Origin: Deltaproteobacteria bacterium
GTDB lineage: Bacteria; Desulfobacterota; Binatia; UBA9968
Length of the DNA: 64,000 bases
Assembly (NCBI GenBank): GCA_016874755.1
Contig: VGTH01000020.1
Coordinates: forward strand, 1-64,000
Direction: 5' to 3'
The position numbers were made by a program, and so were the translations under genes. The notes below the pieces were generated by a model that was not told the origin of the DNA, searched no databases, and was given only the letters and a program-made list of their open reading frames with translations. Positions 1-64,000 of this stretch are shown piece after piece; position 1 is the stretch's first letter; the number at the start of each line of letters is the position of its first letter.

Positions 1-2
1 TC

Positions 3-68
3 GGCGTATCCTTTCCTGCCTGCGCCAACAGGCAGCCTTTCGTTTTTAGATTCGCGAAAGGGTACGCC
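3..68. repeat. Nested inverted repeat upstream of BON genes
   Basis: Outer arms at 3-15 and 56-68 are complementary over 13 bp with one mismatch. Inside them a perfect 7-bp hairpin (16-22 with 29-35, 6-nt loop) can form. The element lies just upstream of a BON gene that has lost its signal-peptide start. It could be a terminator of an off-window gene or a dispersed repeat; no T tract follows the inner hairpin. Seen in sequence; the role is unknown. Confidence 0.5.
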
Positions 69-148
69 TACCTATTTCCTATTTCCACACGCTTTGATCA
101 TAGCTCAGTGGAGGTCTCGCAGGCTGCCAAGCGCTCACCGGCGATACC

Positions 149-373
149 TTGGGGCAGAATATCGACGACACCACGATCACAACTCAGGTTAAAGCCAAGC
201 TGGCAGCTGACAAAGGCTCGTCGATCACTCGGGTGCAGGTCGATACCAATCGCGGCGTCGTCGCCTTAACTGGCACCGTTGAAAGCACGGCGGATCGGGC
301 CCGCGCCGAGCAAATTACCCGCAGCGTGAACGGCGTTAAGAATGTTGCTAACAATCTTCAGGTTCAAAAATAG
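149..373 (+). CDS. BON-domain protein, 5'-truncated former lipoprotein
   Basis: A 74-residue product from a TTG start consists almost entirely of one BON domain, with the VQV-N-GVV-L-GTV pattern and a closing GV-V-N block. BON domains bind phospholipid or other envelope partners in OsmY-like proteins. The same frame stays open back to a TAG at 101-103, and the codons just before the TTG spell a lipobox-like LAGC followed by QALTG. That closely matches the lipobox of the downstream paralogue. No ATG, GTG or TTG precedes the LAGC, so the signal peptide has been lost or frameshifted. The protein may be non-functional or made as a cytoplasmic stub. The next gene starts 22 bp downstream, so the two form a tandem BON pair. 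Confidence 0.7.
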   Translation: MGQNIDDTTITTQVKAKLAADKGSSITRVQVDTNRGVVALTGTVESTADRARAEQITRSVNGVKNVANNLQVQK

Positions 374-394
374 TTAAGCCGGGCAAGGGGGCTA

Positions 395-697
395 ATGTCG
401 CGAGCTTTGCGTGCTGTGGCGTTGGCAGTCTTGTTGGTGCTCGCTGGGTGCCAGGCGATTGAAGATCTCAAGTCCAATCCCAAGTTCGAAGATGCCAAGA
501 TATTAGCCACCGTGAAAGCGCAGTTGGCGCGCGAGGACCGCTCGACCATGCAGGAAATCGATGTCAACGTCGATGACGGCATCGTCAAACTGAAAGGCAA
601 CATCAGCAGCGCCGACAAGAAGAACAAAGCTGGCGAAATCGCCGCGAAAGTTAGGGGCGTCAAAAGCGTGGTCAACAATATCGAAGTAAAGCCGTGA
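395..697 (+). CDS. BON-domain lipoprotein
   Basis: A 100-residue protein. Residues 1-18 form a signal peptide ending in the lipobox LAGC, so Cys19 should be lipidated and the mature protein envelope-anchored. The rest is a single BON domain (roughly residues 33-98) with the expected V-DDGIVKLKG and GVKSVVNNI blocks. BON proteins are envelope stress and membrane-stability factors that bind phospholipid; that role is family knowledge. A purine-rich AAGGGGG ribosome site lies just upstream of the ATG. It follows the truncated paralogue in the same direction, suggesting an old tandem duplication. It runs convergently into a minus-strand binding-protein gene only 36 bp away. Confidence 0.8.
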   Translation: MSRALRAVALAVLLVLAGCQAIEDLKSNPKFEDAKILATVKAQLAREDRSTMQEIDVNVDDGIVKLKGNISSADKKNKAGEIAAKVRGVKSVVNNIEVKP

Positions 698-733
698 TGA
701 GAGTCGGGGCGGCTGCTCCTGTCGCTCCGACGA

Positions 734-1717
734 CTATTTGCCAAGCGAGTCGAGAAAACCGCTCTTTTCTAACTGATCGACGATCGATAGATCGACGAAC
801 TGTTCAGGCCGCGGCAGCGGCTTTTTCCCCGGATACTGATTTTCAATCATGAACTGGATCGCTTTGAGCGACGGGCGCGGGGTTTTTTGCAGCGTCGGCG
901 CATAGTCTTGCCAGGTGCCGTCGAGAATGTCTTCGTCGTTCAGTTTGCCATATTTGCCCAAGACTTTTTTGCTGAACTCACGATCGGTCCGGTAGCGGTG
1001 CATGCCCCGGCTAAACGCGCGCATGAAGCGCAGCGCCGTGTCACGGTTCTGCGCCAGATAGCTTTTGGTTGTCATCACGGTGCCGTTGATGTCCTCGACG
1101 CCCAGGTCGGCGAAATTGATCAGCTCGCGCATGCCCATCTTTTGGGCTTTCGGATAAAGCGGATAACTTAGCGCGGCGACCTGGACAACGCCGTTCGCTA
1201 AAGCGGCGAAGGCTTCCGGCTGAGCTCCGAAGGTCAAGATGGCAACATCCTTGTTGGCTTCGAGATGGAAATGTTTGAGCGCGATGCGCATGACTTGATC
1301 CGAAGTCGAGCCGAAGGTTGTGATGCCGGCTTTCTTGCCTTTTAAGTCCGCGGCTTGTTTGATCTCGGGCCGGGCGAGCAATCTGAACGGCGATACGCTT
1401 CCCGTAGCGCCGATGATGACCACGTCGCTGCCGGCGACGTTGGCGGTGATCGCCGCGATGGCGCCGGCTTGAATGATCGGTGCGCTGCCGCCGAGCATGG
1501 CGGCGACCATGCGGCTACTGCCGCCGACGCGGATCAATTCGACGTCCAAACCTTCGTTGAGAAAATAACCGGCTTCTTTGGCGATCCACGCCGTCGCCCA
1601 CGAGCCGGCGAAGCTCGGATAGAGCAGCCGTAGCTGGGTTGGCGCCGACGCGCCATGGGCTGCGGTGGCGCTGGATACCGCAGTGAGGATTAGCAAGAGC
1701 CGAAGCATCTTCAACAT
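734..1717 (-). CDS. ABC transporter substrate-binding protein (NMT1/SsuA-like)
   Basis: About 327 residues with an N-terminal signal peptide (hydrophobic stretch, then Ala-rich cleavage region around residue 20). The body matches periplasmic binding proteins of the NMT1/THI5/SsuA type: a YPSFAG-W start, a KEAGYF-EGLDVE block, an ALA-GVVQ region, and a C-terminus ending in D-LEKSGFLDSLGK. Such proteins bind a small ligand and deliver it to an ABC importer, but no permease or ATPase gene lies nearby. A GGAGG site sits 12 nt before the chosen ATG; a TTG at 1726 is an alternative start. Just upstream, on the same strand, lies a peptidase M19 remnant. The ligand cannot be predicted. Confidence 0.8.
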   Translation of the reverse strand: MLKMLRLLLILTAVSSATAAHGASAPTQLRLLYPSFAGSWATAWIAKEAGYFLNEGLDVELIRVGGSSRMVAAMLGGSAPIIQAGAIAAITANVAGSDVVIIGATGSVSPFRLLARPEIKQAADLKGKKAGITTFGSTSDQVMRIALKHFHLEANKDVAILTFGAQPEAFAALANGVVQVAALSYPLYPKAQKMGMRELINFADLGVEDINGTVMTTKSYLAQNRDTALRFMRAFSRGMHRYRTDREFSKKVLGKYGKLNDEDILDGTWQDYAPTLQKTPRPSLKAIQFMIENQYPGKKPLPRPEQFVDLSIVDQLEKSGFLDSLGK

Positions 1718-1776
1718 AGTTGGCAAGGTCCTCCGTAGTCAGTTTTTAGGCTATTCGCCGCGAGATTGCCAGTCGC

Positions 1777-1911
1777 ACTAGCGTGGGCAGTATCGATGAC
1801 TGCGCCCAGCCGATTGAGCTCTCGCACCAAGTCCTTACCGAAAGACGTAAGGCCGCTATGCCGCGGCTCGGCGGTTTGAATATCGCCGATCTCGTTGGTG
1901 CCGATGGGTTG
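1777..1911 (-). pseudogene. Remnant of membrane dipeptidase (peptidase M19)
   Basis: Reading the minus strand gives an internal stretch with TNEIGD, AEPRHSGLTSFG and LVRELNRLGAVID-AHAS. This is the well-conserved central block of the renal-dipeptidase/M19 family (GLT-FG-EVVRE-NRLG---D-SH). About 45 residues are recognisable; both flanks diverge at once and a full enzyme would be about 330-400 residues. It is therefore a fragment, trapped between a binding-protein gene and a divergent MFS gene. The homology is by eye but the motif is distinctive. Confidence 0.6.
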
Positions 1912-1963
1912 GATTCTGCCAGGGATTGAATGTAGACATGAGCGATCGCATCGACAACAAACT

Positions 1964-3167
1964 ATGTTAGCCGAGAATAGCGCAAAGTCTGCCGAAAGCC
2001 CGGAGCGCAGTTTTGCCGCCCAGGTCGGGCCGGTGTTTTTTCTCACCGGGATATTTCTTTTGAATTTTGTCGCGCGCGTCATCTTCTCGCCCTTGTTACC
2101 GACCATCGAGAGGGAACTTACGATCAGCCACGGCCAGGCGGGCTTTTTTTTTTCTGATTTCCGCCGGTTACTTGAGCGGCCTGCTTACTTCGGGATTTCT
2201 CTCATCGCGGACGACGCATCGCCGGACAATTTTTATCTCCGGAACGGGACTCGGTTTGGCCTTGTTTGGTTTGGCGCTGGCCCACGATCTTTGGGTTTTT
2301 CGCACCGGGCTGTATTTGCTGGGGCTCGCTGCCGGCCTCTACATGCCGTCTGCCATCGCTACGATCACATCGATGGTCGAACAGCGCCACTGGGGCAAGG
2401 CGATCGCGGTGCACGAGTTGGCGCCAAACTTGGCGTTCTTCTGCGGCCCGTTTATTGCCGAAGTGTTCTTGCGCCAGTGGAGTTGGCGCGCGGCATTGGG
2501 GAGCTTGGGGGCGACGTCAATTGCCATTACGCTCGCTTACTCGCAATGGGGCCGTGGCGGTGAGTCTCCTGGCGAGTCGCCGGCATCCAGCGCCTTTGGC
2601 GCCTTGGTGCGCACACCGGCGTTCTGGATCATGTTGATTCTTTTCGGCATGGGCGTCAGCTCCACCGTTGGTGTGTACGCGATGTTACCGCTCTATCTGG
2701 TCAGTGAAAGGAATATCGAAGCGACCTGGGCCAATACGCTGACCGCGTTCTCGCGCTCCTACGGCCCGATCCTTGGTGTGCTTGGCGGTTGGGCATCCGA
2801 CCGCCTTGGGCCGAAGAAGACTATGACGGTCAGTTTGATCGTCACCGGCGTTTTGACCCTATTGCTGGGCGTCGTCGCCGACAATTGGATGGCGGTGTCC
2901 GTGGTGATCCAGCCCGCCCTCGCCGTGTGGTTTTTCCCCGCCGGTTTCGCTGCGCTGGCGGTCATCGCGCCGCCCCAGGCGCGCAATCTCGCCGTCGGCT
3001 TCACCATTCCATTCGGCTATTTGATAGGCGGCGGCGCCACACCCTGGTTTATCGGCCTCATGGGCGATGCCCACCTGTTCGCGCGCGGATTTGTTGTGAC
3101 CGGAGTCTTGATCCTTTGCGCGGGGCTACTGGCGCTGTCGTTAAAGTTGCCGAGATACACGAAATGA
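1964..3167 (+). CDS. MFS transporter, frameshifted in a T10 run
   Basis: A major facilitator superfamily carrier of about 400 residues once one frameshift is repaired. The N-terminal frame (ATG 1964) encodes the first membrane helix and the PLLPTIERELTISHGQAG loop, then enters a run of ten T at 2144-2153. Nine T would join it to the downstream frame, which continues as LISAGYLSGLL with ten further hydrophobic helices, the SSRTTHRR loop and a WASDRLGPKK motif between helices 8 and 9, and ends at 3167. The downstream half is intact and has no good start of its own. A homopolymer sequencing error, a true pseudogene or transcriptional slippage are all possible. Substrate unknown; in this setting probably an organic anion. 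Confidence 0.75.
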
Positions 3168-3180
3168 AATTCGCGGTGCC

Positions 3181-3207
3181 TCGCGCAAAGGCGCAAAGCG
3201 CGCAAAG
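3181..3207. repeat. Single arm of CGCAAAG-type repeat
   Basis: Three imperfect copies of a GCGCAAAG word in tandem. It is one arm of the family that occurs elsewhere in the window as complementary pairs (4086-4162, 45039-45183). A GTTGCC-rich stretch near 3249-3272 resembles the complement of the AGGCAATAGGC repeat family. Confidence 0.55.
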
Positions 3208-3279
3208 TCAAAACCCGTGTACGGGCGCGCTTCATCGCGCCCGTCTTACTGTTGCCTCATGCCTGTTGCCTTCGTCCGG

Positions 3280-3309
3280 TTGTCATAGCTGTTCCGTCTG
3301 TTCTATAAC
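3280..3309 (+). promoter_or_regulatory. Sigma70-type promoter of the Sir2 gene
   Basis: TTGTCA (3280-3285) and TATAAC (3304-3309) are separated by 18 bp, each one mismatch from consensus. The -10 ends only 8 bp before the ATG at 3318, so the transcript would be almost or fully leaderless. Consistent with that, there is no Shine-Dalgarno sequence. Confidence 0.55.
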
Positions 3310-3317
3310 TTGCCCTT

Positions 3318-4076
3318 ATGAAGCTCGAAGAATTCGCTCAGAAAATGCGCCAATGCTCCGACGTCGTAGTCTTCACCGGCGCTGGCATCAGCACCGAATC
3401 GGGCATTCCCGATTTCCGCAGCCCCGGCGGCATTTGGACGCGCTACCGGCCGGTGACGTTTCAAGAATATATGAGCAGCGAAGAGAAGCGCATCGAGGCC
3501 TGGAAGCGCCGCCTCGACGGCTGGGAGCAATACAAAAATGCCAAGCCCAACGTCGGCCACTATTTCGTCAACACGCTCAACGTCAAAGAAAAGCTGATCG
3601 GTTTGATCACACAGAACGTCGACGGCCTGCACAGCATGGCTGGGTTGCCGGACGAAAAAATTGTCGAGTTGCACGGCTCAAACCGAAAGATTCTTTGCAT
3701 GAATTGCAGCAAAGAGTTCGAACCGGAGCCGATCGTTAACCGATTGCTTGGCGCGAGCGATTTTCAGTCGCCCAAGTGCGACACCTGCGGCGGCATTCTA
3801 AAGTCGGCGACTGTCTCTTTCGGGCAGGCGATGCCCGAGCAAGCGATGCAGACGGCGCACGAGTGGACCGAGCACGCTGAGGTATTCATTGTCATGGGCT
3901 CGTCGCTACAGGTGCAGCCAGCGGCATCGTTCCCGGTGATCGCCAAACGAAACGGCGCGGTTTTAGCGATTATCAACCGCGAAACCGGGCCGCTCGATGA
4001 TATGGCCGATTTCGTCCACAACGGCGCCATTGGAGAATTTTGCGGCCGCTTCGGCGAAATGATCGCTGACGGATAA
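3318..4076 (+). CDS. cobB: Sir2-family NAD-dependent protein deacylase
   Basis: A 252-residue sirtuin, the usual size for bacterial CobB/Sir2. It has the NAD-binding GAGIS (21-25) and PDFRS (31-35), TQNVDGLH (98-105), the catalytic His119 in ELHGS, and the structural zinc cysteines C127, C130, C154 and C157 in two C-x2-C pairs. GSSLQVQPA (194-202) closes the Rossmann fold. The enzyme removes acyl groups from protein lysines using NAD, releasing nicotinamide and O-acyl-ADP-ribose. It probably acts in the cytoplasm and may reactivate acyl-CoA synthetases. It appears monocistronic: its own promoter lies immediately upstream and a long hairpin repeat follows. Confidence 0.92.
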   Translation: MKLEEFAQKMRQCSDVVVFTGAGISTESGIPDFRSPGGIWTRYRPVTFQEYMSSEEKRIEAWKRRLDGWEQYKNAKPNVGHYFVNTLNVKEKLIGLITQNVDGLHSMAGLPDEKIVELHGSNRKILCMNCSKEFEPEPIVNRLLGASDFQSPKCDTCGGILKSATVSFGQAMPEQAMQTAHEWTEHAEVFIVMGSSLQVQPAASFPVIAKRNGAVLAIINRETGPLDDMADFVHNGAIGEFCGRFGEMIADG

Positions 4077-4085
4077 AAAGATTAT

Positions 4086-4162
4086 CTCGCGCAGGGACGC
4101 AGGGAGCGCAGAGTTCGATTTTTCTATTCTTTTCTCTGCGTCCTTTGCGTGCTCTGCGCGAG
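4086..4162. repeat. Complementary-arm repeat (CGCAGAG type)
   Basis: A left arm of GCGCAGGGACGCAGGG-like words is followed after about 20 AT-rich bases by its approximate reverse complement, ending CTGCGCGAG. The outermost 9 bp are perfectly complementary. It fills the gap between the Sir2 gene and the next gene and could form a long hairpin in RNA. Confidence 0.75.
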
Positions 4163-4188
4163 GCACATCCGAATTTTGCGGAGGTTGC

Positions 4189-5193
4189 ATGGCGGATTGG
4201 AAAATGATCGACGCGGACGGTCACATTCGTGAAGTCGAAAACGACGTCTTCGAGTACTTGCCCGACTGCTACAAAGCCCGGCGCGAGGCGGTGATGTATT
4301 TCCCGCTGCTGCCGCATCACGGCTGGCATCGGCAGGCCGGGCGCGAGGGGATTGGCCGGTCGTTTCTTATTCCCACGCTGCAAGACTGGCAGCAGGCGTT
4401 GGATATCGGCAAGCTCGAAGCGGCGGTGATTTATCCGACGCGCTTCATGCATATTGGGCAGGTCGGCATGACAGATTTTGCCGTCGACCTCTGCCGAGCC
4501 TACAACGACTATCTTTACGATCGCTTTTTGCGGCACGAGCGGCGTATGAAGGGCATGGCCCTCGTGCCGCTGCAGGATGTGGCCGCGGCGGTGAACGAGT
4601 TGCGCCGAGTGGTCAAAGATTTGGGTATGGTCGGGGCTATATTGCCAGCGGATGGTTTGCCACGGCCGCTCGGCCATCCAGAGTTTCATCCGGTTTATGA
4701 AGAAGCGGCGCGGCTAGGGTGCATGCTCGCCGTGCACGCGCAGAATTCGCTGCGCAACAACGATCTCTTCATGACGCGTGCCGAGGCGGCGACGTTGGCC
4801 CATGTCTGGCCGCAGATGCGTCAATTCACCAATTTGGTTTTTTCCGGTGTGCTTGGTCGCTTGCCCGATTTGAAGATCGCCTTTCTCGAAGCTGGCTGCG
4901 GCTGGGTGCCGTATTTGATGAGCAAGATGGGCAACCGTTTAGGTGAATTGGTGCCGGCGGCCAAATTAATCGAGCGCGGCCAGATCTATTTTCAATGCGG
5001 CGAAGAGATGACCACCAGCCGCGACTTGGATTTGCTCGGCGATGAATGCCTGTTCTGGGCCTCGGACTTTCCCCACGAGGGCATCGTCAGCATGGGCAAA
5101 GCGGTTAAAGAGTTTCTTGACCGCGAGGATATTCCCGATGCGTCGAAGCGAAAAATTAGCTACGACAATCCGAAACGGTTGTACGTGTTATAG
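4189..5193 (+). CDS. Amidohydrolase-2 family protein (ACMSD-like)
   Basis: 334 residues of the amidohydrolase-2 metal-dependent TIM-barrel fold. It opens with the IDADGHI metal motif and contains YNDYLYDRF, VPLQDVAAAVNELRRVVKDLG and a FLEAGCGWVPYL block, which carry conserved barrel strands. It ends with the ASDFPHEG metal-binding Asp motif. Relatives hydrolyse or decarboxylate aromatic and lactone compounds (ACMSD, gamma-resorcylate decarboxylase); the substrate here is unknown. A strong GGAGG site precedes the ATG. It is the first of six paralogues in this window. The opening motif is D-G-H rather than the classic H-x-H. Confidence 0.85.
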   Translation: MADWKMIDADGHIREVENDVFEYLPDCYKARREAVMYFPLLPHHGWHRQAGREGIGRSFLIPTLQDWQQALDIGKLEAAVIYPTRFMHIGQVGMTDFAVDLCRAYNDYLYDRFLRHERRMKGMALVPLQDVAAAVNELRRVVKDLGMVGAILPADGLPRPLGHPEFHPVYEEAARLGCMLAVHAQNSLRNNDLFMTRAEAATLAHVWPQMRQFTNLVFSGVLGRLPDLKIAFLEAGCGWVPYLMSKMGNRLGELVPAAKLIERGQIYFQCGEEMTTSRDLDLLGDECLFWASDFPHEGIVSMGKAVKEFLDREDIPDASKRKISYDNPKRLYVL

Positions 5194-5199
5194 AGATGT

Positions 5200-5230
5200 G
5201 TTGGGTTACGCTCCGCTAACCCGACCTACG
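5200..5230. repeat. GTTGGGTTA palindrome
   Basis: A short imperfect palindrome (GTTGGGTTA ... TAACCCGAC) followed by CTACG, resembling a common dispersed bacterial intergenic repeat. It sits 7 bp after the amidohydrolase stop codon and could act as a transcript 3' stabiliser. Confidence 0.5.
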
Positions 5231-5358
5231 AGTTCGGAGCGATCATGATGCTGGATGTGAAGTTTCCGACCACCGCCGAGAGTTTGTCGAGCACCGCTCT
5301 GGGTGTCAGTCCACCGGCCAACTCTCCGGTTGAGAAAGTTGAGCTAGCGGCGCGATTT
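5231..5358. other. Intergenic segment without a supported gene
   Basis: Part of a 419-bp gap between convergent amidohydrolase genes. A plus-strand frame contains MLDVKFPTT, faintly like the C-terminal part of some IS4/IS1634-type transposases, but nothing else supports a transposase. I see no other feature in this part of the gap. Confidence 0.3.
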
Positions 5359-5478
5359 TCAGTTCGAAGTTGGCGCCCCGGCCGCCTTTGCTTTCTTATC
5401 CGCAACGTATTTCTTCATAGCCGCCCGTTTCCTTTGCCGCGCCTTCTTGTGTAGATTTCTCCGTGCATCCTGTTTCAT
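5359..5478 (-). CDS. Small basic protein (39 residues)
   Basis: A minus-strand frame of 39 codons encodes a strongly basic helix: 12 Lys or Arg lie in the first 23 residues, with motifs MKQDARRN and RKRAAMKKY, and an Ala-rich tail follows. The ATG is preceded by GAGGAAC about 6 bp upstream, a credible ribosome site; another in-frame ATG lies 15 bp upstream. The composition resembles small ribosome- or nucleic-acid-associated proteins, but I do not recognise a family. It is too short for ordinary ORF calling. It lies downstream of the 5613-6695 amidohydrolase on the same strand, so it could be its last cistron. Confidence 0.35.
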   Translation of the reverse strand: MKQDARRNLHKKARQRKRAAMKKYVADKKAKAAGAPTSN

Positions 5479-5612
5479 GATGGTGTTCCTCATGCGCCGC
5501 GGTGGCGGCGGGTTGCGGAGTAAATTTTTTCGCGGTCACGGCTCGGCAGTCAAGCCAGAGAAATTTCCCGGCCCGCCCTGAGCGAGCCGGGGAAGAGCTA
5601 ATTTTGACGAGT

Positions 5613-6695
5613 TTACTGGACCGGAGTCGGAATCGGGATGTTGTAAACCTTGGCGACGTTTTCGCGGACAAGCTTCGCGCGCGTTTTGTCAGGGAGTGTG
5701 CCGAGGTCGCGGGCGACGATGTCACGGGAATTTGGCCATGTTGAGTTGCCGTGCGGGAAGTCGCTTGACCACATACAGTTGTCTTCGCCCCACCAATTGA
5801 GCATGTGCCCGCCGACCGCATCGTTGAAGAACGTCGTGTAGATCTGGTTGTGGAAGTATTCGCTCGGCGCTTTCTTGATTTTCAAGCCCTGGCGATTGCT
5901 GCCGTGCCGTTTGAAGTAGTAATCCCACTGCTCCAACACAAATGGAATCCAGCCGAGCTCGTTTTCGACCAGGACGATCTTTAGTTTGGGAAAGCGCTCG
6001 AGCACACCAGAATAGATTAGGTCATAAAGACTATCGACCGATTGGAACAGCTTCATGTTGACGCTGTTGTGTTCCGCGGTCATGCCTGTGGGGGTGTCGC
6101 CCTGGCCAAAGGTGCGGCTGCGGCTGTAGCCGTGGCCGCTCAAGATATGCAGGTTGACCGACATGTCGAGATCTTGCGACTTGGCCCAGAACTTGTCGTA
6201 GTGCGGCGACGAGAACGGCAGCTCCGCTGGCGGCACCTGCCAGATCACCGAGCCCTTCATGCCGGCCTTGCGGCAGCGCTCGAGCTCTTTGCAGGCTTCG
6301 TCACTGTCGTACATCGACAACATGGCGATGCCGATCATGCGGTCAGGCGCGGCGCTGCAGTAATCGATCAGCCAATCGTTGTAGACTCGGCAACAGGCGG
6401 CTTCCAACGCGTGGTCGTCGAGGCTCAGGCATTTCAGGCCGTGGGTCGGGTAGAGCACTTCGCCGCTTACGCCGTCGGCCGCCATCTCGGCGACCCGCTT
6501 GTTTTTCTCCTGGGCGCCGCCGGGAACGTCGTTAGGACGCTGGCCGCCGTAGTTGGGGGCGCGGTCTTGAAACGCCTTGGGCAATTCCTTCTGCCACAAG
6601 CCGGCCGGCTCGATAACGTGCGAGTCGGAGGAGATCAGAACTTCTTTGACAGTGAAATCATTCGGTTTCCCGTAGGTTCGGTCGAGAAATGGCAT
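5613..6695 (-). CDS. Amidohydrolase-2 family protein
   Basis: 360 residues of the amidohydrolase-2 TIM-barrel family. It starts with ISSDSHVIEP (first metal motif as D-S-H), contains a VYNDWLIDYC block, the substrate-loop His of NLHILSGHGYS, a LVENELGWIPFVLEQ strand and the SSDFPHGNSTWP metal-Asp motif near residue 305. The C-terminal LVRENVAKVYNIP is typical of the family. Metal-dependent hydrolysis or decarboxylation of a cyclic carboxylate is likely; the exact substrate is unknown. The start is set by AAAGGAG before the ATG. It faces the 4189 gene convergently and is only moderately similar to it, so this is not a recent duplicate. Confidence 0.85.
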   Translation of the reverse strand: MPFLDRTYGKPNDFTVKEVLISSDSHVIEPAGLWQKELPKAFQDRAPNYGGQRPNDVPGGAQEKNKRVAEMAADGVSGEVLYPTHGLKCLSLDDHALEAACCRVYNDWLIDYCSAAPDRMIGIAMLSMYDSDEACKELERCRKAGMKGSVIWQVPPAELPFSSPHYDKFWAKSQDLDMSVNLHILSGHGYSRSRTFGQGDTPTGMTAEHNSVNMKLFQSVDSLYDLIYSGVLERFPKLKIVLVENELGWIPFVLEQWDYYFKRHGSNRQGLKIKKAPSEYFHNQIYTTFFNDAVGGHMLNWWGEDNCMWSSDFPHGNSTWPNSRDIVARDLGTLPDKTRAKLVRENVAKVYNIPIPTPVQ

Positions 6696-6777
6696 AGGCA
6701 GCTCCTTTATCTTTGAAATAAGATTGTCTTTCCTCTGGAATAGCTCAGACGCGGGGCAGGGCGCAAGGGGGGCAGGG

Positions 6778-6811
6778 TAATGGAAGATGGAGAATGGATA
6801 ATTGAAATTGG
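6778..6811. repeat. GGAAAATTGAAAATGG-type repeat arm
   Basis: A purine-rich run of TGGA and ATTGAAA words, one arm of the family seen at 9038-9218 and 47325-47360. No complementary arm is visible here. Confidence 0.5.
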
Positions 6812-6832
6812 GGCTTGCCTGGCACCCGCTGC

Positions 6833-7744
6833 CTATGCTGCGTTTCGTCGGCGCACAATCCTGATCGCTAGGTAGATAAACAGTGCGAGTAGGAGCGCAA
6901 GGGCCAGCCAGATGGTGCGATACGGCCGTGAAGCGACCGGTGCTGCCGGCTCTTCCCAGCGCGGCGCCAACGCCAAGTCGTTTTGGAAGCGCGCGGTTTT
7001 GAAATCATAAATGTAAACGCTTTGCCAGTCGAAGCACCTAAGCGGCGTTGCAAAGTTGATGTCGTCGCGACGGGTCGCCGCCGGAACATCGCCGGCCCGG
7101 TAAATACAAGTCTTAAATTCCAACGCCGTGTTCTTCACGCCGCTCGCGCGGACGAAGGCGCCGCTCGGGTAATCGGTCATGTAGACAACCGGCCGGTTCG
7201 GTTTTTGTTTGCCGTAATAGCGCTGGGTCTTATTGTCGTAGGAGCCAGGTCGGTTCCAGCGCGCAAGATAGATCCGGCCGTGTTCAGGATCGCTATTGTA
7301 AGCTGGGTCGGTGTCCTGCGAGTCGATGATCCAGTTGCGAAAACAGTAGGGCACGCTCTCACCGAAACTCAGCACCGTGTTGTTGATACTGCGCTTGATC
7401 ACCCCGGGAGCGGCCTCCGATGTGTAGAAAACGCAGCCTCGCTTGAATTGCACGATGGCGTATTTTTCCAGCGCAGCCACGGTGTCGGTCTCGTATTCCA
7501 TGATGACGCCGTTGCCGTAGGTGGGGTGCAGCGGATCGTCGCTGAACCAGATTTCGTTAACCGAAGTCGTCAGCGTAAAGCGTTTCAGGTCGCAGGTGTC
7601 GCTGGTCTGGCAATTGGGATTGAGAAACTCTTGCTTGGTCTGCGCGTGCGTGTGCACGTGGCCCTGGCCGGTGAAGTGCGCCTGGGCATTTCCGCCAAGG
7701 GCGGCGCCAAGCAACAATACCAAAAAAATGTGGAAAGTTTTCAT
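6833..7744 (-). CDS. Exported protein with C-terminal membrane anchor
   Basis: 303 residues of unknown function. Residues 1-22 form a signal peptide ending AQA. A His-rich segment (HFTGQGHVHTHAQ) follows, then two cysteine-containing loops (NPNCQTSDTCDLK and RGCVF) and further cysteines at YCFRNW, KTCIY and LRCFDW. Even numbers and spacing suggest disulphides in a periplasmic domain. A hydrophobic helix (about residues 278-296) and a basic RIVRRRNAA tail anchor the C-terminus. The topology suggests a periplasmic domain tethered to the inner membrane. I do not recognise the family. There is no clear Shine-Dalgarno site, and the gene diverges from the LVIVD-repeat gene. Confidence 0.6.
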   Translation of the reverse strand: MKTFHIFLVLLLGAALGGNAQAHFTGQGHVHTHAQTKQEFLNPNCQTSDTCDLKRFTLTTSVNEIWFSDDPLHPTYGNGVIMEYETDTVAALEKYAIVQFKRGCVFYTSEAAPGVIKRSINNTVLSFGESVPYCFRNWIIDSQDTDPAYNSDPEHGRIYLARWNRPGSYDNKTQRYYGKQKPNRPVVYMTDYPSGAFVRASGVKNTALEFKTCIYRAGDVPAATRRDDINFATPLRCFDWQSVYIYDFKTARFQNDLALAPRWEEPAAPVASRPYRTIWLALALLLALFIYLAIRIVRRRNAA

Positions 7745-7850
7745 TGAAAGTCGAACGACAGCCTAGCCGAAATCGATTCACAAACCTAGCCAAAAGATGA
7801 AATTCCGAATATGGTGCGCTGAAAAGTCACTCGTTCATTGGAGGTGCGCC

Positions 7851-9041
7851 ATGTCTGAACTGTTGGCTACGGCTGAAAGCGCCGCCGGCAATGCGCCGCG
7901 CGGCTCATCCAATATTCGTCATCTCTCGCGCATGGAACTCGAAGGCGGCGGCCAGATCGTGCTCGATAAGGGCTACGCCTACGTTGGCCACCAGCACCGG
8001 CCCAACGGGACTACGATCCTAGATATCTCCGACCCGCGCAAGCCCAAGGTGGTCAGCACGCTCAAACCCAACCACGAGTTTTCCCACTCGCACAAGGCGC
8101 GTATCGTCGGTGACCTGATGTTCGTCAATTCCGAGTTCGAGCGCGGCCATGGGGCCAAGCTGCAAGGCTACGACGATGGCGGCTTTCGCATCTACGACGT
8201 CAAGGATCGGGCCAATCCCAAGCTGGTCAATTTCGTGAAAACCCACGGCAAGGGCGTGCATCGCTTCGACGTCGACGAGAACTACGCCTATATTTCGACG
8301 GAAATGGAAGGCTTCGTCGGCAACATTCTGGTGATCTACGATGTACGCAATCCGTCCAACGTGAAAGAAGTCTCACGCTGGTGGATGGATGGGCAGAATG
8401 TTGCAGCCGGGGAAACACCCCATCCCAAACACGCCGAGCATCGCCTCCATCACGGCATGCGCGCGGGCAGCGAAATCTACGCCGGCTGCTGGATGTCGGG
8501 CGTGTCGATCGTCGATGTCAGCGACATCAACAAACCGCGCACACTGTCGCACTACGAGTATGACCCGGCGTGCCCGGAGCCGACCCATACGTTTCTCAAA
8601 GTGCCGCACCCAATCGGCGGCAAACGGATCGCTGTGTCGACGGAAGAAGAGCGCTCCAACCGCGGCGCCGACAAAGGCAAACCCCACGCGCCGTTTCGCA
8701 CCTGGGACGTGAGCGATGCGACCAAGCCGAAATTGCTGAGCTCCTGTTTTTTGCCCGAGTCATCGACGCCCTATCCCGCCGACAAAGTCCGCTGCGGCAC
8801 GCATCAGCTTCGCGAAAAAGTCGACGAAGACAATCTAGTCTATGTCACCTGGTTTGCTGGCGGCCTGCGCGTGATGGATATCAGCGACCCGGCGAACCCG
8901 AAGGAGCGGGGATATTTCATTCCGAAGCCGGGCGATCGATTGGAAGCGCCGGAGACCAACGATGTGGCGAAGGATCATCGCGGGTTGTTGTGGGTGACGG
9001 ATAAACAGAGGGGGTTGGATGTGATCGAGTACAAGAATTGA
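7851..9041 (+). CDS. LVIVD-repeat beta-propeller-like protein
   Basis: 396 residues built from repeats of the LVIVD type: Y-YV----...-ILDISDPRKPKVVS, FRIYDVKDRANPKLVN, LVIYDVRNPSNVKEVS, VSIVDVSDINKPRTLS, TWDVSDATKPKLLS and LRVMDISDPANPKERG. About six blades are visible, consistent with a beta-propeller. Such proteins bind other proteins or ligands, and some are cell-surface; no signal peptide is seen here. The ATG at 7851 is preferred over one at 7797 because GGAGG lies 8 bp upstream of it. The His-rich stretch HPKHAEHRLHHG could bind metal. The 3' end abuts an AT-rich repeat arm. No pathway can be assigned. Confidence 0.75.
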   Translation: MSELLATAESAAGNAPRGSSNIRHLSRMELEGGGQIVLDKGYAYVGHQHRPNGTTILDISDPRKPKVVSTLKPNHEFSHSHKARIVGDLMFVNSEFERGHGAKLQGYDDGGFRIYDVKDRANPKLVNFVKTHGKGVHRFDVDENYAYISTEMEGFVGNILVIYDVRNPSNVKEVSRWWMDGQNVAAGETPHPKHAEHRLHHGMRAGSEIYAGCWMSGVSIVDVSDINKPRTLSHYEYDPACPEPTHTFLKVPHPIGGKRIAVSTEEERSNRGADKGKPHAPFRTWDVSDATKPKLLSSCFLPESSTPYPADKVRCGTHQLREKVDEDNLVYVTWFAGGLRVMDISDPANPKERGYFIPKPGDRLEAPETNDVAKDHRGLLWVTDKQRGLDVIEYKN

Positions 9042-9218
9042 AAGTGGAAAATGGAAAATTGAAAACGACCGAAAATGCGGTTCGAGATAAGTCTTTTGCT
9101 TTTGCATTGCGTATCGTGAAGATGGCGAAGTTTCTCGAGACGCAGAAAAAAGAATTTGTATTGTCAAGGCAAGTGTTGCGGAGCGGAACATTGTCCATTA
9201 TCAATTATCCTATTTCCC
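9038..9218. repeat. Complementary arms flanking a gene remnant
   Basis: The left arm (9038-9067) is made of GTGGAAAATGG and ATTGAAAA words. The right arm (9189-9218) reads CATTGTCCATTATCAATT, approximately the complement of the same words. Between them lies a four-helix-bundle gene fragment. The arms belong to the family also seen at 6778 and 47325. Confidence 0.6.
9074..9190 (+). pseudogene. Four-helix-bundle (23S rRNA IVS / S23, Avd-like) remnant
   Basis: The frame encodes ENAVRDKSFAFALRIVK and KKEFVLSRQVLRSGT, the first 40 or so residues of the four-helix-bundle family (TIGR02436-type). Members lie in 23S rRNA intervening sequences and are fold relatives of the Avd accessory protein of diversity-generating retroelements. 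A full protein is about 115-125 residues; here the similarity stops after SGT, where the right-hand repeat arm begins. No ATG precedes the fragment; only TTG or GTG within the left arm could start it. It is thus a truncated gene inside a repeat-bounded unit. Confidence 0.65.
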
Positions 9219-9222
9219 AGCC

Positions 9223-10668
9223 ATGGCAAAATCGCTCAGAACATTTTTAGATGATTTTCGCCGCGCTTATCCCAGCGACGTCGTTTCCATCTCAAAAACG
9301 GTCAATCCGCTCGCCTACGACATCACCGCGATCGTCAAAAAACTCGGAGCGCTAAAGAAATTTCCCGTGTTGATGTTCGAAAAGCCATTGAATGCCCACG
9401 GTAAGCCGACCGACATGAAGGTCGTCATGAGCGCGGAAAATTCGCAGAAAAAGATTCAGGTGGCGCTCGGTTTGCCGGCGGAGATGGACCGCGCCGAGAT
9501 GGCGCGCGAGTGTTTGCGCCGGGAGGCGGCGAGGGTTGGGCCGGTGATGGTCAGCAAAGACGCCGCGCCGCTGAAGGAGATCGTTCGCATTGGCGAGGCG
9601 GTCGATCTCTACGAGCTGCCGCTGCTCAAACATCACGAGATGGACGGCGGTCCCTATCTCGATATGTCCAGCGTTGCGAAGGATCGAGCCAGTGGCGTTT
9701 ACAATTGCTCCTATCACCGCATGGAGGTGAAGGACCGTAACCACACCGGGTTTTTGATGACGCTGCAGCATATGTGGCGCATCTTTCGCGGCTACGAAGA
9801 AGCCGGCGAAGAGTGTCCGGTGGCAACGGTGATCGGCCATCATCCGGCCTATCAAATGGGCGCCTGCTACGGCGGGCCGTTCGAGATCAGCGAGTATGAC
9901 ATCATCGGCGGCTATCTCGGCGAGCCGCTGCGCCTCGTACCGTCAGAGACGTGGGGCGAGCGCCTGCTCGTGCCGGCGGATGCCGAGATCGTCATCGAAG
10001 GCGCGCTTCTCCCAGGCAAGCGCATGGTCGAGGGGCCTTTTGGCGAAGTCAATGGCTATCTCGGCGTGCAGGGCTTTCAACAGTCGGCACACTATGAAGT
10101 GCGCGCAATCACGCGCCGCCAGGGCGCGCTGCATACGTCGATTCTTACGCCCGAGGGGGACAAGCCGTGGATGGATCTCGCGCGCGAGGGCGCGTACCTG
10201 CGCCGCGCCCGCGAAGCTGTGCCTGGCGTTGTCGCGGTCTGTACTAGCGGGCGCCACGCGCTGCTCAATGTTTTCATTTCAATGAAAAAAATGTCCGAAG
10301 GCGACCCAGGCCGCGCCGCGGCAGCGGTGTTGACTTGGGATTGGGCGAAAAACGTTTTTGTCTTCGACGAAGATATCAACGTCTACGATCCGACTGAAAT
10401 TCTTTGGGCCATCGCCACCCGGGTGCAGCCGCACTTACAGGTGTCGATTATCAAAGAAATCATGCGCGGCAGCTTGATCGATCCGTCGATGGTCAGCCCG
10501 CGCAAAACTTCCGCGATGATCGTCGACGCGACCAAACCCCTCGACCGGCCGTTCTCACCGGTCTCCAAATGCCCCGACGAAGCGCTGGCGCGCATTCGGC
10601 TTGAAGATTTCGTGCCAGGCGAAGTCTTGCAGCATATTCCCGTCGATCGGACGACGTATTGGGCGTGA
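9223..10668 (+). CDS. UbiD-family decarboxylase (prFMN-dependent)
   Basis: 481 residues, the usual length for UbiD/Fdc-type enzymes that use prenylated FMN to decarboxylate (or carboxylate) aromatic or unsaturated acids. The cofactor-site residues are recognisable: N161 and R166 in NCSYHRME (spacing as N168/R173 of Fdc1), and E270/E275 in EGPFGEVNGY (spacing as E277/E282). The prFMN must come from a UbiX partner, which is not in this window. Only 52 bp separate it from the hyuA/hyuB pair downstream, so the three may form a pathway for a ring carboxylic acid. No clear ribosome site precedes the ATG; the upstream region is a repeat arm. Confidence 0.87.
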   Translation: MAKSLRTFLDDFRRAYPSDVVSISKTVNPLAYDITAIVKKLGALKKFPVLMFEKPLNAHGKPTDMKVVMSAENSQKKIQVALGLPAEMDRAEMARECLRREAARVGPVMVSKDAAPLKEIVRIGEAVDLYELPLLKHHEMDGGPYLDMSSVAKDRASGVYNCSYHRMEVKDRNHTGFLMTLQHMWRIFRGYEEAGEECPVATVIGHHPAYQMGACYGGPFEISEYDIIGGYLGEPLRLVPSETWGERLLVPADAEIVIEGALLPGKRMVEGPFGEVNGYLGVQGFQQSAHYEVRAITRRQGALHTSILTPEGDKPWMDLAREGAYLRRAREAVPGVVAVCTSGRHALLNVFISMKKMSEGDPGRAAAAVLTWDWAKNVFVFDEDINVYDPTEILWAIATRVQPHLQVSIIKEIMRGSLIDPSMVSPRKTSAMIVDATKPLDRPFSPVSKCPDEALARIRLEDFVPGEVLQHIPVDRTTYWA

Positions 10669-10720
10669 TCTTTCCGTTGTAAATTCAAGGTTGTGGTATT
10701 TATTGGGCTGAGGTTATCGC

Positions 10721-12769
10721 ATGAGTTATAGAGTCGGCATCGATATTGGCGGCACGTTCACAGATTTTGTTGTGCTCGATGAAGCGGGCGGGGCGGTTTT
10801 TAGTTCTAAAGTCTTGAGCACGCCGGCGGATTTGGCCGAGGGCGTCATGAATGCGCTCGATGAATTCTTTGGTAAGGGCAAGCGGCCCGAGGATGTCTCG
10901 TTTTTGTTTCATGCGACTACAGTGGCGACTAATGCGTTGTTGGAGCGCAAGGGTGCGAAGACCTGGCTGTGTATCACGGAAGGTTTCACCGGCGTGTATG
11001 AAACGCCGGAGCTGGGCGAGACGCGCAGTGCGACCTATGATTATTTGACCTATCCCAAGCCGCCGATGCTGGTGCGGCAGCGCGAGACGATTCAGATTCC
11101 CGAGCGGGTCGATTTTCAAGGGAACGTTTTGCGCGCGCTGGATGAAGAGGAGACACGCAGGCGGCTGGCGCGCTTGCAAGGCACGGGCGTCGATTCGGTC
11201 GCGGTGAGCTTGATCTTTTCGTTCATGAATTCGGCGCACGAACAGCGCTTGCGCGAGTTGATTCACGAGGTCGTGCCGGATGCGCAGGTCTACCTTTCCA
11301 GCGAGACGCTCCCACAAATTCGCGAGTACCCGCGACTGACCACGACGGTGGTCAACGCTTACGTCGCGCCGGTGGTCAATCGCTACATTCATCGCCTCGA
11401 AGAGGCGCTCGAATCGCGGCGCATCACCAAGCCGCTCTACATCATGCAGTCCAACGGAGGTAGCCTCACCGGCGGCGCGCTGCGCAATATTCCGGTGCGC
11501 ATGATCGAGTCCGGCCCAGCGGCGGGCGTGCTCGGTGCGGCGCATATTGGGCGCATGACCCAGCAGCTGAAAATCATTTCTTTCGACATGGGTGGGACGA
11601 CGGCGAAGGCCGGCATCGTTGAAGATGGCGAGCCGCGTATTGTGCCGCGCTTTCAAGCTGGCGAGTGGTTGATCTCGACGCCGTCCATCGATCTGGTCGA
11701 AATCGGCGCCGGTGGCGGCAGCATCGCGTGGATCGATAGGGGCGGCCTCGTGAAAGTCGGGCCGCAGAGTGCCGGCGCGGTGCCCGGGCCGGCCTGCTAT
11801 CCCAACGGCGGTGAGTTGCCGACGGTGACTGACGCGGATGTCGCGCTCGGTTGGTTAAACCCAGAGTTCTTCGTGGGCGGCAAATTTCACCTGAATCCGC
11901 AAGCCGCGCAAAACGCCATCGCCAAGCACATCGCTCAGCCGCTGAAGCTCGAACCGATCGAGGCGGCCAACGGGATTATTAAAATCGTCAGCTCGGGCAT
12001 GGTCGAAGCGCTGCGGCTGGTCACTGTGTCGCGCGGCGAGGATCCGCGCGAATATCTGATGGTCGCCTTCGGCGGTGCCGGCCCGGTGCACGCGGCGCTG
12101 CTGGCGCAGGAATTGAAAATACCGCGTGTGCTCGTGCCCGCTTCGCCCGGCGTGCACTCTGCCATGGGCTTGTTAGTTTCCGACCTGAAACGCGACTACG
12201 TACAGACACATTTCGCCTTGCTGGAAAACGTCGACGTCACCGAGGTGGCGCGCCGCTTTGAGTCGATGGAGGCAACCGCGCAGCAGGAGTTCGAGTCCCA
12301 GGGTATAGCTCGAGAACAGATTGTCCACGAGCGCGCCATCGATTTGCGTTACAGCATTCAAAAATACGAGCTGCCAGTGCCTGTAGCGCGAGGCAACTTG
12401 AACGGTGAGATGAAATTGCAATGGCGCCGATTGTTCGATGAGACCCATGAGAAACATTTCGGCTCGCGGGCGGAAGATCAAAAAGTCGAATTGGTCAACT
12501 ATCGGTTGACCACCAAAGTGATCGTGCCCAAACCGGTAGTCAATGAAGCGGCGCTGACACATGAGATTAGACAAGATGCCATCAAAGTGCGGCGCCAGGC
12601 TTACTTCGACGGCTGGCACGACACGCCGATCTACTATCGCGAGAAGCTGTTACCGGGCAATCGGGTAGCCGGGCCGGCGATCATTGAGCAGATGGATTCG
12701 ACGACGGTGGTGCATCCGGGCATGAGCGCGGAGATCGATCGGTTTGGCAATATTATTATTGGAATCTGA
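10721..12769 (+). CDS. hyuA: Hydantoinase/oxoprolinase subunit A (HyuA-like)
   Basis: 682 residues. The N-terminal actin-like ATPase domain starts GIDIGGTFTDFVVLDE, with a second phosphate motif DMGGTTAK near residue 290 and a GAGGGSIAWID turn. The family covers ATP-dependent hydantoinases, 5-oxoprolinases and the acetone/acetophenone carboxylase subunits. All activate a cyclic amide or ketone by phosphorylation and act with a B subunit. A GAGG site lies upstream of the ATG. It is followed after 168 bp by hyuB, so the pair should form one heteromeric enzyme. With UbiD directly upstream, carboxylation or hydrolysis of a heteroaromatic substrate is plausible inference. Confidence 0.88.
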   Translation: MSYRVGIDIGGTFTDFVVLDEAGGAVFSSKVLSTPADLAEGVMNALDEFFGKGKRPEDVSFLFHATTVATNALLERKGAKTWLCITEGFTGVYETPELGETRSATYDYLTYPKPPMLVRQRETIQIPERVDFQGNVLRALDEEETRRRLARLQGTGVDSVAVSLIFSFMNSAHEQRLRELIHEVVPDAQVYLSSETLPQIREYPRLTTTVVNAYVAPVVNRYIHRLEEALESRRITKPLYIMQSNGGSLTGGALRNIPVRMIESGPAAGVLGAAHIGRMTQQLKIISFDMGGTTAKAGIVEDGEPRIVPRFQAGEWLISTPSIDLVEIGAGGGSIAWIDRGGLVKVGPQSAGAVPGPACYPNGGELPTVTDADVALGWLNPEFFVGGKFHLNPQAAQNAIAKHIAQPLKLEPIEAANGIIKIVSSGMVEALRLVTVSRGEDPREYLMVAFGGAGPVHAALLAQELKIPRVLVPASPGVHSAMGLLVSDLKRDYVQTHFALLENVDVTEVARRFESMEATAQQEFESQGIAREQIVHERAIDLRYSIQKYELPVPVARGNLNGEMKLQWRRLFDETHEKHFGSRAEDQKVELVNYRLTTKVIVPKPVVNEAALTHEIRQDAIKVRRQAYFDGWHDTPIYYREKLLPGNRVAGPAIIEQMDSTTVVHPGMSAEIDRFGNIIIGI

Positions 12770-12773
12770 CGTT

Positions 12774-12869
12774 GAGACCCTACGATTCCGTCACCCCGGC
12801 GAAGGCCGGGGTCCATCTTGAAATCTGGATACCGGCCTGCGCCGGTATGACAAACCCGTAGGGTTTCTC
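12774..12869. repeat. Nested inverted repeats in the hyuA-hyuB spacer
   Basis: Outer arms GAGACCCTACG and CGTAGGGTTTC enclose a GTCACCCCGGCG...CCGGGGTCCA hairpin and an ACCGGC...GCCGGTATGAC hairpin. The inner element matches the common GTCATTCCCGCGAAAGCGGGAATCCA type of intergenic repeat. It interrupts what would otherwise be a tight hyuA-hyuB operon. Confidence 0.65.
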
Positions 12870-12892
12870 TTATGTCTTGAGTTTGTTTGGCC

Positions 12893-12915
12893 GCGTAGGG
12901 TGTGCCGTGCGCACC
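12893..12915. repeat. GTAGGGTGCG...GCGCACC palindrome
   Basis: A short imperfect palindrome with CGTAGGGTGTGCCGTGCGCACC. A second copy lies at 44020-44042, again just upstream of a gene start. Confidence 0.55.
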
Positions 12916-12937
12916 ATTTGCCAGGCAAGGAGAATAA

Positions 12938-14665
12938 ATGGCAGCAAAGCTTGATCCCATCACTCTTGAACTGATCCAGTCCAAAGTTTCAAGCATCATC
13001 GAAGAGATGCGTATCGTTCTGTTTCATAGCGGCTATTCTACAGTTCTGCGCGAGTCGGAGGACGGCAGCGCTGGGCTGCTCGATGCCAGCCTGCGCACCG
13101 TGGCGGTATCGAAAAAATTGCCGCTCCATTTCGGCTCATTTGCCGCCATCGGCGATCACCTGAGCGACTATTACAAAACTGAAGATCTGGAAGAAGGTGA
13201 CGTGCTGGTTTTCAACAATCCCTACACCGGCAACGTCACCCATCCCAACGACACGATGGTCTTCATCCCGGTCTTTGCCCAGGGCCAGTTGGTGGCGTTC
13301 ACTGCGACCTTGGCCCACAAGGCCGACCTCGGTGGGCCGCGGACCGCCCATGTGCCACAAGACATGTGGGAAGAGGGATTAATGATCCCGCCGACGAAAC
13401 TTTATGTGCGCGGCAAGGTCAACGTTGAAGTTGAGCGGCTGATTGCCGCCAATAGTCGTATTCCTGTGGAGACTTTGGGGGACTTGCGTGGCCAGGTCGC
13501 GGCGTGCCGCGTCGGTGCGGAGCGGATGCAGGAGCTGTGCGCGCGTTTTGGCGCTGAGACGGTGCGCGACGGCTGTAATGAGTTGATGACGCGGGTGGCG
13601 CGCCAGCTACGGGACGCGTTACGTGAAATTCCGGATGGCACTCAGGAAGCGGAAGGCTTGCTCGATCATGACGGCATCGGCTTTGACCGGCCGCGGCGCG
13701 TTCACGTAGTCGTCCAAAAGAAGGGCGATCAGATTCTCTTCGATTTCTCCGGTAGCGACGATCAGGCGCGTGGACCGGTGAATGTGACTAGCGCCCTGAT
13801 CAAAAATACTTGCTACTTTGGTTTGATGGCGATGACCGACGCGAGTCTGCCGTTCAATCACGGATTCGTGGACGTCGTGCAGACGAAATTTAAGCCCGGC
13901 ACCATCGTTAGCCCACGCCACGGCGGCCCGGTGTCCTATTACGTCCCGCTGGCCTATCTGACTGCAGATGTCGTCTTGCACGCGCTCGGAAAATTCAATC
14001 CCGCGCGCGCCGTCGGTTCTTCCGGCGGCGGTGGCGGCGTGCGCATCGCCAGCTCCGGCGGCAAGGGCGGCAAGCCCTGGGTGTTCATGGAGCTGCTGGA
14101 TACCGCGCTAGGCGCCAGCAGCAAGCAGGACGGCGTATCGTTGATTCACGGCACCCTCGGTGTCGGCCAATTTCGCCCGGGCCCCATCGAAATTCATGAA
14201 ACCGAATTCCCGATGCGCGTCTTGCGCTTCGAAGTGCGCACTGACTCGGGCGGACCGGGCAAGTTTCGCGGCGGCTGCGGCTGCACGCGCGAGTATCAGT
14301 TATTGCAAGATGCCGCCGTGCGCGTGCGCGGCAAAGGCGACATGCGCAGTAAATTTCCGCCCTGGGGCGTGCTTGGCGGCAAAGCCGCGCGCACCGGGTT
14401 CTACGCAGTCAACGGCAATGAGCTCGACGAGACCGTGCGCGAAGCGGCGCTCAAGCCCGGCGATAGTGTCTGCGTCAATATGAACGCCGGCGGTGGCTAC
14501 GGCAATCCGCTTGAGCGCGATCCCGAATTGGTTTTGGGTGACGTGTTAGATGGCTACGTCTCGATCGATGGGGCGCGGCAAGATTATGGCGTGGTTATCG
14601 ATGCCAAGACCGGCACGGTGGATTTGCCACGGACCGCGGAACTACGTCGACGGGCGTTGCTGTGA
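12938..14665 (+). CDS. hyuB: Hydantoinase/oxoprolinase subunit B (HyuB-like)
   Basis: 575 residues, typical for the B subunit. Family hallmarks are LDPITLELIQSK at the start, GDVLVFNNPYTGNVTHPND, AHKADLGG, the GPVNVTSALIKN block, and the C-terminal GGPGKFRGGCGCTREY and NAGGGYGNPLERDPE motifs. It pairs with the A subunit to hydrolyse a cyclic amide or to carboxylate a ketone. AAGGAGAATAA precedes the ATG. A perfect terminator-like hairpin follows 8 bp after the stop. A second B subunit lies at 39893; the two differ clearly, so they likely serve different substrates. Confidence 0.88.
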   Translation: MAAKLDPITLELIQSKVSSIIEEMRIVLFHSGYSTVLRESEDGSAGLLDASLRTVAVSKKLPLHFGSFAAIGDHLSDYYKTEDLEEGDVLVFNNPYTGNVTHPNDTMVFIPVFAQGQLVAFTATLAHKADLGGPRTAHVPQDMWEEGLMIPPTKLYVRGKVNVEVERLIAANSRIPVETLGDLRGQVAACRVGAERMQELCARFGAETVRDGCNELMTRVARQLRDALREIPDGTQEAEGLLDHDGIGFDRPRRVHVVVQKKGDQILFDFSGSDDQARGPVNVTSALIKNTCYFGLMAMTDASLPFNHGFVDVVQTKFKPGTIVSPRHGGPVSYYVPLAYLTADVVLHALGKFNPARAVGSSGGGGGVRIASSGGKGGKPWVFMELLDTALGASSKQDGVSLIHGTLGVGQFRPGPIEIHETEFPMRVLRFEVRTDSGGPGKFRGGCGCTREYQLLQDAAVRVRGKGDMRSKFPPWGVLGGKAARTGFYAVNGNELDETVREAALKPGDSVCVNMNAGGGYGNPLERDPELVLGDVLDGYVSIDGARQDYGVVIDAKTGTVDLPRTAELRRRALL

Positions 14666-14673
14666 AATGAAAC

Positions 14674-14704
14674 TGGCGCGCCCGCTATAAAACCGGGCGC
14701 GCCA
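14674..14704. terminator. Bidirectional hairpin between hyuB and rlpA
   Basis: An 11-bp perfect stem (14674-14684 with 14694-14704) encloses a 9-nt AT-rich loop. It sits exactly between the convergent hyuB and rlpA-like genes. There is no T tract, so it may work as a hairpin-only or Rho-assisted terminator. Confidence 0.6.
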
Positions 14705-14723
14705 TTCGGAGTGTGACGCAGGG

Positions 14724-15155
14724 CTACTTCACAACTTCTAACCTTACTTCGGCTAACCCCTCGCGCAGCAGGCGCAGCTGCGCCGCGGCCGCGCGCGAGA
14801 GATCGATGACCCGGCCGGCCTGGGTGGGACCGCGATCGTTGATGCGCACGATCACCGAACGATTGTTCTTGACGTGAGTAACTTTCACTCGCGTGCCGAA
14901 CGGCAGAGTTTGATGTGCGGCAGTCATGGCCCCAGGGTTGTAGCGCTGGCCGCTGGCGGTGCGCCGTCCATTCAAACCATTGTGATAGTAAGCTGCTAGC
15001 CCGGACATGGCATCGCCGCTGCCGGCAGGAGCGGCGGCTGGAGCCGCCGGCGCTGCGGCTTTTTGTTGTCCCATAACCGGGTTGCTTATCAACGTTGCGC
15101 CGAGCCACAGCGCGCTTGACGCCGCGGCGATGCCGTAGAAAAATCTTTTTTGCAT
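14724..15155 (-). CDS. rlpA: RlpA-like double-psi beta-barrel protein
   Basis: About 143 residues. A signal peptide (hydrophobic residues 5-28) is followed by an Ala/Pro linker and then the double-psi beta-barrel of the RlpA septal lytic transglycosylase family: AAYYHNGLNGRRTASG, TAAHQTLPFGTRVKV and VIVRINDRGP with RVIDLSRAAA. The conserved His in AAHQTLP and Asp in NDRGP match the active-site region. The SPOR domain of full RlpA is absent, and so is the lipobox Cys, so it is a secreted periplasmic single-domain form. It probably cleaves glycan strands lacking stem peptides. The ATG at 15155 is chosen because GGAGGAG lies directly upstream. Confidence 0.8.
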   Translation of the reverse strand: MQKRFFYGIAAASSALWLGATLISNPVMGQQKAAAPAAPAAAPAGSGDAMSGLAAYYHNGLNGRRTASGQRYNPGAMTAAHQTLPFGTRVKVTHVKNNRSVIVRINDRGPTQAGRVIDLSRAAAAQLRLLREGLAEVRLEVVK

Positions 15156-15289
15156 GAACTCCTCCACTGGTGTTGTTCTGACGCACGGTTAGTAACCCAA
15201 ACGCGGCCTTGGTTCAAGTAAAAAGTTGCGCTGGCGAGGGTAAGGAAAAACCAGCTATACTTGCCCGTTGAAACCACCGGGTCCCATCG

Positions 15290-16267
15290 ATGTCGGCAAT
15301 CTTCATCAGCTATCGCCGCGACGACAGCGCGCCCTATGCCGGGCGTCTTTACGATCGTCTATGCGCCCGCTTCGGCGCCGATCGTGTTTTCATGGACGTT
15401 GACGGCATCCCGCCGGGCGTCGATTTTGTCGCGCACATCGGCGCCAAGGTCGCATCCTGTGACACCATGATCGCGGTCATCGGCAAAAAGTGGTTGGAGG
15501 CGCGGGACGGTAACGGGCAGCGGCGCTTGGACGATCCGCATGATTTCGTCGTGCTCGAAGTCGCGCAAGGATTGCAGCGCGGCATTCCCGTAATCCCCGT
15601 GCTAGTCGGCGGCGCGAGTATGCCCAGGGCAGCCGATCTTCCAGACCCGCTGCGTGGCTTGGCCCAGCGCGAAGCGGTGAGTTTGCGCGACGATGAGTTC
15701 CATCGCGACGCCAACACGTTGATTACCGTGTTGGCCAAGCTTCCAGGACTGCAACGGCGCTCGACGGACAAGATAGACCCTCGGCAAGAACGGCTGCAGC
15801 GTCATACAAAGGCGCTTATCTGGAAGGCGCCGTTGGTCTTTGCGCTCGTCGCCTTTGCCATCTGGTGGCAAGGGCGCCGGGAATCGCAGCGGCCCGCACC
15901 GATTACGACCCACGCCGCGATAGCGCAGCCGTTGACCGGCGCGTGGGGTGCCGAAGTGACTTATCACTGGAACGCCAAACATAAAGAGGCGTTTTTCTTT
16001 CAACCGGAGGGCAATCGACTCTACGGCACGGCGAGCTTTCTCGGCCTCAAACGCGGCATCGATGACGGCAAGATTGAGGGCGGTGAGATTTTCTTCAGCG
16101 TGCGGTTTCAGGAGGATTCCGCGTCGGGGACGCGCGAGCGCAAAAACTACTATGGCGGCAAAATCGCCGGCAACGAGATTCGTTTCCGGCTGCAGGACGA
16201 TCGCGGCAGTCCACCCCTGGAGTTTATCGCCACTCGTGTGGGTGAAGCGGGCCAGACTTTGCGCTAG
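15290..16267 (+). CDS. TIR-domain membrane protein
   Basis: 325 residues. Residues 1-150 form a TIR domain: IFISYRRDD at the first strand, VFMDVDGIPPG in the BB-loop region, a CDTMIAVIGKKW strand and FVVLEVAQGLQ carrying Glu90, the likely catalytic residue of NADase-type TIRs. A transmembrane helix lies at about 180-194. The C-terminal part (215-317) is a predicted all-beta, lipocalin-like domain (LTGAWGAEVTY, RLYGTASF, NYYGGKIAGNEIRF). Inference: a cell-surface or periplasmic sensor domain signals across the membrane to a cytoplasmic TIR that may cleave NAD. It is followed after 95 bp by a sensor-like TPR protein and then a patatin lipase. No strong ribosome site is visible. Confidence 0.8.
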   Translation: MSAIFISYRRDDSAPYAGRLYDRLCARFGADRVFMDVDGIPPGVDFVAHIGAKVASCDTMIAVIGKKWLEARDGNGQRRLDDPHDFVVLEVAQGLQRGIPVIPVLVGGASMPRAADLPDPLRGLAQREAVSLRDDEFHRDANTLITVLAKLPGLQRRSTDKIDPRQERLQRHTKALIWKAPLVFALVAFAIWWQGRRESQRPAPITTHAAIAQPLTGAWGAEVTYHWNAKHKEAFFFQPEGNRLYGTASFLGLKRGIDDGKIEGGEIFFSVRFQEDSASGTRERKNYYGGKIAGNEIRFRLQDDRGSPPLEFIATRVGEAGQTLR

Positions 16268-16362
16268 GGTGGCTCCTAGCAGGAAGCAATGGAACGATCG
16301 CAATACATGGCGGCTGACACCCGTTAGTTCGTTAACGCTATGCTGCAGGAGCAATAGTTACC

Positions 16363-18351
16363 ATGGCCTATCACGCTTTTGTTGCGATGCCGTTCGGTAT
16401 CAAGGAGCGGTTCGACGCCAATGGCGCCAAAGAGCAGATCGACTTCAACAAAGTCTACAGCGATCTGATCAGGCCGGCTTTGGAAAGCGCGGGTTTTACG
16501 GTGTTTCGCGCCGACGAAGAACGGAGCGCCGGCAATATTCGCACCGATATGTTTCAGGAATTGCTGCTGGCCGACCTGGTCGTCGCCGACTTGTCGATCG
16601 ACAATCCCAATGTTTGGTACGAGCTGGGCGTGCGCCACGCCTTGCGCCGCCGCGGTGTGATTCAGATTACCTGCCGCAGCGGGCCGACACCGTTTGACGT
16701 CTATACCGATCGGTCGTTGCGTTATCACATCAAGGCTGGCGCGGATAATCGCTTGGCGCCGGATCCGGATTTCGTCGAGATTGATAGAAAAGAAATCCGT
16801 GAATTTGCCGCGCAGACGATCAACTCCTGGTACGGCCGCAAGGTCAGTCCCGTGTATCATTTATTGCGCTATCTGCAGGAACCCGACTGGAAATCTTTGC
16901 GGGTCGAGGAAGCCCGCCAATTCTGGGAAGACTATGATCGCTATACGACCCGGATCGAAGTCGCGCGCAAGCGCCAGAAGCCCGGCGATATTCTAGTCTA
17001 TGCCGAGGAAGCGCCGACGCGCGTCTTTCGCGTTGAGACCTTTCAGGTTGCCGGCAGAGCCTTGCTGTCTTTAGGCCAGTTTCGTTTTGCCTTGGCGCAG
17101 TATGAAAACGCCCTCACTATCAAGCCCAATGATCTGGAGAGCCGGCGGCAGAAGGGGTTGTTGCTGGGCCGTCTGAAAAAGCATGATGAAGCCAAGGAAT
17201 GGGTCGAAACCGTACTGCGCGATTTTCCCGACGATGCCGAGAGTTGGGCGCTTTTGGGGCGAGTGGAGAAGGAAAACTGGGTCGACTTGTGGCGCAAAGA
17301 CGGCAAGAGCTCTGAGCAAATGCGCAAAGACGCGGGCGATGACGAAGCCTTGCTGCGTGAAGCGGTGAACGCCTACGCGACCGGCTATCGCAAAGATCCC
17401 AGCCATTTTTATTCCGGTATCAACGCGATCACGTTGCTCCACCTCCAAGCGCACCTAACCGGCAAACAAGAGCGTCTGGATGTGCGCAAAGAAATGGAAG
17501 GCGGCGTGCGTTGGGCGGTGCGCGGCGCCCTGGAGAAAGACCCCAAAGACTACTGGGCACGAGTTACCTTGGCTGAGTTGGAAGTCCTAGAGAGCGATAG
17601 CCCAATCGTTCAAAGTGCCTATCGCAGCGCCGTTGCGGTGGCGGAAAAAGACTGGTTCAAGTTGGTCTCTTCGCGCGATCAGTTGCACTTGCTGCAGGAC
17701 CTCGGTTTTCGCGCGGAGGCGGTAAAAACCGGTTTGAAGACTTTGGAGCGCGCGTTGAGCCGCATCACGGCGCCGGAGAAGGCCTGGGCACCGCGCCAAG
17801 TATTTCTTTTTAGTGGACACATGGTCGATGCCCCGGATCGTCCGCAGCCGCGCTTCCCGCCCGGCCAAGAAGCCGTCGCCGCGCAGGCAATTGCCGCGAA
17901 GCTGGCTGAGCTCGGCGCCGGTCCGGACGACATCGCGATTTGCGGCGGCGCTTGCGGCGGCGATCTGCTTTTCGCCGAAGCCTGCGTCGCGCGCGGGCTG
18001 CGTGTCGAGCTGCGCCTGGCTTATGATGAACCGACGTTCATCAAGCATTCGGTGGCATTTGCCGGCGACGCCTGGGTGGAGCGTTTTTACAAAGTGAAAG
18101 CACAGCCGAAAACCGCTGTCTTGATTATGGCCGATGAGCTTGGAGCTGTGCCCAAGGATGTTAACCACTACTCGCGCACCAATCTCTGGCAGCTCTATAG
18201 CGCACTCGCCTGGGGGCCGGAGAAAGTTCGCTTTGTCTGCCTGTGGAATCGCAAGGGCGGCGACGGTCCGGGCGGCACCGAGCATATGCACGACACGGTG
18301 CAGAGCTACTCGGGGCGGGTCCACGTGCTCGATACGACGAAGCTTTGGTAG
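16363..18351 (+). CDS. Deoxyribosyltransferase-like / TPR / SLOG-like protein
   Basis: 662 residues with three modules. Residues 1-150 carry FVAMPFG, FTVFRADEERSAGNIRTD and VVADLSIDNPNVWYELGVR; the last matches the catalytic Asn-Glu motif (Glu87) of nucleoside 2-deoxyribosyltransferase and related TIR-like domains. Residues 220-465 contain TPR-like helical repeats of the type seen in TRAFs-binding (DUF4071) proteins. Residues 478-662 look like a Rossmann SLOG-like domain, with FLFSGHMVD and the glycine motif CGGACGGDLLFAEA. SLOG, deoxyribosyltransferase and TPR modules are known parts of nucleotide-centred conflict systems. AGGAG precedes the ATG. The patatin gene starts 13 bp downstream, so the two are almost certainly co-translated. 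The arrangement as a whole is not one I know. Confidence 0.75.
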   Translation: MAYHAFVAMPFGIKERFDANGAKEQIDFNKVYSDLIRPALESAGFTVFRADEERSAGNIRTDMFQELLLADLVVADLSIDNPNVWYELGVRHALRRRGVIQITCRSGPTPFDVYTDRSLRYHIKAGADNRLAPDPDFVEIDRKEIREFAAQTINSWYGRKVSPVYHLLRYLQEPDWKSLRVEEARQFWEDYDRYTTRIEVARKRQKPGDILVYAEEAPTRVFRVETFQVAGRALLSLGQFRFALAQYENALTIKPNDLESRRQKGLLLGRLKKHDEAKEWVETVLRDFPDDAESWALLGRVEKENWVDLWRKDGKSSEQMRKDAGDDEALLREAVNAYATGYRKDPSHFYSGINAITLLHLQAHLTGKQERLDVRKEMEGGVRWAVRGALEKDPKDYWARVTLAELEVLESDSPIVQSAYRSAVAVAEKDWFKLVSSRDQLHLLQDLGFRAEAVKTGLKTLERALSRITAPEKAWAPRQVFLFSGHMVDAPDRPQPRFPPGQEAVAAQAIAAKLAELGAGPDDIAICGGACGGDLLFAEACVARGLRVELRLAYDEPTFIKHSVAFAGDAWVERFYKVKAQPKTAVLIMADELGAVPKDVNHYSRTNLWQLYSALAWGPEKVRFVCLWNRKGGDGPGGTEHMHDTVQSYSGRVHVLDTTKLW

Positions 18352-18364
18352 TCGAGGAATCGAT

Positions 18365-19477
18365 ATGAGTCTTGCAGACAGAATCGCAGCCAAAGGTCCA
18401 AAGAAAATACTCGCCCTCGACGGCGGCGGTATTCGCGGCATCCTAACGGTCGAGATTCTAGCTGAAATCGAACGGTTGCTGCGCCAGAGGGCGGGCGGGC
18501 AAGCCGACTTCGTGCTTGCCGATTATTTTGATTTCTTTGCCGGCACGAGCACCGGCGCGATTATCGCGGCCTGTCTTTCTTGGGGCATGACGGTGGGCAA
18601 AGTGCGCCAGTTTTATCTCGACAACGGCAAGGAGATGTTCGACAAGGCATCGCTCCTGCGGCGCCATCGTTACAAGTTTGAAGACGAAAAACTGTCCAAT
18701 CGCCTGAGAGAAGAATTCGGCGCCGACACAACTCTCGGTACGGATAAGCTGCGCAGTTTGCTTATGTGCGTGATGCGCAATGCCAGCACGGATTCGCCGT
18801 GGCCGGTCTCCAACAACCCGCATGCGAAATACAACAATCGCAGTCGACAGGATTGCAACTTGAACCTGCCACTCTGGCAACTGATTCGCGCGAGTACCGC
18901 GGCGCCGACCTATTTTCCGCCAGAGGTAGTGCAGATCGGTGACAAGGAGTTTATCTTCGTCGACGGCGGCATCACCATGTACAACAATCCAGCGTTTCAG
19001 GCGTTCCTCATGGCAACCGTCGAGCCTTACAACATAGATTGGCCCACCGGCGCAGACAAAACGTTGATCGTTTCAGTCGGCACTGGCACCAGCCCGGACG
19101 CGAACAAGGATCTGAAGCCCGAAGAAATGAATCTACTTTACAACGCCGGCTCCATACCGTCGGCTCTGATGTCTGCAGCGTTGAACGAACAAGACTTTCT
19201 CTGTCGCGTGTTCGGCAACTGCTTGGCGGGTGGTCCGCTGGACCGCGAAATCGGTGACATGATCGGCAAGCGCGGACCGGTCAAAGACAAACTGTTTACC
19301 TATATGCGTTTCAACGCGGAATTGACGCGCAGCGGGCTCGATACACTTGGGCTAAATGACATTGAACCGAAAAACGTCCAGCAATTGGATTCCATTGAAT
19401 TTATTCCAGACTTGCAGCGCGTGGGCCAAGCCGTCGCAGCACAAAAAGTAAAAGCGGAGCATTTCAGTGGATTCTAA
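18365..19477 (+). CDS. Patatin-like phospholipase
   Basis: 370 residues of the patatin family of Ser-Asp lipid acyl hydrolases. The oxyanion loop DGGGIRG is at residues 19-25, the nucleophile Ser62 lies in GTSTG (60-64), RASTAAPTYFPP spans 175-186, and the catalytic Asp200 lies in DGGITMYNN. Similar patatins are effectors in anti-phage systems such as CBASS (CapV), where they degrade the membrane of infected cells, but no CD-NTase gene lies nearby. The ATG at 18365 is preceded by GAGG; the open frame extends further upstream but overlaps the previous gene. It sits in a tight unit with the sensor-like gene and 2.1 kb downstream of the TIR gene. Confidence 0.85.
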   Translation: MSLADRIAAKGPKKILALDGGGIRGILTVEILAEIERLLRQRAGGQADFVLADYFDFFAGTSTGAIIAACLSWGMTVGKVRQFYLDNGKEMFDKASLLRRHRYKFEDEKLSNRLREEFGADTTLGTDKLRSLLMCVMRNASTDSPWPVSNNPHAKYNNRSRQDCNLNLPLWQLIRASTAAPTYFPPEVVQIGDKEFIFVDGGITMYNNPAFQAFLMATVEPYNIDWPTGADKTLIVSVGTGTSPDANKDLKPEEMNLLYNAGSIPSALMSAALNEQDFLCRVFGNCLAGGPLDREIGDMIGKRGPVKDKLFTYMRFNAELTRSGLDTLGLNDIEPKNVQQLDSIEFIPDLQRVGQAVAAQKVKAEHFSGF

Positions 19478-19575
19478 ACTTTGCTTTCTGCTTCATAACT
19501 CTGCCGTGGCGCGCTCAAGGCCAGTGGAGTTCTTGACCCGATAGTTAGCGCTCTATATCCTCACTCCCAGCGAAT

Positions 19576-20688
19576 ATGGACCAGGAAATTATTTCCCGCT
19601 TGAAGAAGCGCATCAGCGCTGAAGGGCTCGACGCCATCGTCGCGCTCTCTCCGGAAAACGTCGCCTACGTCTCTGGCTTCGTGGTGCCGTCGCAGTCGCT
19701 GATGCGCTGGCGCCATGCCGCAGTGATCGTTACTGCCAATGGCAAAATCTCCATGGTGGCCATCGACATGGAAGCGACGACGGTGCGCGCGCATGCGGGT
19801 ATCGACGATTTGCGCATCTACCGGGAGTTTTCCGACGATCCGATGGACAAGCTGTCGGAGGCTCTCCAGGATCTAAAACTCGACTGTGCCAAAGTGGCTG
19901 TCGAGATGGAGTTTCTGCCAGCCAAGGATTTTGCCACTCTGCAAAAGAATTTGCCCAACGTGAATTGGATGGCGGCTGACGCGATTTTTAACAAAGCGCG
20001 TCAGATCAAGACTCCCGGCGAGCTGGCGCTCCTGCGCTCGCTCAGCAAGTTGACCGACAATGCGATAGGGACGGCATTGCGCTCGGCCAAGGTCGGCATG
20101 AGCGAGCTGGAGCTTGCTGGGACATTGTTGAAAACCTTGTTTGCCGGCGGGGCTGAGAGCTATAAGCTCATGATCATCGCCTCCGGCGAGCGCAGCGAGT
20201 TTCCCAATGTCGGGCCCACCGACCGCAGGCTTAAGCACGGCGACATCATTCGCATGGAGATCTTCGGGCAGAAGTTTGGTTATTTGACCGGCATTTGCCG
20301 CACCGCGGTGGTCGGCGATGCGACGCCGGAGCAATATAAGATTTGGTCAAACCTGATCGAATGCAAATATCTGGTCATGGACTTGATCAAACCGGGCGCG
20401 AGCTGCCCGGAGATTTACCGAAAGTTTTTAGAGAAATTCAGCCAGCTCGGCTTCGAGCCGATCAGTTTCGTCGCCCATGGCATTGGGCTGTATTTACACG
20501 AAGAGCCCTACATGGGGCGCTACGGCAACGAAATTGTCGAAGCGGGGATGGTCGGTGCCTTTGAGCCGTTGGTCTATATTCCTGGCCGCTTCGGCATGCA
20601 GAACAAAGACATGTTCGCGGTTTCAGAGAAGGGCTGTGAATTGCTGTCGGATGTGACGCCGACGGATACGTTGTTGAGAGTGGGGTAG
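19576..20688 (+). CDS. M24 (pita-bread) family protein, degenerate metal site
   Basis: 370 residues with the creatinase-type N-terminal domain (1-145) and the M24 pita-bread fold (150-370). The standard metal ligands are Asp, Asp, His, Glu, Glu. Here the first Asp position is Glu228 (MEIFG), the second is Gly239 (TGICRT), while His301, His308, Glu330 and Glu351 remain. Loss of the second Asp argues against a normal dimetal aminopeptidase. Metal-poor M24 relatives include creatinase, so hydrolysis of a C-N bond or a lyase role is possible. No clear ribosome site precedes the ATG. It is followed by the enolase-superfamily gene, suggesting a shared catabolic role. Confidence 0.8.
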   Translation: MDQEIISRLKKRISAEGLDAIVALSPENVAYVSGFVVPSQSLMRWRHAAVIVTANGKISMVAIDMEATTVRAHAGIDDLRIYREFSDDPMDKLSEALQDLKLDCAKVAVEMEFLPAKDFATLQKNLPNVNWMAADAIFNKARQIKTPGELALLRSLSKLTDNAIGTALRSAKVGMSELELAGTLLKTLFAGGAESYKLMIIASGERSEFPNVGPTDRRLKHGDIIRMEIFGQKFGYLTGICRTAVVGDATPEQYKIWSNLIECKYLVMDLIKPGASCPEIYRKFLEKFSQLGFEPISFVAHGIGLYLHEEPYMGRYGNEIVEAGMVGAFEPLVYIPGRFGMQNKDMFAVSEKGCELLSDVTPTDTLLRVG

Positions 20689-20696
20689 TTCGGATT

Positions 20697-20745
20697 TATC
20701 TCGCGCAGAGGGCGCAAAGAAAGAGGCGTGCTCGGAGCGGGGAAA
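20697..20745. repeat. Single arm of CGCAGAG-type repeat
   Basis: CGCGCAGAGGGCGCAAAG words in the 91-bp gap before the enolase-superfamily gene; no complementary arm is visible. It belongs to the same family as 4086-4162. Confidence 0.45.
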
Positions 20746-20779
20746 GCATTGTAAGAATTAGAGACTGTTTTCAGGCCAC

Positions 20780-21937
20780 ATGAAGATTACCAAAATCGAA
20801 ACGATTCCCATTCGCTTGCCAACCCGACGGGTGCACCAGTGGGCCAGTTTGACGACACCGATTGGTGTCTACGTCATCGTCAAAGTTCACACCGATCAGG
20901 GGTTGGTCGGCCTGGGCGAAGCGCCGGTGCTGAAAGACTGGGGCGGCGACAACGGCAAGTATTTCGGCGAGACGCCGAAGACCACCGCGCACATCATCAA
21001 CGATATTCTCGCGCCGGCTTTGAAAGACCAGGACCCGGCGCGTTTTGAGGCGATCCACGGGCTGATGGACAAAGCCGTGAAAGGTTACCCGTATTGCAAG
21101 GCGGCCATCGATGGCGCGTTGTACGACGTTGTTGGCAAGGCGCTGGGCGTGCCGGCCTATCAACTGCTCGGTGGTCTGTTTCGCGACCGGGTGCCGATTG
21201 CGCATAGCCTGGGTCTGATGGAGATCGAGAAGGCAGTTGACGAAGCCAAGCAGGCTATCGCCGAAGGTGTAAAGACCATCAAGCTTAAAGGCGGAGTTGA
21301 AGCCAAGCGCGATGTTGAACTAGTGAAGCAGGTTCGCAAGGCCATCGGTCCAGATCTGAACATTTGTGTGGACGCGAACCAGGGCTATCCGACGCCGAAG
21401 GCGGCGGTGAAGATCACCAAGGCGATGGAAGAGTTTAATCTGCTTTATATGGAACAGCCGGTGGAAGGCATTGACCGCATGGCGGAAGTGGCGGCACGCG
21501 TCGACACGCCGATCATGGCCGACGAAAGCGCCTGGACGGCGGAGGATGTACTGGAGATCATCAAGAAGAAAGCGGCCGACGTAATTTCGATCTATACGAC
21601 CAAGCCAGGCGGTATGTTCAAAGGGAAAAAAGTCGCCGCGGTGGCGGAAGCTGCCGGTTTGAAGTGTAACGTCAACGGCTCGGTGGAAACCGGCGTCGGC
21701 AACGCCGCCAATATTCATCTCGCCGCTTCGACCGGAGTCGTTACGTATGGCTGCGTGGTGCCGGTGTCGTCGCCCAAAGAAAAAGCCAAGCAGGGTATCG
21801 CCGGGATTTACTATCAAGACGATATCATCAGCGAGCCGTTTGCTTTCGACAATGGTGACGTGATCGTCTCATCGAAGCCCGGGTTAGGGATTGAGCTCGA
21901 CGAAGGCAAGCTGAAACATTATCGGATCGATTTGTAA
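20780..21937 (+). CDS. Mandelate racemase/muconate lactonizing enzyme family
   Basis: 385 residues of the enolase superfamily. The capping domain occupies about 1-125 and the (beta/alpha)7 barrel about 130-375. Catalytic and metal residues are visible: K168-x-K170 (general base), D198 with N200 (VDANQGY), E225 (YMEQPV), D248/E249 (ADESAWT), K275 and E303. This set matches the muconate-lactonizing type more than the mandelate-racemase His-Asp dyad. The enzyme would abstract an alpha-proton from a carboxylate, for cycloisomerisation, epimerisation or dehydration. The next gene starts 2 bp after its stop, so at least three genes form an operon here. The substrate is unknown. Confidence 0.87.
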   Translation: MKITKIETIPIRLPTRRVHQWASLTTPIGVYVIVKVHTDQGLVGLGEAPVLKDWGGDNGKYFGETPKTTAHIINDILAPALKDQDPARFEAIHGLMDKAVKGYPYCKAAIDGALYDVVGKALGVPAYQLLGGLFRDRVPIAHSLGLMEIEKAVDEAKQAIAEGVKTIKLKGGVEAKRDVELVKQVRKAIGPDLNICVDANQGYPTPKAAVKITKAMEEFNLLYMEQPVEGIDRMAEVAARVDTPIMADESAWTAEDVLEIIKKKAADVISIYTTKPGGMFKGKKVAAVAEAAGLKCNVNGSVETGVGNAANIHLAASTGVVTYGCVVPVSSPKEKAKQGIAGIYYQDDIISEPFAFDNGDVIVSSKPGLGIELDEGKLKHYRIDL

Positions 21938-21939
21938 GC

Positions 21940-22353
21940 GTGAATCCAAGTGCGCCGCCGGAATTATCGTTGGAGCAGATCGCGGTTGAGCCGCGTGAAA
22001 TCGCTGGCGAGTGGCGTGTGACTTTTCGTGTGGTTAATCGTGGGGCAGGACGACTAGAAATCGACGCCGCGCGCCTGCCGCATGGGCAGTTCAAGTCGGA
22101 AAATATTCGCTTCGCCCGACCGCTGCTGCTCGATGCTCAAGCCGATGCTAACTTCACAGCAGAAGTTCACTGTAAAGAACCGCCGGGGTTGGTGACGGAG
22201 AATGCCTTCGTGCTTCTGTACGTTCGGTACCTGGGTGAAAGCTGGCGCATTTTCGTTCGTGTTCGGGTCGTGGTGGATAAAAATGGTTTGCCGGATAGCG
22301 CGGTGGAGTCCATCACCGTGCAACAAGTCGGATTTTCCGGAGTGGCGACATGA
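21940..22353 (+). CDS. Beta-rich hypothetical protein
   Basis: 137 residues from a GTG start 2 bp after the preceding stop. Alternating hydrophobic strands (WRVTFRVVNRG, RLEIDAARLPHG, FVLLYVRYLG, WRIFVRVRVVVD) suggest an immunoglobulin-like or CARDB-like beta sandwich. No signal peptide is present. I do not recognise a named family. Its stop overlaps the next ATG (ATGA at 22350), so it is translationally coupled to the candidate selenoprotein and to the enolase-family gene upstream. A structural or substrate-binding partner role is inference from position only. Confidence 0.6.
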   Translation: MNPSAPPELSLEQIAVEPREIAGEWRVTFRVVNRGAGRLEIDAARLPHGQFKSENIRFARPLLLDAQADANFTAEVHCKEPPGLVTENAFVLLYVRYLGESWRIFVRVRVVVDKNGLPDSAVESITVQQVGFSGVAT

Positions 22354-22568
22354 GCAAAGAAGACGATCTCTACATTCTCAAACGCATGCGCGGCTGACAC
22401 AGCAATTGAGGCCTGGGCTTCGAAGAGACCACGGGCATGGTCTCCAACGCTGTTAGAAAGTCACAAGACGAAGTCGTCGCGGCGTTAAAGCGCCTGCGCG
22501 CCAATCACAGCGACGACGCGGAATACAAGGGATTGCGAAGAGATTTGCCGAAGGAATGGCCGATCTGA
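22350..22568 (+). CDS. Candidate selenoprotein with two in-frame TGA codons
   Basis: An ATG overlapping the upstream stop (ATGA) opens a 73-codon frame that begins MSKEDDLYILKRMRG, meets TGA at 22395-22397 and again at 22407-22409 (a U-x3-U arrangement), then continues GLGFEETTGMVSNAVRKS to KEWPI and a final TGA at 22566. Codons on both sides of the TGAs show the high third-position GC of neighbouring genes, so the whole stretch looks coding. A perfect 7-bp hairpin with loop CGGGCA begins 15 nt after the second TGA, within the range expected of a bacterial SECIS. A C-x3-C ancestor would make a redox or metal site. The alternative is a small pseudogene with two nonsense codons. I do not recognise the family, and no sel genes lie in this window. 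Confidence 0.5.
22425..22444 (+). promoter_or_regulatory. SECIS-like hairpin
   Basis: GAGACCA (22425-22431) pairs perfectly with TGGTCTC (22438-22444) around the 6-nt loop CGGGCA. The loop starts 22 nt after the second TGA and 34 nt after the first; both are within the spacing usually accepted for bacterial SECIS (about 16-37 nt). It has a G in the first two loop positions. One hairpin could therefore serve both codons. The stem is short, so this remains a prediction. Confidence 0.45.
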
Positions 22569-22571
22569 GGT

Positions 22572-22745
22572 GAGTTTCGTGTTCCGAGTTTCGGGTTTCG
22601 GGTTGCCGGAACGCGAAGCCTGAGACTTTGAACCAAAAACTCAGACCTCTTCCCCCGCCTCGGGGGAAGATTGAAATGGGGGCTCGTTGCAGAGCGCGTG
22701 TCTGCCCTCTCTCTAACTCTCCCCCGAAACGGGGGCGAGAATCGG
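22572..22745. repeat. Two repeat families in a 222-bp gap
   Basis: First a GAGTTTCG/GGGTTTCGGG short-period arm (22572-22612), the same family as 24765-24840. Then CCCCCGCCTCGGGGGAAG (about 22650-22670) and CTCTCCCCCGAAACGGGGG (about 22718-22738), two hairpins of the CCCCGxxTCGGGGG type also seen near 41638. The remainder of the gap holds no gene. Confidence 0.6.
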
Positions 22746-22790
22746 ATTGCCTTTATCGCTTCGCTCTTGGCTTTCTCCTCTGGCTCCCTG

Positions 22791-23546
22791 CTACGAACGC
22801 AGCCGCACTTGAGGTTGACGTAGATTCAGGTTGGCGACCCCGCCCCAAAACTCCCGCTTGCCAGTCATCGCCTGCACGTGGCCGTCCCATTCGAGGGTGA
22901 ACGCAGTCAATCCCAGTTTGACCGCGGCGCGGATTTTGTTCTGTGTCACCTCGTCGGTGGCAAGTTGGCGAATCGCGGCGATTTGCCGGCTGCCGTGGCC
23001 TTCGTCCTGGGCGGCGTGCAACTGGTACGTCGCCGCGGCGCGTGGGGAAAATTTGTAGAACTCGGTCAGCTCGCGATACACTTTTTCGGAAATCTTTCCC
23101 GCACCGCCCAGTTGGCTTTCGACAAAGGCGAGCATGGCGACGCCTTCCAAAGCTGAGCGTCGCTGGCAGCAGCCGATGATCATTTCGATCGCCGCCAGCG
23201 TGCCTGGCGCCGGCTCGGCATTGTCCGCTGCTTCGCGCGTGATGCCGCCTTCTTCGAGAAACTGCAGCATGATGTCGACATGCGTGCGCTTGCCGCCGAG
23301 CTCTTCCATGAAATTTTCCAGCACGGTTTCCATGACAGCGTATTCTTTGGCGGATACGGCGTTGATCGCCATGTAACCAAAGAAAATCGGGTTGGTGCGC
23401 ACGCGCAGGTAGTGCTGCACCTCGCCAAGAATAATCTGCTCCTTGCGCCAGCGATGCTTGATGATGCCGTCGAACCAGGGGTGCTGCTCCATCGGCACTT
23501 CGGCGGCGTAGGACCAGAGTTCTTCGATGAATCGATCTTGGGTCAT
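22791..23546 (-). CDS. Heme-oxygenase-fold (PqqC/TENA-like) metalloprotein
   Basis: About 251 residues. The helical pattern and motifs QHPWFDGIIKHRW, QIILGEVQHYLRV, MEELGGKRTHVDIML and HAAQDEGHGSRQ fit the PqqC/TENA/heme-oxygenase-like diiron oxygenase superfamily. The Glu and His residues in GEVQHY and DEGHG are candidate metal ligands. Members oxidise small molecules or act in cofactor synthesis; a specific reaction cannot be given. The start is the ATG at 23546, preceded by GGGAGG; the open frame extends about 30 codons further but without a ribosome site. The amidohydrolase upstream is on the same strand but separated by a clear terminator. Confidence 0.7.
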   Translation of the reverse strand: MTQDRFIEELWSYAAEVPMEQHPWFDGIIKHRWRKEQIILGEVQHYLRVRTNPIFFGYMAINAVSAKEYAVMETVLENFMEELGGKRTHVDIMLQFLEEGGITREAADNAEPAPGTLAAIEMIIGCCQRRSALEGVAMLAFVESQLGGAGKISEKVYRELTEFYKFSPRAAATYQLHAAQDEGHGSRQIAAIRQLATDEVTQNKIRAAVKLGLTAFTLEWDGHVQAMTGKREFWGGVANLNLRQPQVRLRS

Positions 23547-23583
23547 GGCGTGCCTCCCTTGGTGCCAGCTTAGTCGTTTCGCG

Positions 23584-23622
23584 AAAAAACAAAAAGGCCG
23601 AGCGAACGGAGTTCGCTCGGCC
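23584..23622 (-). terminator. Rho-independent terminator of the amidohydrolase gene
   Basis: On the minus strand a perfect 12-bp GC-rich stem (23611-23622 with 23596-23607, 3-nt loop) is followed directly by a TTTTTGTTTTTT tract. It lies 26 bp after the stop of the gene ending at 23648. Confidence 0.88.
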
Positions 23623-23647
23623 CGTTTGTCACTGTCGAGCAAAGAGC

Positions 23648-24745
23648 TTACCCAACGGCGCGAATTTTCGTGTCGCCCTTCTCCACCCGCGCCTTCAGGC
23701 GCGGGTAGAAACGCAGCGGGTTGTCCCAGAAGATTTTTCGTTTCAGCTCGTCGCTCACGTCCTTGCGGTTGATCAAGTTTGGAATGTCATGGCTAAAGTC
23801 GCGCTGGTCGCGCTCGTGGGGGTAATCCGACGCCCAAATGAGCGTGTTGTCGTTGGCGACCTGTGCGGCCAAGGGTAAGGCGGATTCTTCGACTTCGACG
23901 GCGAAGAAAATATTGCCTTTCTTCACATATTCGCTCGGTCTCAGTTTGCAGCGCGGCGAGTAGTGGCCTTTGCGTTCTTGCTCCTCATCCATGCGGTCCA
24001 TCATGTAAGGCAGCCAGCCGACGCCGCATTCGATGCAGCCGAATTTGAGATTGGGATAAAGCTCGAAGACGCCTTCGAACATCAGTGAAACGAAATGGCG
24101 AATCTGCGCGAAGGGATGTTCCAAGGTGTGACCAATGGTAAAATTATTCACCATGTCGAGCCCCAGCGCTGGCGTGCTGAGGCCGCCATGGGTGGAGATC
24201 GGCACGTCGAGTCTTTGGGCCTCTTCCCAAAGCGGGTAGAAATCGGCGCCACTGTAGAGCCGCCCGCCCGGTGCGACCGCCGGCAACACGGCGCCCACCA
24301 TGCCCAAGTCGTTCACCGCTCGGCGCAATTCTTTCACTGCTTCGCCGATGTCCTGAATCGGCAGTAGAGCCACGCCCACTAGCCGCGGGCTGACGGCCAT
24401 GAATTTGTTGTAGAGCCAATCGTTGTAGGCGCGCGCCATGCAAATGGCCCAGTCGTGATCTTGAATCGCGCCGTGGGTGAGCCCCTGGGTTGGATAGAGA
24501 ACCGTCAGCTCGATCTTATTGATATCGAGGAAGCGCAACCAATCTTGCGCATTGGGGCCGGTGCCGCCGCCGGCCCAGCCGCCTTTTTTGCGCAGCGAGC
24601 GCAGAAAGCCGTCCATCGTAAGACCCGGCCAAAACGAATAGCTCTGGTGCCATTCGAGGTCGTTGTACGGCGCGCCGATAAATTCGCGCAGCTCGCTGTC
24701 GAGCTCCATGACGTGGCCGTCGGCGTCGATGATGCGGTAGTCCAT
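23648..24745 (-). CDS. Amidohydrolase-2 family protein
   Basis: 365 residues. It begins MDYRIIDADGHVMELD with the first metal motif as D-G-H, continues with AYNDWLYNKFM, LLPIQDIGEAVKELRRAVNDLG, the STHGG strand His, a GCIECGVGWLPYMMDRMDEE strand, and WASDYPHERD near residue 310. It resembles the 4189 and 36325 genes. A metal-dependent hydrolase or decarboxylase of a cyclic acid is expected. The open frame extends 22 codons further, but the ATG at 24745 follows GGAGGG and the extension only translates a repeat arm. A strong terminator follows the stop codon. Confidence 0.85.
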   Translation of the reverse strand: MDYRIIDADGHVMELDSELREFIGAPYNDLEWHQSYSFWPGLTMDGFLRSLRKKGGWAGGGTGPNAQDWLRFLDINKIELTVLYPTQGLTHGAIQDHDWAICMARAYNDWLYNKFMAVSPRLVGVALLPIQDIGEAVKELRRAVNDLGMVGAVLPAVAPGGRLYSGADFYPLWEEAQRLDVPISTHGGLSTPALGLDMVNNFTIGHTLEHPFAQIRHFVSLMFEGVFELYPNLKFGCIECGVGWLPYMMDRMDEEQERKGHYSPRCKLRPSEYVKKGNIFFAVEVEESALPLAAQVANDNTLIWASDYPHERDQRDFSHDIPNLINRKDVSDELKRKIFWDNPLRFYPRLKARVEKGDTKIRAVG

Positions 24746-24764
24746 GAAAACCCTCCGGGTTTTT

Positions 24765-24840
24765 TGTTTCGAGTTTCGAGTCTCGGGTTTTCGCTCGGTT
24801 GGCAGGTTCAACCCGAAACCCGGAACTCGACACCCGAAAC
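24765..24840. repeat. Complementary-arm repeat (GTTTCGGGTTTCGAG type)
   Basis: The left arm GTTTCGAGTTTCGAGTCTCGGGTT and the right arm, beginning AACCCGAAACCCGG and ending CCCGAAAC, are complementary in most positions. They lie in the leader of the amidohydrolase gene. Single arms occur at 22572-22612 and 35052-35066. Confidence 0.7.
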
Positions 24841-24842
24841 AG

Positions 24843-25802
24843 TTAAGTAGTTCTCGTGTTCTCGGTGAACAGCTCTTCTACTTTTAGTTTCCGTCCGAGC
24901 ATGCCCTGCTGGTCGGCGAATTTGATTAGGTTCTCGACGTCATTATAGTTCTCTTTGAGGCCCTGGTAGAACGGGTCCTTGCCGAAGAATTTACGCTCTT
25001 CTTCGAGATAGGATCTGCCCCAGGCGAAGCTCAGCCGATGGGGCTGCTCCATGAAATCGTTGTACGCTCTGCGCGAGGCGAGCAGCGCCTCGTATAAACT
25101 CGTTGCCACCCAGGGATCGCGGTCGAGGATTTCTTTTTTGATCACCACCGGGTGCATGATCGGGAAAATGCCCGTCTTTTTATAATAAGCGCGTTCTTCT
25201 TGCTCGAATTCTGGAAATAGCCGTTGCACGCTGCCTTCGCCGCGGATCCAGCGGCGCGGTAAATCCGGCTCCACTTCGGCGTCGACTTTGCCTTCGACTA
25301 GCAGGTCTTCGAGCTTGCGATTGCCTTCGACGAACTCGACTTTGATGTGCGGCGGCAGTTTGAAGCCGACGTGCTCCTTATTCACGATCACCCACGTGAC
25401 GTCGCCGACGCCCAGGTCATAGCTGTTCATCAGCATGCCCTTGGTGACCAATGCTAGCGTGTTCTCGTAACTCCGCAGACCGATGCGGCCGCCTTTGAGA
25501 TCGGAAGGTTTCTTGACGCCCGAACCGGTTTTGATGAAGCAGAACTTGTGGCCCCACATGCGTCTTGGGAAAAACGGGATGGCTTGCAGCCGGTCGATGT
25601 CCTGACCACGCGCGACTAAATAAGACGACATGGAAAACTCGCAGGCGTCGTACTCGCCATGGTGGAACATGCGCTCGTGGCGGATACCACTTTCGACGGT
25701 GATGACGTTCAAGTCGAGTCCTTCGGCTTCGACGGTGCCGTCTTTCAGCGGCTGCAAATAGTCATACTTGTCGAAGGCGATGGTGAGTTTTAGTTTAGCC
25801 AT
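24843..25802 (-). CDS. 4,5-dihydroxyphthalate decarboxylase-like protein
   Basis: 319 residues. It opens LKLTIAFDKYDYLQPLKDG and continues EAEGLDLNVI, GIRHERMFHHGEYDACEFSMSSYL and RMWGHKFCFIKTG-SGVKKPSDLKGG, all typical of proteins annotated as 4,5-dihydroxyphthalate decarboxylase (Pht5-like). These have a periplasmic-binding-protein type II fold. There is no signal peptide from the ATG at 25802, which follows AGAGGA, so the protein is probably cytoplasmic. It may be a phthalate-type decarboxylase or a solute-binding relative. It lies 11 bp from a truncated binding-protein gene and next to an intact one, which supports an aromatic-acid context. Confidence 0.75.
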   Translation of the reverse strand: MAKLKLTIAFDKYDYLQPLKDGTVEAEGLDLNVITVESGIRHERMFHHGEYDACEFSMSSYLVARGQDIDRLQAIPFFPRRMWGHKFCFIKTGSGVKKPSDLKGGRIGLRSYENTLALVTKGMLMNSYDLGVGDVTWVIVNKEHVGFKLPPHIKVEFVEGNRKLEDLLVEGKVDAEVEPDLPRRWIRGEGSVQRLFPEFEQEERAYYKKTGIFPIMHPVVIKKEILDRDPWVATSLYEALLASRRAYNDFMEQPHRLSFAWGRSYLEEERKFFGKDPFYQGLKENYNDVENLIKFADQQGMLGRKLKVEELFTENTRTT

Positions 25803-25813
25803 GTTGGTTCCTC

Positions 25814-26068
25814 TTATAGTTTTTTGCCGAAGACGCGATCGATGAAGCCACGCAGCATGCCTTGCACCAGCACGCCGCCGCCTTGCACGTAGACCAACGT
25901 GGCGTCGATGCCGTGCTTTTTCAGAAAGCCCATATCGCGGGGGACCCACAACGCCGTGTTGTTGAGCGTCATGGTCGAGTAGGCGAGGTAGCTTTCCTTG
26001 CTCGAACTGGGGCTGGAAAAGGATAGCGTGAAGGCAAAAGCACAGATAGCCAGAGCGAATTTCGTCAT
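25814..26068 (-). pseudogene. Internally deleted ABC substrate-binding protein
   Basis: An 84-residue frame has a signal peptide (MTKFALAIC...SSS) and the first domain start of an NMT1-like binding protein: YLAYSTMTLNNTALWVPRDMGFLKKHGIDATLVYVQGG. After GGGVLVQGML it goes straight to RGFIDRVFGKKL, which looks like the C-terminal end of such a protein. About 230 residues are missing, so an in-frame internal deletion is the simplest reading. It is unlikely to bind ligand. Its upstream neighbour is an intact binding protein ending 31 bp away. Confidence 0.6.
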
Positions 26069-26099
26069 GGCGCGATCATAAAAGCGCGCTAGCGCGCTG

Positions 26100-27053
26100 T
26101 CAACGAACTTGGCCCTTCTGCAGCAGCTCTTCGACCAGCGTCGCATCGGCCACTTGGGTCCACGGAATGGTGGCCGCGCCTTCGGAGTCGAGAATGGCGC
26201 GCACGGCGTCGGCAGTGACGCGCAGGTCGTCGATGATCAACGGGGCGTAGACGTTGTAAGATTCCACCGCTGTTGCCTCATCGGTGCCGAAGAACTGCCG
26301 CATGAACTGCACCGCTTCGCTTTTCTGAGTCTTGATCCAGCGCATGGCCTCCATTTGGGCCAGGATCATGCGTTTGATCGACTCGCGCTCGCGCTGAATC
26401 TTCGCAGTTGTCGTTGACAAACCGGTGAAGGGAATGTGCAGCACGTCGCCGGCGCTGCCGAGAAAGCGATAGCCCTGCTGCTTGGCCAAAACGGAATGGG
26501 GCAGGGATAGCGTCGCCGCGTCCATCTGCCCAGAGAGCAGCGATTGAAAGCGCGTTTCGGAAGCGCCGACGGAGAGCATGGCGACGTCCCGGCGCGGATC
26601 GAGCCCGGCCTTTTGCAAGAGCGCGCGGGCGACCAACTCGTCGGTGGCGCCGACATTGGAGATGGCGATCTTCTTGCCTTTTAACTCAACGAGGGATTTG
26701 TAGCTGCCGCGCGCCACCAGAGTATGAAATGACGATTTCAAGCCGATGGTGACGAGCTTCAGCGGCAAGCCCTTCACCGCCGAGCGGATCACCGTGCTTG
26801 TCATCATCGAGTAATCGATCTCGCCTGCTTGCACGGCGACCACCGACAGGTTGGGGCGAATCGTGATCACTTCGGAGTCGAAGCCCTGTTTGCGGAAGAA
26901 GCCCTTTTCGTGGGCCGCCCAGACGTCGAAGAACCCGATCGATTTAGACGACACGCCGATGCGGACGCGCTCGCGCGGCCGCTCCGCGGCGAGCGACGAA
27001 GTCGCGACAAGCAGCAAGACAAGGGACAGAGAAAAGCACCTTCGCTGATTCAT
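26100..27053 (-). CDS. ABC transporter substrate-binding protein
   Basis: 317 residues. A signal peptide (residues 1-22, ending SLAA) precedes an NMT1/SsuA-type body: VRIGVSSKSIGFFDVWAAHEKGFFRKQGFDSEVI, an AGEIDYSMM pocket strand, LKGKKIAISNVGATDEL, and a C-terminal VADATLVEELLQKGQVR. The fold is the periplasmic binding protein type II; ligand unknown. It heads a minus-strand cluster with a deleted paralogue and a Pht5-like gene, so aromatic carboxylate uptake is a reasonable guess. No transport ATPase or permease gene is linked. Ribosome site weak. Confidence 0.8.
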   Translation of the reverse strand: MNQRRCFSLSLVLLLVATSSLAAERPRERVRIGVSSKSIGFFDVWAAHEKGFFRKQGFDSEVITIRPNLSVVAVQAGEIDYSMMTSTVIRSAVKGLPLKLVTIGLKSSFHTLVARGSYKSLVELKGKKIAISNVGATDELVARALLQKAGLDPRRDVAMLSVGASETRFQSLLSGQMDAATLSLPHSVLAKQQGYRFLGSAGDVLHIPFTGLSTTTAKIQRERESIKRMILAQMEAMRWIKTQKSEAVQFMRQFFGTDEATAVESYNVYAPLIIDDLRVTADAVRAILDSEGAATIPWTQVADATLVEELLQKGQVR

Positions 27054-27177
27054 AACCCAAGAAAGTAGCAGGGGTTGCGGCCCGTGTCGATTGGGGCGTG
27101 CTCACATTTGCTCACATTGACACGCCAACGACGCAGGTGCTAAGGGAAAACCACCTTCACAGTGAAAGGAGTGTATT

Positions 27178-27924
27178 ATGCGATTCCAAAACAAGTCGGT
27201 CATCATCACGGGTGGCGGCGGCAAGATCGGCAAAGCCTACGCGATGGGGTTCGCCAAAGAGGGAGCGAAAGTCGCGCTGCCGGACATCGCCAGCGCCGAT
27301 CACGTCGTCAAAGCGATCAAAGATATGGGCGGCACGGCGATCAGCATGGCCTGCGACGTGTCGGACGAGAAGAGCGTCAAGGCAATGGTCGATCAGGTGG
27401 CCAAAGAGTTCGGCAGCGTCGATGTGCTCGTCAACAACGCTGCGTATTTTATGACGGTTAAGAAAAGCGTGTTCTGGGAAATGGAAGTCGACGAATTCGA
27501 CAAAGGCATGGCCGTCAACGTGCGCGGATCGTGGCTCTGCGCCAAAGCGGCATTCCCACATATGAAGCAAGCGGGCAAAGGCAAAATCATCAATATCTCT
27601 TCGGGGACTGCTTTGAATGGCGGCCAGAACTACATTCACTACGTGACCTCAAAAGGGGCGTTGATCGCCATGACGCGGGCGATGGCGAAAGAGTTAGGCG
27701 ACTACAACATTTGCGTGAATACGGTGGCGCCGGGGTTTGTCGTCACCGAAGGACGTGCGGTGGACGCAGCGTTTAACGCCAGCCGCGTCGCCAATCGGGC
27801 GTTGAAGCGCGTCCAGGTGGAGAACGACTTGGTCGGCACCGTGATGTTTCTCGCCTCGTCCGAGAGCGATTTTATGACTGGGCAATTGTTGAACGTCGAC
27901 GGTGGGGCGCATTTTGTGGGGTAG
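27178..27924 (+). CDS. SDR-family oxidoreductase
   Basis: 248 residues of the classical short-chain dehydrogenase/reductase family. The nucleotide-binding motif TGGGGKIG lies near residues 11-18, followed by NNAA at about 90, the catalytic Ser in NISSGT and the Tyr-Lys pair in YVTSK near residue 160, and the PGFV segment after it. It lacks the Asp after strand 2 in a clear position for strict NAD preference (LPDIAS is present, which favours NAD). It oxidises an alcohol or reduces a ketone. AAAGGAG precedes the ATG, and a weak TTGACA box lies at 27117-27122. The likely role is oxidation of a ring alcohol or hydroxy acid in a catabolic route. Confidence 0.9.
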   Translation: MRFQNKSVIITGGGGKIGKAYAMGFAKEGAKVALPDIASADHVVKAIKDMGGTAISMACDVSDEKSVKAMVDQVAKEFGSVDVLVNNAAYFMTVKKSVFWEMEVDEFDKGMAVNVRGSWLCAKAAFPHMKQAGKGKIINISSGTALNGGQNYIHYVTSKGALIAMTRAMAKELGDYNICVNTVAPGFVVTEGRAVDAAFNASRVANRALKRVQVENDLVGTVMFLASSESDFMTGQLLNVDGGAHFVG

Positions 27925-27946
27925 AATAGTTTAGGCATGTTTTGTT

Positions 27947-28032
27947 CCCCCCTTTGAAAAAAGCGGGGCTAGGGGGGATTTGCGAATAGGTGCAAAAGAA
28001 AATCCCCCTCGGTGCCGCTTTTTCAAAAGGGG
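27947..28032. repeat. Complementary-arm repeat (CCCCTTTGAAAAA type)
   Basis: CCCCCTTTGAAAAAAGCGGGGC at the left and GCCGCTTTTTCAAAAGGGG at the right are near-perfect complements, with an inner AGGGGGGATTT / AAATCCCCCT pair. The whole 86 bp can fold as one hairpin between the SDR gene and the binding-protein tandem. Confidence 0.75.
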
Positions 28033-28055
28033 AAGTTGAAATCTTGCTGAGGTAA

Positions 28056-29066
28056 GTGATGCTTTTTTGGGCGAAGAAAGAGTTCTTGCTGTTGGGTATT
28101 CTTGTAATTGCCACCCCTTGTTTTTTGGTTTCGCCGGCCTCGGCGCAGAAGCTCACCATCGCTTGGACTTCGGTGAGCGCGTTTAACTCACCGTTTTGGA
28201 TCATGCCGGACGCGGGGTTTTATAAGCAGGAAGGGATGGACGTCGACACGCTGTTCATTCTCAGTTCGCCGACGGCGGCGAAGGCGACGCTGGCGGGGGA
28301 TATTTCGATCAGCTCACAGAACAGTCAGGTGGTATCGGACTCCGGTTTGGCGGGTGGCGACCTGGTCGCCATGGGAGCGGTGGTCAATATGGTGCCGTTT
28401 TACATCATGTCGATTCCTGAGGTGAGAACCGTTGCTGACCTCAAGGGGAAGTCGGTCGGTATTTCTCGCTTTGGCGCTGCCTCAGATTTTGGCACCCGGA
28501 TGTTTCTGGGCAAGCACGGCCTGGAGGCCGGCAAGGATGTGCCGTTCATACAGATCGGCGGGCAGCCCGAGATTGCGGTGGCCCTGTCGAAGAAACTGAT
28601 CGCCGCCGCGGCGATGTCGCAGCCGTCGGCGGCTGTGGCCGAGCAACAGGGCGCGCGGCTATTGGCCAATATGGTGAAGGATGAGATCCCTTTTGTGCAC
28701 CTGGCGATCACCACGACTAAGAGATTCCTGAAAGAAAAAAGACCGCAAGCGAAGGCGTTCCTGCGCGCCTATGCCCGTTCGATGCATTTTCTTTACAACC
28801 GCAAAGAAGAAACCTTGGCGATTATTCAGAAGTACACTAAAGTGAAGGACCCGAAGATTCTCGACGCCACGCTCAAATATGGCTATGAGTTCATGGAAAA
28901 AATCCCACTCGTCAAGCCCGCCGGCTTTCAAGTCACTCTCGATGAGATTGCGCGGACCAATCCGAAAGCCAAACAATTTAAGCCAGCGCAGTTCTACGAC
29001 AACAGCGTGGTGCAGGAGTTGGTGGATGAGGGGTTCTTCACCAAGCTTTGGGGGAAAGCGCCTTGA
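28056..29066 (+). CDS. ABC substrate-binding protein (tandem copy 1)
   Basis: 336 residues. A signal peptide ends near SPASAQ (residue 30). The mature protein begins KLTIAWTSVSAFNSPFWIMPDAGFYKQEGMDVD and ends VVQELVDEGFFTKLWGKAP. It is an NMT1-type binding protein very similar along its whole length to the next gene (shared SDFG, KDV-FIQIGG-PEIA, AMSQP and FLKEKR blocks), so the pair arose by tandem duplication. GAGG precedes the ATG. Downstream come two ornithine-cyclodeaminase-like genes and a third binding protein, all co-directional, suggesting that ligand and enzyme substrate are related, perhaps an amino-acid-like compound. Confidence 0.83.
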   Translation: MMLFWAKKEFLLLGILVIATPCFLVSPASAQKLTIAWTSVSAFNSPFWIMPDAGFYKQEGMDVDTLFILSSPTAAKATLAGDISISSQNSQVVSDSGLAGGDLVAMGAVVNMVPFYIMSIPEVRTVADLKGKSVGISRFGAASDFGTRMFLGKHGLEAGKDVPFIQIGGQPEIAVALSKKLIAAAAMSQPSAAVAEQQGARLLANMVKDEIPFVHLAITTTKRFLKEKRPQAKAFLRAYARSMHFLYNRKEETLAIIQKYTKVKDPKILDATLKYGYEFMEKIPLVKPAGFQVTLDEIARTNPKAKQFKPAQFYDNSVVQELVDEGFFTKLWGKAP

Positions 29067-29099
29067 CGGAAGATGAATGGGTGTTGGAGTAGTGGAGTG

Positions 29100-30092
29100 A
29101 TGGGATTTCGGACGATATTCGCCTGGTCGGTGATTTTCTTTGCTGGGCTTTGGTCGACGCCCGCCGATGCGCAGAAGCTGATTGCCGCGTGGTCGTCGGT
29201 GAGTGCGGTGAACTCGCCGCTTTGGATCATGCACGACGCGGGCTTCTTCAAGCAGGAAGGTCTCGATGTCGATCTGATTTTCGTCCTCAGCTCACCGACC
29301 GTGGCGAAAGCGACGCTCGCGGGCGAGGTCGCCGTTTCTGGCGCCAACAGCCAGGTGGTGGTCGACTCGGGTTTGGCCGGCGCCGATTTGATTGCCATGG
29401 GCGCGATGTCGAACGTCGTGGCGTTTTACATCATGGGCAACCCCGATATTAAAACCGTTGCCGATCTGCGCGGCAAAACCGTCGGTATCACCCGTTTCGG
29501 GTCGTCGAGCGATTTTGGCATGCGCATGCTGCTCGCCAAGCATGGGCTTGAGGCCAACAAAGATGTCGCTTTCGTGCAGATCGGCGGCATGCCGGAGATT
29601 GCCGCGGCGTTGTCGAAGAAGATCATTGCCGCGGCGCCGATGTCGCAGCCCATGGCCTACGTGGCGGAGCAAGGCGGAGCCAAGGTTTTGGCTAATCTCG
29701 CGAGCGAAGAAGTGCCGTTCATGCACATGGGCTTTACCACCACGCGCAAGTTTTTGAAAGAAAAACGCAGCCAAGCGAAGGCGATGATCCGTGCCTACGG
29801 CCGCGCGCTGCACTTTCTACACACGCGCAGGGAGCAGACCCGAGCCATCTTCGCGCGCTACACCAAGATCAACGACGTGGGCATGCTCGACGGCAGCATC
29901 AAGTACGGCCAAGATTTTCTTGAAAAGATTCCGTTTGTGAAACCTGCGGCGTTTCAGGTGACGCTCGATGAAGTCGCGCGGAGCAACCCCAAAGCCAAAC
30001 AGGCCAAGCCGCAGCAATTTTACGATAACAGTTTGGTTCAAGAAGTGGTCGACGAGGGGTTTTTCACCAAACTGTGGGGGCGTGGCCTTTAG
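29100..30092 (+). CDS. ABC substrate-binding protein (tandem copy 2)
   Basis: 330 residues, with a signal peptide ending TPADAQ and a mature start KLIAAWSSVSAVNSPLWIMHDAGFFKQEGLDVD. It is a close paralogue of the 28056 gene. The C-terminus LVQEVVDEGFFTKLWGRGL is nearly the same. The ATG at 29100 gives a standard signal peptide; an in-frame ATG at 29073 would add nine residues before it. The gap to the first copy is about 33 bp. Ligand specificity may have diverged: pocket residues differ at MGAMSN/MGAVVN and PMSQP/AMSQP. The next gene is an ornithine-cyclodeaminase homologue. Confidence 0.83.
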   Translation: MGFRTIFAWSVIFFAGLWSTPADAQKLIAAWSSVSAVNSPLWIMHDAGFFKQEGLDVDLIFVLSSPTVAKATLAGEVAVSGANSQVVVDSGLAGADLIAMGAMSNVVAFYIMGNPDIKTVADLRGKTVGITRFGSSSDFGMRMLLAKHGLEANKDVAFVQIGGMPEIAAALSKKIIAAAPMSQPMAYVAEQGGAKVLANLASEEVPFMHMGFTTTRKFLKEKRSQAKAMIRAYGRALHFLHTRREQTRAIFARYTKINDVGMLDGSIKYGQDFLEKIPFVKPAAFQVTLDEVARSNPKAKQAKPQQFYDNSLVQEVVDEGFFTKLWGRGL

Positions 30093-30093
30093 A

Positions 30094-30132
30094 GATCCGA
30101 CCGATCGGACTGATCCGACGGATCATCTGATC
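30094..30132. repeat. GATCGGACCGATC short-period repeat
   Basis: Four overlapping GATC-centred words (GATCCGACCGATCGGACTGATCC and on) occupy the leader of the ornithine-cyclodeaminase gene. The same family occurs at 52001-52035 and 53152-53180, again just upstream of start codons. Confidence 0.65.
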
Positions 30133-30153
30133 TTGATGCAAGGCAGGTTTAAG

Positions 30154-31257
30154 ATGCTGTTTCTTAACAACGACGACGTCAAGCAAGTGCTGACCATGGA
30201 AGTCACGATGAACGCGCTCGACAAGGCGTATCGCGAGCTCGCTGTCAACGAGGCGGTGTGCCGGCCGCGCATCGATATTCAGATTCCCACGCCCGACTCC
30301 GACAAGATCTACCAATGGGGGACCATGGAGGGCGGCTCGACCTCCGGTTATTTCGCGATTCGCATGAAGTCAGACGTGATCTACGAGACCGAGTATCAAG
30401 GCGCGATCACGCAGGAGAAATACTGCGTGCAGCCCGGCACGTTCTGCGGGCTGATTTTGCTCAACAGCACCAAAAACGCCGAGCCGTTGGCGCTGATCAA
30501 CGACGGCTATTTGCAGCACATGCGCGTCGGCGCCGACTCCGGCATCGGCGCGAAGTACATGGCGCGCGAAGATGCCACGGTAGTGGGCATGATCGGCTCG
30601 GGCGGCATGGCGCGCTCGCATGTCGAGTCGTTTCTCTTGGCGCGGCCGAAGTTAAAAAAGATTCAGGTCTACAGCCCGACCAAAGCTAATCGGGAAGCCT
30701 ACGCCAAGGAGATCAGTGAGCAGTATGGGCTTGAAGTCGTGCCCATGAGTAATCCGCGCGACGTCTACAAAGGCGCGCATATCGTTGCGGGCTGCACCGA
30801 TTCCGCCGTGCCGATCGTCATCGGCAAATGGCTGGAAGAGGGGACGCATGTCACCTGCGTCGGCGGTCATCCCGACGAAGACACGCTCAAGCGAATAGAC
30901 GTTTCGCTGCGTTTAGGCACCGCACCCGCGCCCTGGGGCTTGCCGCAGTTTGGCGTCGATGATGAATATATTACCTACGCCGCGCGACCCAAAGAGAACG
31001 CCGGGTTTCAGATGAAGCGGTCGGGGCAGCGCGGCCATGGTGTGATCGCCGAAGATCGCGCTGTGTTTTTATCCGAGATTCTCGCGGGCACGAAGCGAGG
31101 CCGCGCGTCTGACAAGCAAGTTACTTATTCGGAGCGCGGCAATATTCAAGGCGCGCAGTTCTTCGCGGTGGCGGGGAAGGCTTTCGAGTTGGCCAAAGAA
31201 CGTAAGCTCGGAAGAGAACTGCCGACCGAGTGGTTTTTGCAGGATATACGGGACTGA
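30154..31257 (+). CDS. Ornithine cyclodeaminase/mu-crystallin family protein
   Basis: 367 residues. It has the family opening FLNNDDVKQVL, the pyrroline-type pocket residues around MRVGADSGIGAKYMA, the Rossmann motif VVGMIGSGGMARSH (about 145-158) and the CTDS strand. Members catalyse NAD-dependent deamination and cyclisation of ornithine, alanine dehydrogenation or imine reduction. Because it sits with binding proteins, an imino or amino acid substrate is plausible. The ATG at 30154 is chosen; the open frame extends through the upstream repeat. Its neighbour at 31346 is a diverged paralogue of the same length, so the pair probably acts on the same pathway or as a heteromer. Confidence 0.82.
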   Translation: MLFLNNDDVKQVLTMEVTMNALDKAYRELAVNEAVCRPRIDIQIPTPDSDKIYQWGTMEGGSTSGYFAIRMKSDVIYETEYQGAITQEKYCVQPGTFCGLILLNSTKNAEPLALINDGYLQHMRVGADSGIGAKYMAREDATVVGMIGSGGMARSHVESFLLARPKLKKIQVYSPTKANREAYAKEISEQYGLEVVPMSNPRDVYKGAHIVAGCTDSAVPIVIGKWLEEGTHVTCVGGHPDEDTLKRIDVSLRLGTAPAPWGLPQFGVDDEYITYAARPKENAGFQMKRSGQRGHGVIAEDRAVFLSEILAGTKRGRASDKQVTYSERGNIQGAQFFAVAGKAFELAKERKLGRELPTEWFLQDIRD

Positions 31258-31276
31258 GTAGACCGGAGGCATGTTC

Positions 31277-31302
31277 GTGCAGGGGCGACCGGTTGGTCGC
31301 CC
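31277..31302. repeat. GGGCGACC...GGTCGCCC hairpin
   Basis: A GTAGGGGCGACC-type hairpin with a perfect 8-bp stem and a short loop, in the 88-bp gap between the two ornithine-cyclodeaminase genes. The same family recurs at 39813-39866. Confidence 0.55.
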
Positions 31303-31345
31303 ACGTTGGGCACATAGACAAGTAGGGAAGGAAGCGAAACCACGG

Positions 31346-32437
31346 ATGCCCATTTTCTTAAACAACGACGACGTCGAACAAATCATCACCATGAAAGACA
31401 CGATGGACGCGCTGGAAACGCTCTATCGGGAGATGGGCCAAGGCGTGGCGATCACCGCGCCGCGCTCGGATGTGCACAGCCCGACGGCGGCGGCGCAGAG
31501 TGCTGAGGGGCCGATGGCGCATTATCTAAAAAGCATGAGCGGCGCTTCGCCGCATTTCGGCACGGCGGCGCTGCGCTTTTCTTCCGACATCGTCGCCTGG
31601 CGCGACACCGGGGGCGGCATGCGGCGGGAAAAAATTCCGTCGCTGCCAGGCGAGCGATGGATGGGCATCGTTATGTTGTTCAGCTCGTCCAACGGCGAGC
31701 TGCTGGCGATCATAAACGACGGCGTGTTGCAGCGCTTCCGCGTCGGCGGCGCCAACGGCGTTTCGACTAAGTATCTGGCGCGGCAAAACGCCGAGACCGT
31801 CGGCCTGGTTGGCTCCGGCTGGCAAGCGGGCACGCAGGTGCTCGCTGTCTGCGAGGCGCGCAAAATCAAGAAGATCAAAGTCTTCAGTCCGACTAAAGTC
31901 AACCGCGAAAAATTCGCCAAGGAGACGAGTCCACTGGTTGGCATCGACATCACGCCGGTGGATTCCTACGAAGAGGCGGTCAACAACGTCGACATCATTA
32001 TTACTTCGACCAACTCGCGCAAAGCGTTTCTCGGAAAGTGGGCGTTAAAAGAAGGCATGCATATCAGCAGCATGCAGCGCGACGAGTTCGACGACGAAGC
32101 GCTGCTAACCTGCAAGCCGCTGGTGCTGCATTCGCACATGACGGAAAATAACGTTACGTCCGCCGCGCTGGCGCATTTCGAACGGGAAGATTTCAAGCTG
32201 CGCGATCACCCCACCGAGCGCGGCATCGATTGGAAGTCGCTGCCGACCATAGCCGATTTACTTTGCGGGCGCGTCAAAGGACGGGAGAGCGAGCAGCAGA
32301 TCACCGGCTTCGTCAACAACATCGGCATGGGCGCGCAGTTCGCCGCCGTTGGCAAAAGAGTCTACGACGCGGCGAAGGCGAAGGGGCTGGGCCGGGAAGT
32401 GCCGCTCGATTGGTTTACTCAGGACGTGCATCCTTGA
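31346..32437 (+). CDS. Ornithine cyclodeaminase/mu-crystallin family protein (copy 2)
   Basis: 363 residues, starting MPIFLNNDDVEQIITMKDTMDAL, with RFRVGGANGVSTKYLA, the NAD motif VGLVGSGWQAGTQ and a TSTNSRKAF strand. It is a paralogue of the preceding gene but has a longer active-site loop rich in Ser and His (GASPHFGTAALRFSSD). The enzyme is expected to use NAD(P) on an imino or amino acid. The ATG at 31346 fits the family N-terminus; the preceding in-frame codons are repeat-derived. The next gene, another binding protein, starts 50 bp downstream. Confidence 0.82.
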   Translation: MPIFLNNDDVEQIITMKDTMDALETLYREMGQGVAITAPRSDVHSPTAAAQSAEGPMAHYLKSMSGASPHFGTAALRFSSDIVAWRDTGGGMRREKIPSLPGERWMGIVMLFSSSNGELLAIINDGVLQRFRVGGANGVSTKYLARQNAETVGLVGSGWQAGTQVLAVCEARKIKKIKVFSPTKVNREKFAKETSPLVGIDITPVDSYEEAVNNVDIIITSTNSRKAFLGKWALKEGMHISSMQRDEFDDEALLTCKPLVLHSHMTENNVTSAALAHFEREDFKLRDHPTERGIDWKSLPTIADLLCGRVKGRESEQQITGFVNNIGMGAQFAAVGKRVYDAAKAKGLGREVPLDWFTQDVHP

Positions 32438-32486
32438 GCGCTGGCGGTTCAGGGTATTGAAGAGACGCTTCATAGTTCAGGAGTCG

Positions 32487-33482
32487 ATGATGGTGTGGTT
32501 ACGCCTTGGGTTCGTTCTGACGTTGGCTGTTTCTTTTGTGAATGGTGCCGCAGCTCAGAATAGAGTCTTGCTCGGCTACTCCTCTCTGAGCTCTAACCAG
32601 ACGCCGATTTGGGTCGCCAAAGAAGGAGGCTTGTTCAAGCGGTTTGGCGTCGATGTCGATTTGATCTTGATCGAAGGCGGCACGCGCGGCGCGCAGGCGT
32701 TGATTTCCGGCGACCTGCCGATGATGGGTATGGCTGGCCAGGCCGTGATCAGTTCGCGGGCGCGCGGCGGCGATCTGGTCGTCGTTGGCGGCGTCGTCAA
32801 TAAGATGAACTACATCTTTGTCGGCTCACCGAGCGTAAAATCACCTCAAGACCTGAAGGGTAAACGAATCGGCATCAGCCAGATCGGCACTGCGTCCTAT
32901 CATGCGGTGGTCTTGGCATTGAAGCAGTGGAAGCTCGATGCGCGCCGCGACGGCATTACGATTCTTCAAGTTGGCAGTCAAGCGGCGCGCGTCTCGTCGA
33001 TGAACTCCGGCGGGACCGACGCGATTATCGTCAACCCCGGACTCAACGTGGCGATGAAGCAGCGCGGATATAACATCATCGCCGACTTTAGCGAGCTGCC
33101 GATACCCTATCCTTTACAAGTGATGGCGACGCGCGAACGGTTTCTCAAGACGGAACCTGATTTGGCGGAACGCCTGCTCAAAGCAGTGGTGGCGGCGAAC
33201 ACGTTTACCATCGATCCCAAGAACAAGCCGCGGGTCAAGGCGGCGATTGCCAAGTATCTGCGCTTGCCCGGTATCGATGCCGCCGAGGAGCAGTACAAGT
33301 CCGGCCTTGCAGTGCTGCCGAAGAAGCCCTATGTCGACGTTGCCGGGATATCGGCGATGATCGAGTTTCTTGCCGAGAGCGATCCGAGCGTAGCGAAGAT
33401 CAAACCGGAGCAAGTGATCAATCACACGATTATGAAGAAGCTTGATGATACAGGGTTCATCGAGCATCCGTTTGCCAAGTAG
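32487..33482 (+). CDS. ABC transporter substrate-binding protein
   Basis: 331 residues with a signal peptide (residues 1-23, cleavage after NGAAA) and an NMT1/SsuA-like body: RVLLGYSSLSSNQTPIWVAKEGGLFKRFGVDVDLI, a VVGGVVNKMNYIFV strand, LKGKRIGISQIGTASYHAVV and a C-terminal DTGFIEHPFAK. CAGGAG lies just before the ATG at 32487. It closes the co-directional cluster of two binding proteins and two ornithine-cyclodeaminase homologues. Ligand unknown. It converges with a flavoprotein gene 38 bp away. Confidence 0.82.
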   Translation: MMVWLRLGFVLTLAVSFVNGAAAQNRVLLGYSSLSSNQTPIWVAKEGGLFKRFGVDVDLILIEGGTRGAQALISGDLPMMGMAGQAVISSRARGGDLVVVGGVVNKMNYIFVGSPSVKSPQDLKGKRIGISQIGTASYHAVVLALKQWKLDARRDGITILQVGSQAARVSSMNSGGTDAIIVNPGLNVAMKQRGYNIIADFSELPIPYPLQVMATRERFLKTEPDLAERLLKAVVAANTFTIDPKNKPRVKAAIAKYLRLPGIDAAEEQYKSGLAVLPKKPYVDVAGISAMIEFLAESDPSVAKIKPEQVINHTIMKKLDDTGFIEHPFAK

Positions 33483-33520
33483 GTTGCGGACGCAATGAAT
33501 CGCGCCCCTTATCCGGGTCA

Positions 33521-35029
33521 CTATTCGCTCCAGCTCGCCTCCGCCGCGACATTCTGCCCAGCGATCTTACCTGCCACAAAACACTCCGTGATATTTCCCG
33601 CCTCCAAATACAGATGCCCGTAGATCGAGCTAATCTCGCCGGCGACATACAGCCTTGGTATAGGCTTCTTCATCGGATCGAGCACGCGCTGCTTGACGTC
33701 GTGTTCGGGGCCGCCCTGGGTGTTATTCACGATCGGCCAGGCTTCCATGACGTAGAACGGGCCGTTCTTGATCGGCATCATCGTTTTTGGCGGGCGCTTC
33801 TGATCTTCGTCTTGGCCCTTGTCGCAGAGCTCGTTCCAGCGCTGCACCGTCGCGCGCAGCACTTTGGGATTGACGTCGATCTGCGCGGCGATGTCTTCCA
33901 GCGAGTTGCCTTTTTTGATCCAGCCTTTGTTTATCTCGGCTAAGTTGTCGTCGCTCCAACTGGCGTCGTAACGCTCGTCGTTGACGATCGGGATGCCGAT
34001 GGGCCCTAGCTTGCGGCCTTCTTCGTCGAAGATCAGATAGCACGGGATGCGCGGGTAGTCCTGAATGTCGGCGTCGTAGTATTCCAGCGGCCGGGTGCCA
34101 GTGTCTTGGGGCGCGGGGGGATACTCGTCCATGAAGCGCTTGCCGAATTTGTCGACGGCGATCCAGATCATTTTGCGATTTTCATTTCTCGGCCCGGCCC
34201 AGACATGACGGATGGCGAAGGGCAGCTCGGCGAATTTGAAACCGTAGCCGCCGTGAAAGTGCCACATATGCCACAAACCGGCGCCAGCTTTCTGCGCCAT
34301 CTTGACGCCGTCGCCGGTGTTGCCGAGGTAGACCGGATAGACCGGTTGCGCCTCGAAGTATTGCAGCTTCATGGCGTCGTCGTTTTCGTAGCCGCCGCAG
34401 GCGAGGATGACGCCTTTCTTGGCTTTGATGTTGAGCGTCTTGCCCTCGTGTTCGATTTTCATGCCGATGACTTCGCCGTCGCCGTTTAGGATGAGCTCTT
34501 TGGCTGGGCTCGATAGCCAAGTTTCGATCTTGCGCACGTTGACGTTGTCGTAGACTACTTTGAACAAGCGCGCACCGCCGCGCAGTCCCTTGGCCCAGGG
34601 AAACTCGTCGTAGGCTTGAAAGTCTTTGAGCTTGATCGAATCGATCTCGTTGGTTCCGGGAAACGGATACGTGCCATGGCCGCGGGTTTCAGTCTTGGTC
34701 GGCTCGGTGCCACTGACTCTGGCGAGCTCGGTCACCCAGGGGATCATGCCAACCATTTCTTCGGCCATCTTGCGCAGAATGTCATCGGGCGTGGTGCCGT
34801 TGCAGGTGCGCTTCAAATATTGAAAAGCACCCTCGGCGTTGTGCGCAAAGGCCACGCCGCCGCCGGAGAGAATCGAGATGCCGCCGGGGTGGGGCATCTT
34901 TTCGATGAGCAAAACCTTTGCGCCGGCGTCGTGCGCCGTAATCGCCGAAATGCCGCCCGCCGCGCCGAAGCCGACGACTATGACGTCGACGTTTTTGTCC
35001 CAGTGAATTTCTTTGCCGTTTGTTGCCAT
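33521..35029 (-). CDS. FAD-binding dehydrogenase (fumarate reductase flavoprotein-like)
   Basis: 502 residues. The FAD dinucleotide motif VVGFGAAGGISA (18-29) and KVLLIEKMPHPGG are followed by a capping domain and a C-terminal FAD motif LYVAGEISSIYGHLYLEAGNI. It belongs to the fumarate reductase/succinate dehydrogenase/3-ketosteroid-dehydrogenase flavoprotein family, which reduces or desaturates C-C bonds next to a carbonyl or carboxylate. There is no signal peptide, Tat motif or heme motif, so it is likely a soluble cytoplasmic enzyme. GGAG precedes the ATG. It is convergent with the binding protein gene and lies in line with an esterase gene. Confidence 0.85.
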   Translation of the reverse strand: MATNGKEIHWDKNVDVIVVGFGAAGGISAITAHDAGAKVLLIEKMPHPGGISILSGGGVAFAHNAEGAFQYLKRTCNGTTPDDILRKMAEEMVGMIPWVTELARVSGTEPTKTETRGHGTYPFPGTNEIDSIKLKDFQAYDEFPWAKGLRGGARLFKVVYDNVNVRKIETWLSSPAKELILNGDGEVIGMKIEHEGKTLNIKAKKGVILACGGYENDDAMKLQYFEAQPVYPVYLGNTGDGVKMAQKAGAGLWHMWHFHGGYGFKFAELPFAIRHVWAGPRNENRKMIWIAVDKFGKRFMDEYPPAPQDTGTRPLEYYDADIQDYPRIPCYLIFDEEGRKLGPIGIPIVNDERYDASWSDDNLAEINKGWIKKGNSLEDIAAQIDVNPKVLRATVQRWNELCDKGQDEDQKRPPKTMMPIKNGPFYVMEAWPIVNNTQGGPEHDVKQRVLDPMKKPIPRLYVAGEISSIYGHLYLEAGNITECFVAGKIAGQNVAAEASWSE

Positions 35030-35051
35030 CTAACTAACTCCGTTTCTCTTG

Positions 35052-35066
35052 TCCGAAACCCGAAAC
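35052..35066. repeat. GTTTCGGGTTTC-type repeat, short arm
   Basis: CCGAAACCCGAAACC in the 46-bp gap between the flavoprotein and esterase genes. It is the same word family as 24765-24840. Confidence 0.45.
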
Positions 35067-35075
35067 CAACTCCCC

Positions 35076-36185
35076 TTACAGCCGCTCTTCGAGCCAATCC
35101 AACATATTCGGCAAATTGTGCGCCCAGTAGTCATGGCTGCAATGAATCCTGCCGCCACCGTCTTCTTCGCCGTAGATTTTTAGTGTCTTATCAGTGGCAC
35201 CGATTTCGTTGAATAACTTTTTCGCGCCTTCCACTGACATCAGCGTGTCTTTGTCGCCGTGGGTTATCAAAGTCGGGCAAGTGATGTTTTTCGCCACGCC
35301 CGCCATGGTGAAATCTTTCAACAGTTCGCGGGCTTTTTCGTGGCTCATGCCGCCCAAAAGTCGCTGGCACACCGGCTGGAGGTGCAGGCACCAATCGTAG
35401 AGGTCGTCGAGGATGCTGTAGCAGCCGCTCCAGGCGACCAGCGCTTTCAAACGCTTTTCAAACGCCGCAACGCGCGGTGCGTAGTAGCCGGCCATGCTGA
35501 TTCCTAGCAGCGCGACACGACTTGGATCAACCTCCGGTCGCGAGACCAGATAATCGATGCAGGCTTTGCCCGGCACTTCGTAATCGGGGCGGGTCTTGAT
35601 GTTTTTCAAGTAAATCGACGAGCCGCGCCCTGGCGTGTCGACGAGCAGCATGGCCCAGCCGCGATCGAGCATCTGTTTGCCGCCGAAGTAGATTTCTTCA
35701 GCGTAGGCATCGGCGCCGCCGAGAAAGAGCACCGCCGGCCATTTGCCCGGTTTCGGGTTTACCGGGTGGCAAAAATATCCGTCGTACTCTTCACTCCCGC
35801 AGCGAACCTTGACGACTTCGATCTTTGGCTCGTGCAGTTGGATCCCTCTGCGAAAATTTTCCTGCGATTTAAGAAAACGCTCGCGCCGCTGCGGTTCTTC
35901 GGCGATCGTGAGCAGGACATCGGACATGCGGTAGTAATTGCTGGCGTGAAAGAAATTTTGCTTGGCCGTGCGCTGCCGGCCGGCGGCCAGGGCTTGCTGC
36001 GCGCGCGCTTCGGTCTTTTGCGCCAGAGCCAGCCATTCACGCTCCCAACTATCGCGATCGCCAGGTTCGACGTTTTTCATGGCGCGGGCGATGTCAAAAA
36101 CATCGCCGCCGCCTTGCTGCGCCTGCGCGACTAGGCGCAGGGTGTGGCCGCCAAAAGGATGGTTGGGAAAAAGAAAATCGAACAT
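35076..36185 (-). CDS. Alpha/beta hydrolase (DHPON-hydrolase/FrsA-like)
   Basis: 369 residues. An N-terminal helical cap (about 1-120, with ASNYYRMSDVLL) precedes an alpha/beta-hydrolase core. The nucleophile is Ser230 in GISMAG, the acid Asp311 or Asp313 in HGDKDTLM and the base His348 in RIHCSHD. The layout resembles 2,6-dihydroxypseudooxynicotine hydrolase, which cleaves C-C bonds in nicotine catabolism, and FrsA-type esterases. It would hydrolyse an ester or a C-C bond of an aromatic ketone. GGAGG precedes the ATG. It lies in line with the flavoprotein gene on the same strand and divergent from the amidohydrolase gene at 36325. Confidence 0.83.
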   Translation of the reverse strand: MFDFLFPNHPFGGHTLRLVAQAQQGGGDVFDIARAMKNVEPGDRDSWEREWLALAQKTEARAQQALAAGRQRTAKQNFFHASNYYRMSDVLLTIAEEPQRRERFLKSQENFRRGIQLHEPKIEVVKVRCGSEEYDGYFCHPVNPKPGKWPAVLFLGGADAYAEEIYFGGKQMLDRGWAMLLVDTPGRGSSIYLKNIKTRPDYEVPGKACIDYLVSRPEVDPSRVALLGISMAGYYAPRVAAFEKRLKALVAWSGCYSILDDLYDWCLHLQPVCQRLLGGMSHEKARELLKDFTMAGVAKNITCPTLITHGDKDTLMSVEGAKKLFNEIGATDKTLKIYGEEDGGGRIHCSHDYWAHNLPNMLDWLEERL

Positions 36186-36258
36186 GACTGCCTCCGCGAG
36201 AACGATTTCTTATAGCGTGCGAAGAAGGTCTTATACAAGGTGTTGCCGGGACACTCTA

Positions 36259-36287
36259 TTGACACGACAAAGGGGTTACGAAATAAC
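36259..36287 (+). promoter_or_regulatory. Sigma70-type promoter of an amidohydrolase gene
   Basis: A perfect TTGACA (36259-36264), a 17-bp spacer and AATAAC (36282-36287). It lies about 37 bp upstream of the ATG at 36325, in the divergent region with the esterase gene. Confidence 0.6.
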
Positions 36288-36324
36288 TTTCACTGAGCCT
36301 GAAATTTTTGGAGGAAGTTGTTTA

Positions 36325-37428
36325 ATGAAAGACGGTTTTAGGATTCTCGATTCTGACATGCATCTGCGCGAGCCGGCGGACTTATGGGATAAGTACTTGG
36401 AGCCCGAGTGGCGTGACCGAGGGCCGAAGATTTTGAGCTCCACCGCGCGCAGCTCGGCGATGGTGATGCTCGATGGCAAAATTCTCGATGGTTATAAGCC
36501 CGCATATCGCGGCGGTATTTATGACGCGACTCGAATCGATCAAGAGATTGCTGAGTTTCGTAAAGATGGTTTCAACGCCAAGACCCAGCTGGAGGCGATG
36601 GATCGTGAAGGCCTAGACGTCGCGTCGCTTTATCCCTCGATCGGTTTGGGCATCATGATGCGCAGCGAGATGGACCCGAAACTTGGCGCTGCGGTAGCGC
36701 GGGCTTACAACAATTGGCTTTATGATTTTTGCCAAGAAGACCCCAAACGTCTAAAAGGTGTCGGCATGCTTTCGTTCCACGATCCCAACGAAGCCGTAAA
36801 AGAGGCGCAGCGCTGCGTTGGCAAGTTGAGTTTTGTCGGTGTGTTTGCCCGGCCCGAGCCCCTGCATGATTTGCCGTGGCATTCGCGCTACTTCGATACG
36901 GTGTGGTCGTGTCTAGAAGAGTTGGGTGTGCCGATGGGATTTCACTCAGCGACCTCGGCCGGTGAGGTGCCGCAGATCGGCGACCGTTTTGGCGACAATC
37001 TATTGCTGCGCCATGTCGTCTCCCATCCGATGGAAAACATGATGGCCCTGGCGGACACGATCGGTGGTGGGGTTTGCGATCGTCATCCGAAACTGAAGCT
37101 CGCGTTTCTGGAATGCTACTGCGGCTGGGTGTCGTTCTTGCTGCACCGTTTGGACAATGCCATGTCGAAGGGCCGTTTCCCGACGGCCGGTAAGTTGAAG
37201 CCGAGCGAATATTTTAAGCGCCAGTGTTGGATTTCGACGGAACATGAAAAAGAGCTGCCGATGATCATCGAACTGATCGGCGACGATCGTATCGTGTTTT
37301 CGACCGACTATCCGCACGGCGATTCCGATTTCCCTGAGGGCGTCGAGGAGTTTTTGGAACAGAAAATTTCCAAAGAGAGCAAGAAGAAGATTCTTTGGGA
37401 TAATTGCGCGGCGTTGTACAACCTGTAG
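36325..37428 (+). CDS. Amidohydrolase-2 family protein
   Basis: 367 residues. It opens with FRILDSDMHLREPADLWDKYL, so the first metal motif is D-M-H. It continues with YNNWLYDFCQE, MLSFHDPNEAVKEAQRCV, the GFHSATS His motif, a LAFLECYCGWVSFLLHRLD strand and STDYPHGDSDFPE with the metal Asp. GGAGGA lies upstream of the ATG and a promoter precedes it. Metal-dependent hydrolysis or decarboxylation of an aromatic or cyclic carboxylate is expected. It is the most diverged of the six relatives, with extra residues after the first motif. It precedes the molybdenum hydroxylase gene on the same strand, separated by an inverted repeat. Confidence 0.85.
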   Translation: MKDGFRILDSDMHLREPADLWDKYLEPEWRDRGPKILSSTARSSAMVMLDGKILDGYKPAYRGGIYDATRIDQEIAEFRKDGFNAKTQLEAMDREGLDVASLYPSIGLGIMMRSEMDPKLGAAVARAYNNWLYDFCQEDPKRLKGVGMLSFHDPNEAVKEAQRCVGKLSFVGVFARPEPLHDLPWHSRYFDTVWSCLEELGVPMGFHSATSAGEVPQIGDRFGDNLLLRHVVSHPMENMMALADTIGGGVCDRHPKLKLAFLECYCGWVSFLLHRLDNAMSKGRFPTAGKLKPSEYFKRQCWISTEHEKELPMIIELIGDDRIVFSTDYPHGDSDFPEGVEEFLEQKISKESKKKILWDNCAALYNL

Positions 37429-37448
37429 TTTAGTAGAAGAATTTTGGC

Positions 37449-37518
37449 TTTTGGATTGTCGGACAAAATCGGAATCCATTAGGCGGGGTTTCGTGCTGTG
37501 CGATCCGACAATCCAAAA
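37449..37518. repeat. Perfect 15-bp inverted repeat in an ATCxAAAATCGG island
   Basis: TTTTGGATTGTCGGA (37449-37463) and TCCGACAATCCAAAA (37504-37518) are perfect complements. Further short-period words (AAAATCGG, GGCAATCAAG, AATCTAAAATCG) run on to 37545. It is the same family as 55271-55310. Confidence 0.72.
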
Positions 37519-37556
37519 TCGGCAATCAAGAATCTAAAATCGAACTGGAGGTTCCT

Positions 37557-39797
37557 GTGGCATATCGCACCGTAGGCAAAGCGCTGCCGCGCATTGAGGG
37601 ATATGGCAAAGTAACCGGGCAGACGAAGTACGCTGCCGACTTGCCGTTTGAAGGTTTGTTGTGGGCGAAGGTGTTGCGTGCTTCCTTCGCGCACGCACGC
37701 GTTGTCTGCATCGACACGTCGAAGGCCAAGGCGCTCAAAGGCGTGCGCGCGGTGCTGACCGGCGCCGATGTCAAAGATATCTACGTCGGCTCGCGTACCA
37801 AGGACCAGCCGGTGTTGGTGCAGGCCAAGGTGCGCATGGCGGGTGACGCGGTGGCGGCGGTGGCCGCAGACACGGAAGCGATCGCCGATGAGGCGATTGG
37901 GTTGATCGACGTTCAATACGAAGAACTGCCCCATGTCGACGATGCGGTGCTCGCTCTGCAGCCGTCGGCGCCGTTGATTCATGAGGATCGCGATAAATAT
38001 AAATTTGCCGCCAAGCTGCCCGAGGGCATGTCCGGGCACAATCTACAATCCTACGTCCAGTGGAAGAACGGCGACGTTGAAGCTGGCTTCGCCAAAGCCG
38101 CGCGCGTCTTCGAGCATGAGTTTCGCACGCCGTTGTCGCATCACGGCTACATCGAGCCCTGTGCGAGTACCGTGTTAGTGCACGGCGACGGCCGCGTCGA
38201 AGTGTGGGCGTCGAACAAAGGGCCCTGGGGCTTGCGCGAGCAGATGGCGGAAGACTTTGGCATTCCGCAGGAGAAAATCAAAGTTCACATCGTGCACGTT
38301 GGCGGTGACTTCGGTGCGAAAGCATCGCTGATCGACGTGCCGATCTCGTACTATCTCTCGAAAGCGACCGGCAAGCCGGTGAAGCTCGTCTTCGATTACA
38401 GCGACGAATTACTGGTCGGCGGACACCGCCATCCTTCTGTGATCAGGGTCAAAACCGGCATGGCTGCCGATGGCACGTTCACCGCCGCTAAAGCGGTCAT
38501 TTATTTCGCCGGCGGCGCCTACGCCTCGCAGAAGGCCAACCCGCAGGTGACTGTGCTTGGCGGGCGGCGGCTGGCGAGCATGTATCGCGTGCCGGCCATC
38601 GACGTCGAGACCTATTGTTCTTATACGAACCAATCCCCGTGCACGCAGACGCGCACACCGGGCAGCCCGCAAGTAGTTTTCGCCTTTGAATCGCAGTTGG
38701 ACATCATCGCCAAGGAAATGGGCATCGATGCGCTGGAACTACGCCGGCGCAACATCGTGCGCGATGGCGATGCCAATCCGATGGGCGAGAAGTGGCAAAA
38801 TATTCTAATGGGCGAAGTGTTGGAGCGCGCGGTCAAAACCGCTAACTGGGGCAAAAACGGCGGCAAGAAAAAGCGCGGCTTTGGGTTGGCGCTTTACGAC
38901 CGCGGCGCGCCGGAAGGTAAAGCCAGCTCGGCGTTGACGCTGCATGGCGACGGCCGTGTAATGATTCTCACCGGCGTGCCTGACGTCGGTCCGGGCTATT
39001 ACACCGTCAGCCAACAAATCGTTTGCGAGGTGTTGGGCTTGCCCACTGAAAAAGTCGGCGTCGAGTACACCGACACGGACAGCTTGCCCTTCGATCCAGG
39101 GACCGGTGGCAGCAAGCAGACCAATACTTCCGCTCACGCCGTCTATCAGTCGGCACGCGAAGTGAAAGAGCGGCTGCTGCGAGTGGCGGCGCGCCAGCTG
39201 GGCTGCAGCTTCGAAGAAATCAAACAGGACGGCGGCAAGCTTACAGCGCCGAACAGGAAAGCGACCACGACGGAAAACATGGTCAAGCTCCTGGTCAAGG
39301 AAAATGGCGGCCCGGTGTTTCACCTGAGCAACTATGCGCCGCAGAGCGGGCCGAAGGTCACGGGCTATGCTTGTCAGGTGGCGGAAGTAGAAGTCGACAT
39401 CGACACCGGCGCCTTTCAGGTCGTCAATTTCGTCTCCTGCCATGACACCGGCACGGTGCTCAATCACTTGACCTTGACCGGTCAAATCGACGGCGCGGTG
39501 GTGACCGGTTTTGGTTTCGCGACCATGGAGGAAAACCCCATCGTCGACGGCAAAGTCTCGACGCTGACACTGGGCGAAGCCAAGCTGCCCTGCATTCGCG
39601 ACGTGCCGCCGCTGAAAACCGTCTTGGTCGACACGCCGACTGGTCCGACGCCGTTTGGCGGTAAAGCGATCGCGGAAAATCCCAACGTGCCGACCGCGGC
39701 GGCGATTGCGAACGCAGTGGCGGACGCCTGCGGAGTGCGGATTTATGATTTGCCGTTGACGGCGGAGAAGATTTATCGGGAGTTGCATAAGCATTGA
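37557..39797 (+). CDS. Molybdenum hydroxylase large subunit (XDH/CoxL family), orphan
   Basis: 746 residues from a GTG preceded by GGAGG. The first 120 residues form the a/b-hammerhead domain (GYGKVTGQTKYAADLP). The remainder is the molybdopterin-cytosine-dinucleotide-binding domain. VGGDFGAK stands in place of the usual GGGFGGK, and the expected catalytic Glu occurs in GKAIAENPNVPTAAAIANAV. The family (xanthine dehydrogenase, aldehyde oxidoreductase, nicotinate and quinoline dehydrogenases) hydroxylates heterocycles with water. It normally needs [2Fe-2S] and often FAD subunits, and neither is encoded here. The subunits may lie elsewhere, or this may be an unusual stand-alone form. Substrate unknown; heterocycle degradation fits its neighbours. 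Confidence 0.85.
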   Translation: MAYRTVGKALPRIEGYGKVTGQTKYAADLPFEGLLWAKVLRASFAHARVVCIDTSKAKALKGVRAVLTGADVKDIYVGSRTKDQPVLVQAKVRMAGDAVAAVAADTEAIADEAIGLIDVQYEELPHVDDAVLALQPSAPLIHEDRDKYKFAAKLPEGMSGHNLQSYVQWKNGDVEAGFAKAARVFEHEFRTPLSHHGYIEPCASTVLVHGDGRVEVWASNKGPWGLREQMAEDFGIPQEKIKVHIVHVGGDFGAKASLIDVPISYYLSKATGKPVKLVFDYSDELLVGGHRHPSVIRVKTGMAADGTFTAAKAVIYFAGGAYASQKANPQVTVLGGRRLASMYRVPAIDVETYCSYTNQSPCTQTRTPGSPQVVFAFESQLDIIAKEMGIDALELRRRNIVRDGDANPMGEKWQNILMGEVLERAVKTANWGKNGGKKKRGFGLALYDRGAPEGKASSALTLHGDGRVMILTGVPDVGPGYYTVSQQIVCEVLGLPTEKVGVEYTDTDSLPFDPGTGGSKQTNTSAHAVYQSAREVKERLLRVAARQLGCSFEEIKQDGGKLTAPNRKATTTENMVKLLVKENGGPVFHLSNYAPQSGPKVTGYACQVAEVEVDIDTGAFQVVNFVSCHDTGTVLNHLTLTGQIDGAVVTGFGFATMEENPIVDGKVSTLTLGEAKLPCIRDVPPLKTVLVDTPTGPTPFGGKAIAENPNVPTAAAIANAVADACGVRIYDLPLTAEKIYRELHKH

Positions 39798-39812
39798 TCT
39801 GGTCGTCTCGAT

Positions 39813-39866
39813 GTAGGGGCAACCCTTGTGGTTGCCCGTTCGGAGGTAGGCAGATGGCCTGCCCCT
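39813..39866. repeat. GTAGGGGCAACC repeat, two hairpins
   Basis: GGGCAACC...GGTTGCCC forms an 8-bp hairpin and GGCAGATGGCCTGCC another in the 95-bp gap before hyuB. The same class as 31277-31302. Confidence 0.6.
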
Positions 39867-39892
39867 AGATCTGATGACGTTGGGTAAATTCT

Positions 39893-41611
39893 GTGGACCC
39901 TATCCAAATGGAGGTCGTCTACCGGGCGACCATACAGATTGCCAAAGAGCTGTCGCTCAACATGCTGCGCACTGGCTACTCGTCGGTGATCAAGGAGAGC
40001 CAGGACTTCACTTTCTCGATTCTCGACGCGCAGGGGCGTATGGTCGCGCAGGGCGTGCCGCAACCGCTCCACATCGGCGGGATCTCGGCGCAGACCCAGG
40101 AAGTCTTACGCAAGTTCAAAGACCGCATGGCGCCGGGCGACGCCTATGTTCTCAATCATCCCTACCAAGCCTGTCAGAACCATGCGACCGATGTGACGAT
40201 CATCTCGCCAGTATTTTTTCGCGGCGAGCTGGCCGCCATGGTTGGCAACACGGCGCACAAGCCCGACCTCGGCGGCAAAGTACCGGGCACCAATTCGCCA
40301 GACGCCACCGACTTGATGCAGGAAGGTCTGCTGATCCCGGCGCTGCGTTTATATCGCGACGAAAAAGTTAACGAAGACATCAAGGAAATCATCTGGGCCA
40401 ACACGCGCACACCGGAGGTGACCTGGGGCGATATTTCGGCGCAGGCGCAGACCAACTTTTACGGCATTAAAAAATTAACCGAGTTGTTCGAGAGCTACGG
40501 CAAAGACGAAGTGCTCGCTTGTTGGGAGCGCTGGATGGAGATTTGCGAGCAGGAGTTGCGCAAAGAAATTGAGAAAATTCCGGACGGTGTTTATGGCCCG
40601 TACGAAGATTTTCTCGACGACGATGGCATCGAGTTTGACCGCGAATATCGCATTGCAGCGACTCTGACAGTTAAAGGCGATGAGCTATTCTTAAAGCTCG
40701 AAGCCTCGCCGCAGGCGCGCGGGCCGATCAATCTGCGACCCTGCGTGGCGCACTACATGCTGACGAGCTATATCTCGGCGGCGCTCTGCCCTGATCTGCC
40801 GCTGAATCAAGGAGTCTCTCGGCCCATTCATATTGCATTTCCGGCGGAAGGAACGATTTTAAATCCGCGCTATCCGGCGGCGGTGAACATGTATGTGCGG
40901 CCGAGCCAGATTTTGAATACCGTCGTTGGCATGGTGCTCGCGGACGCCGTTCCTGACAAAGTCGGCGCGCCGGACAGTGGCACCGGTGGCTCCTGTTCGT
41001 TCTCTGGGCGCGACGACCGCGACAGCCGTTGGTTTTCGCTCTACGATATCTGTCGCGGCGGCGCCGGCGCCCGGCCGCGCTCGGATGGCGTGAGTGTGCT
41101 CGATTCTTTCGTCGTCAACGTGATGAACACGCCGGTGGAAATGGTCGAAGCGGAGTTTCCGATCCGCATTCGCCGTTATGAACTGCACGAAGAATCTGGC
41201 GGCGCCGGCAAATACCGCGGCGGCATGGGCATCCGGCGCGACTGGGAAATGCTCTGTGAAGAATCGACGGTGAATTTGCGCAGCGATCGCTTTCTCCATT
41301 CCGCGCCGGGGATCGACGGTGGCATGTCGGCAAAGCCGTCGCAGGCGTGGTTGAATCCGGACACGGCGAATGCCAAGCCGCAGCGCTCGAAAGTATCCAA
41401 GCTGTTATTGAAGAAGGGCGACGTATTCTCAGTGAAATATGGCGGCGGCGGTGGCAGAGGTAAGCCGTTTGAGCGGCCGGTCGAGCAAGTGTTGGAAGAC
41501 GTTTGTAACGGTTACATCAGCAGAGAGACAGCGCGCGAGGTTTATGGTGTGGTGGTTGTGGAAAATTCAGCAGAAGTCGACGAAGTGGAAACACAAAAGT
41601 TGCGCGGTTGA
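39893..41611 (+). CDS. hyuB: Hydantoinase/oxoprolinase subunit B (second copy)
   Basis: 572 residues from a GTG (an in-frame ATG lies five codons on). It has DPIQMEVVYRATIQ, GDAYVLNHPYQACQNHATD, AHKPDLGG, the GPINLRPCVAHYML block, GGAGKYRGGMGIRRDWEM and a YGGGGGRGKPFERP C-terminal motif. It should partner the HyuA encoded just downstream, an order opposite to the pair at 10721-14665. Hydrolysis of a cyclic amide or ATP-dependent carboxylation of a ketone is expected. The SD sequence before the GTG is weak. Its molybdenum hydroxylase neighbour could oxidise the same ring before opening. Confidence 0.86.
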   Translation: MDPIQMEVVYRATIQIAKELSLNMLRTGYSSVIKESQDFTFSILDAQGRMVAQGVPQPLHIGGISAQTQEVLRKFKDRMAPGDAYVLNHPYQACQNHATDVTIISPVFFRGELAAMVGNTAHKPDLGGKVPGTNSPDATDLMQEGLLIPALRLYRDEKVNEDIKEIIWANTRTPEVTWGDISAQAQTNFYGIKKLTELFESYGKDEVLACWERWMEICEQELRKEIEKIPDGVYGPYEDFLDDDGIEFDREYRIAATLTVKGDELFLKLEASPQARGPINLRPCVAHYMLTSYISAALCPDLPLNQGVSRPIHIAFPAEGTILNPRYPAAVNMYVRPSQILNTVVGMVLADAVPDKVGAPDSGTGGSCSFSGRDDRDSRWFSLYDICRGGAGARPRSDGVSVLDSFVVNVMNTPVEMVEAEFPIRIRRYELHEESGGAGKYRGGMGIRRDWEMLCEESTVNLRSDRFLHSAPGIDGGMSAKPSQAWLNPDTANAKPQRSKVSKLLLKKGDVFSVKYGGGGGRGKPFERPVEQVLEDVCNGYISRETAREVYGVVVVENSAEVDEVETQKLRG

Positions 41612-41629
41612 AGTCGGTACTCCGAACTT

Positions 41630-41815
41630 CGATTCCTGCCCCGGTCTCGGGGGAAGGTTAGGATGGGGGCCGATGTGCCAGTACTGCCCACGCGTTGGTG
41701 AGACGCTGCGCAACGAAGAAACCATCCATTGTGTCATCCTGAGCGTCAGCGAAGGATCTGCTTTCTTGCGCGGTTTCAGGAAGCAGATTCTTCGCCTTCG
41801 GCTCAGAATGACATG
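41630..41815. repeat. Two hairpin repeats in the hyuB-hyuA gap
   Basis: First a CCCCGGTCTCGGGGGAAG hairpin (about 41640-41657), the same class as 22650-22738. Then a GTGTCATCCTGAGCG ... CTCAGAATGACA pair with inner AGGATCTGC / GCAGATTCT (41732-41812). The 272-bp gap holds no gene that I can support. Confidence 0.6.
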
Positions 41816-41883
41816 TTGCGACGTAGCCGCTGAGGAAGAAGACGAGAAATCAGCCGCGTCGAACGAGGTCGTTGGAAATTGAC

Positions 41884-43923
41884 ATGAGTCTCCGAGTAGG
41901 CATCGACGTCGGCGGCACATTCACGGATATCACCGTGCTCGACGAAGCGAGCGGTGAGATCCGTGAAGTACGCAAAGTCCCGTCCAATCCGCAGCGGCAG
42001 ATCGAAGTCTTCGATCGGATCCTCGACGACCTGAGCAAGAAGTTCGGCGCTGACTCGGTTTCTTACCTGCTGCATGGCTCGACCCATGCGCTCAATGCCA
42101 TTCTTGAAGAGAAGGGCGCCGTGACCGGTTTGCTCGTTACCGAAGGGTTTCGCGACGTTTACGAAGTGGCGCGGCAGTGGAAGGGCGATGAGGTGATGAA
42201 TATCCTCTATCCCGGCGCCAAGCGATTTATTCCCCGGAAGCGCGTCGCGCAGGTGCGCGAGCGCATGGACTTCGCGGGCAATGTTTTGCTGCCGCTCGAC
42301 GTCGCGAGCTTAGATCGCGCCATCGATGAGTTGGCGGCGCAAAACATCGAAGCGCTGGCGGTGGTGTTTCTCCATTCCTATGCCAATCCCGCTCATGAAA
42401 AGCTCGCCGCCGAGCATATTCACAGGCGGCTGCCTAATGTTTACTTGTCGCTGTCCTGCGAGGTGAATCCGCTCTGGCGCGAATACGAGCGCACTTGCTC
42501 GACCGTGATCAACAGCTACGTCGGGCCGCAGATGGGGCGTTATCTAGCGCAGTTGGAACAGTCGGCAAAAAAGCGGCTGCCTTCGGCCTATCCATTGGTG
42601 ATGAAATCGAGCGGCGGTGTTGGCACGCCGTCGTTTCTTGGCCGGTTTCCAATTCATACCTTGATGTCGGGGCCGGTGGCGGGCGTCGTCGCCTCCCACG
42701 CTCTTGGGGAAAATCTCAATCGAAAGAACTTGATCGGCATCGACGTCGGCGGAACAAGCTGCGACGTGTCGCTGATTCCCGGCGCGCCTCTGTTTCGCGG
42801 CGAATGGGCCATAGGCCGCCACGCGGTGCGCGTCGACTCGGTCGAAGTGGACAGCATCGGCGCCGGCGGCGGCAGCATCGCCAAAGTGCGCTACGGCAGC
42901 GTGCTGCAAGTGGGGCCGGAAAGCGCTGGCGCCAATCCCGGGCCTGCTTGCTACAAGCGCGGTGGCGTGGAGCCGACGTTGACCGACGCGCTGGTTGAGC
43001 TGGGCCAGCTGAATCCATCAGTCCTGTTGGGCGGCGATATGGCTATCGATGACGCGCTGTCGACGCAGGCGATTCGCGCGAAAATCGCCGAGCCGCTCGG
43101 GCTTTCCGTAAACGACGCGGCCTTGGGCATCGAGCGCGTGCTGGTGTCGAACGTGGTCTCTGCTATGCGTACGATGACAGTGGAGCGCGGTTACGATCCA
43201 CGCGAATTCAGCTTGGTTGCATTCGGCGGCATGGGGCCGACGGTGGGCACCGCCGTGGCGCGAGCGTTGGGCATTAACGAAGTCATCGTGCCGCAAAGCC
43301 CCGGCAACTTTAGCGCCTATGGCATGCTACTGTCGGATTTGCGCTACGATCTAGTCATAACGCGCTTGATGGTGCTGAGCGAAGATCATTTGAAGATGGT
43401 TGCGGCTGAGCTCGGCGCGTTGGAACGAGACGCGCGAAAAGAGCTGTGCAATCAGGGCGCGGTGGATGCAAAGATTGCCGCGCAATGGCTGCTCGATCTG
43501 CGCTATCGCGGCCAAGCCTACGAGTTGGCCGTGCCCATTGCTCATGACGCCGGCGCGCTCAGCATGGACAAGATTCGCGATGACTTCGGCGTCGTCCACG
43601 AGCGGCGCTACGGCCACCGCGCTGACGACGAAGAGATCGAGATTGTGAACCTGCGTGTCAGCGCGGCTTATTCGCTGGGTAAGCCGCGAGTGGGCGAGTT
43701 CGCGGCATCGGCGCAGCAGCGCGCCGATGCGGCGTATCGCGATGTGCAGTTTTTCTCAGGGCGCCGGAAGACGCCGGTGCTGGATCGTAAAAAGCTGGCT
43801 CCGGGCTTTGCAATGGAGGGCCCAGTGATAATAGAAGAGAAGACGTCGACGGTGGTGGTCGAGCCTGAGTGGCGGGTGAGTGTCGATCGCCAAGGGAATT
43901 TAGTCTTAGGACTTCGGAAATGA
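41884..43923 (+). CDS. hyuA: Hydantoinase/oxoprolinase subunit A (second copy)
   Basis: 679 residues. The ATPase domain begins VGIDVGGTFTDITVLDE, with a second phosphate loop at GIDVGGTSCDVSLI, a GAGGGSIAKV turn, and the C-terminal AYELAVPI and GPVIIEEKTSTVVVEPEW blocks of the family. It acts with the HyuB encoded immediately upstream. The ATG at 41884 fits the family start; a TTG four codons upstream is less likely. It is clearly diverged from the HyuA at 10721, so the two pairs were not duplicated recently. A CACGAAG-type inverted repeat begins directly at the stop codon. Confidence 0.87.
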   Translation: MSLRVGIDVGGTFTDITVLDEASGEIREVRKVPSNPQRQIEVFDRILDDLSKKFGADSVSYLLHGSTHALNAILEEKGAVTGLLVTEGFRDVYEVARQWKGDEVMNILYPGAKRFIPRKRVAQVRERMDFAGNVLLPLDVASLDRAIDELAAQNIEALAVVFLHSYANPAHEKLAAEHIHRRLPNVYLSLSCEVNPLWREYERTCSTVINSYVGPQMGRYLAQLEQSAKKRLPSAYPLVMKSSGGVGTPSFLGRFPIHTLMSGPVAGVVASHALGENLNRKNLIGIDVGGTSCDVSLIPGAPLFRGEWAIGRHAVRVDSVEVDSIGAGGGSIAKVRYGSVLQVGPESAGANPGPACYKRGGVEPTLTDALVELGQLNPSVLLGGDMAIDDALSTQAIRAKIAEPLGLSVNDAALGIERVLVSNVVSAMRTMTVERGYDPREFSLVAFGGMGPTVGTAVARALGINEVIVPQSPGNFSAYGMLLSDLRYDLVITRLMVLSEDHLKMVAAELGALERDARKELCNQGAVDAKIAAQWLLDLRYRGQAYELAVPIAHDAGALSMDKIRDDFGVVHERRYGHRADDEEIEIVNLRVSAAYSLGKPRVGEFAASAQQRADAAYRDVQFFSGRRKTPVLDRKKLAPGFAMEGPVIIEEKTSTVVVEPEWRVSVDRQGNLVLGLRK

Positions 43924-44009
43924 TTCACCACGAAGGAGGCACGAAGATCACGAAGTTAGGAATAAAATATTGGTCCGAACCTTCGTGTCCTTCGTGCCTT
44001 CGTGGTGAA
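43924..44009. repeat. Complementary-arm repeat (CACGAAG type)
   Basis: TTCACCACGAAG at the left end and CTTCGTGGTGAA at the right are perfect complements. Inside are further CACGAAG words and their complements around an AT-rich centre. A second full copy lies at 58996-59083. It begins at the hyuA stop. Confidence 0.85.
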
Positions 44010-44019
44010 GTCCGAGTCG

Positions 44020-44042
44020 GCGTAGGGTGCGGCGCGCGCACC
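44020..44042. repeat. GTAGGGTGCG...GCGCACC palindrome (copy 2)
   Basis: CGTAGGGTGCGGCGCGCGCACC, matching the copy at 12893-12915. It lies 28 bp before the epimerase start. Confidence 0.55.
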
Positions 44043-44070
44043 GTCCGGACAATCGTCGAGGAGGCATGAC

Positions 44071-45033
44071 ATGAAATACCTAATCACAGGCGGCATGGGC
44101 GTCAACGGCGCGGTGGCGGCGCGTTTGATGGTGCGCGATGGCTTGCGTCCAGTCTTGATGGACAACCGCGTTGATTACACTTTGATCGAAGATATCAAAG
44201 ACAAAGTCGATATCGTCACCGGCGACATCTGCGATCAAGCGGCTCTCGAAAAAGTCGTCGATGGCCACAAAGTCACCGCCATCGCCCATCTGGCGGCGCT
44301 GATGCCGGAACCAGCCGAGGCCAATCCGCGTTTAGCGGTCAAAGTCAGCTTCGACGGCATCATCAATGTGCTCGAAGTGGCGCGTGACAAAGGCATCAAG
44401 CGCGTGGTTTACACGAGTTCTAAGGCCGCCTACGGCGAGATCAACGGTGAGGAAGGGCCGCCCAACTACAAGCCGGTGCGGGAAGACTATCGCAAGCTGC
44501 CGGCCGATCTCTACGGCTCGATGAAAGTCGGCTGCGAAGAACTGGGCCGCTACTATCGCGAGACCTATGGCATCGAATTTATCGCGCTGCGCTTTGTGTC
44601 GATCTATGGCCCCGGCAAAGAAGCGCGCCACGGGCCGCTGTCGTTTTACGGCCAGTTGATCGAGAAAGCACGCGAGGGCACCAAATGGGTCATTCCGCAA
44701 GGTGGCGATCAGTTAAACGACGCGGTCTACGTCGGTGACGTGGGGCGCTCTGTTTACCTCGCACTCAAAGCACCGACGCCGAAAGAGTGGACGTTCAACA
44801 TCGGCACCGGTAAAGCGAGCACGCCGCGGGATTTTTTGAACGCAGCGGCGAAGATGTTTCCCAATCACAAGATTGAATTGGGCCCGGGGCCGAGCAAGTT
44901 GGGCCGCAGTAAGCAGAGCTATTGTATTTTTGATATTTCAGCAGCGAAACGAAACATCGGCTACGAACCGGCGTACGACGTGGAGAAAGGCGTGAAGGAC
45001 TACGTCGAGACACTGGATCGGCTCGGAAGATGA
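44071..45033 (+). CDS. NAD-dependent epimerase/dehydratase (extended SDR)
   Basis: 320 residues. The nucleotide-binding motif is TGGMGVNG (6-13). YTSSKAAYGE carries the catalytic Ser/Thr region and YGSMK (YxxxK) the Tyr-Lys pair near residue 150. The family includes sugar-nucleotide epimerases and also catabolic dehydrogenases of hydroxy acids or sugars. It is shorter than GalE and its C-terminal substrate loop is not that of a known sugar enzyme. A strong GAGGAGG site precedes the ATG. It heads a group that includes the ThDP enzyme, amidase and RidA genes downstream, but a long repeat separates them. Confidence 0.85.
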   Translation: MKYLITGGMGVNGAVAARLMVRDGLRPVLMDNRVDYTLIEDIKDKVDIVTGDICDQAALEKVVDGHKVTAIAHLAALMPEPAEANPRLAVKVSFDGIINVLEVARDKGIKRVVYTSSKAAYGEINGEEGPPNYKPVREDYRKLPADLYGSMKVGCEELGRYYRETYGIEFIALRFVSIYGPGKEARHGPLSFYGQLIEKAREGTKWVIPQGGDQLNDAVYVGDVGRSVYLALKAPTPKEWTFNIGTGKASTPRDFLNAAAKMFPNHKIELGPGPSKLGRSKQSYCIFDISAAKRNIGYEPAYDVEKGVKDYVETLDRLGR

Positions 45034-45038
45034 GAGAC

Positions 45039-45183
45039 TAACCACAAAGAGCCTAGATCACAAAAGTTCGGCAGGAATTAACCGCAAAGAGCGCAAAAGG
45101 CGCAAAATCAGAAACCTTCGAGCAGCGACCTAACTCGCGCGCTTGGTTGCTTTTTGTCGTTAGTTCTGTGCTCTTTGTGGTTA
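45039..45183. repeat. Complementary-arm repeat (AACCACAAAGAG type)
   Basis: TAACCACAAAGAGC (45039-45052) and GCTCTTTGTGGTTA (45170-45183) are perfect 14-bp complements bounding 145 bp. A second, nested arm AACCGCAAAGAGCGCAAAAGGCGCAAA lies at about 45080-45106. It is the same family as 4086-4162. Confidence 0.8.
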
Positions 45184-45219
45184 ACCTAATCCGAGAAATT
45201 TCTCAGTAACGGAGGCAGA

Positions 45220-47016
45220 GTGGCAAAGGCACCTAAAGGCGGCGCGGAGGCTTGGGCCGCGGGCATTGGCAGTAAGAGCAAGGCGCAGTATGGCTCCGAT
45301 CTGATGGTCGAAGTACTGCGCGAGTTGGGGATCAAATATATCGCGCTCAATCCCGGCGCGAGCTATCGTGGCCTGCACGATTCGCTGGTCAATTTCGAGG
45401 CCGGCAAAGAGATTCAGATGATCATGTGCACGCACGAGGAGATCGCCGTGGCGATTGCCAACGGCTATGCGCGCGCCACCGGCGAGATCATGGCGACTGG
45501 TTTGCACAACGTCGTCGGTTTGCAGCACGCGAGCATGGCGATTTTCAACGCCTGGTGTGATCGCACACCGATTCTCAACCTCGGCGGCGGCGGGCCGCAA
45601 GATACAACCCAGCGGCGTTCGACCGACTGGGTGCATACCGCGTTGGTGCAGGGGCTAGCGGTGCGCGACTACACCAAGTTCGACGACCAACCAGCGACCG
45701 TCGATGCAGTCGCCGAGTCCTTCCTAAAAGCTTACCGTTTCGCCATGACCGATCCCAAAGGACCGGTTTATATCTGCCTCGATACCGATGTACAGGAGGC
45801 GCAGGTCAGTAAGCCGATGACGGTTCCCCACGCGCAGCTTTTCCGGCCGCCGGCGGCGCCGGGGCCCAATCCTGAACAGTTGCGCAATGCCGCGCGGTTC
45901 TTAGCCGAAGCCGAATGGCCGGTGATTGTCGCCGGTGAATTGGGGCGCAATCCGAAAGCGCTGCCGCCGCTGCTTGATCTTGCCGAAGCCTTAGGTGCCG
46001 CGGTGGTCGACGCCGATGGCCGCTACGGTTTTCCCAGCACCCATCCATTAAATTTGACCAACGCCCGCGAAGCGGCGCTGCAGCCGGCCGATGTAGTTTT
46101 GGCTTTGGACGTGCCGAGTCTCGGCGTGCCGCTCGGGCCGTCGGTGCGCGAGCGCGGTAACTTTGCGCCCATCGTCTCGCCCAAGTGTCAGATCATTCAT
46201 ATCACCATGCTCGATCTCGAAAAGCAGAGCTGGGTAAGCGACAACATGTGGCTCCTGCCGGTGCATGTGCCGATGGCGGCGGATTGCGCGGTGACGTTGC
46301 CGCTATTGCTGGAGCAGGTGCGCGAGCGTTTGGGCGCGAGCAACGCCGCGTCGAAAGTACAAAGCCGGCGCGCCAAAGTTGAAGGGATCTACAACGAGAC
46401 GCGCAAGAAGAGCCAGGAGTGGATCAAAAAAACCTGGGACGAAAAACCGATCTCGCAGGCGCGCTTTTTTAGCGAGATTAACCAGCGCGTGCAAGGAAAG
46501 TCTTGGGCGCTGGTGGGTGACCATGGACGGCGCTGGCGCGAAGCCATCGAGATCACCGAGCCGGCCCATGGCATGGGCGGCGGTCGCGGTGGGGGCGTGG
46601 GCTATGGTTTGCCTTCGTCGATCGGTTCCGCTCTCGGGTTTAAGGGCAGCGGTCGTTTGTGCGTGAGTTTGCTCGGCGACGGCGATTTTTTGATGACCTC
46701 CAATGCGCTATGGACGGCGGCGAAGTACGATATCCCGCTGCTGGTCGCAGTGATGAACAACCATTCCTACTACAACGACGAAGAACATCAGGAACGGATG
46801 GCGCGCTGGCGTGATCGACCGGTGCAGAACAAAGGCATCGGCATTCGCATCGAAGATCCGGTTCCCGATCTGTGCACGATTGCGCGCGCTTTCGGCGTCC
46901 AAGCGTTTGGTCCGATCACCGAACCAAACGAGATTGGTCCAGCGTTGGACAAGGCGATTCCGATTGTCGAGTCCGGCAAGCCGGTGGTTGTCGATGTGGT
47001 GATGCAGCCGAGATAG
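45220..47016 (+). CDS. Thiamine-diphosphate enzyme (acetolactate synthase-like)
   Basis: 598 residues from a GTG preceded by GGAGG. The N-terminal PYR domain carries the catalytic Glu in CTHEEIAVAIANGYAR. The C-terminal PP domain has the ThDP motif GDGDFLMTSNALWTA...MNNHSYY. The family includes acetolactate synthase, benzoylformate decarboxylase and related C-C lyases, so it should cleave or join 2-keto acids. The extension before the PYR domain (about 25 residues) is unusual. The acetolactate-type FAD-binding features are weak, so biosynthesis of branched amino acids is less likely than a catabolic decarboxylase or lyase. A small gene and an amidase gene follow. Confidence 0.85.
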   Translation: MAKAPKGGAEAWAAGIGSKSKAQYGSDLMVEVLRELGIKYIALNPGASYRGLHDSLVNFEAGKEIQMIMCTHEEIAVAIANGYARATGEIMATGLHNVVGLQHASMAIFNAWCDRTPILNLGGGGPQDTTQRRSTDWVHTALVQGLAVRDYTKFDDQPATVDAVAESFLKAYRFAMTDPKGPVYICLDTDVQEAQVSKPMTVPHAQLFRPPAAPGPNPEQLRNAARFLAEAEWPVIVAGELGRNPKALPPLLDLAEALGAAVVDADGRYGFPSTHPLNLTNAREAALQPADVVLALDVPSLGVPLGPSVRERGNFAPIVSPKCQIIHITMLDLEKQSWVSDNMWLLPVHVPMAADCAVTLPLLLEQVRERLGASNAASKVQSRRAKVEGIYNETRKKSQEWIKKTWDEKPISQARFFSEINQRVQGKSWALVGDHGRRWREAIEITEPAHGMGGGRGGGVGYGLPSSIGSALGFKGSGRLCVSLLGDGDFLMTSNALWTAAKYDIPLLVAVMNNHSYYNDEEHQERMARWRDRPVQNKGIGIRIEDPVPDLCTIARAFGVQAFGPITEPNEIGPALDKAIPIVESGKPVVVDVVMQPR

Positions 47017-47038
47017 AGAATCTAAAGGCCAGGAGCAT

Positions 47039-47112
47039 GCTTCGACAAGCTCAGCAGGAACGGGTTTTGGGGTAGCTATTTTCTTGTCCGTTCGTTCTGA
47101 GATTGTCGAAGG
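47039..47112. repeat. CTTCGACAAGCTCAG repeat, complementary arms
   Basis: GCTTCGACAAGCTCAGCAGGAACGG and CCGTTCGTTCTGAGATTGTCGAAG are near-complements across about 74 bp. A second copy lies in 49230-49330. The family resembles a widespread intergenic repeat (CCCTTCGACAAGCTCAGG). Confidence 0.7.
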
Positions 47113-47132
47113 GCTCCGAGTTGGAGGCAGCG

Positions 47133-47324
47133 ATGGACAAATTGATTGAAGCTAACTTGAAGGCTGTGCTCGCCCGCGAAGGGTTGGAAGCCAAGCCAGG
47201 CGACTTAGAACAGTTCAGCGACATCATCGAGCTCTACATGTCGACGTTGAAGACGCTTCACTCGGTAAATCTTGGATCGGAAGAATTGGGGCCGGTATTT
47301 CGTCCCGAGTGGGCGAATAAATAA
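47133..47324 (+). CDS. AtzG/GatC-like small protein
   Basis: 63 residues. MDKLIEANLKAVLAREGLE is followed by a helical middle (LEQFSDIIELYMSTLKTL) and ends SEELGPVFRPEWANK. The layout (two helices, then a short acidic segment and a VFRPEW tail) resembles AtzG and other DUF4089 proteins, GatC-like partners that bind and stabilise a neighbouring amidase such as AtzE. The amidase gene lies only 43 bp downstream, supporting a heteromeric amidase. The ATG at 47133 follows GGAGG. The similarity is by eye, and the match to AtzG is at pattern level only. Confidence 0.6.
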   Translation: MDKLIEANLKAVLAREGLEAKPGDLEQFSDIIELYMSTLKTLHSVNLGSEELGPVFRPEWANK

Positions 47325-47360
47325 TTGAAAATGGACAATGGAAATTGAAAATTTTCGGAG
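47325..47360. repeat. GGAAAATTGAAAATGG-type repeat arm
   Basis: ATTGAAAATGGACAATGG and GGAAATTGAAAATTTTCGG in the 43-bp gap; no complementary arm. It occupies the gap just before the amidase ribosome site. Confidence 0.5.
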
Positions 47361-47367
47361 GTTAATT

Positions 47368-48753
47368 ATGGCCACCCCGGAAAAACCGCTCTACTACCTG
47401 TCAATTCACGAAGCGCAACAGCTCATCAAAGACAAAAAACTTTCACCGGTGGAATTAACGCGGGCGGTGCTTGATCGCATCGATAAGGTCGACGGGCAGC
47501 TGCACGCGTTTATCAATCTCATGGCCGAAGGGGCGATGGCTGCAGCGCGTAATGCCGAAGCGGAGATTGCCAAAGGCAACTGGCGCGGCCCGATGCACGG
47601 CATTCCGTTCGCGGTGAAAGATCAGCTCGATGTCGAAGGCGCGCAGGCACGCGTGCGGCAGTTCACCAAAGGCGTCGGCGACGCGACACCGGTGCGCAAA
47701 TTGAAAGACGCAGGCGCGGTCTTGTTGGGCAAGCTGCACATGAGTAGCATGCCGGGCCCTGAGCTGCCGCAGCCGCGCAATCCATGGAACACGGCCCACA
47801 TCACCGGAGGTTCGAGCACGGGTTCCGGTGCCGCCGTCGCCGGCGGCATGTGCTTGGGGTCGCTCGGCGAAGACACCGCCGGTTCGATTCGCAACCCATC
47901 GGCGTTTTGCGGCATCGCCGGTTTGAAAGCGACCTATGGCCGCGTCAGCCGTTATGGTCTCGCGCCGCTCAGTTGGTCGCTCGACCACTGCGGCCCGATG
48001 GCGCGCATGGTCGAAGATCTGGCGCATATGCTCAACGCGCTCGCGGGGCACGATCCCAACGATCCGACGTCGAGCAGCCAGCCGACCACCGACTATGCGA
48101 GCAGCATTCGTGAAGACATCAAAGGGCTGCGCGTCGGCGTGCCGCGCGACTATATCGACGAATGCGCACCGCGCACGGATCCGATCGTTCTAAAACGGGT
48201 CGAGGAAGCGACAGCGCAGCTCAAAGCCTTGGGCGCGCGTGTCGAAGAAGTAAAAATTCCGACGCTCAATCTCGCGACCATTGCCAACGCCGTCATCTAC
48301 TACAACGAATTCTGGGCGGCGCACAAAAGCTCCGCCGCCGAAATTCTGAAGAGCGGTGCGGCGCAGCGGCGCGCACGGATTTATCTCGGTTTGCTGACCA
48401 ACTCCGCCGATTACATCCAGGCGCAGCGCGTGCGCAGCCGCTGCCGCGCCGAGCTGGCTGAAGTGTTTCAGAAGCTCGATTGCCTGGCGCTGCCCAATCA
48501 GTCGGGCCCGGCGCCGCGGGTCGAGGAAGTTGGGCCGATCGATACGCTATTCAAACATGTCGTGCCGGAATACCATGGGCCGTTTAATTTAACCGGTCTA
48601 CCGACGCTGTCGGTGCCCTGCGGATTTTCAGATAGCAATTTGCCGATCGCGTTACAGATTGTTGGCAAACCGTTTGATGAGGTGACAGTCTTGCGCGCAG
48701 GGTATACGTATCAGCAAGCGATGAAGTGGTATGAACGGAGACCAGCAATCTAG
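47368..48753 (+). CDS. Amidase (amidase-signature, AtzE/GatA-like)
   Basis: 461 residues. The amidase-signature Lys-Ser-Ser triad is recognisable: Lys in GIPFAVKDQLD, Ser in GGSSTGSGAAVAGG and Ser in EDTAGSIRNPSAFCG, with GLKATYGRVSRYG after it. The start LSIHEAQQLIKDKKLSPVELTRAVLDRI fits the family. It hydrolyses a C-N amide or carboxamide bond. The small AtzG-like gene 43 bp upstream suggests a stable heteromeric enzyme as in the s-triazine pathway (AtzE, 1-carboxybiuret hydrolase). The ATG at 47368 follows GGAGG. RidA lies just downstream, fitting release of reactive enamines or imines. Confidence 0.86.
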   Translation: MATPEKPLYYLSIHEAQQLIKDKKLSPVELTRAVLDRIDKVDGQLHAFINLMAEGAMAAARNAEAEIAKGNWRGPMHGIPFAVKDQLDVEGAQARVRQFTKGVGDATPVRKLKDAGAVLLGKLHMSSMPGPELPQPRNPWNTAHITGGSSTGSGAAVAGGMCLGSLGEDTAGSIRNPSAFCGIAGLKATYGRVSRYGLAPLSWSLDHCGPMARMVEDLAHMLNALAGHDPNDPTSSSQPTTDYASSIREDIKGLRVGVPRDYIDECAPRTDPIVLKRVEEATAQLKALGARVEEVKIPTLNLATIANAVIYYNEFWAAHKSSAAEILKSGAAQRRARIYLGLLTNSADYIQAQRVRSRCRAELAEVFQKLDCLALPNQSGPAPRVEEVGPIDTLFKHVVPEYHGPFNLTGLPTLSVPCGFSDSNLPIALQIVGKPFDEVTVLRAGYTYQQAMKWYERRPAI

Positions 48754-48796
48754 GCAAGAGGCAATAGGCAAAAGTAAGAATCTCTCGGAGGCTCAC

Positions 48797-49141
48797 ATGG
48801 ACATCAAGCGTATCAATCCGCGCGAATGGAACTGCAATGCCGCCGTGTTCGGCGATCTGGTTTACTGCTCGGGCATGGTGGCCGATGACAAGAACCTTGA
48901 TATGAAGGGCCAAACGGCGCAGGTGCTGAAAAAGATCGATGCCGTGTTGGCGCAAGCGGGCACCAACAAGTCGCGCATTTTGAGCGCGACTGTCTACATG
49001 CAAGACGCCAGCCTGAAGGATGACATGAACGAATCCTGGATGGCCTGGGTCGATCGATCGAATCTACCGACGCGCACGGCCGTCGGAGCGGTGCTCACGC
49101 CGGGGACGATGGTGGAAATAACCGTTGTGGCTGCCAAATGA
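48797..49141 (+). CDS. ridA: RidA-family enamine/imine deaminase
   Basis: 114 residues, typical for RidA. The conserved Arg in TRTAVGAVLTPG and Glu in VEITVVAAK match the enamine-binding Arg105/Glu120 pair. The protein hydrolyses toxic enamine and imine intermediates. It follows the amidase gene with a 43-bp gap holding an AGGCAATAGGC-type repeat, and GGAGG precedes its ATG at 48797. Being last in a ThDP-lyase/AtzG-like/amidase cluster suggests it cleans up a nitrogen-containing ring-cleavage product. RidA folds are well conserved, but paralogues vary in function. Confidence 0.88.
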   Translation: MDIKRINPREWNCNAAVFGDLVYCSGMVADDKNLDMKGQTAQVLKKIDAVLAQAGTNKSRILSATVYMQDASLKDDMNESWMAWVDRSNLPTRTAVGAVLTPGTMVEITVVAAK

Positions 49142-49335
49142 AATAGGCAATAGGTAGTGGGCAATAGGCAATAGTAGGAATCAGATGACAAAGATTGATT
49201 CCGCTGAAAACCCCAAAGAATGCTTCGACGGGCTCAGCATGAACGGATTTTTGGTTAACGTTTTCGACTCCGATTCCGTTCGTTCCTTCGATGAACTCAG
49301 GACAGGCTCTGAGCCTGTCGAAGGACTCCGAAGGG
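49142..49335. repeat. AGGCAATAGGC and CTTCGACAAGC repeats
   Basis: AAATAGGCAATAGGTAGTGGGCAATAGGC (49143-49171) is a direct short-period repeat; a shorter arm lies at 48757-48775. Then GCTTCGACGGGCTCAGCATGAACGG and a complementary part, ending CTGTCGAAGGACTCC, lie at 49229-49330. The 214-bp gap holds no gene. Confidence 0.65.
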
Positions 49336-49355
49336 TTTTTTAGCAGAATCAAAGA

Positions 49356-49748
49356 TTAGCTGCTGACCGGCTCCCGACATACTGCCTCGATATTGTACCC
49401 GTCCGGGTCCAACACGAACGCCCCGTAATAGTTCTCGCTGTACTGTGGCCGCGGGCCGGGGCTGCCGTTGTCTCTGCCACCGGCGGCCATCGCCGCCTCA
49501 TAGAACGCATCCACTAGCTCTCGCTTGTTCACTTGAAATGCAATGTGCGTGGTCGTGTCGCGCGGCGTGCCGTGGTAAATCCACAGGTCGGCACGCGGCG
49601 GCTCGCCGAAGCCCGCACTCGCCGTGGGCCGCGTCGGCGTCACGCCGTATTCGCGGATCATCTCGCAGCCGATCGGCTTGAGCGCGGCGATGTAGAACTT
49701 TTTGCTCTTCTCGATGTCACTAACGGTGATTCCGACGTGGGCGATCAT
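49356..49748 (-). CDS. VOC-superfamily protein (glyoxalase/dioxygenase-like)
   Basis: 130 residues. The vicinal-oxygen-chelate pattern is visible: HVGITVSDIEKSKKFY at the first strand with a metal-ligand His, THIAFQVNKRELVDAFYEA in the middle with a second His, and DPDGYNIEAVC at the end with a candidate Glu. These ligands are typical of metal-dependent members such as glyoxalase I or ring-cleavage dioxygenases. Substrate unknown. AGGAGG lies just before the ATG at 49748. The next gene upstream on the same strand is a binding protein ending 22 bp away, so the two may be co-transcribed. Confidence 0.78.
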   Translation of the reverse strand: MIAHVGITVSDIEKSKKFYIAALKPIGCEMIREYGVTPTRPTASAGFGEPPRADLWIYHGTPRDTTTHIAFQVNKRELVDAFYEAAMAAGGRDNGSPGPRPQYSENYYGAFVLDPDGYNIEAVCREPVSS

Positions 49749-49770
49749 ATTGACCTCCTGCAAGGGCTCA

Positions 49771-50742
49771 TCAATACCCGCTGGCGTGAATCTTCTGAAT
49801 TAAGCTGTCATCGATGATGGTTTCGGGCTTGAAGTCTTTCAGCTTTGGATTGGTGCGCGACAGGATCGCGTGAATCTTTTTCACGCCTTCGTGTTTTGGT
49901 TTTAGGTCAGTGCTGTAAGTCGCCAATAAACCATAGTAGCCGCTCTCGGCATCTTCGATCCGTGGCAACCGGAGTACGCGCGCTATCGATTTCATCACCG
50001 CTTGTTTGTTTTCCGGTTTGACGAAGAAGCGCATGGCATCGAGCGTGCCTTTCATCATGTTCTCGTAGAGCTTTTGCTCCTGGCGAAAGGTGCTGCGCTT
50101 GGCGATCAGCGACGAGCCGAGATAGGGGATCGGCGCTTTGGCGAGATCGAGCAGGACGGTGAAGCCTTTTTTCTTGAGCGGCGCGCTAAACGTCGGGCCC
50201 ATCCACGAGGCGTGGGCGCGGCCGTTTTCCAACGACTGAATGCGCGACGCTTGGTCGCCCAGGACGATAAAATTGATGTGGTCGCGCTCCGGGTCCAGGC
50301 CCATGTGGTCCAACGCGAGCATGTTGTTGGCCCAACCGCCGCCGCCGATGCTCTGGATGGCGACTTGCTTGCCGCGCAATTCTTCTGGCCTTTTGATTTC
50401 CGGCCGGGCGATGAAATCGCCTTCCGGTTTGTTAATCAAAGTCGCGACCGCGACCACGTCCAAGCCGCCGACGGCGACGTTCAGGACGTTGTTCGAGCTG
50501 GTGAGCACCGCAGAGACGTCGCCTGAGACTAGGGCCGACATGGCCAGCGGGCCGGTGCGCATGAAGACAACTTCGACGTTGAGGCCGTGCTTACGGAAGA
50601 TGCCCTGATCGACGCCGACCCAGAGTACTGCCGGGTTTTCACCGGAGGTGCCGTTAGCGACGCGAAAGGTGGTGAGGGGCTGGGCTTGGCTGACGCCTGT
50701 TAACCCAAGAATGGCAGTTAGAAAAAATAAGATCATTTTCAC
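49771..50742 (-). CDS. ABC transporter substrate-binding protein
   Basis: 323 residues with a signal peptide ending VSQAQ (about residue 21). The body is NMT1/SsuA-like: FRVANGTSGENPAVLWVGVDQGIFRKHGLNVEVV, GDVSAVLTSSNNVLN pocket, LRGKQVAIQSIGGGGWANNMLALDHMG and a C-terminus ending DDSLIQKIHASGY. The GGGGW insertion after the first hinge strand is unusual compared with its relatives here. The VOC gene lies directly downstream (22 bp), so uptake and enzymatic modification of a common compound is a reasonable inference. Ribosome site weak. Confidence 0.82.
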   Translation of the reverse strand: MKMILFFLTAILGLTGVSQAQPLTTFRVANGTSGENPAVLWVGVDQGIFRKHGLNVEVVFMRTGPLAMSALVSGDVSAVLTSSNNVLNVAVGGLDVVAVATLINKPEGDFIARPEIKRPEELRGKQVAIQSIGGGGWANNMLALDHMGLDPERDHINFIVLGDQASRIQSLENGRAHASWMGPTFSAPLKKKGFTVLLDLAKAPIPYLGSSLIAKRSTFRQEQKLYENMMKGTLDAMRFFVKPENKQAVMKSIARVLRLPRIEDAESGYYGLLATYSTDLKPKHEGVKKIHAILSRTNPKLKDFKPETIIDDSLIQKIHASGY

Positions 50743-50823
50743 AACAGTTCTTCCGACATGTATTACCCTCGCCCAGTCTTCTGGGAGAGGGTAAGGTGAG
50801 GGCAGATTTTATTTGCACGCAAA

Positions 50824-50848
50824 AAGGGCGGGTCTTAGACCCGCCCTT
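50824..50848. terminator. Bidirectional hairpin terminator
   Basis: A perfect 10-bp stem (50824-50833 with 50839-50848) and a 5-nt loop. A TTTTTGC tract follows on the minus strand and an ACAATTTTTTC tract on the plus strand. It lies between minus-strand genes and would end the 50895-51986 transcript. Confidence 0.75.
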
Positions 50849-50858
50849 ACAATTTTTT

Positions 50859-50887
50859 CTTTGCGTTCTCTGCGTTCCTTGCGGTTA
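50859..50887. repeat. Single arm of CTTTGCGTTCTCTGCG repeat
   Basis: CTTTGCGTTCTCTGCGTTCCTTGCGGTTA, the complement form of the CGCAAAG/CGCAGAG family; the partner arm is not nearby. It lies directly after the terminator. Confidence 0.5.
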
Positions 50888-50894
50888 AATATTC

Positions 50895-51986
50895 CTAATT
50901 CGTCGGTAGTCCGTAGAATCGCTCGGCGTTTCTATAGCGCACGCCGTCTTTGTCTTCTTTGGTTAACCGTTTGTTTTCGTCCAATTCTTCAAGTTCTTCT
51001 TTGCAGGTTTCGTTATTGACCTCGTGCGGAAAATCCGACGAGAAGACGAAGGGCTTGTTGCCAAACACGCTGATGGCGAAGGGGAGTGTTAGCTCATCGC
51101 CTTCGACGCCGACGAAGATGCGGTCTTCTTCGATCTGGCGCTTCACATAATCCATGATCGATTCTTTTTCGCGCAGCTTGATGAAACGGCCGCGCGGGTC
51201 GTACTGTACGTGGCTGAACCAGGCGCGCTCGAAACGCTCGACGCAGCCGACGAACCAGCCGCAGCCGGCTTCCATGAAGCCGAAGCGGACGTTGGGAAAT
51301 TTGTCGAAGACGCCGTTGAACAGGATGCCGCCGAAGTTGACACCCTGGCCGAACGGATGGCCCAGCGCGTTCACCGGTGCGTAGGGCGTCATGTCGTCCA
51401 ATCCCATGTTGTCATGCACGCCGCCGTGAATGCCGATGCAGCATTTGAGGCGATTGGCCTCTTCGTAGATTGGCCAGTACTTGTCGTCGCCGAGATGATT
51501 CTGCGCGCCGTAGACACCGGTGCTGGGCAGCATGGCGCCGCAGAACCCCAGTTCTTTGACGCTGCGGCGAAGTTCTTTCACGGCTTCGGCTGGCTCCTGC
51601 AAGGGAATCAAACTCAGCGCCTGAAAGCGTGAGCTCTTGCTTAGATACTCGTCATGCATCCAGTCGTTGTAGGCTTTGGCTAGTTCGATCGCCCAGTCTA
51701 GACTCACTACGCGGCCAAAGGACAAACCGTTGGTCGGATAGAGCACGGCGCTGGTCAGGCCGACGTCTTCCATAAAGTCGACCCAACCTTCGCGGCCAAC
51801 TTTGGCGAACGCTCCTTCGGGCAATGTGTGCGCGTTGGCGGCATGCAGATGATCGTTGGGTGGATACGGCCCGCGCGCCGAACCGAAGCGCTCGCGGTAG
51901 ATTTGCGGCATGCGTGCCGCGATGTCGGTGTGCGATTCGACCACATGGCCGTCGCCGTCGATGATTTTGTGCTTTTTGTTGCTCAT
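50895..51986 (-). CDS. Amidohydrolase-2 family protein (tandem copy)
   Basis: 363 residues. It opens HKIIDGDGHVVESHTDIAARMP with the D-G-H metal motif, and has AYNDWMHDEYL, LIPLQEPAEAVKELRRSVKELG, the IHGGVHDNMG strand with its His, a FGFMEAGCGWFVGCVERFE strand, and FSSDFPHEVNNE. It is closely related to the 52044 gene immediately upstream in transcription order, so the two are a tandem duplication. The open frame extends upstream only through a GATCGG-type repeat (as the peptide TDRSDPSDRSD). The ATG at 51986 follows GAGGGA. A terminator lies after its stop. Confidence 0.85.
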   Translation of the reverse strand: MSNKKHKIIDGDGHVVESHTDIAARMPQIYRERFGSARGPYPPNDHLHAANAHTLPEGAFAKVGREGWVDFMEDVGLTSAVLYPTNGLSFGRVVSLDWAIELAKAYNDWMHDEYLSKSSRFQALSLIPLQEPAEAVKELRRSVKELGFCGAMLPSTGVYGAQNHLGDDKYWPIYEEANRLKCCIGIHGGVHDNMGLDDMTPYAPVNALGHPFGQGVNFGGILFNGVFDKFPNVRFGFMEAGCGWFVGCVERFERAWFSHVQYDPRGRFIKLREKESIMDYVKRQIEEDRIFVGVEGDELTLPFAISVFGNKPFVFSSDFPHEVNNETCKEELEELDENKRLTKEDKDGVRYRNAERFYGLPTN

Positions 51987-52000
51987 GGGATTTCCCTCTT

Positions 52001-52035
52001 GATCGGACCGATCCGACGGATCCGACCGATCGGTC
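52001..52035. repeat. GATCGGACCGATC short-period repeat
   Basis: GATCGGACCGATCCGACGGATCCGACCGATCGG, a partly palindromic repeat directly in the leader of the amidohydrolase gene starting at 51986. It is the same family as 30094 and 53152. Confidence 0.7.
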
Positions 52036-52043
52036 AAGATCAT

Positions 52044-53129
52044 TTAATTCGCCAACTGATAAAATCTCTTCGCGTTGTTGAACAGAATAGCGTCCTTGTC
52101 TTCCTGCTTCAAATTACGATTCTCGCGCAGCTCTTGCAGCTCATGTTTGCAAGTGGCTGCGTCGACTTCGTGCGGATAGTCCGACGAGAACAGATAGGGT
52201 TTGTTGCCGGTGATGCTCACTGCCTCGGTAATCGTCAGCTCTTCGCCTTCGCAGCCGACGAAGATGCGGCCCTCGTCGATGTGGCGGTTGATGTAGTCTT
52301 TCAGTTTCTCGCCTTTTTTCAGTTGCAGAAAGCGGCCGCGCGGGTCGTGTTGCACGTGGCTGTCCCACGAGCCGTTGAAGCGCTCCATGCAGGTGAGCAG
52401 CCACGCCGTGCCGGCTTCCATGAAGCCGATGCGCAGGCCGGGGAACTTGTCGAAGACGCCGTTAAAAATAATACCCGCAAACTGGATCATCTGGCTCATT
52501 GGATGGCCGAGCGCGTTGGGCACGGCGTAGGGGCTCATATCGTCCATGAGCAAATTCTCATGCGCGCCACCGTGGATGGCGATGGCACAGCCGAGCCGCT
52601 CCGCTTCGCCGTAGATCGGCCAATATTTCTCCGAACCGAGATGCGGCATGTTGACGCCCATGGACGGCAGCATGGCGCCGCTGAATCCCAAGTCACGCAC
52701 CATGCGGCGCAGCTCGATCACTGCTTCAGCCGGTTCTTGCAGCGGGATCAGGCCCATCGCCTTGAACTTCGGGCTCTTGGATACATAGGTGTCGTACATC
52801 CAGTTGTTGTAGGCGCGCGCCAACTCGATGGCCCAGTCGCGGCTGACGATCTTGCCAAACGCTAACCCAGCGCTGGTGTAGAGCACGGTGGTGCCGATGC
52901 CAACGTCTTCGAGAAACAACTCCCAACCTTCACGGCCAACGTTGGCGAAGGCGCCGGGAGGGGTGATGTGGCGGTTGGCCGAGTGCAAATGGTCGATGGG
53001 TGGAAACGGGTTTTTGCCGCGTGCTTCGGAGAAGCTGCGCGCGACGTAGTCCTGTGGCATGTACTTGACGATGGAGGTGATGTCTTCGACGACATGACCA
53101 TCGCCATCGATAATTTTTTGTTCGCTCAT
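52044..53129 (-). CDS. Amidohydrolase-2 family protein
   Basis: 361 residues. It opens QKIIDGDGHVVEDITSIVKYMP, with NNWMYDTYVSK, LIPLQEPAEAVIELRRMVRDLG, AIHGGAHENLL carrying the His pair, a IGFMEAGTAWLLTCMERFN strand and LFSSDYPHEVDAAT with the metal Asp. It is a tandem paralogue of the next gene (50895-51986), with matching lengths and end (ERFYGL/KRFYQL). GAGAGGA precedes the ATG at 53129. A GATCGG-type repeat lies in its leader. Reaction as for the family: hydrolysis or decarboxylation of a cyclic acid. Confidence 0.86.
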   Translation of the reverse strand: MSEQKIIDGDGHVVEDITSIVKYMPQDYVARSFSEARGKNPFPPIDHLHSANRHITPPGAFANVGREGWELFLEDVGIGTTVLYTSAGLAFGKIVSRDWAIELARAYNNWMYDTYVSKSPKFKAMGLIPLQEPAEAVIELRRMVRDLGFSGAMLPSMGVNMPHLGSEKYWPIYGEAERLGCAIAIHGGAHENLLMDDMSPYAVPNALGHPMSQMIQFAGIIFNGVFDKFPGLRIGFMEAGTAWLLTCMERFNGSWDSHVQHDPRGRFLQLKKGEKLKDYINRHIDEGRIFVGCEGEELTITEAVSITGNKPYLFSSDYPHEVDAATCKHELQELRENRNLKQEDKDAILFNNAKRFYQLAN

Positions 53130-53151
53130 TTTAGTTTCCTCTCTGAGATTT

Positions 53152-53180
53152 GACTGATCGGTCTAATCCGTCTGATCGCC
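53152..53180. repeat. GATCGG-type repeat, degenerate copy
   Basis: GACTGATCGGTCTAATCCGTCTGATC in the leader of the amidohydrolase gene that starts at 53129. It is more diverged than the other two copies. Confidence 0.55.
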
Positions 53181-53184
53181 TGAG

Positions 53185-53334
53185 CTACGCAGACTTCCTC
53201 ACTTGCTCCTGCGCCAGCGGATATTTCTCGCACAAGGTCTTCCAGTAAGCCGCGATTTTCTTCGCGTTGTCTTTTACTTCCTGGGGGACAATCCGCCAAG
53301 GCGCGCGTTTCGGATTCTCCACCAGGAGCGGACG
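53185..53334 (-). pseudogene. 3' remnant of an unidentified gene
   Basis: A 49-codon minus-strand frame follows an in-frame TAG and has no good start (a GTG at codon 5). It reads RPLLVENPKRAPWRIVPQEVK then NAKKIAAYWKTLCEKYP and ends in RKSA, a helical, C-terminal-like tail. The composition and strand-helix pattern look coding, and the start is missing, so it is probably the 3' end of a deleted gene. I cannot assign the family. It sits next to a GATCGG repeat that may mark the deletion point. Confidence 0.4.
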
Positions 53335-53396
53335 CTAGTCAAGGCGCCGGGCGCCTTGATCAGGCTAGATTGGAATTCGCCGGCCAACCGGCAGCG

Positions 53397-54209
53397 TTAG
53401 ATCGTGAACGGTTTCTGCTTTTCGAAGGCGCTGTTGGCGGCGCCGACAAAATAATAATTGGGCGTTTGCGTGGCTGGCAGCAGCGAGACGATTTTATCGC
53501 GGAACTTGCGATAGTCGCCGGTGAACTTGCCGCCGTTCCATACTTTCTTGAGGGTGCCGGTGAAGGCGCCATTTTTTTCGCCGTCCATCGACGTTTGATT
53601 GTCTTGGCAGCCGGAGATCAATAAGACGCTCGCGCCGACCTTCACATTCTCGGTGCCGCGGTTGTTCTTCTGAATGTCGCGGTAGAGCGCGGTGTTGGCC
53701 CTCTCAACTTTTATGCCGATCGGACGCGGCATGGCTCGAGGCTTCGCCCCACGACCCATGAACATCGGAATGTTTCTGGTTACCGTGCCGCTGTGGCAGC
53801 TATCGGATAGCACGAGGATGCGCACGCCGACTTTGAACTTGGCCCAAAGATTATGCAGCTCGTCGTCGACCAACTGCCGGTTGTACAGCACCCAGGTTTC
53901 ATCCATGCGATCGTTGTCTTTCTCGTCGCTGTTGGTGTCGCGCACCTGGCCGCCGTGGCCCGAATAGGTGAGAAAGAGCATGTCGCCCTTGCTGAGTTTT
54001 TTTGCCGCGTCTTGGATGACCGCCGTCACCGCCGCGGCAGTGGCTTGGCCTTCCGTCAGCAGTGTGTTGCCGGTGAAGCCCTTCTTGATCGCCAGCGCGC
54101 GCATGTCCTTGGCATGGGCGATGCACGCGTTCAGAGCGCCATCCCAGCCTTGATAGTGTTTGGGGTCGACGTGATTCAAACCGATGTGGATTGAGATTCC
54201 TTTCGCCAT
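53397..54209 (-). CDS. Metacaspase-like protease (peptidase C14)
   Basis: 270 residues forming a single caspase-like domain. The catalytic His85 is in TYSGHGGQV and Cys138 in SDSCHSGT, the standard p20 dyad; GCQDNQTSMDGEKNGAFTG follows in the substrate-loop region. Such orthocaspases cleave after Arg or Lys and are often calcium dependent; some act in cell death or defence. It has no prodomain, no signal peptide and no fused WD40 or TPR region. GGAGGAG lies before the ATG. It is isolated between an amidohydrolase gene and a binding-protein cluster, without an evident partner. Confidence 0.82.
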   Translation of the reverse strand: MAKGISIHIGLNHVDPKHYQGWDGALNACIAHAKDMRALAIKKGFTGNTLLTEGQATAAAVTAVIQDAAKKLSKGDMLFLTYSGHGGQVRDTNSDEKDNDRMDETWVLYNRQLVDDELHNLWAKFKVGVRILVLSDSCHSGTVTRNIPMFMGRGAKPRAMPRPIGIKVERANTALYRDIQKNNRGTENVKVGASVLLISGCQDNQTSMDGEKNGAFTGTLKKVWNGGKFTGDYRKFRDKIVSLLPATQTPNYYFVGAANSAFEKQKPFTI

Positions 54210-54285
54210 GACAACTCCTCCAAGTTGAGATTTGCTGCAACTCGAAGTTTACGGGCTGCCGACAAAAGCTGTCAAACGAAATGTG

Positions 54286-55245
54286 CTACGGTTTCCAGCC
54301 TTGCTTGTTCAGTTGCTGCTCAGCCTGAATCGCAAAACTGAAATCGTAAGCGCGCTGTGGCGGCACGATGTGATTGACTTCCGCAACCTGGGCGACGATC
54401 GCGAGATCGTTCTTCTGCGTCTGCTCGTCGACGTAGCCCGCTTTAGTGAAAGTTCCCACCAGGTCGTCGTACATGCGCGTGGCGAGAACCCTGTCGAGCT
54501 CGCTGAATTTGGTGATAGCGGCGATGGTCGCTTCGCGCTCGGTGCGGGCGACGCGCAAGCCTTTGACCACCGCGCGGACGAAGCCGGCGAGCTGCTTGGG
54601 CTGTTCCTTCAAGAATTTCTCCGAGGTGGCGAAGGTGCCCCAGGAGTTTTTGACGGCTTTGCCGACAAATAGCAGATCGCGCATGCCTTGATCCAAAGCG
54701 GCGTAGCGCTCCTCGGGGCTGACGATGGCGGCGTCGACCGCGCCAGAGAGGAGCGATGGCAGACGGTTTACCGGACCGGGATCGATGAGCACGATGTCTT
54801 TAGGAATGTTGTTCTTGGTCAGAATGTCGCGAAACATGAAAGCCGCAATGGAGGCGACCCCGGTGGTGGCGACTTTCTTGCCGCTCAGGTCGCGCAAAGT
54901 CTTGATGTTGGGCCGCGCCACGATCCACTGCAGCACTTGATCGTTGAAGGCGAGAATGGTGCGCAGCGGCGCGTTGCCTTTGGAAATCGCCACCAGCGCG
55001 CTGCTGCCCGAGCCGGAAAACTGCACGGCGTTGACGATCAATGCCTGCAGCCCCGGGGCGTTTTGCATGTAGGTTAATTTCAGCTCCAACCCTTCTTCTT
55101 TCATGTAGCCGCGCTCCTGGGCGATGGCCAGCGGGACATATTGAAAAGCCTTTGAGGTGAGTGCCGCAGTGACCGTATCGAGAGCAGCGGCCACGCGTGG
55201 GCTGAGTGCGAAGAAAACAAATAATAGAAGTACGTTACAGACCAT
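54286..55245 (-). CDS. ABC transporter substrate-binding protein
   Basis: 319 residues. The signal sequence is a long hydrophobic stretch ending SPRVAAALD. The mature body is NMT1-like: TVTAALTSKAFQYVPLAIAQERGYMKEEGLELKL, the SGSGSSALVAISKGNAPL pocket, LSGKKVATTGVASIAAF and the C-terminal EQQLNKQGWKP. The ATG at 55245 is preferred because AAGGAG lies upstream; an ATG at 55275 would only add residues before the signal. It is a clear tandem paralogue of the 55324 gene (shared FQYV, GAGSSALVAI-KGNAPL, RPxx-T--DL and KNSWGT blocks). Confidence 0.83.
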   Translation of the reverse strand: MVCNVLLLFVFFALSPRVAAALDTVTAALTSKAFQYVPLAIAQERGYMKEEGLELKLTYMQNAPGLQALIVNAVQFSGSGSSALVAISKGNAPLRTILAFNDQVLQWIVARPNIKTLRDLSGKKVATTGVASIAAFMFRDILTKNNIPKDIVLIDPGPVNRLPSLLSGAVDAAIVSPEERYAALDQGMRDLLFVGKAVKNSWGTFATSEKFLKEQPKQLAGFVRAVVKGLRVARTEREATIAAITKFSELDRVLATRMYDDLVGTFTKAGYVDEQTQKNDLAIVAQVAEVNHIVPPQRAYDFSFAIQAEQQLNKQGWKP

Positions 55246-55270
55246 GAACAAACTCCTTATAATCGCCGCA

Positions 55271-55310
55271 ATCATAATCTGAAATCTAAAATTGGCAATT
55301 TGAAATTCCG
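55271..55310. repeat. AATCTAAAATTGGC short-period repeat
   Basis: ATCATAATCTGAAATCTAAAATTGGCAATTTGAAATT, an AT-rich direct repeat with an AATTGGCAATT inner palindrome, in the gap between tandem binding-protein genes. It is the same word family as 37449-37545. Confidence 0.5.
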
Positions 55311-55323
55311 AGCGAAGCGAGGA

Positions 55324-56295
55324 CTAGGGTCGCCAGTTAGCACGCGTCAGCTGCTGATCAGCTTCCAATGCCAATGAAAAATCATAAGCTCGGCTCAGTG
55401 GAACCGGTTCCTTGACGTCGGCAATCTGCTGAATGATAGCGAGATCGTTGCGCTGGATTTCTTCGTCGACCGCGCCGTTGGCGGTAAAGGTGTTGATCAG
55501 GTCGTCGTACATGCGCGCGGCGATCGAGCGCGGCTGCTTGGTGAAGCGCGTGAACGAGGCCACCGCCGCTTCTTTGTCGCGGCGCAGAACTCTTAGCCCT
55601 TTCAATGTCGCGCGCATGAAGCCGGCGGCCAGCTTGGGCTGTTCCTTCAGAAAGCGATCGGAGGTTGCCACCGTGCCCCAAGAATTCTTTACCTCGTTGC
55701 CGAAATAGAGAATTTCTTTATTGCCTTGGTCGAGAGCCGGATAACGGTCCTCATTGCCGACGATCATGGCGTCGATGACGCCGGACTGGAGCATGGCCAG
55801 GCGATTGCCGGTCGGCATGGTGATGTAGGTGATATCCTTATTGGGGTCGACGCCCTGTTTGGGCGCCAACTGGCGAAACATGAAAACCGCCGCCGAGGCC
55901 AGCCCCGTGACGCCGAGTTTTTTGCCTTTCAAGTCTTTTATCGTCGTAACGCCGGGGCGCCCGACCATCCATTGATGCACTTTGTCGTTGACCGCCAGCA
56001 CGGTCTTCAACGGCGCGTTGCCTTTGGCGATGGCGACGAGCGCGCTACTGCCGGCGCCGGAAAACTGGATTTGTCCTGAGACCAGTGCTTGTAGACCGGG
56101 CGTGGTCTGCATCATGACGATACGCAAGTCGATGCCTTCTTCCTTGAGATAGCCGCGCTCCTGCGCCAGAGGAAAAATGACGTATTGAAACGAGCGCGTG
56201 GTGAGCGCGACGTGAATCGGTTCGAGATTCTGCGCGCGAACCATCGCGGGGAAAAGCCAGATCGACGAATAGAGCACGGCGGCTACGATTCTCAT
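55324..56295 (-). CDS. ABC transporter substrate-binding protein
   Basis: 323 residues, signal peptide ending MVRAQ near residue 22. The body is NMT1-like: VALTTRSFQYVIFPLAQERGYLKEEGIDLRIV, the SGAGSSALVAIAKGNAPL pocket and a LKGKKLGVTGLASAAVF hinge, ending EADQQLTRANWRP. GAGGAG precedes the ATG at 56295. The tandem paralogue is the 54286 gene; 28 bp upstream lies a third binding protein gene (56306). Three binding proteins in a row with no transporter suggests ligand-specific modules serving one shared importer or sensor. The ligand is unknown. Confidence 0.83.
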   Translation of the reverse strand: MRIVAAVLYSSIWLFPAMVRAQNLEPIHVALTTRSFQYVIFPLAQERGYLKEEGIDLRIVMMQTTPGLQALVSGQIQFSGAGSSALVAIAKGNAPLKTVLAVNDKVHQWMVGRPGVTTIKDLKGKKLGVTGLASAAVFMFRQLAPKQGVDPNKDITYITMPTGNRLAMLQSGVIDAMIVGNEDRYPALDQGNKEILYFGNEVKNSWGTVATSDRFLKEQPKLAAGFMRATLKGLRVLRRDKEAAVASFTRFTKQPRSIAARMYDDLINTFTANGAVDEEIQRNDLAIIQQIADVKEPVPLSRAYDFSLALEADQQLTRANWRP

Positions 56296-56305
56296 ATCGG
56301 CTCCT

Positions 56306-57286
56306 CTAACGTTGATAAAGTTGCCTTAAAAACCCCGACGCCTCCACTTCCTGCACCAGGCTGTTGTCGAGGAAACTGCGCGGGTCGGCGTTGGCGAGTT
56401 TGGGATTCTTTGGCGCCAAATCGTCGAGCAAGGTCTTCACGCCGTCTGGTGTGATCGCCAGGTTTTCCGGATACATGGGCGCGAAGTCGCGATATGCACG
56501 CTCCAGGCTTTCGTTGTCGGTGATGCGCATCTTCTTGGCGAAGATCGCTTTGGTGGGTTCTTTTTGGGTTTTGATGAAGTGAACCGCTTCCATCATGGCG
56601 CGGGTGAGGCGCAAGAGCGCCGGGCGGCGCGCTTTGATGATGGCCTCGCGCGACAGCACGGCGTTGTACCAAAAGGGAATCTTCAGGCCGATGAAGCTTT
56701 GCAGCGTGCGGAAGCCAAGTTTTTCCGCTTCGCGGGTGAACGGCTCGGCCATCGACGTGAATTGAATAACGCCTTTCGACAGCGCGGCGAAACGCTCGGG
56801 CGCCGCGCCGATGGAAAAGATTTTTACGTCCTTGTCGGGGTCAATGCCGAGCTTTCTCAGCGCCAGCCGAATGCCGAGGTCGGAGGTGCTGCCCAAGCGA
56901 TTGACGCCGCCGCTCTTGCCTTTGAGTTGCTCGATAGTGGTGACGCTGGGGATCGTGACCAGATAGTCTGGAAAGCTTGGCACCATGCCAAGGATCATCA
57001 CCGTGTCGGCGCCGCCGCTGCGCGTCGGCACGACGCTGGTCACCGACGTTACCGTTACATCCAGCTCGCCCGACATCAGCGCCTGCATGGCGATGGGGCT
57101 GGCGCTGATGCTGATAATTTCGCCGGTGAGCCCATGCTTGGCGAGCAGCTTGCGCTCTTCGACGACCCAAATAGGCGCATTGGTCGGCGTTGCGCCGGCC
57201 CAGGCGATGCGCATGCGCTCCTGGGCGTGGGCGCCCGCCGCCAGCATACTCAGCAACGCTAGCGCAAGCACGATCACTCGTTTCAT
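56306..57286 (-). CDS. ABC transporter substrate-binding protein
   Basis: 326 residues. The signal peptide (MKRVIVLALALLSMLAAGAHA) precedes RMRIAWAGATPTNAPIWVVEERKLLAKHGLTGEII, a DVTVTSVTSVVPTRSGGADTV pocket, LKGKSGGVNRLGSTSDLGIRLALRKLG and a C-terminal VEASGFLRQLYQR. The ATG at 57286 follows GGAGGAACC. It is the most distant of the three binding proteins in this run. A SLVQEVEASGFL ending resembles the 734 gene (LEKSGFLDSLGK), a shared feature of this expanded family. Confidence 0.83.
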   Translation of the reverse strand: MKRVIVLALALLSMLAAGAHAQERMRIAWAGATPTNAPIWVVEERKLLAKHGLTGEIISISASPIAMQALMSGELDVTVTSVTSVVPTRSGGADTVMILGMVPSFPDYLVTIPSVTTIEQLKGKSGGVNRLGSTSDLGIRLALRKLGIDPDKDVKIFSIGAAPERFAALSKGVIQFTSMAEPFTREAEKLGFRTLQSFIGLKIPFWYNAVLSREAIIKARRPALLRLTRAMMEAVHFIKTQKEPTKAIFAKKMRITDNESLERAYRDFAPMYPENLAITPDGVKTLLDDLAPKNPKLANADPRSFLDNSLVQEVEASGFLRQLYQR

Positions 57287-57459
57287 GGTTCCTCCGCGGC
57301 GTCGAGCCGCACAGTAGGGCAGAAGTTCCACCGACGTCAAGGGTTTGGCTCGAAGATCAAATTTTGCGATTTGTGCCACGCCACAACTTTAGCTGAGCAG
57401 CGTTGATGGGAAATGGCAGTGGTTTGCACCACCTAGCGAAACCCGATAAAGAGCGCAGC

Positions 57460-57690
57460 ATGACGAGCCTGCCAAAAGACCTGTTGGCCGACGCCGGCGA
57501 AATTCGGAAAGCGGTCAAATCGCTGCGCAAGAAGCCGGTTATCGAGGGGCTGATCCGTCGCGGCATCGCACCAGAAAGAATCGAAGCGATTATCAGAGAT
57601 GCCGAAGCGGCTGCCGACACCCTGGCCGCGAAGGCAGTGGCGCGTATGGCGCACCGTAAACGCGCGAAGTTGAAAATCGTAAAGTTTTAG
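57460..57690 (+). CDS. Small basic hypothetical protein
   Basis: 76 residues with helical, Lys/Arg-rich character: SLPKDLLADAGEIRKAVKSL, RKKPVIEGLIRRG, an Ala-rich helix and a C-terminal MAHRKRAKLKIVKF. The RRGIAPERIEAIIRDAEAAADTL segment looks like an amphipathic helix. The frame is open upstream to 57403, but the ATG at 57460 has AAAGAG nearby. I do not recognise the family. It lies alone between a minus-strand binding-protein cluster and the cupin gene, and its start faces the divergent gene. A weak call on length and codon use. Confidence 0.4.
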   Translation: MTSLPKDLLADAGEIRKAVKSLRKKPVIEGLIRRGIAPERIEAIIRDAEAAADTLAAKAVARMAHRKRAKLKIVKF

Positions 57691-57903
57691 TCGGGGACAC
57701 TTGCCCGGATGGCTATAAGCCCGACTTGTCCTAACGCTTTCCGGTTTAATTCTCTCTAGATTCAGTTGCTCAGAGGTCACTCTATTGCTCCGCTCGTAGT
57801 CCTTTGCTCAGTCAACCAGCGAGCCAGGCTCCTGCTTGACGATGGGCGCGGCTAGGTATTACCTAGAACGGAGCGACAGGTCACAAGGCCAAGGAGAAGC
57901 AGT

Positions 57904-58989
57904 ATGAAAGCTGAAGATCAGTCGAGCGCGCTTCGCGAAGCGTTTCATAAGAAAATGCACGCCGCCAACATGTACGGCTTGTGGGAGCTGGCGAGTCAAA
58001 TGACGCCGCAGCCACAGCCCAAGATGAGTGCCCATATGTGGCTGTGGTCGGTGCTGGAGCCGATCGTTACGGAGTCGACCCAGGCCGTGCCGGTGGGCGA
58101 CGAGCGGCGCGCGCTGCAACTGTTCAACCCCGGTTTGAGCGGGCGCTGGGCGACGACCAATAACTTGATCGCCGCGGTGCAAGTCTTGCTGCCCGGCGAG
58201 GTGGCGCGCGCTCATCGCCACACGCCGACGGCGATCCGGTTTATCATCGAAGGCAGTGGCGCCTATACGGCGGTGGATGGCGAGAAAGTGTTTATGGAGC
58301 CGGGCGATTTGATTCTCACGCCGAGCTGGTCGTGGCACGATCATGGCAACGAAACCAAGCAGCGGATCGTCTGGATGGACGGGCTCGACATTCCGCTGAT
58401 TGCCAACGTCGAAGCGATGTTTTTTCAGTTCTACACGGCAACGCAAGTGCCCGCGAGCCGGCCGGCTAATGCCTCGAAAAATATGTACGGCTACGCGCCG
58501 CTCAATCCGACTTGGGTCAAGGAGAAATCGAAAGCCTCGCCGCTGCTGCTCTACTCATGGAAAGAAACTTGGCAGGCATTGGATGGGCTGCGCAGCGAAG
58601 CCGGCAGTCCGTTCGACGGCGTAGCGATGGAATATCGCCATCCGCAGACCGGCGGGTCAGTGATGCCGACCATGGCTTGCCGCATTCAGCTACTGCGCGG
58701 CGGCGAACACACCAAGGCGCACCGCCACACCGGCAGCGCGGTCTATCATGTCGTGCAGGGCCAGGGCATGACGATCATCGATGGCAAGCAATTCAACTGG
58801 CGCAAGAACGACATCGTCGTGCTGCCGCCCTGGGCCGTGCATGAGCACGCCAATACCTCGGCGAGCGAAGATGCGGTGCTGTTCTCGATTCAAGACGCGC
58901 CGGTGCTCGAAGCGCTGGGGCTTTTCTACGAAGAGGAGTACACGGAAAACGGCGGGCGTCAGAAAGTGACGTCGACGTTCAGCTCATAA
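57904..58989 (+). CDS. Gentisate 1,2-dioxygenase-like bicupin
   Basis: 361 residues with two cupin domains. The N-terminal cupin has the metal-His cluster HRHTPTAIRFIIEG (His104, His106) and WSWHDHGNE (His145, His147). The C-terminal cupin has HTKAHRHTGSAVYHVV and PPWAVHEHAN. This bicupin layout matches gentisate 1,2-dioxygenase, which opens the ring of gentisate using Fe(II) and O2. Both cupins keep metal-type histidines, which is unusual because the C-terminal one is often degenerate. AAGGAGAAGC precedes the ATG. It fits the aromatic-degradation theme of the window. Salicylate- or hydroxynaphthoate-type substrates cannot be excluded. Confidence 0.85.
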   Translation: MKAEDQSSALREAFHKKMHAANMYGLWELASQMTPQPQPKMSAHMWLWSVLEPIVTESTQAVPVGDERRALQLFNPGLSGRWATTNNLIAAVQVLLPGEVARAHRHTPTAIRFIIEGSGAYTAVDGEKVFMEPGDLILTPSWSWHDHGNETKQRIVWMDGLDIPLIANVEAMFFQFYTATQVPASRPANASKNMYGYAPLNPTWVKEKSKASPLLLYSWKETWQALDGLRSEAGSPFDGVAMEYRHPQTGGSVMPTMACRIQLLRGGEHTKAHRHTGSAVYHVVQGQGMTIIDGKQFNWRKNDIVVLPPWAVHEHANTSASEDAVLFSIQDAPVLEALGLFYEEEYTENGGRQKVTSTFSS

Positions 58990-58995
58990 AGATGT

Positions 58996-59083
58996 TTCAC
59001 CACGAAGGCACGAAGCACACGAAGTTCGGAGAAGGAGTGTTTCTTTCCGACCTTGGTGCTCTTCGTGCGTGCTTCGTGGTGAA
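58996..59083. repeat. Complementary-arm repeat (CACGAAG type, copy 2)
   Basis: TTCACCACGAAGGCACGAAG at the left, and at the right CTTCGTGCGTGCTTCGTGGTGAA. The outer 12 bp are perfect complements. It begins 7 bp after the dioxygenase stop codon, in the same position relative to a stop as the copy at 43924-44009. Confidence 0.85.
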
Positions 59084-59185
59084 TCTTTCCTGCTGAAATT
59101 TCACCAGGTGCCTAACCACGGGAACCATCATCACTCCCGGGTTTGTTGACCCCTTTGGGTTTTCCTTTTACGCTGAATTTTCCGA

Positions 59186-62100
59186 TTGGAATCTCAGTTG
59201 CTGACGCATTTTCATCCCCTCGTCGAACGCTGGTTTGTCGAGCGCTTCAAAGATCCGACGCCGCCTCAGGAGTTGGGCTGGGGCTCGATCGCCGCCGGGA
59301 AGTCGACGCTCATCGCTGCGCCCACCGGCTCCGGTAAGACCCTGGCGGCCTTTCTTTGGTCGGTGGATCGGCTGATCAAGCGCGCGCTCGACGGCACCCT
59401 CGACGATCGCACCAGCGTCGTCTACGTCTCGCCGCTCAAAGCCTTGGGCAATGACATCGCCAAAAATTTGCAGCAGCCGCTCGAAGAAATCTACGAGCTG
59501 GCCGGCAAGGAAGGCGTGCTGCTGCCGACCCTCCGCGTGGCGGTGCGCTCCGGCGACACGCCGGCGCACGAGCGCCAGGCGATGGTGAAAAAGCCGCCGC
59601 ATATTTTGATCACCACCCCCGAATCGCTCTACATTTTGCTTACGGCCGAAAAAAGCCGTCGCTTTCTTAAGACTGCGGAGACCGTCATCGTCGATGAAAT
59701 CCACGCGGTCGCCCAAGACAAGCGCGGCGCCCATTTGGCGCTGACGTTGGAGCGGCTCGATGCTCTAGCCGAACAGCCGTTGCAGCGCATTGGCCTCAGC
59801 GCGACACAAAAACCTATTGAAGAGGTCGCGCGTCTGTTGGTCGGCAGCGAGCGCATCGATGCCAATGGCGCGCCAAAATGCACCATCGTCGACACCGGCC
59901 ACAAACGCGAAATGGAAATGTCGGTCGAGCTGCCCGATCAAGAGCTTGGGCCCATCGTGCGCCATGAAATCTGGGCGGAGATCTTCGACAAGATGGTCGC
60001 GCAGGTCAAAGCGCATCGGACGACGCTGGTTTTCGTCAACACCCGGCGCTTGGTCGAACGGGTGGCGCACCAATTGAGTGAGCGCTTGGGCGAGGATAAA
60101 GTCGGCGCCCATCATGGCAGTTTGTCGCGCAAGACGCGGTTGTCGGTGGAAGAGCGATTGAAGTCAGGTGCGCTTCCGGTCGTCGTGGCTACTGCATCGT
60201 TGGAGCTAGGCATCGATATCGGCCACGTCGATTTGGTTTGTCAGATCGGCTCGGCCCGCTCTCTCGGAGTCTTGCTGCAGCGTGTCGGCCGCTCGGGCCA
60301 CTGGCGCGGCGCCACGCCAAAAGGATTGTTTTACCCGTTGACGCGCGACGATTTAGTCGAATGCGCCGCCGGCATTCGCGCCATTCGCGCCGGCGCCCTC
60401 GATCGTCTTTGGGTGCGCGAGAAACCGCTCGATATTCTCGCCCAGCAAATGGTGGCCACCGTGGCGAGCGCCGCGGTGACGAGCAAAAAAGATGATGGCG
60501 AAAGCGGCGGCATCGCCGAAGAAGCGCTCTGGCGCCTGGTGCGGCGCGCCTATCCCTACCGCGATCTTAAACGCGAAGAATTCGAGCAGCTGTTGGAAAT
60601 GCTTTCGGAAGGCATTTCAACGCGGCGCAGCCGCAGGAGCGCGCATATCCATCGCGATCGGGTGCACGGCATGCTGCGGCCGCGGCGCGGCGCGCGGCTG
60701 ATCGCCATCACCAATGGCGGCGCGATTCCCGATGTCGCCGACTACAATGTCGTTGAGTTTCCCGATGAGACATTTGTCGGGACCGTGCATGAAGATTTCG
60801 CTATTGAAAGTCTGGCCGGCGATATTTTTCTTTTGGGCAACCGTTCCTGGCGCATTCGCCGCGTCGGCTCGGGCAAAGTTTGGGTCGAAGATGCCCAAGG
60901 CTTGCCGCCGACCATTCCGTTTTGGCTCGGCGAAGCGCCCGGGCGCACAGTGGAGCTGTCACAGGCGGTTTCCGAGCTGCGCGAGGAAATCGCTGGCCGG
61001 CGTCACGAACCGCACCTGGCCGCGCAGTGGCTGGTCGACCAATGCGGCATTGCGCCGGCCGCCGCCGAGCAGTTGGTGAGCTACGTCAAGGAGACCTGTG
61101 CGGTGCTCGGCACCGTGCCGACGCAGGAGCGGATTGTTGCGGAGCGCTTTTTCGACGAAGCCGGCGGCATGCAGCTGGTCATTCATTCGCCGTGGGGCGG
61201 GCGCATCAACCGCGCCTGGGGCATGGCGCTGCGCAAGCGCTTTTGCGTCAGCTTCGACCGCGAGCTCCAGGCGGCGGCCACCGATGACGGGGTTAATATT
61301 TCTTTAGTTGAGCAGCATTCTTTTGCTCTGGGCGACGTCTTCCTCATGCTGCGGCCGGCGATCGTCGAGCGCGATCTGATTCAAGCAGCGCTGCCCTCGC
61401 CGATGTTTACCAACCGCTGGCGCTGGAACACCACGCGCGCGTTGGCGCTCTTGCGCAGCAACGGCGGCAAAAAAGTGCCGGTGGCGATCCAGCGCATGCG
61501 CGCTGAAGATTTGCTCGCCGCGGTTTTTCCCGAGCAAGTGATGTGCCAGGACAATCGCGTCGGTCCCGTCGAGATTCCCGATCATCCTTTGGTGAAAGAA
61601 ACCGTTGGCGACTGTTTGCACGAAGCGATGGACAGTGACGGCTTGACCGAGATCATTGCGCGCATCGAGCGCGGCGCGATCGCCACCGTCTGCGTCGACA
61701 CGCCGGTGCCGTCGCCGATGGCCCACGAAATTCTCAACGCCAATCCGTACGCTTTCCTTGACGACGCGCCGCTGGAGGAAAGACGCGCGCGGGCGGTGTC
61801 CTTGCGCCGCGTCGACCCTTGGCTCGATCGCGAGTTCGGCCAATTGGATAGCGCCGCGATCGAAGAAGTCCGCCAGCAGGCATGGCCCGATGTGCGCAAT
61901 GCCGATGAGCTGCATGATTTTCTCCTTGGCGTCGGCTGGCTGCCGGCGCAGCAAGCCGGCGCCTGGGGGGAGTGGGCGGAGCAGCTTGTCCGCAGCGGGC
62001 GGGCGACGCGGGCTACCTGGGAACTTGCCGATTCGGCGCCGTCCTTTGCAGCCTATGTTCCGGCTGAGCGGCTGCATTGGCTCGAAGCGATCGAACCAGC

Positions 62101-63535
62101 CGCCCGGACGCAGCCAAAACTCATGCTCTCGCCGCAGCTGGCCAGCGCCGCCATTCAGAGCGACGAGGCGATCAGAAAAATCGTTCATGGCTGGCTCGAA
62201 GTGTCAGGCCCATGCACCATCATCGGCTTGGCGCACCAACTTGGTCTGACCACGGCGCAGGTGGAAATCGCCATGCTGCAGCTGGAAAGCGCCGGCGTGG
62301 TTTTGCGCGGCAATTTCACCGGAGCGGACAATGGCACGGAATGGTGCGAGCGCGGTTTGCTGGCGCGCATTCACCGCCTGACCGTCGGCCGCCTGCGTAA
62401 AGAGATCGAGCCGGTTGCGCCGACGGGATTCATGAAGTTTTTGCTGCGCTGGCAGCAGGTGACGGCTTCCTCCAAGCCGCGCGGCCGCGAAGGGGTGCTG
62501 CAAGTGATCCGCCAGTTGCAAGGCTTGGAATTGCCGGCGCCGGCGTGGGAGCAGCATGTGCTGCCGGCGCGGGTGGAGAACTACGATCCGGCGGACTTGG
62601 AACATCTCTGTTTAGCCGGCGTGGTGGCCTGGGGCCGGCTGCGCTCGGAACTGCCCATTGGGGATGAAGAAGATCCGGGGCGGCCCGTTCGCCGTAGCCG
62701 GCGCGCGCCGGGGCGCAGCGCTCCGATTGCCTTCTTGCTGCGCGAGGAGCGCGACTATTTTCTTCCGGCACGCACCGTCGCGCCCGAAGAAACGCCGGGT
62801 CTGTCCTCGATGGCGCGCCAGGTTGCACGCTATTTGGCACAGCACGGCGCGTCGTTTTTGAGCGACATTGCGCGGCGCACCGGCTTGCTCAAGGTCAAAG
62901 CCGAGGAATCTCTATGGGAGTTGGTCGCCCGCGGGGTTGCCACCGGCGACGGCATCGCCGGGCTGCGCGTTCTGCTCACGCCCGAGAAACAGCGCCGGGC
63001 GCCGCGCTCGCGGCTGCGCATCATCGCCGGCGGCCAAGCCGCGGCGCGCGCCATGCCGGTCGGGCGCTGGTCGCTTTGGCGCGATGCGCCGGGAACGCAC
63101 GTGCCAAACGAAGAAGAAATCCTTGAACATCAGGCGCGCCAGCTGCTGTTGCGCTACGGCGTGGTTTTTCGCGAGCTTTTGGCGCGCGAAAGCGGCGCGC
63201 CAGCGTGGCGCCAGCTGCTGCAATGCTATCGCCGCTTGGAAGCTCGCGGCGAAATCCGCGACGGCCGCTTCGTCAACGGCTTCGTCGGCGAACAGTTCGC
63301 CGTGCCCGACGCGGTCGACCGCCTCCGCGCCGAGCGACGCGCGCCGGCAACACAAACCCCTGCGCTTGTCGCCGCTGCCGACCCGTTGAACCTTGTCGGC
63401 ATTCTTTCGGCGGGCGCACGAATCGCACCATTTTCCAATCAGACCATCGCTTACGCTGACGGCGTCGCAGTCGAAGCCGGCCCGCTCGGCGCGGTGTTAA
63501 GCCGGCTGCAAAATTCCCAGGCGGCCGCCGACTAG
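59186..63535 (+). CDS. lhr: Lhr-like ATP-dependent DNA helicase
   Basis: 1449 residues, the length of full Lhr helicases. RecA domain 1 has a Q-motif region TPPQELGW, Walker A APTGSGKT (45-52) and DEIH (170-173). RecA domain 2 follows with LVFVNTRRLVERV, HHGSLS and a GRSGHWRGAT motif. The middle and C-terminal parts (LWRLVRRAYPYRDL, then winged-helix and Lhr C-terminal region) continue to SAGARI-PFSNQTIAYADGV. Lhr unwinds DNA and RNA-DNA hybrids in the 3'-5' direction and is linked to repair. The start is a TTG; there is no clear ribosome site, and an alternative start inside the first 20 codons is possible. A CACGAAG repeat lies upstream. Confidence 0.9.
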   Translation: MESQLLTHFHPLVERWFVERFKDPTPPQELGWGSIAAGKSTLIAAPTGSGKTLAAFLWSVDRLIKRALDGTLDDRTSVVYVSPLKALGNDIAKNLQQPLEEIYELAGKEGVLLPTLRVAVRSGDTPAHERQAMVKKPPHILITTPESLYILLTAEKSRRFLKTAETVIVDEIHAVAQDKRGAHLALTLERLDALAEQPLQRIGLSATQKPIEEVARLLVGSERIDANGAPKCTIVDTGHKREMEMSVELPDQELGPIVRHEIWAEIFDKMVAQVKAHRTTLVFVNTRRLVERVAHQLSERLGEDKVGAHHGSLSRKTRLSVEERLKSGALPVVVATASLELGIDIGHVDLVCQIGSARSLGVLLQRVGRSGHWRGATPKGLFYPLTRDDLVECAAGIRAIRAGALDRLWVREKPLDILAQQMVATVASAAVTSKKDDGESGGIAEEALWRLVRRAYPYRDLKREEFEQLLEMLSEGISTRRSRRSAHIHRDRVHGMLRPRRGARLIAITNGGAIPDVADYNVVEFPDETFVGTVHEDFAIESLAGDIFLLGNRSWRIRRVGSGKVWVEDAQGLPPTIPFWLGEAPGRTVELSQAVSELREEIAGRRHEPHLAAQWLVDQCGIAPAAAEQLVSYVKETCAVLGTVPTQERIVAERFFDEAGGMQLVIHSPWGGRINRAWGMALRKRFCVSFDRELQAAATDDGVNISLVEQHSFALGDVFLMLRPAIVERDLIQAALPSPMFTNRWRWNTTRALALLRSNGGKKVPVAIQRMRAEDLLAAVFPEQVMCQDNRVGPVEIPDHPLVKETVGDCLHEAMDSDGLTEIIARIERGAIATVCVDTPVPSPMAHEILNANPYAFLDDAPLEERRARAVSLRRVDPWLDREFGQLDSAAIEEVRQQAWPDVRNADELHDFLLGVGWLPAQQAGAWGEWAEQLVRSGRATRATWELADSAPSFAAYVPAERLHWLEAIEPAARTQPKLMLSPQLASAAIQSDEAIRKIVHGWLEVSGPCTIIGLAHQLGLTTAQVEIAMLQLESAGVVLRGNFTGADNGTEWCERGLLARIHRLTVGRLRKEIEPVAPTGFMKFLLRWQQVTASSKPRGREGVLQVIRQLQGLELPAPAWEQHVLPARVENYDPADLEHLCLAGVVAWGRLRSELPIGDEEDPGRPVRRSRRAPGRSAPIAFLLREERDYFLPARTVAPEETPGLSSMARQVARYLAQHGASFLSDIARRTGLLKVKAEESLWELVARGVATGDGIAGLRVLLTPEKQRRAPRSRLRIIAGGQAAARAMPVGRWSLWRDAPGTHVPNEEEILEHQARQLLLRYGVVFRELLARESGAPAWRQLLQCYRRLEARGEIRDGRFVNGFVGEQFAVPDAVDRLRAERRAPATQTPALVAAADPLNLVGILSAGARIAPFSNQTIAYADGVAVEAGPLGAVLSRLQNSQAAAD

Positions 63536-63660
63536 CGGGCGAAAATCACCAGGGCGTTGCCGTATAACTCAGGCAACACCTCACCGCCAGATCAAGTTGG
63601 CTTAAAGGCCTACTTAATCATTGTCGAATTTAACCGACGCCGCTACTTCATCGCTGGTTA

Positions 63661-63782
63661 GCTACTTTTAAAAGTAAACCATCGACGCTTCAGCGGAAGC
63701 GAAAAATCTCAACCAGAAAATGTCAAACCGTAGAGACGGAGTTGTACGAGCGAAGGAGCGGAGGTTTGTCTTTTAAAGTAGC
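63661..63782. repeat. AT-rich inverted repeat after the helicase gene
   Basis: GCTACTTTTAAAAG (63661-63674) and CTTTTAAAGTAGC (63770-63782) are complements with one extra T, bounding about 122 bp of lower GC. The 265-bp stretch 63536-63800 also holds a short GTTGCC...GGCAAC hairpin near 63554. I see no gene in it. Confidence 0.5.
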
Positions 63783-63800
63783 GTGAACTTAGGATCGAAC

Positions 63801-63962
63801 GCTGCCATTGCTGCCATTGATGCCATTGCTGCCATTGCTGCCATTGATGCCATTGATGCCATTGCTGCCATTGATGCCATTGATGCCATTGATGCCGTTG
63901 ATGCCGTTGATGCCGTTGGTGCCGTTGGTGCCGTTGGTGCCGTTGGTGCCGTTGGTGCCGTT
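63801..63962. repeat. 18-unit 9-bp minisatellite
   Basis: Eighteen consecutive 9-bp units. Ten read GCTGCCATT or GATGCCATT, the next three GATGCCGTT and the last five GGTGCCGTT. On the minus strand the frame stays open through all units to the window edge and reads Asn-Gly-Thr, then Asn-Gly-Ile, then Asn-Gly-Ser triplets, a low-complexity Gly-X-Asn tract. It may be the C-terminal tail of an off-window gene (minus-strand stop at 63789). Identical units at one end suggest recent slippage-driven growth. Confidence 0.8.
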
Positions 63963-64000
63963 GGCCACGCTGGTCGGGGCCGATGGCCGCACCGCGCCGG

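Follow-up and report, generated by a model that had tools for sequence, protein, structure and literature searches.

Can a gene that is interrupted by two UGA codons be read through to its end, and what would its product do? This question is raised by a tiny gene in a 64,000-nucleotide stretch of DNA (contig VGTH01000020.1 of a Deltaproteobacteria bacterium, GTDB class Binatia), the whole of which we call the window. A sequence-only reading had described a frame that begins at an ATG overlapping the preceding stop, passes two in-frame TGAs and remains coding-like to 22568, and had interpreted it as a selenoprotein. We use the name SEL for the product of 22350-22568 (+). The ATG at 22350 does overlap the TGA stop of the upstream gene (22351-22353), the in-frame TGAs at 22395 and 22407 are confirmed, and the next in-frame stop is the TGA at 22566-22568. 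With TGA translated as selenocysteine (Sec, U), the product is MSKEDDLYILKRMRG-U-HSN-U-GLGFEETTGMVSNAVRKSQDEVVAALKRLRANHSDDAEYKGLRRDLPKEWPI; after the second Sec it begins GLGFEETTGMVSN, and its C-terminal end is DLPKEWPI. The two Sec residues, at codons 16 and 20, have the spacing U-x3-U, with the UGAs 12 nt apart. Ordinary gene callers would stop SEL at codon 15. The features of the locus are as follows.

21940-22353, + strand: c1, the upstream partner, 137 aa, a predicted beta-sandwich
22350-22568, + strand: SEL, almost certainly a selenoprotein gene, 72 aa, with its stop TGA at 22566-22568
22395-22397, + strand: UGA1, codon 16, putative selenocysteine; UGA in 57/58 distinct aligned sequences and TGT in 1/58, with Cys in the additional locus L107
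22407-22409, + strand: UGA2, codon 20, putative selenocysteine; UGA in 57/58 and TGT in 1/58, with UGA in the additional loci L107 and L111
22408-22421, + strand: hairpin 1, stem 22408-22412/22417-22421, presumed role in recoding
22425-22444, + strand: hairpin 2, the predicted SECIS element, stem 22425-22431/22438-22444 (GAGACCA/TGGTCTC), loop CGGGCA at 22432-22437
22791-23552, - strand: c0, the convergent partner, 253 aa, a predicted heme-oxygenase-like dimetal oxidase (HDO) related to CADD/BesC

Both UGA codons are conserved among SEL homologues

In a protein search, the SEL frame matched 24 of 39 related genomes, and 23 of these 24 carry exactly two in-frame TGAs. The exception is a fragment at the edge of a contig (L009/L041, on the same contig) that lacks the N-terminal half and contains one TAG, which counts against the selenoprotein reading. 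Matches were confined to the window's order (24/33 genomes, as against 0/6 for other members of the class). We also scanned named genome contigs with one short peptide pattern, at one genome per species (84,980 species by the tool's description), and found that 65 stretches matched, 59 of which were confirmed as SEL loci; more divergent Cys families elsewhere could fall outside such a one-pattern scan. By our own labelling of the record titles, 21 of the 59 loci come from records with Binatia-type, Deltaproteobacteria or similar labels, and the other 38 from Chloroflexi records, which include SAR202 and Dehalococcoidia. The Sec site is covered in 58 of the 59 loci: 57 have TGA/TGA and one (L043) has TGT/TGT. 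Similarly, the 58 distinct aligned sequences, drawn from two phyla, comprise 57 UGA/UGA forms and one Cys/Cys form.

Whole-genome searches extended this set. Among 400 Chloroflexota genomes 19 matched, one of them through a weak, stop-containing match (L112), and within one Chloroflexota class SEL matches were present in 5 of 393 genomes. These searches newly gave L103 and L104 (both UGA/UGA), L107 (Cys at the first position, UGA at the second) and L111 (a divergent UGA/UGA form). L107 and L111 lie outside the pattern of the first alignment, and were added for the 60-sequence pairing analysis below. A draw of 395 genomes from the window's phylum, which held few members of its order, gave a match only in the window's own genome, and none of seven pattern matches in viral contigs was confirmed as SEL. 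We left L041 (no N-terminal half) and L112 (E 2e-4, TAG) out of the counts, and L090, which runs into a contig end, out of the length counts.

Together, these searches recovered homologues with Sec or Cys at both positions: 57 of 58 are UGA/UGA and one is Cys/Cys, with one further Cys/UGA sequence. The equivalence of Cys to Sec in SEL is thus seen in two genomes, those of L043 and L107. The latter gene (L107 1501-1710, - strand) is a natural Cys/UGA intermediate in which both hairpins are kept. The weak match at L112 1501-1635 reads GCRNDC and contains the TAG; it is perhaps a decayed Cys form, or a chance match.

The frame beyond the UGAs behaves as coding sequence, as had been claimed. The stretch between a conserved Phe and the C-terminal residue spans 49 codons in 58/58 sequences (the window and 57 loci), with no frame shift and no insertion or deletion after the UGAs across the two phyla. 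Downstream of hairpin 2, variation at the three codon positions is 0.426/0.315/0.548, the third being the highest, as in coding DNA.

The host carries the selenocysteine machinery

We found selA, selB, selC and selD, the genes whose presence the sequence-only reading had asked for, all over cut-off in the window's genome (G000): selA scores 522.7 bits, selB 411.4 and selD 381.7, with selDBA side by side on contig C16, and tRNA-Sec scores 75.9 bits on contig C40. In the selD-selB-selA row (G000:C16:6375-10462), selD itself contains one in-frame TGA, so that the products of this genome probably include two or more selenoproteins.

Among the 24 relatives with SEL, selB was over cut-off in 21 and tRNA-Sec in 21. 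Three genomes (G010, G014 and G023) have UGA-type SEL and no selB over cut-off. Their Sec sets are partial: G010 has a partial selA, G014 has tRNA-Sec, and G023 has tRNA-Sec and selA. Two of the three are in hundreds of contigs, and assembly gaps may explain the missing selB. In G014 (210 contigs, 96% complete) selA and selD are likewise not over cut-off, a pattern that fits the loss of one selDBA contig. A further 13 relatives have selB without SEL, indicating that a genome can keep the machinery without SEL.

In 12 genomes chosen from the 38 Chloroflexi loci, selB was over cut-off in 11 of the 11 with the UGA form and not in the Cys/Cys genome. The latter (L043) also gave no selA match, and its selD match, at 59.4 bits, falls short of the cut-off of 125. 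Both selA and selD are present in G803, the Cys/UGA genome. Both observations on which the sequence-only reading had staked its interpretation, Sec or Cys homologues and the Sec machinery, thus came out in its favour, and we conclude from the comparison of sequences that SEL is almost certainly a selenoprotein.

Two conserved hairpins follow the UGA codons

The hairpin described by the sequence-only reading is real: hairpin 2 has a 7-bp stem, and its loop starts 22 nt after the second TGA and 34 nt after the first. Its pattern occurs at one place in the window, against a chance expectation of 0.07. The bacterial SECIS model set out in the available portion of PMC13188914 calls for a loop of 3-9 nt, a stem of 4-16 bp, a G in the first two loop positions, a distance of 16-37 nt from the UGA and an MFE <= -7.5 kcal/mol. 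Hairpin 2 agrees with that model for both UGAs, with a 6-nt loop, G at loop position 2, 7 bp, distances of 22 and 34 nt and -10.2 kcal/mol. Because both UGAs fall within 16-37 nt, SelB on hairpin 2 could in principle serve both.

We found a second hairpin, absent from the earlier description. Hairpin 1 begins 10 nt after UGA1 and holds the last two bases of UGA2, and so must open before UGA2 is read. The folding energy of the window sequence alone is unimpressive (z = -1.49), and the case for a SECIS element therefore rests on the comparative test; Rfam gave no match in the window at gathering thresholds. In an alignment of 60 sequences, 99.8% of the cells of hairpin 2 and 87.9% of those of hairpin 1 are paired. 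The four pairs of the inner core of hairpin 1 (columns 26-29 with 36-39) each hold in at least 59 of the 60 sequences and are broken only in the Cys/Cys variant, and its innermost pair (30-35) is formed in 45/60, as C-G, G-C or U-A.

Covariation of the pairs is thin. In the 60 sequences, 3 of 14 pairs have a change on both sides, a value reached by 3/500 shuffles; there are 8 double-change cells (0/500 shuffles) and 7 further pair types (33/500 shuffles). As a control, we slid the alignment. A slide of +1 gave more double-change cells (16) than the true alignment (8), and slides of +1 and +2 gave covariation of 0.075 and 0.072, compared to 0.071 for the true alignment, with only 45.2% and 39.3% of cells paired. 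The first 58 sequences, without L107 and L111, contain one pair with a double change, which 331/500 shuffles reach; RNAalifold on these sequences returned a covariation term of -0.25, with a double change in none of its 12 pairs. The stronger 60-sequence result depends on the addition of L111, in which pair 44-61 of hairpin 2 changes from A-U to C-G with pairing kept, and in which one outer pair is lost. The double change in L111 replaces Glu26 with Ser and Ser32 with Ala, both residues being invariant in 44 aligned members.

The codons that form the stems are held constant at their synonymous positions. In the 58 sequences the paired wobble bases are fixed in TTC of hairpin 1 (58/58) and in GAG and ACC of hairpin 2 (58/58 each); GTC is kept in 57/58, and the lone GTT is in the Cys/Cys variant. 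The G at loop position 2 is the wobble G of ACG, and is fixed in 53/53 Thr codons. Synonymous variation is accordingly 0.00 for TTC, GAG, ACC and ACG and 0.03 for GTC, as against 0.38-0.71 for conserved downstream codons. The wobble positions beside the stem vary (Glu25, 0.49; Ser32, 0.59), as does the variable loop position, Gly29 (0.48); the Gly codon before UGA1 has a value of 0.19. The codon after UGA2, which lies in hairpin 1, is AGN or GGN in 57/57 UGA rows: Ser is AGY in 29/29 and Arg is AGR in 7/7, TCN and CGN never occur, and the Cys/Cys variant has CAC. A third, closing helix (ACAGC/GCUGU) was rejected, with 55.9% of cells paired in the 58 sequences and 198/500 shuffles reaching that value.

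We propose that SelB carrying Sec-tRNA would bind hairpin 2 and decode both UGA16 and UGA20. Hairpin 1, around UGA2 and just past UGA1, probably assists the first recoding event, and might do so by positioning or slowing the ribosome at UGA1. Alternatively, hairpin 1 may act as a first SECIS where its loop has an early G, as in CGGTGA; the loop of the window's own hairpin 1 does not follow this rule and lies 15 nt beyond UGA1. According to the available portion of PMC4513850, the efficiency of recoding at a single UGA in E. coli is 30-40%; at that efficiency tandem UGAs would be costly, unless the SEL element is efficient.

SEL belongs to a conserved module with c1 and an HDO

The neighbours of SEL are conserved as well. 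Directly upstream of SEL we found c1 in 51 of 58 loci with room for it, and c0 lies next to SEL in convergent orientation in 54 of 57 loci with room; the HMMs used to count c1 and c0 were each built from 24 of the same loci. L065 and L068 have c0 downstream in the same orientation as SEL, and L043, the Cys/Cys variant, has it 5.7 kb away. For the four further loci, c0 is nearby in two (adjacent in L111, and about 1.2 kb off in L107, where the end of the sequence cuts it short), whereas L103 and L104 gave no c0 match within about 1.5 kb; c1 is nearby in three (L103, L104 and L107). Among the 39 relatives, SEL is present in 24, c0 in 25 and c1 in 22. The extra c0 is that of G002, which has the HDO and in which SEL was not found, and the two missing c1 genes (G003 and G013) are at contig ends. 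Besides c1, c0, and c2 and c3 at the place of c0, each of the neighbour clusters is limited to at most 9 of 60 loci. The arrangement is kept in both the Binatia-type and the Chloroflexi group, and this conservation speaks for a joint role of SEL, c1 and the HDO.

A large c18 gene lies directly upstream of SEL in L051, L052, L057, L064 and L090; beyond c18 there is a c1-cluster ORF in L052, L057, L064 and L090, and none was placed in L051.

The c1 protein matches no Pfam, NCBIfam or PHROGs family, and a PDB sequence search gave no match up to E 5. Its AlphaFold model (pLDDT 93.2) has as its best Foldseek match the archaeal Fusexin1 (E 3.8e-4, TM 0.38), with three rows at or below 0.001, and as its best VIA match ApaG (Z 10.1, 9% identity). 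These matches to the predicted model say little about function.

We assign c0 to the HDO superfamily on the strength of its sequence: it scores 64.6 bits with PF14518, over the cut-off of 28.9, and matches CADD (1rcw) at E 6.1e-13. The six putative 3H/3C ligands, E114, H121, E175, H209, D213 and H216 (numbering of the 283-aa ORF), are invariant in 24/24 aligned c0 proteins, and all six align with those of CADD. In this, c0 resembles the self-sacrificing p-aminobenzoate (pABA) synthases CADD and NePabS (TIGR04305), to which it is homologous. Unlike them, it scores only 56.7 bits with TIGR04305 against a cut-off of 200, and we rejected it as a CADD-type pABA synthase. The sacrificed residues of CADD are Tyr27 and Lys152, according to the available portions of PMC13108848 and PMC11965152. 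In c0 these are replaced by Phe and Val, each kept in 22/24 c0 proteins (the Val beside an alignment gap), and self-sacrificing chemistry is therefore not expected.

Elsewhere in the window, three consecutive genes at 15290-19477 (+) encode a TIR-domain protein (PF13676), a TPR-S sensor-like protein (PF20308) and a patatin-like phospholipase, the last of which matches PADLOC effector models (best E 1.6e-46); they form a candidate anti-phage defence cluster. Several substrate-binding-protein-like genes, which we take by eye to be of NMT1 type, lie at 24843-30092, and their families (c5 and c20) also occur near SEL in relatives.

SEL is predicted to be a small helical protein without a recognised family

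AlphaFold2, run on 44 sequences with Cys in place of Sec, predicted four helices (3-20, 24-35, 39-53 and 57-65) with a mean pLDDT of 88.6 and a pTM of 0.73. Residues 16 and 20 are on helix 3-20 of this model, one turn apart, and, with the exception of L107, no full SEL member seen mixes Sec and Cys at these positions. The paired redox or metal site suggested by the sequence-only reading would fit such a model.

We searched for relatives of the protein by sequence and by predicted structure. With 44 SEL members, Pfam gave no credible match (best E 0.024, for one member), and the best NCBIfam values were E 0.0024 (TIGR03960, four members) and 0.0079 (four members); these marginal matches are scattered over unrelated families. 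PHROGs gave none for the window's SEL protein, the SEL profile found nothing better than E 0.83 among PDB sequences, and Foldseek with the SEL model gave nothing below E 0.001. A second look with VIA-align, at the Foldseek matches only, returned helix-turn-helix (HTH) proteins at Z 5-6, MntR and OxyR among them. None of these structural neighbours is convincing: helices are commonly arranged in this way, the best Z scores (8.9 and 7.8) belong to designed proteins and, by the tool's own warning, values below about 13 are common for helical models.

Discussion

Comparative sequence evidence supports the decoding of two UGAs, the SECIS element, the equivalence of Cys and the conservation of the module. 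It is very likely that both UGAs of SEL are decoded as Sec and that the resulting selenoprotein works with the c1-c0 module. The chemistry of this module is one that we infer, and the fold of SEL is a predicted one. Among the roles considered, we place a redox function first, a soft-metal site next and a role as HDO substrate third, with a regulator as a further possibility.

The leading idea, held tentatively and at somewhat less than an even chance, is that SEL is a redox partner of the HDO. SEL would be a small four-helix protein whose two Sec residues might join as a diselenide or jointly hold one soft metal ion. As a reversible two-electron centre serving the HDO c0, the pair would deliver electrons to the dimetal site, or reduce the HDO product or peroxide by-products, and c1 may be a docking or substrate-binding partner. 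Against this, HDOs studied to date reportedly need no protein effector, as stated in the available portion of PMC13108848. Against the module itself we count the distant HDO of L043, the failure to find it within about 1.5 kb of SEL in L103 and L104, and the HDO without SEL in G002.

A less likely possibility is that U-x3-U binds a soft metal such as Cu(I) or Hg(II), with SEL as a metallochaperone or sink that perhaps loads or protects the HDO. The two positions are i and i+4 on one predicted helix, L107 alone among full members mixes Sec and Cys, the acidic E25 and E26 are close in sequence, and C-x3-C motifs occur in copper proteins. Yet E26 is Ser in L111, SEL has no sequence match or confident fold match to a metallochaperone, and no neighbour cluster beyond c0-c3 recurs in more than 9/60 loci, although those clusters could include metal genes.

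It is improbable, if conceivable, that SEL is itself the substrate, a ribosomal peptide whose Sec residues or their neighbours are oxidised by the HDO, c1 serving for recognition. The grouping of a short protein with a modifying oxidase and one more small protein would resemble clusters of that kind. HDOs in ribosomal peptide modification are mentioned in the available portion of PMC13108848, and Table 1 of PMC13188914, as far as available, includes a selenobacteriocin family. Several features of SEL and its surroundings speak against a substrate: SEL is conserved along its whole length and has a predicted fold with good confidence, and genes that by eye are transporter- or peptidase-like are neighbours only in some loci (c10 in 6/60, c17 in 5/60). 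Leader-core precursors are unlike such a fully conserved, well-folded protein.

The HTH proteins among the VIA-align matches, including MntR and OxyR, would suit a redox-sensing DNA-binding regulator of the module; with nothing below E 0.001 in Foldseek and designed proteins as the best-scoring neighbours, we consider this role decidedly improbable. Finally, the TAG-containing fragment and the single-sequence fold (z = -1.49) could be taken to mean that SEL is not a selenoprotein and that its UGAs are ordinary stops, marks of a decayed gene, a readthrough switch or reassigned codons, an explanation with hardly any probability left, as it is contradicted by UGA conservation, coding past the UGAs, hairpin pairing, the use of UGA as the gene's own terminal stop, the replacement of the inner UGAs by Cys and not Trp, the full set of Sec genes in the host, and the fact that none of selA, selB and selD is over cut-off in the genome with the Cys/Cys variant.

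The suggestion that the family may be new has held up: there is no credible Pfam or NCBIfam match, and the available portion of the table of known families prints no counterpart. Table 1 of PMC13188914 (2026; 119 families/subfamilies), in that portion, contains no printed U-x3-U and no matching description, with some rows printing no motif. In the open-licence literature (titles and abstract starts) we found no paper on such a family, and none joining selenoproteins with SAR202, heme oxygenase-like proteins or UXXXU; a single paper, on methane cycling in sponges, was listed for Binatota together with selenocysteine. Judging from database matches and printed motifs, we rate SEL as a new family. 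The two-Sec families given in the available portion of PMC13188914 include TsoB (UxxxxU), NF041115 (UxxU), FmdB-like (UxxU), MbdU and UXX-star. Like these, SEL has an in-frame UGA pair and a SECIS inside the coding region, and several of them are small redox or metal proteins; unlike them as described there, SEL has U-x3-U, an HDO neighbour and only two Cys-bearing members found. Its recoding signal, too, resembles the published bacterial SECIS consensus, as far as available, in being a stem-loop downstream of the UGA with a G in the first two loop positions at 16-37 nt, and differs from it in that two UGAs lie at a suitable distance from hairpin 2, one of them (UGA2) being enclosed by a further conserved hairpin.

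In its fullest form, which we offer as a doubtful though possible reading, SEL would be the first dedicated selenoprotein partner of an HDO, powering or protecting it; its two-hairpin signal would make UGA2 part of the recoding structure of UGA1, and the family would have evolved as Sec/Sec and not from a widespread Cys family. Surveys for selenoproteins depend largely on Cys homologues, and a family such as SEL, with only two Cys-bearing members found, would be expected to escape them. SEL adds a paired Sec site, U-x3-U, without a recognised family, and provides a compact natural setting in which to study how a single SECIS serves two UGAs 12 nt apart. Through it, selenium is tied to the HDO superfamily in lineages without cultures (Binatia, SAR202 and other Chloroflexota), and a gene cluster that had no function becomes testable.
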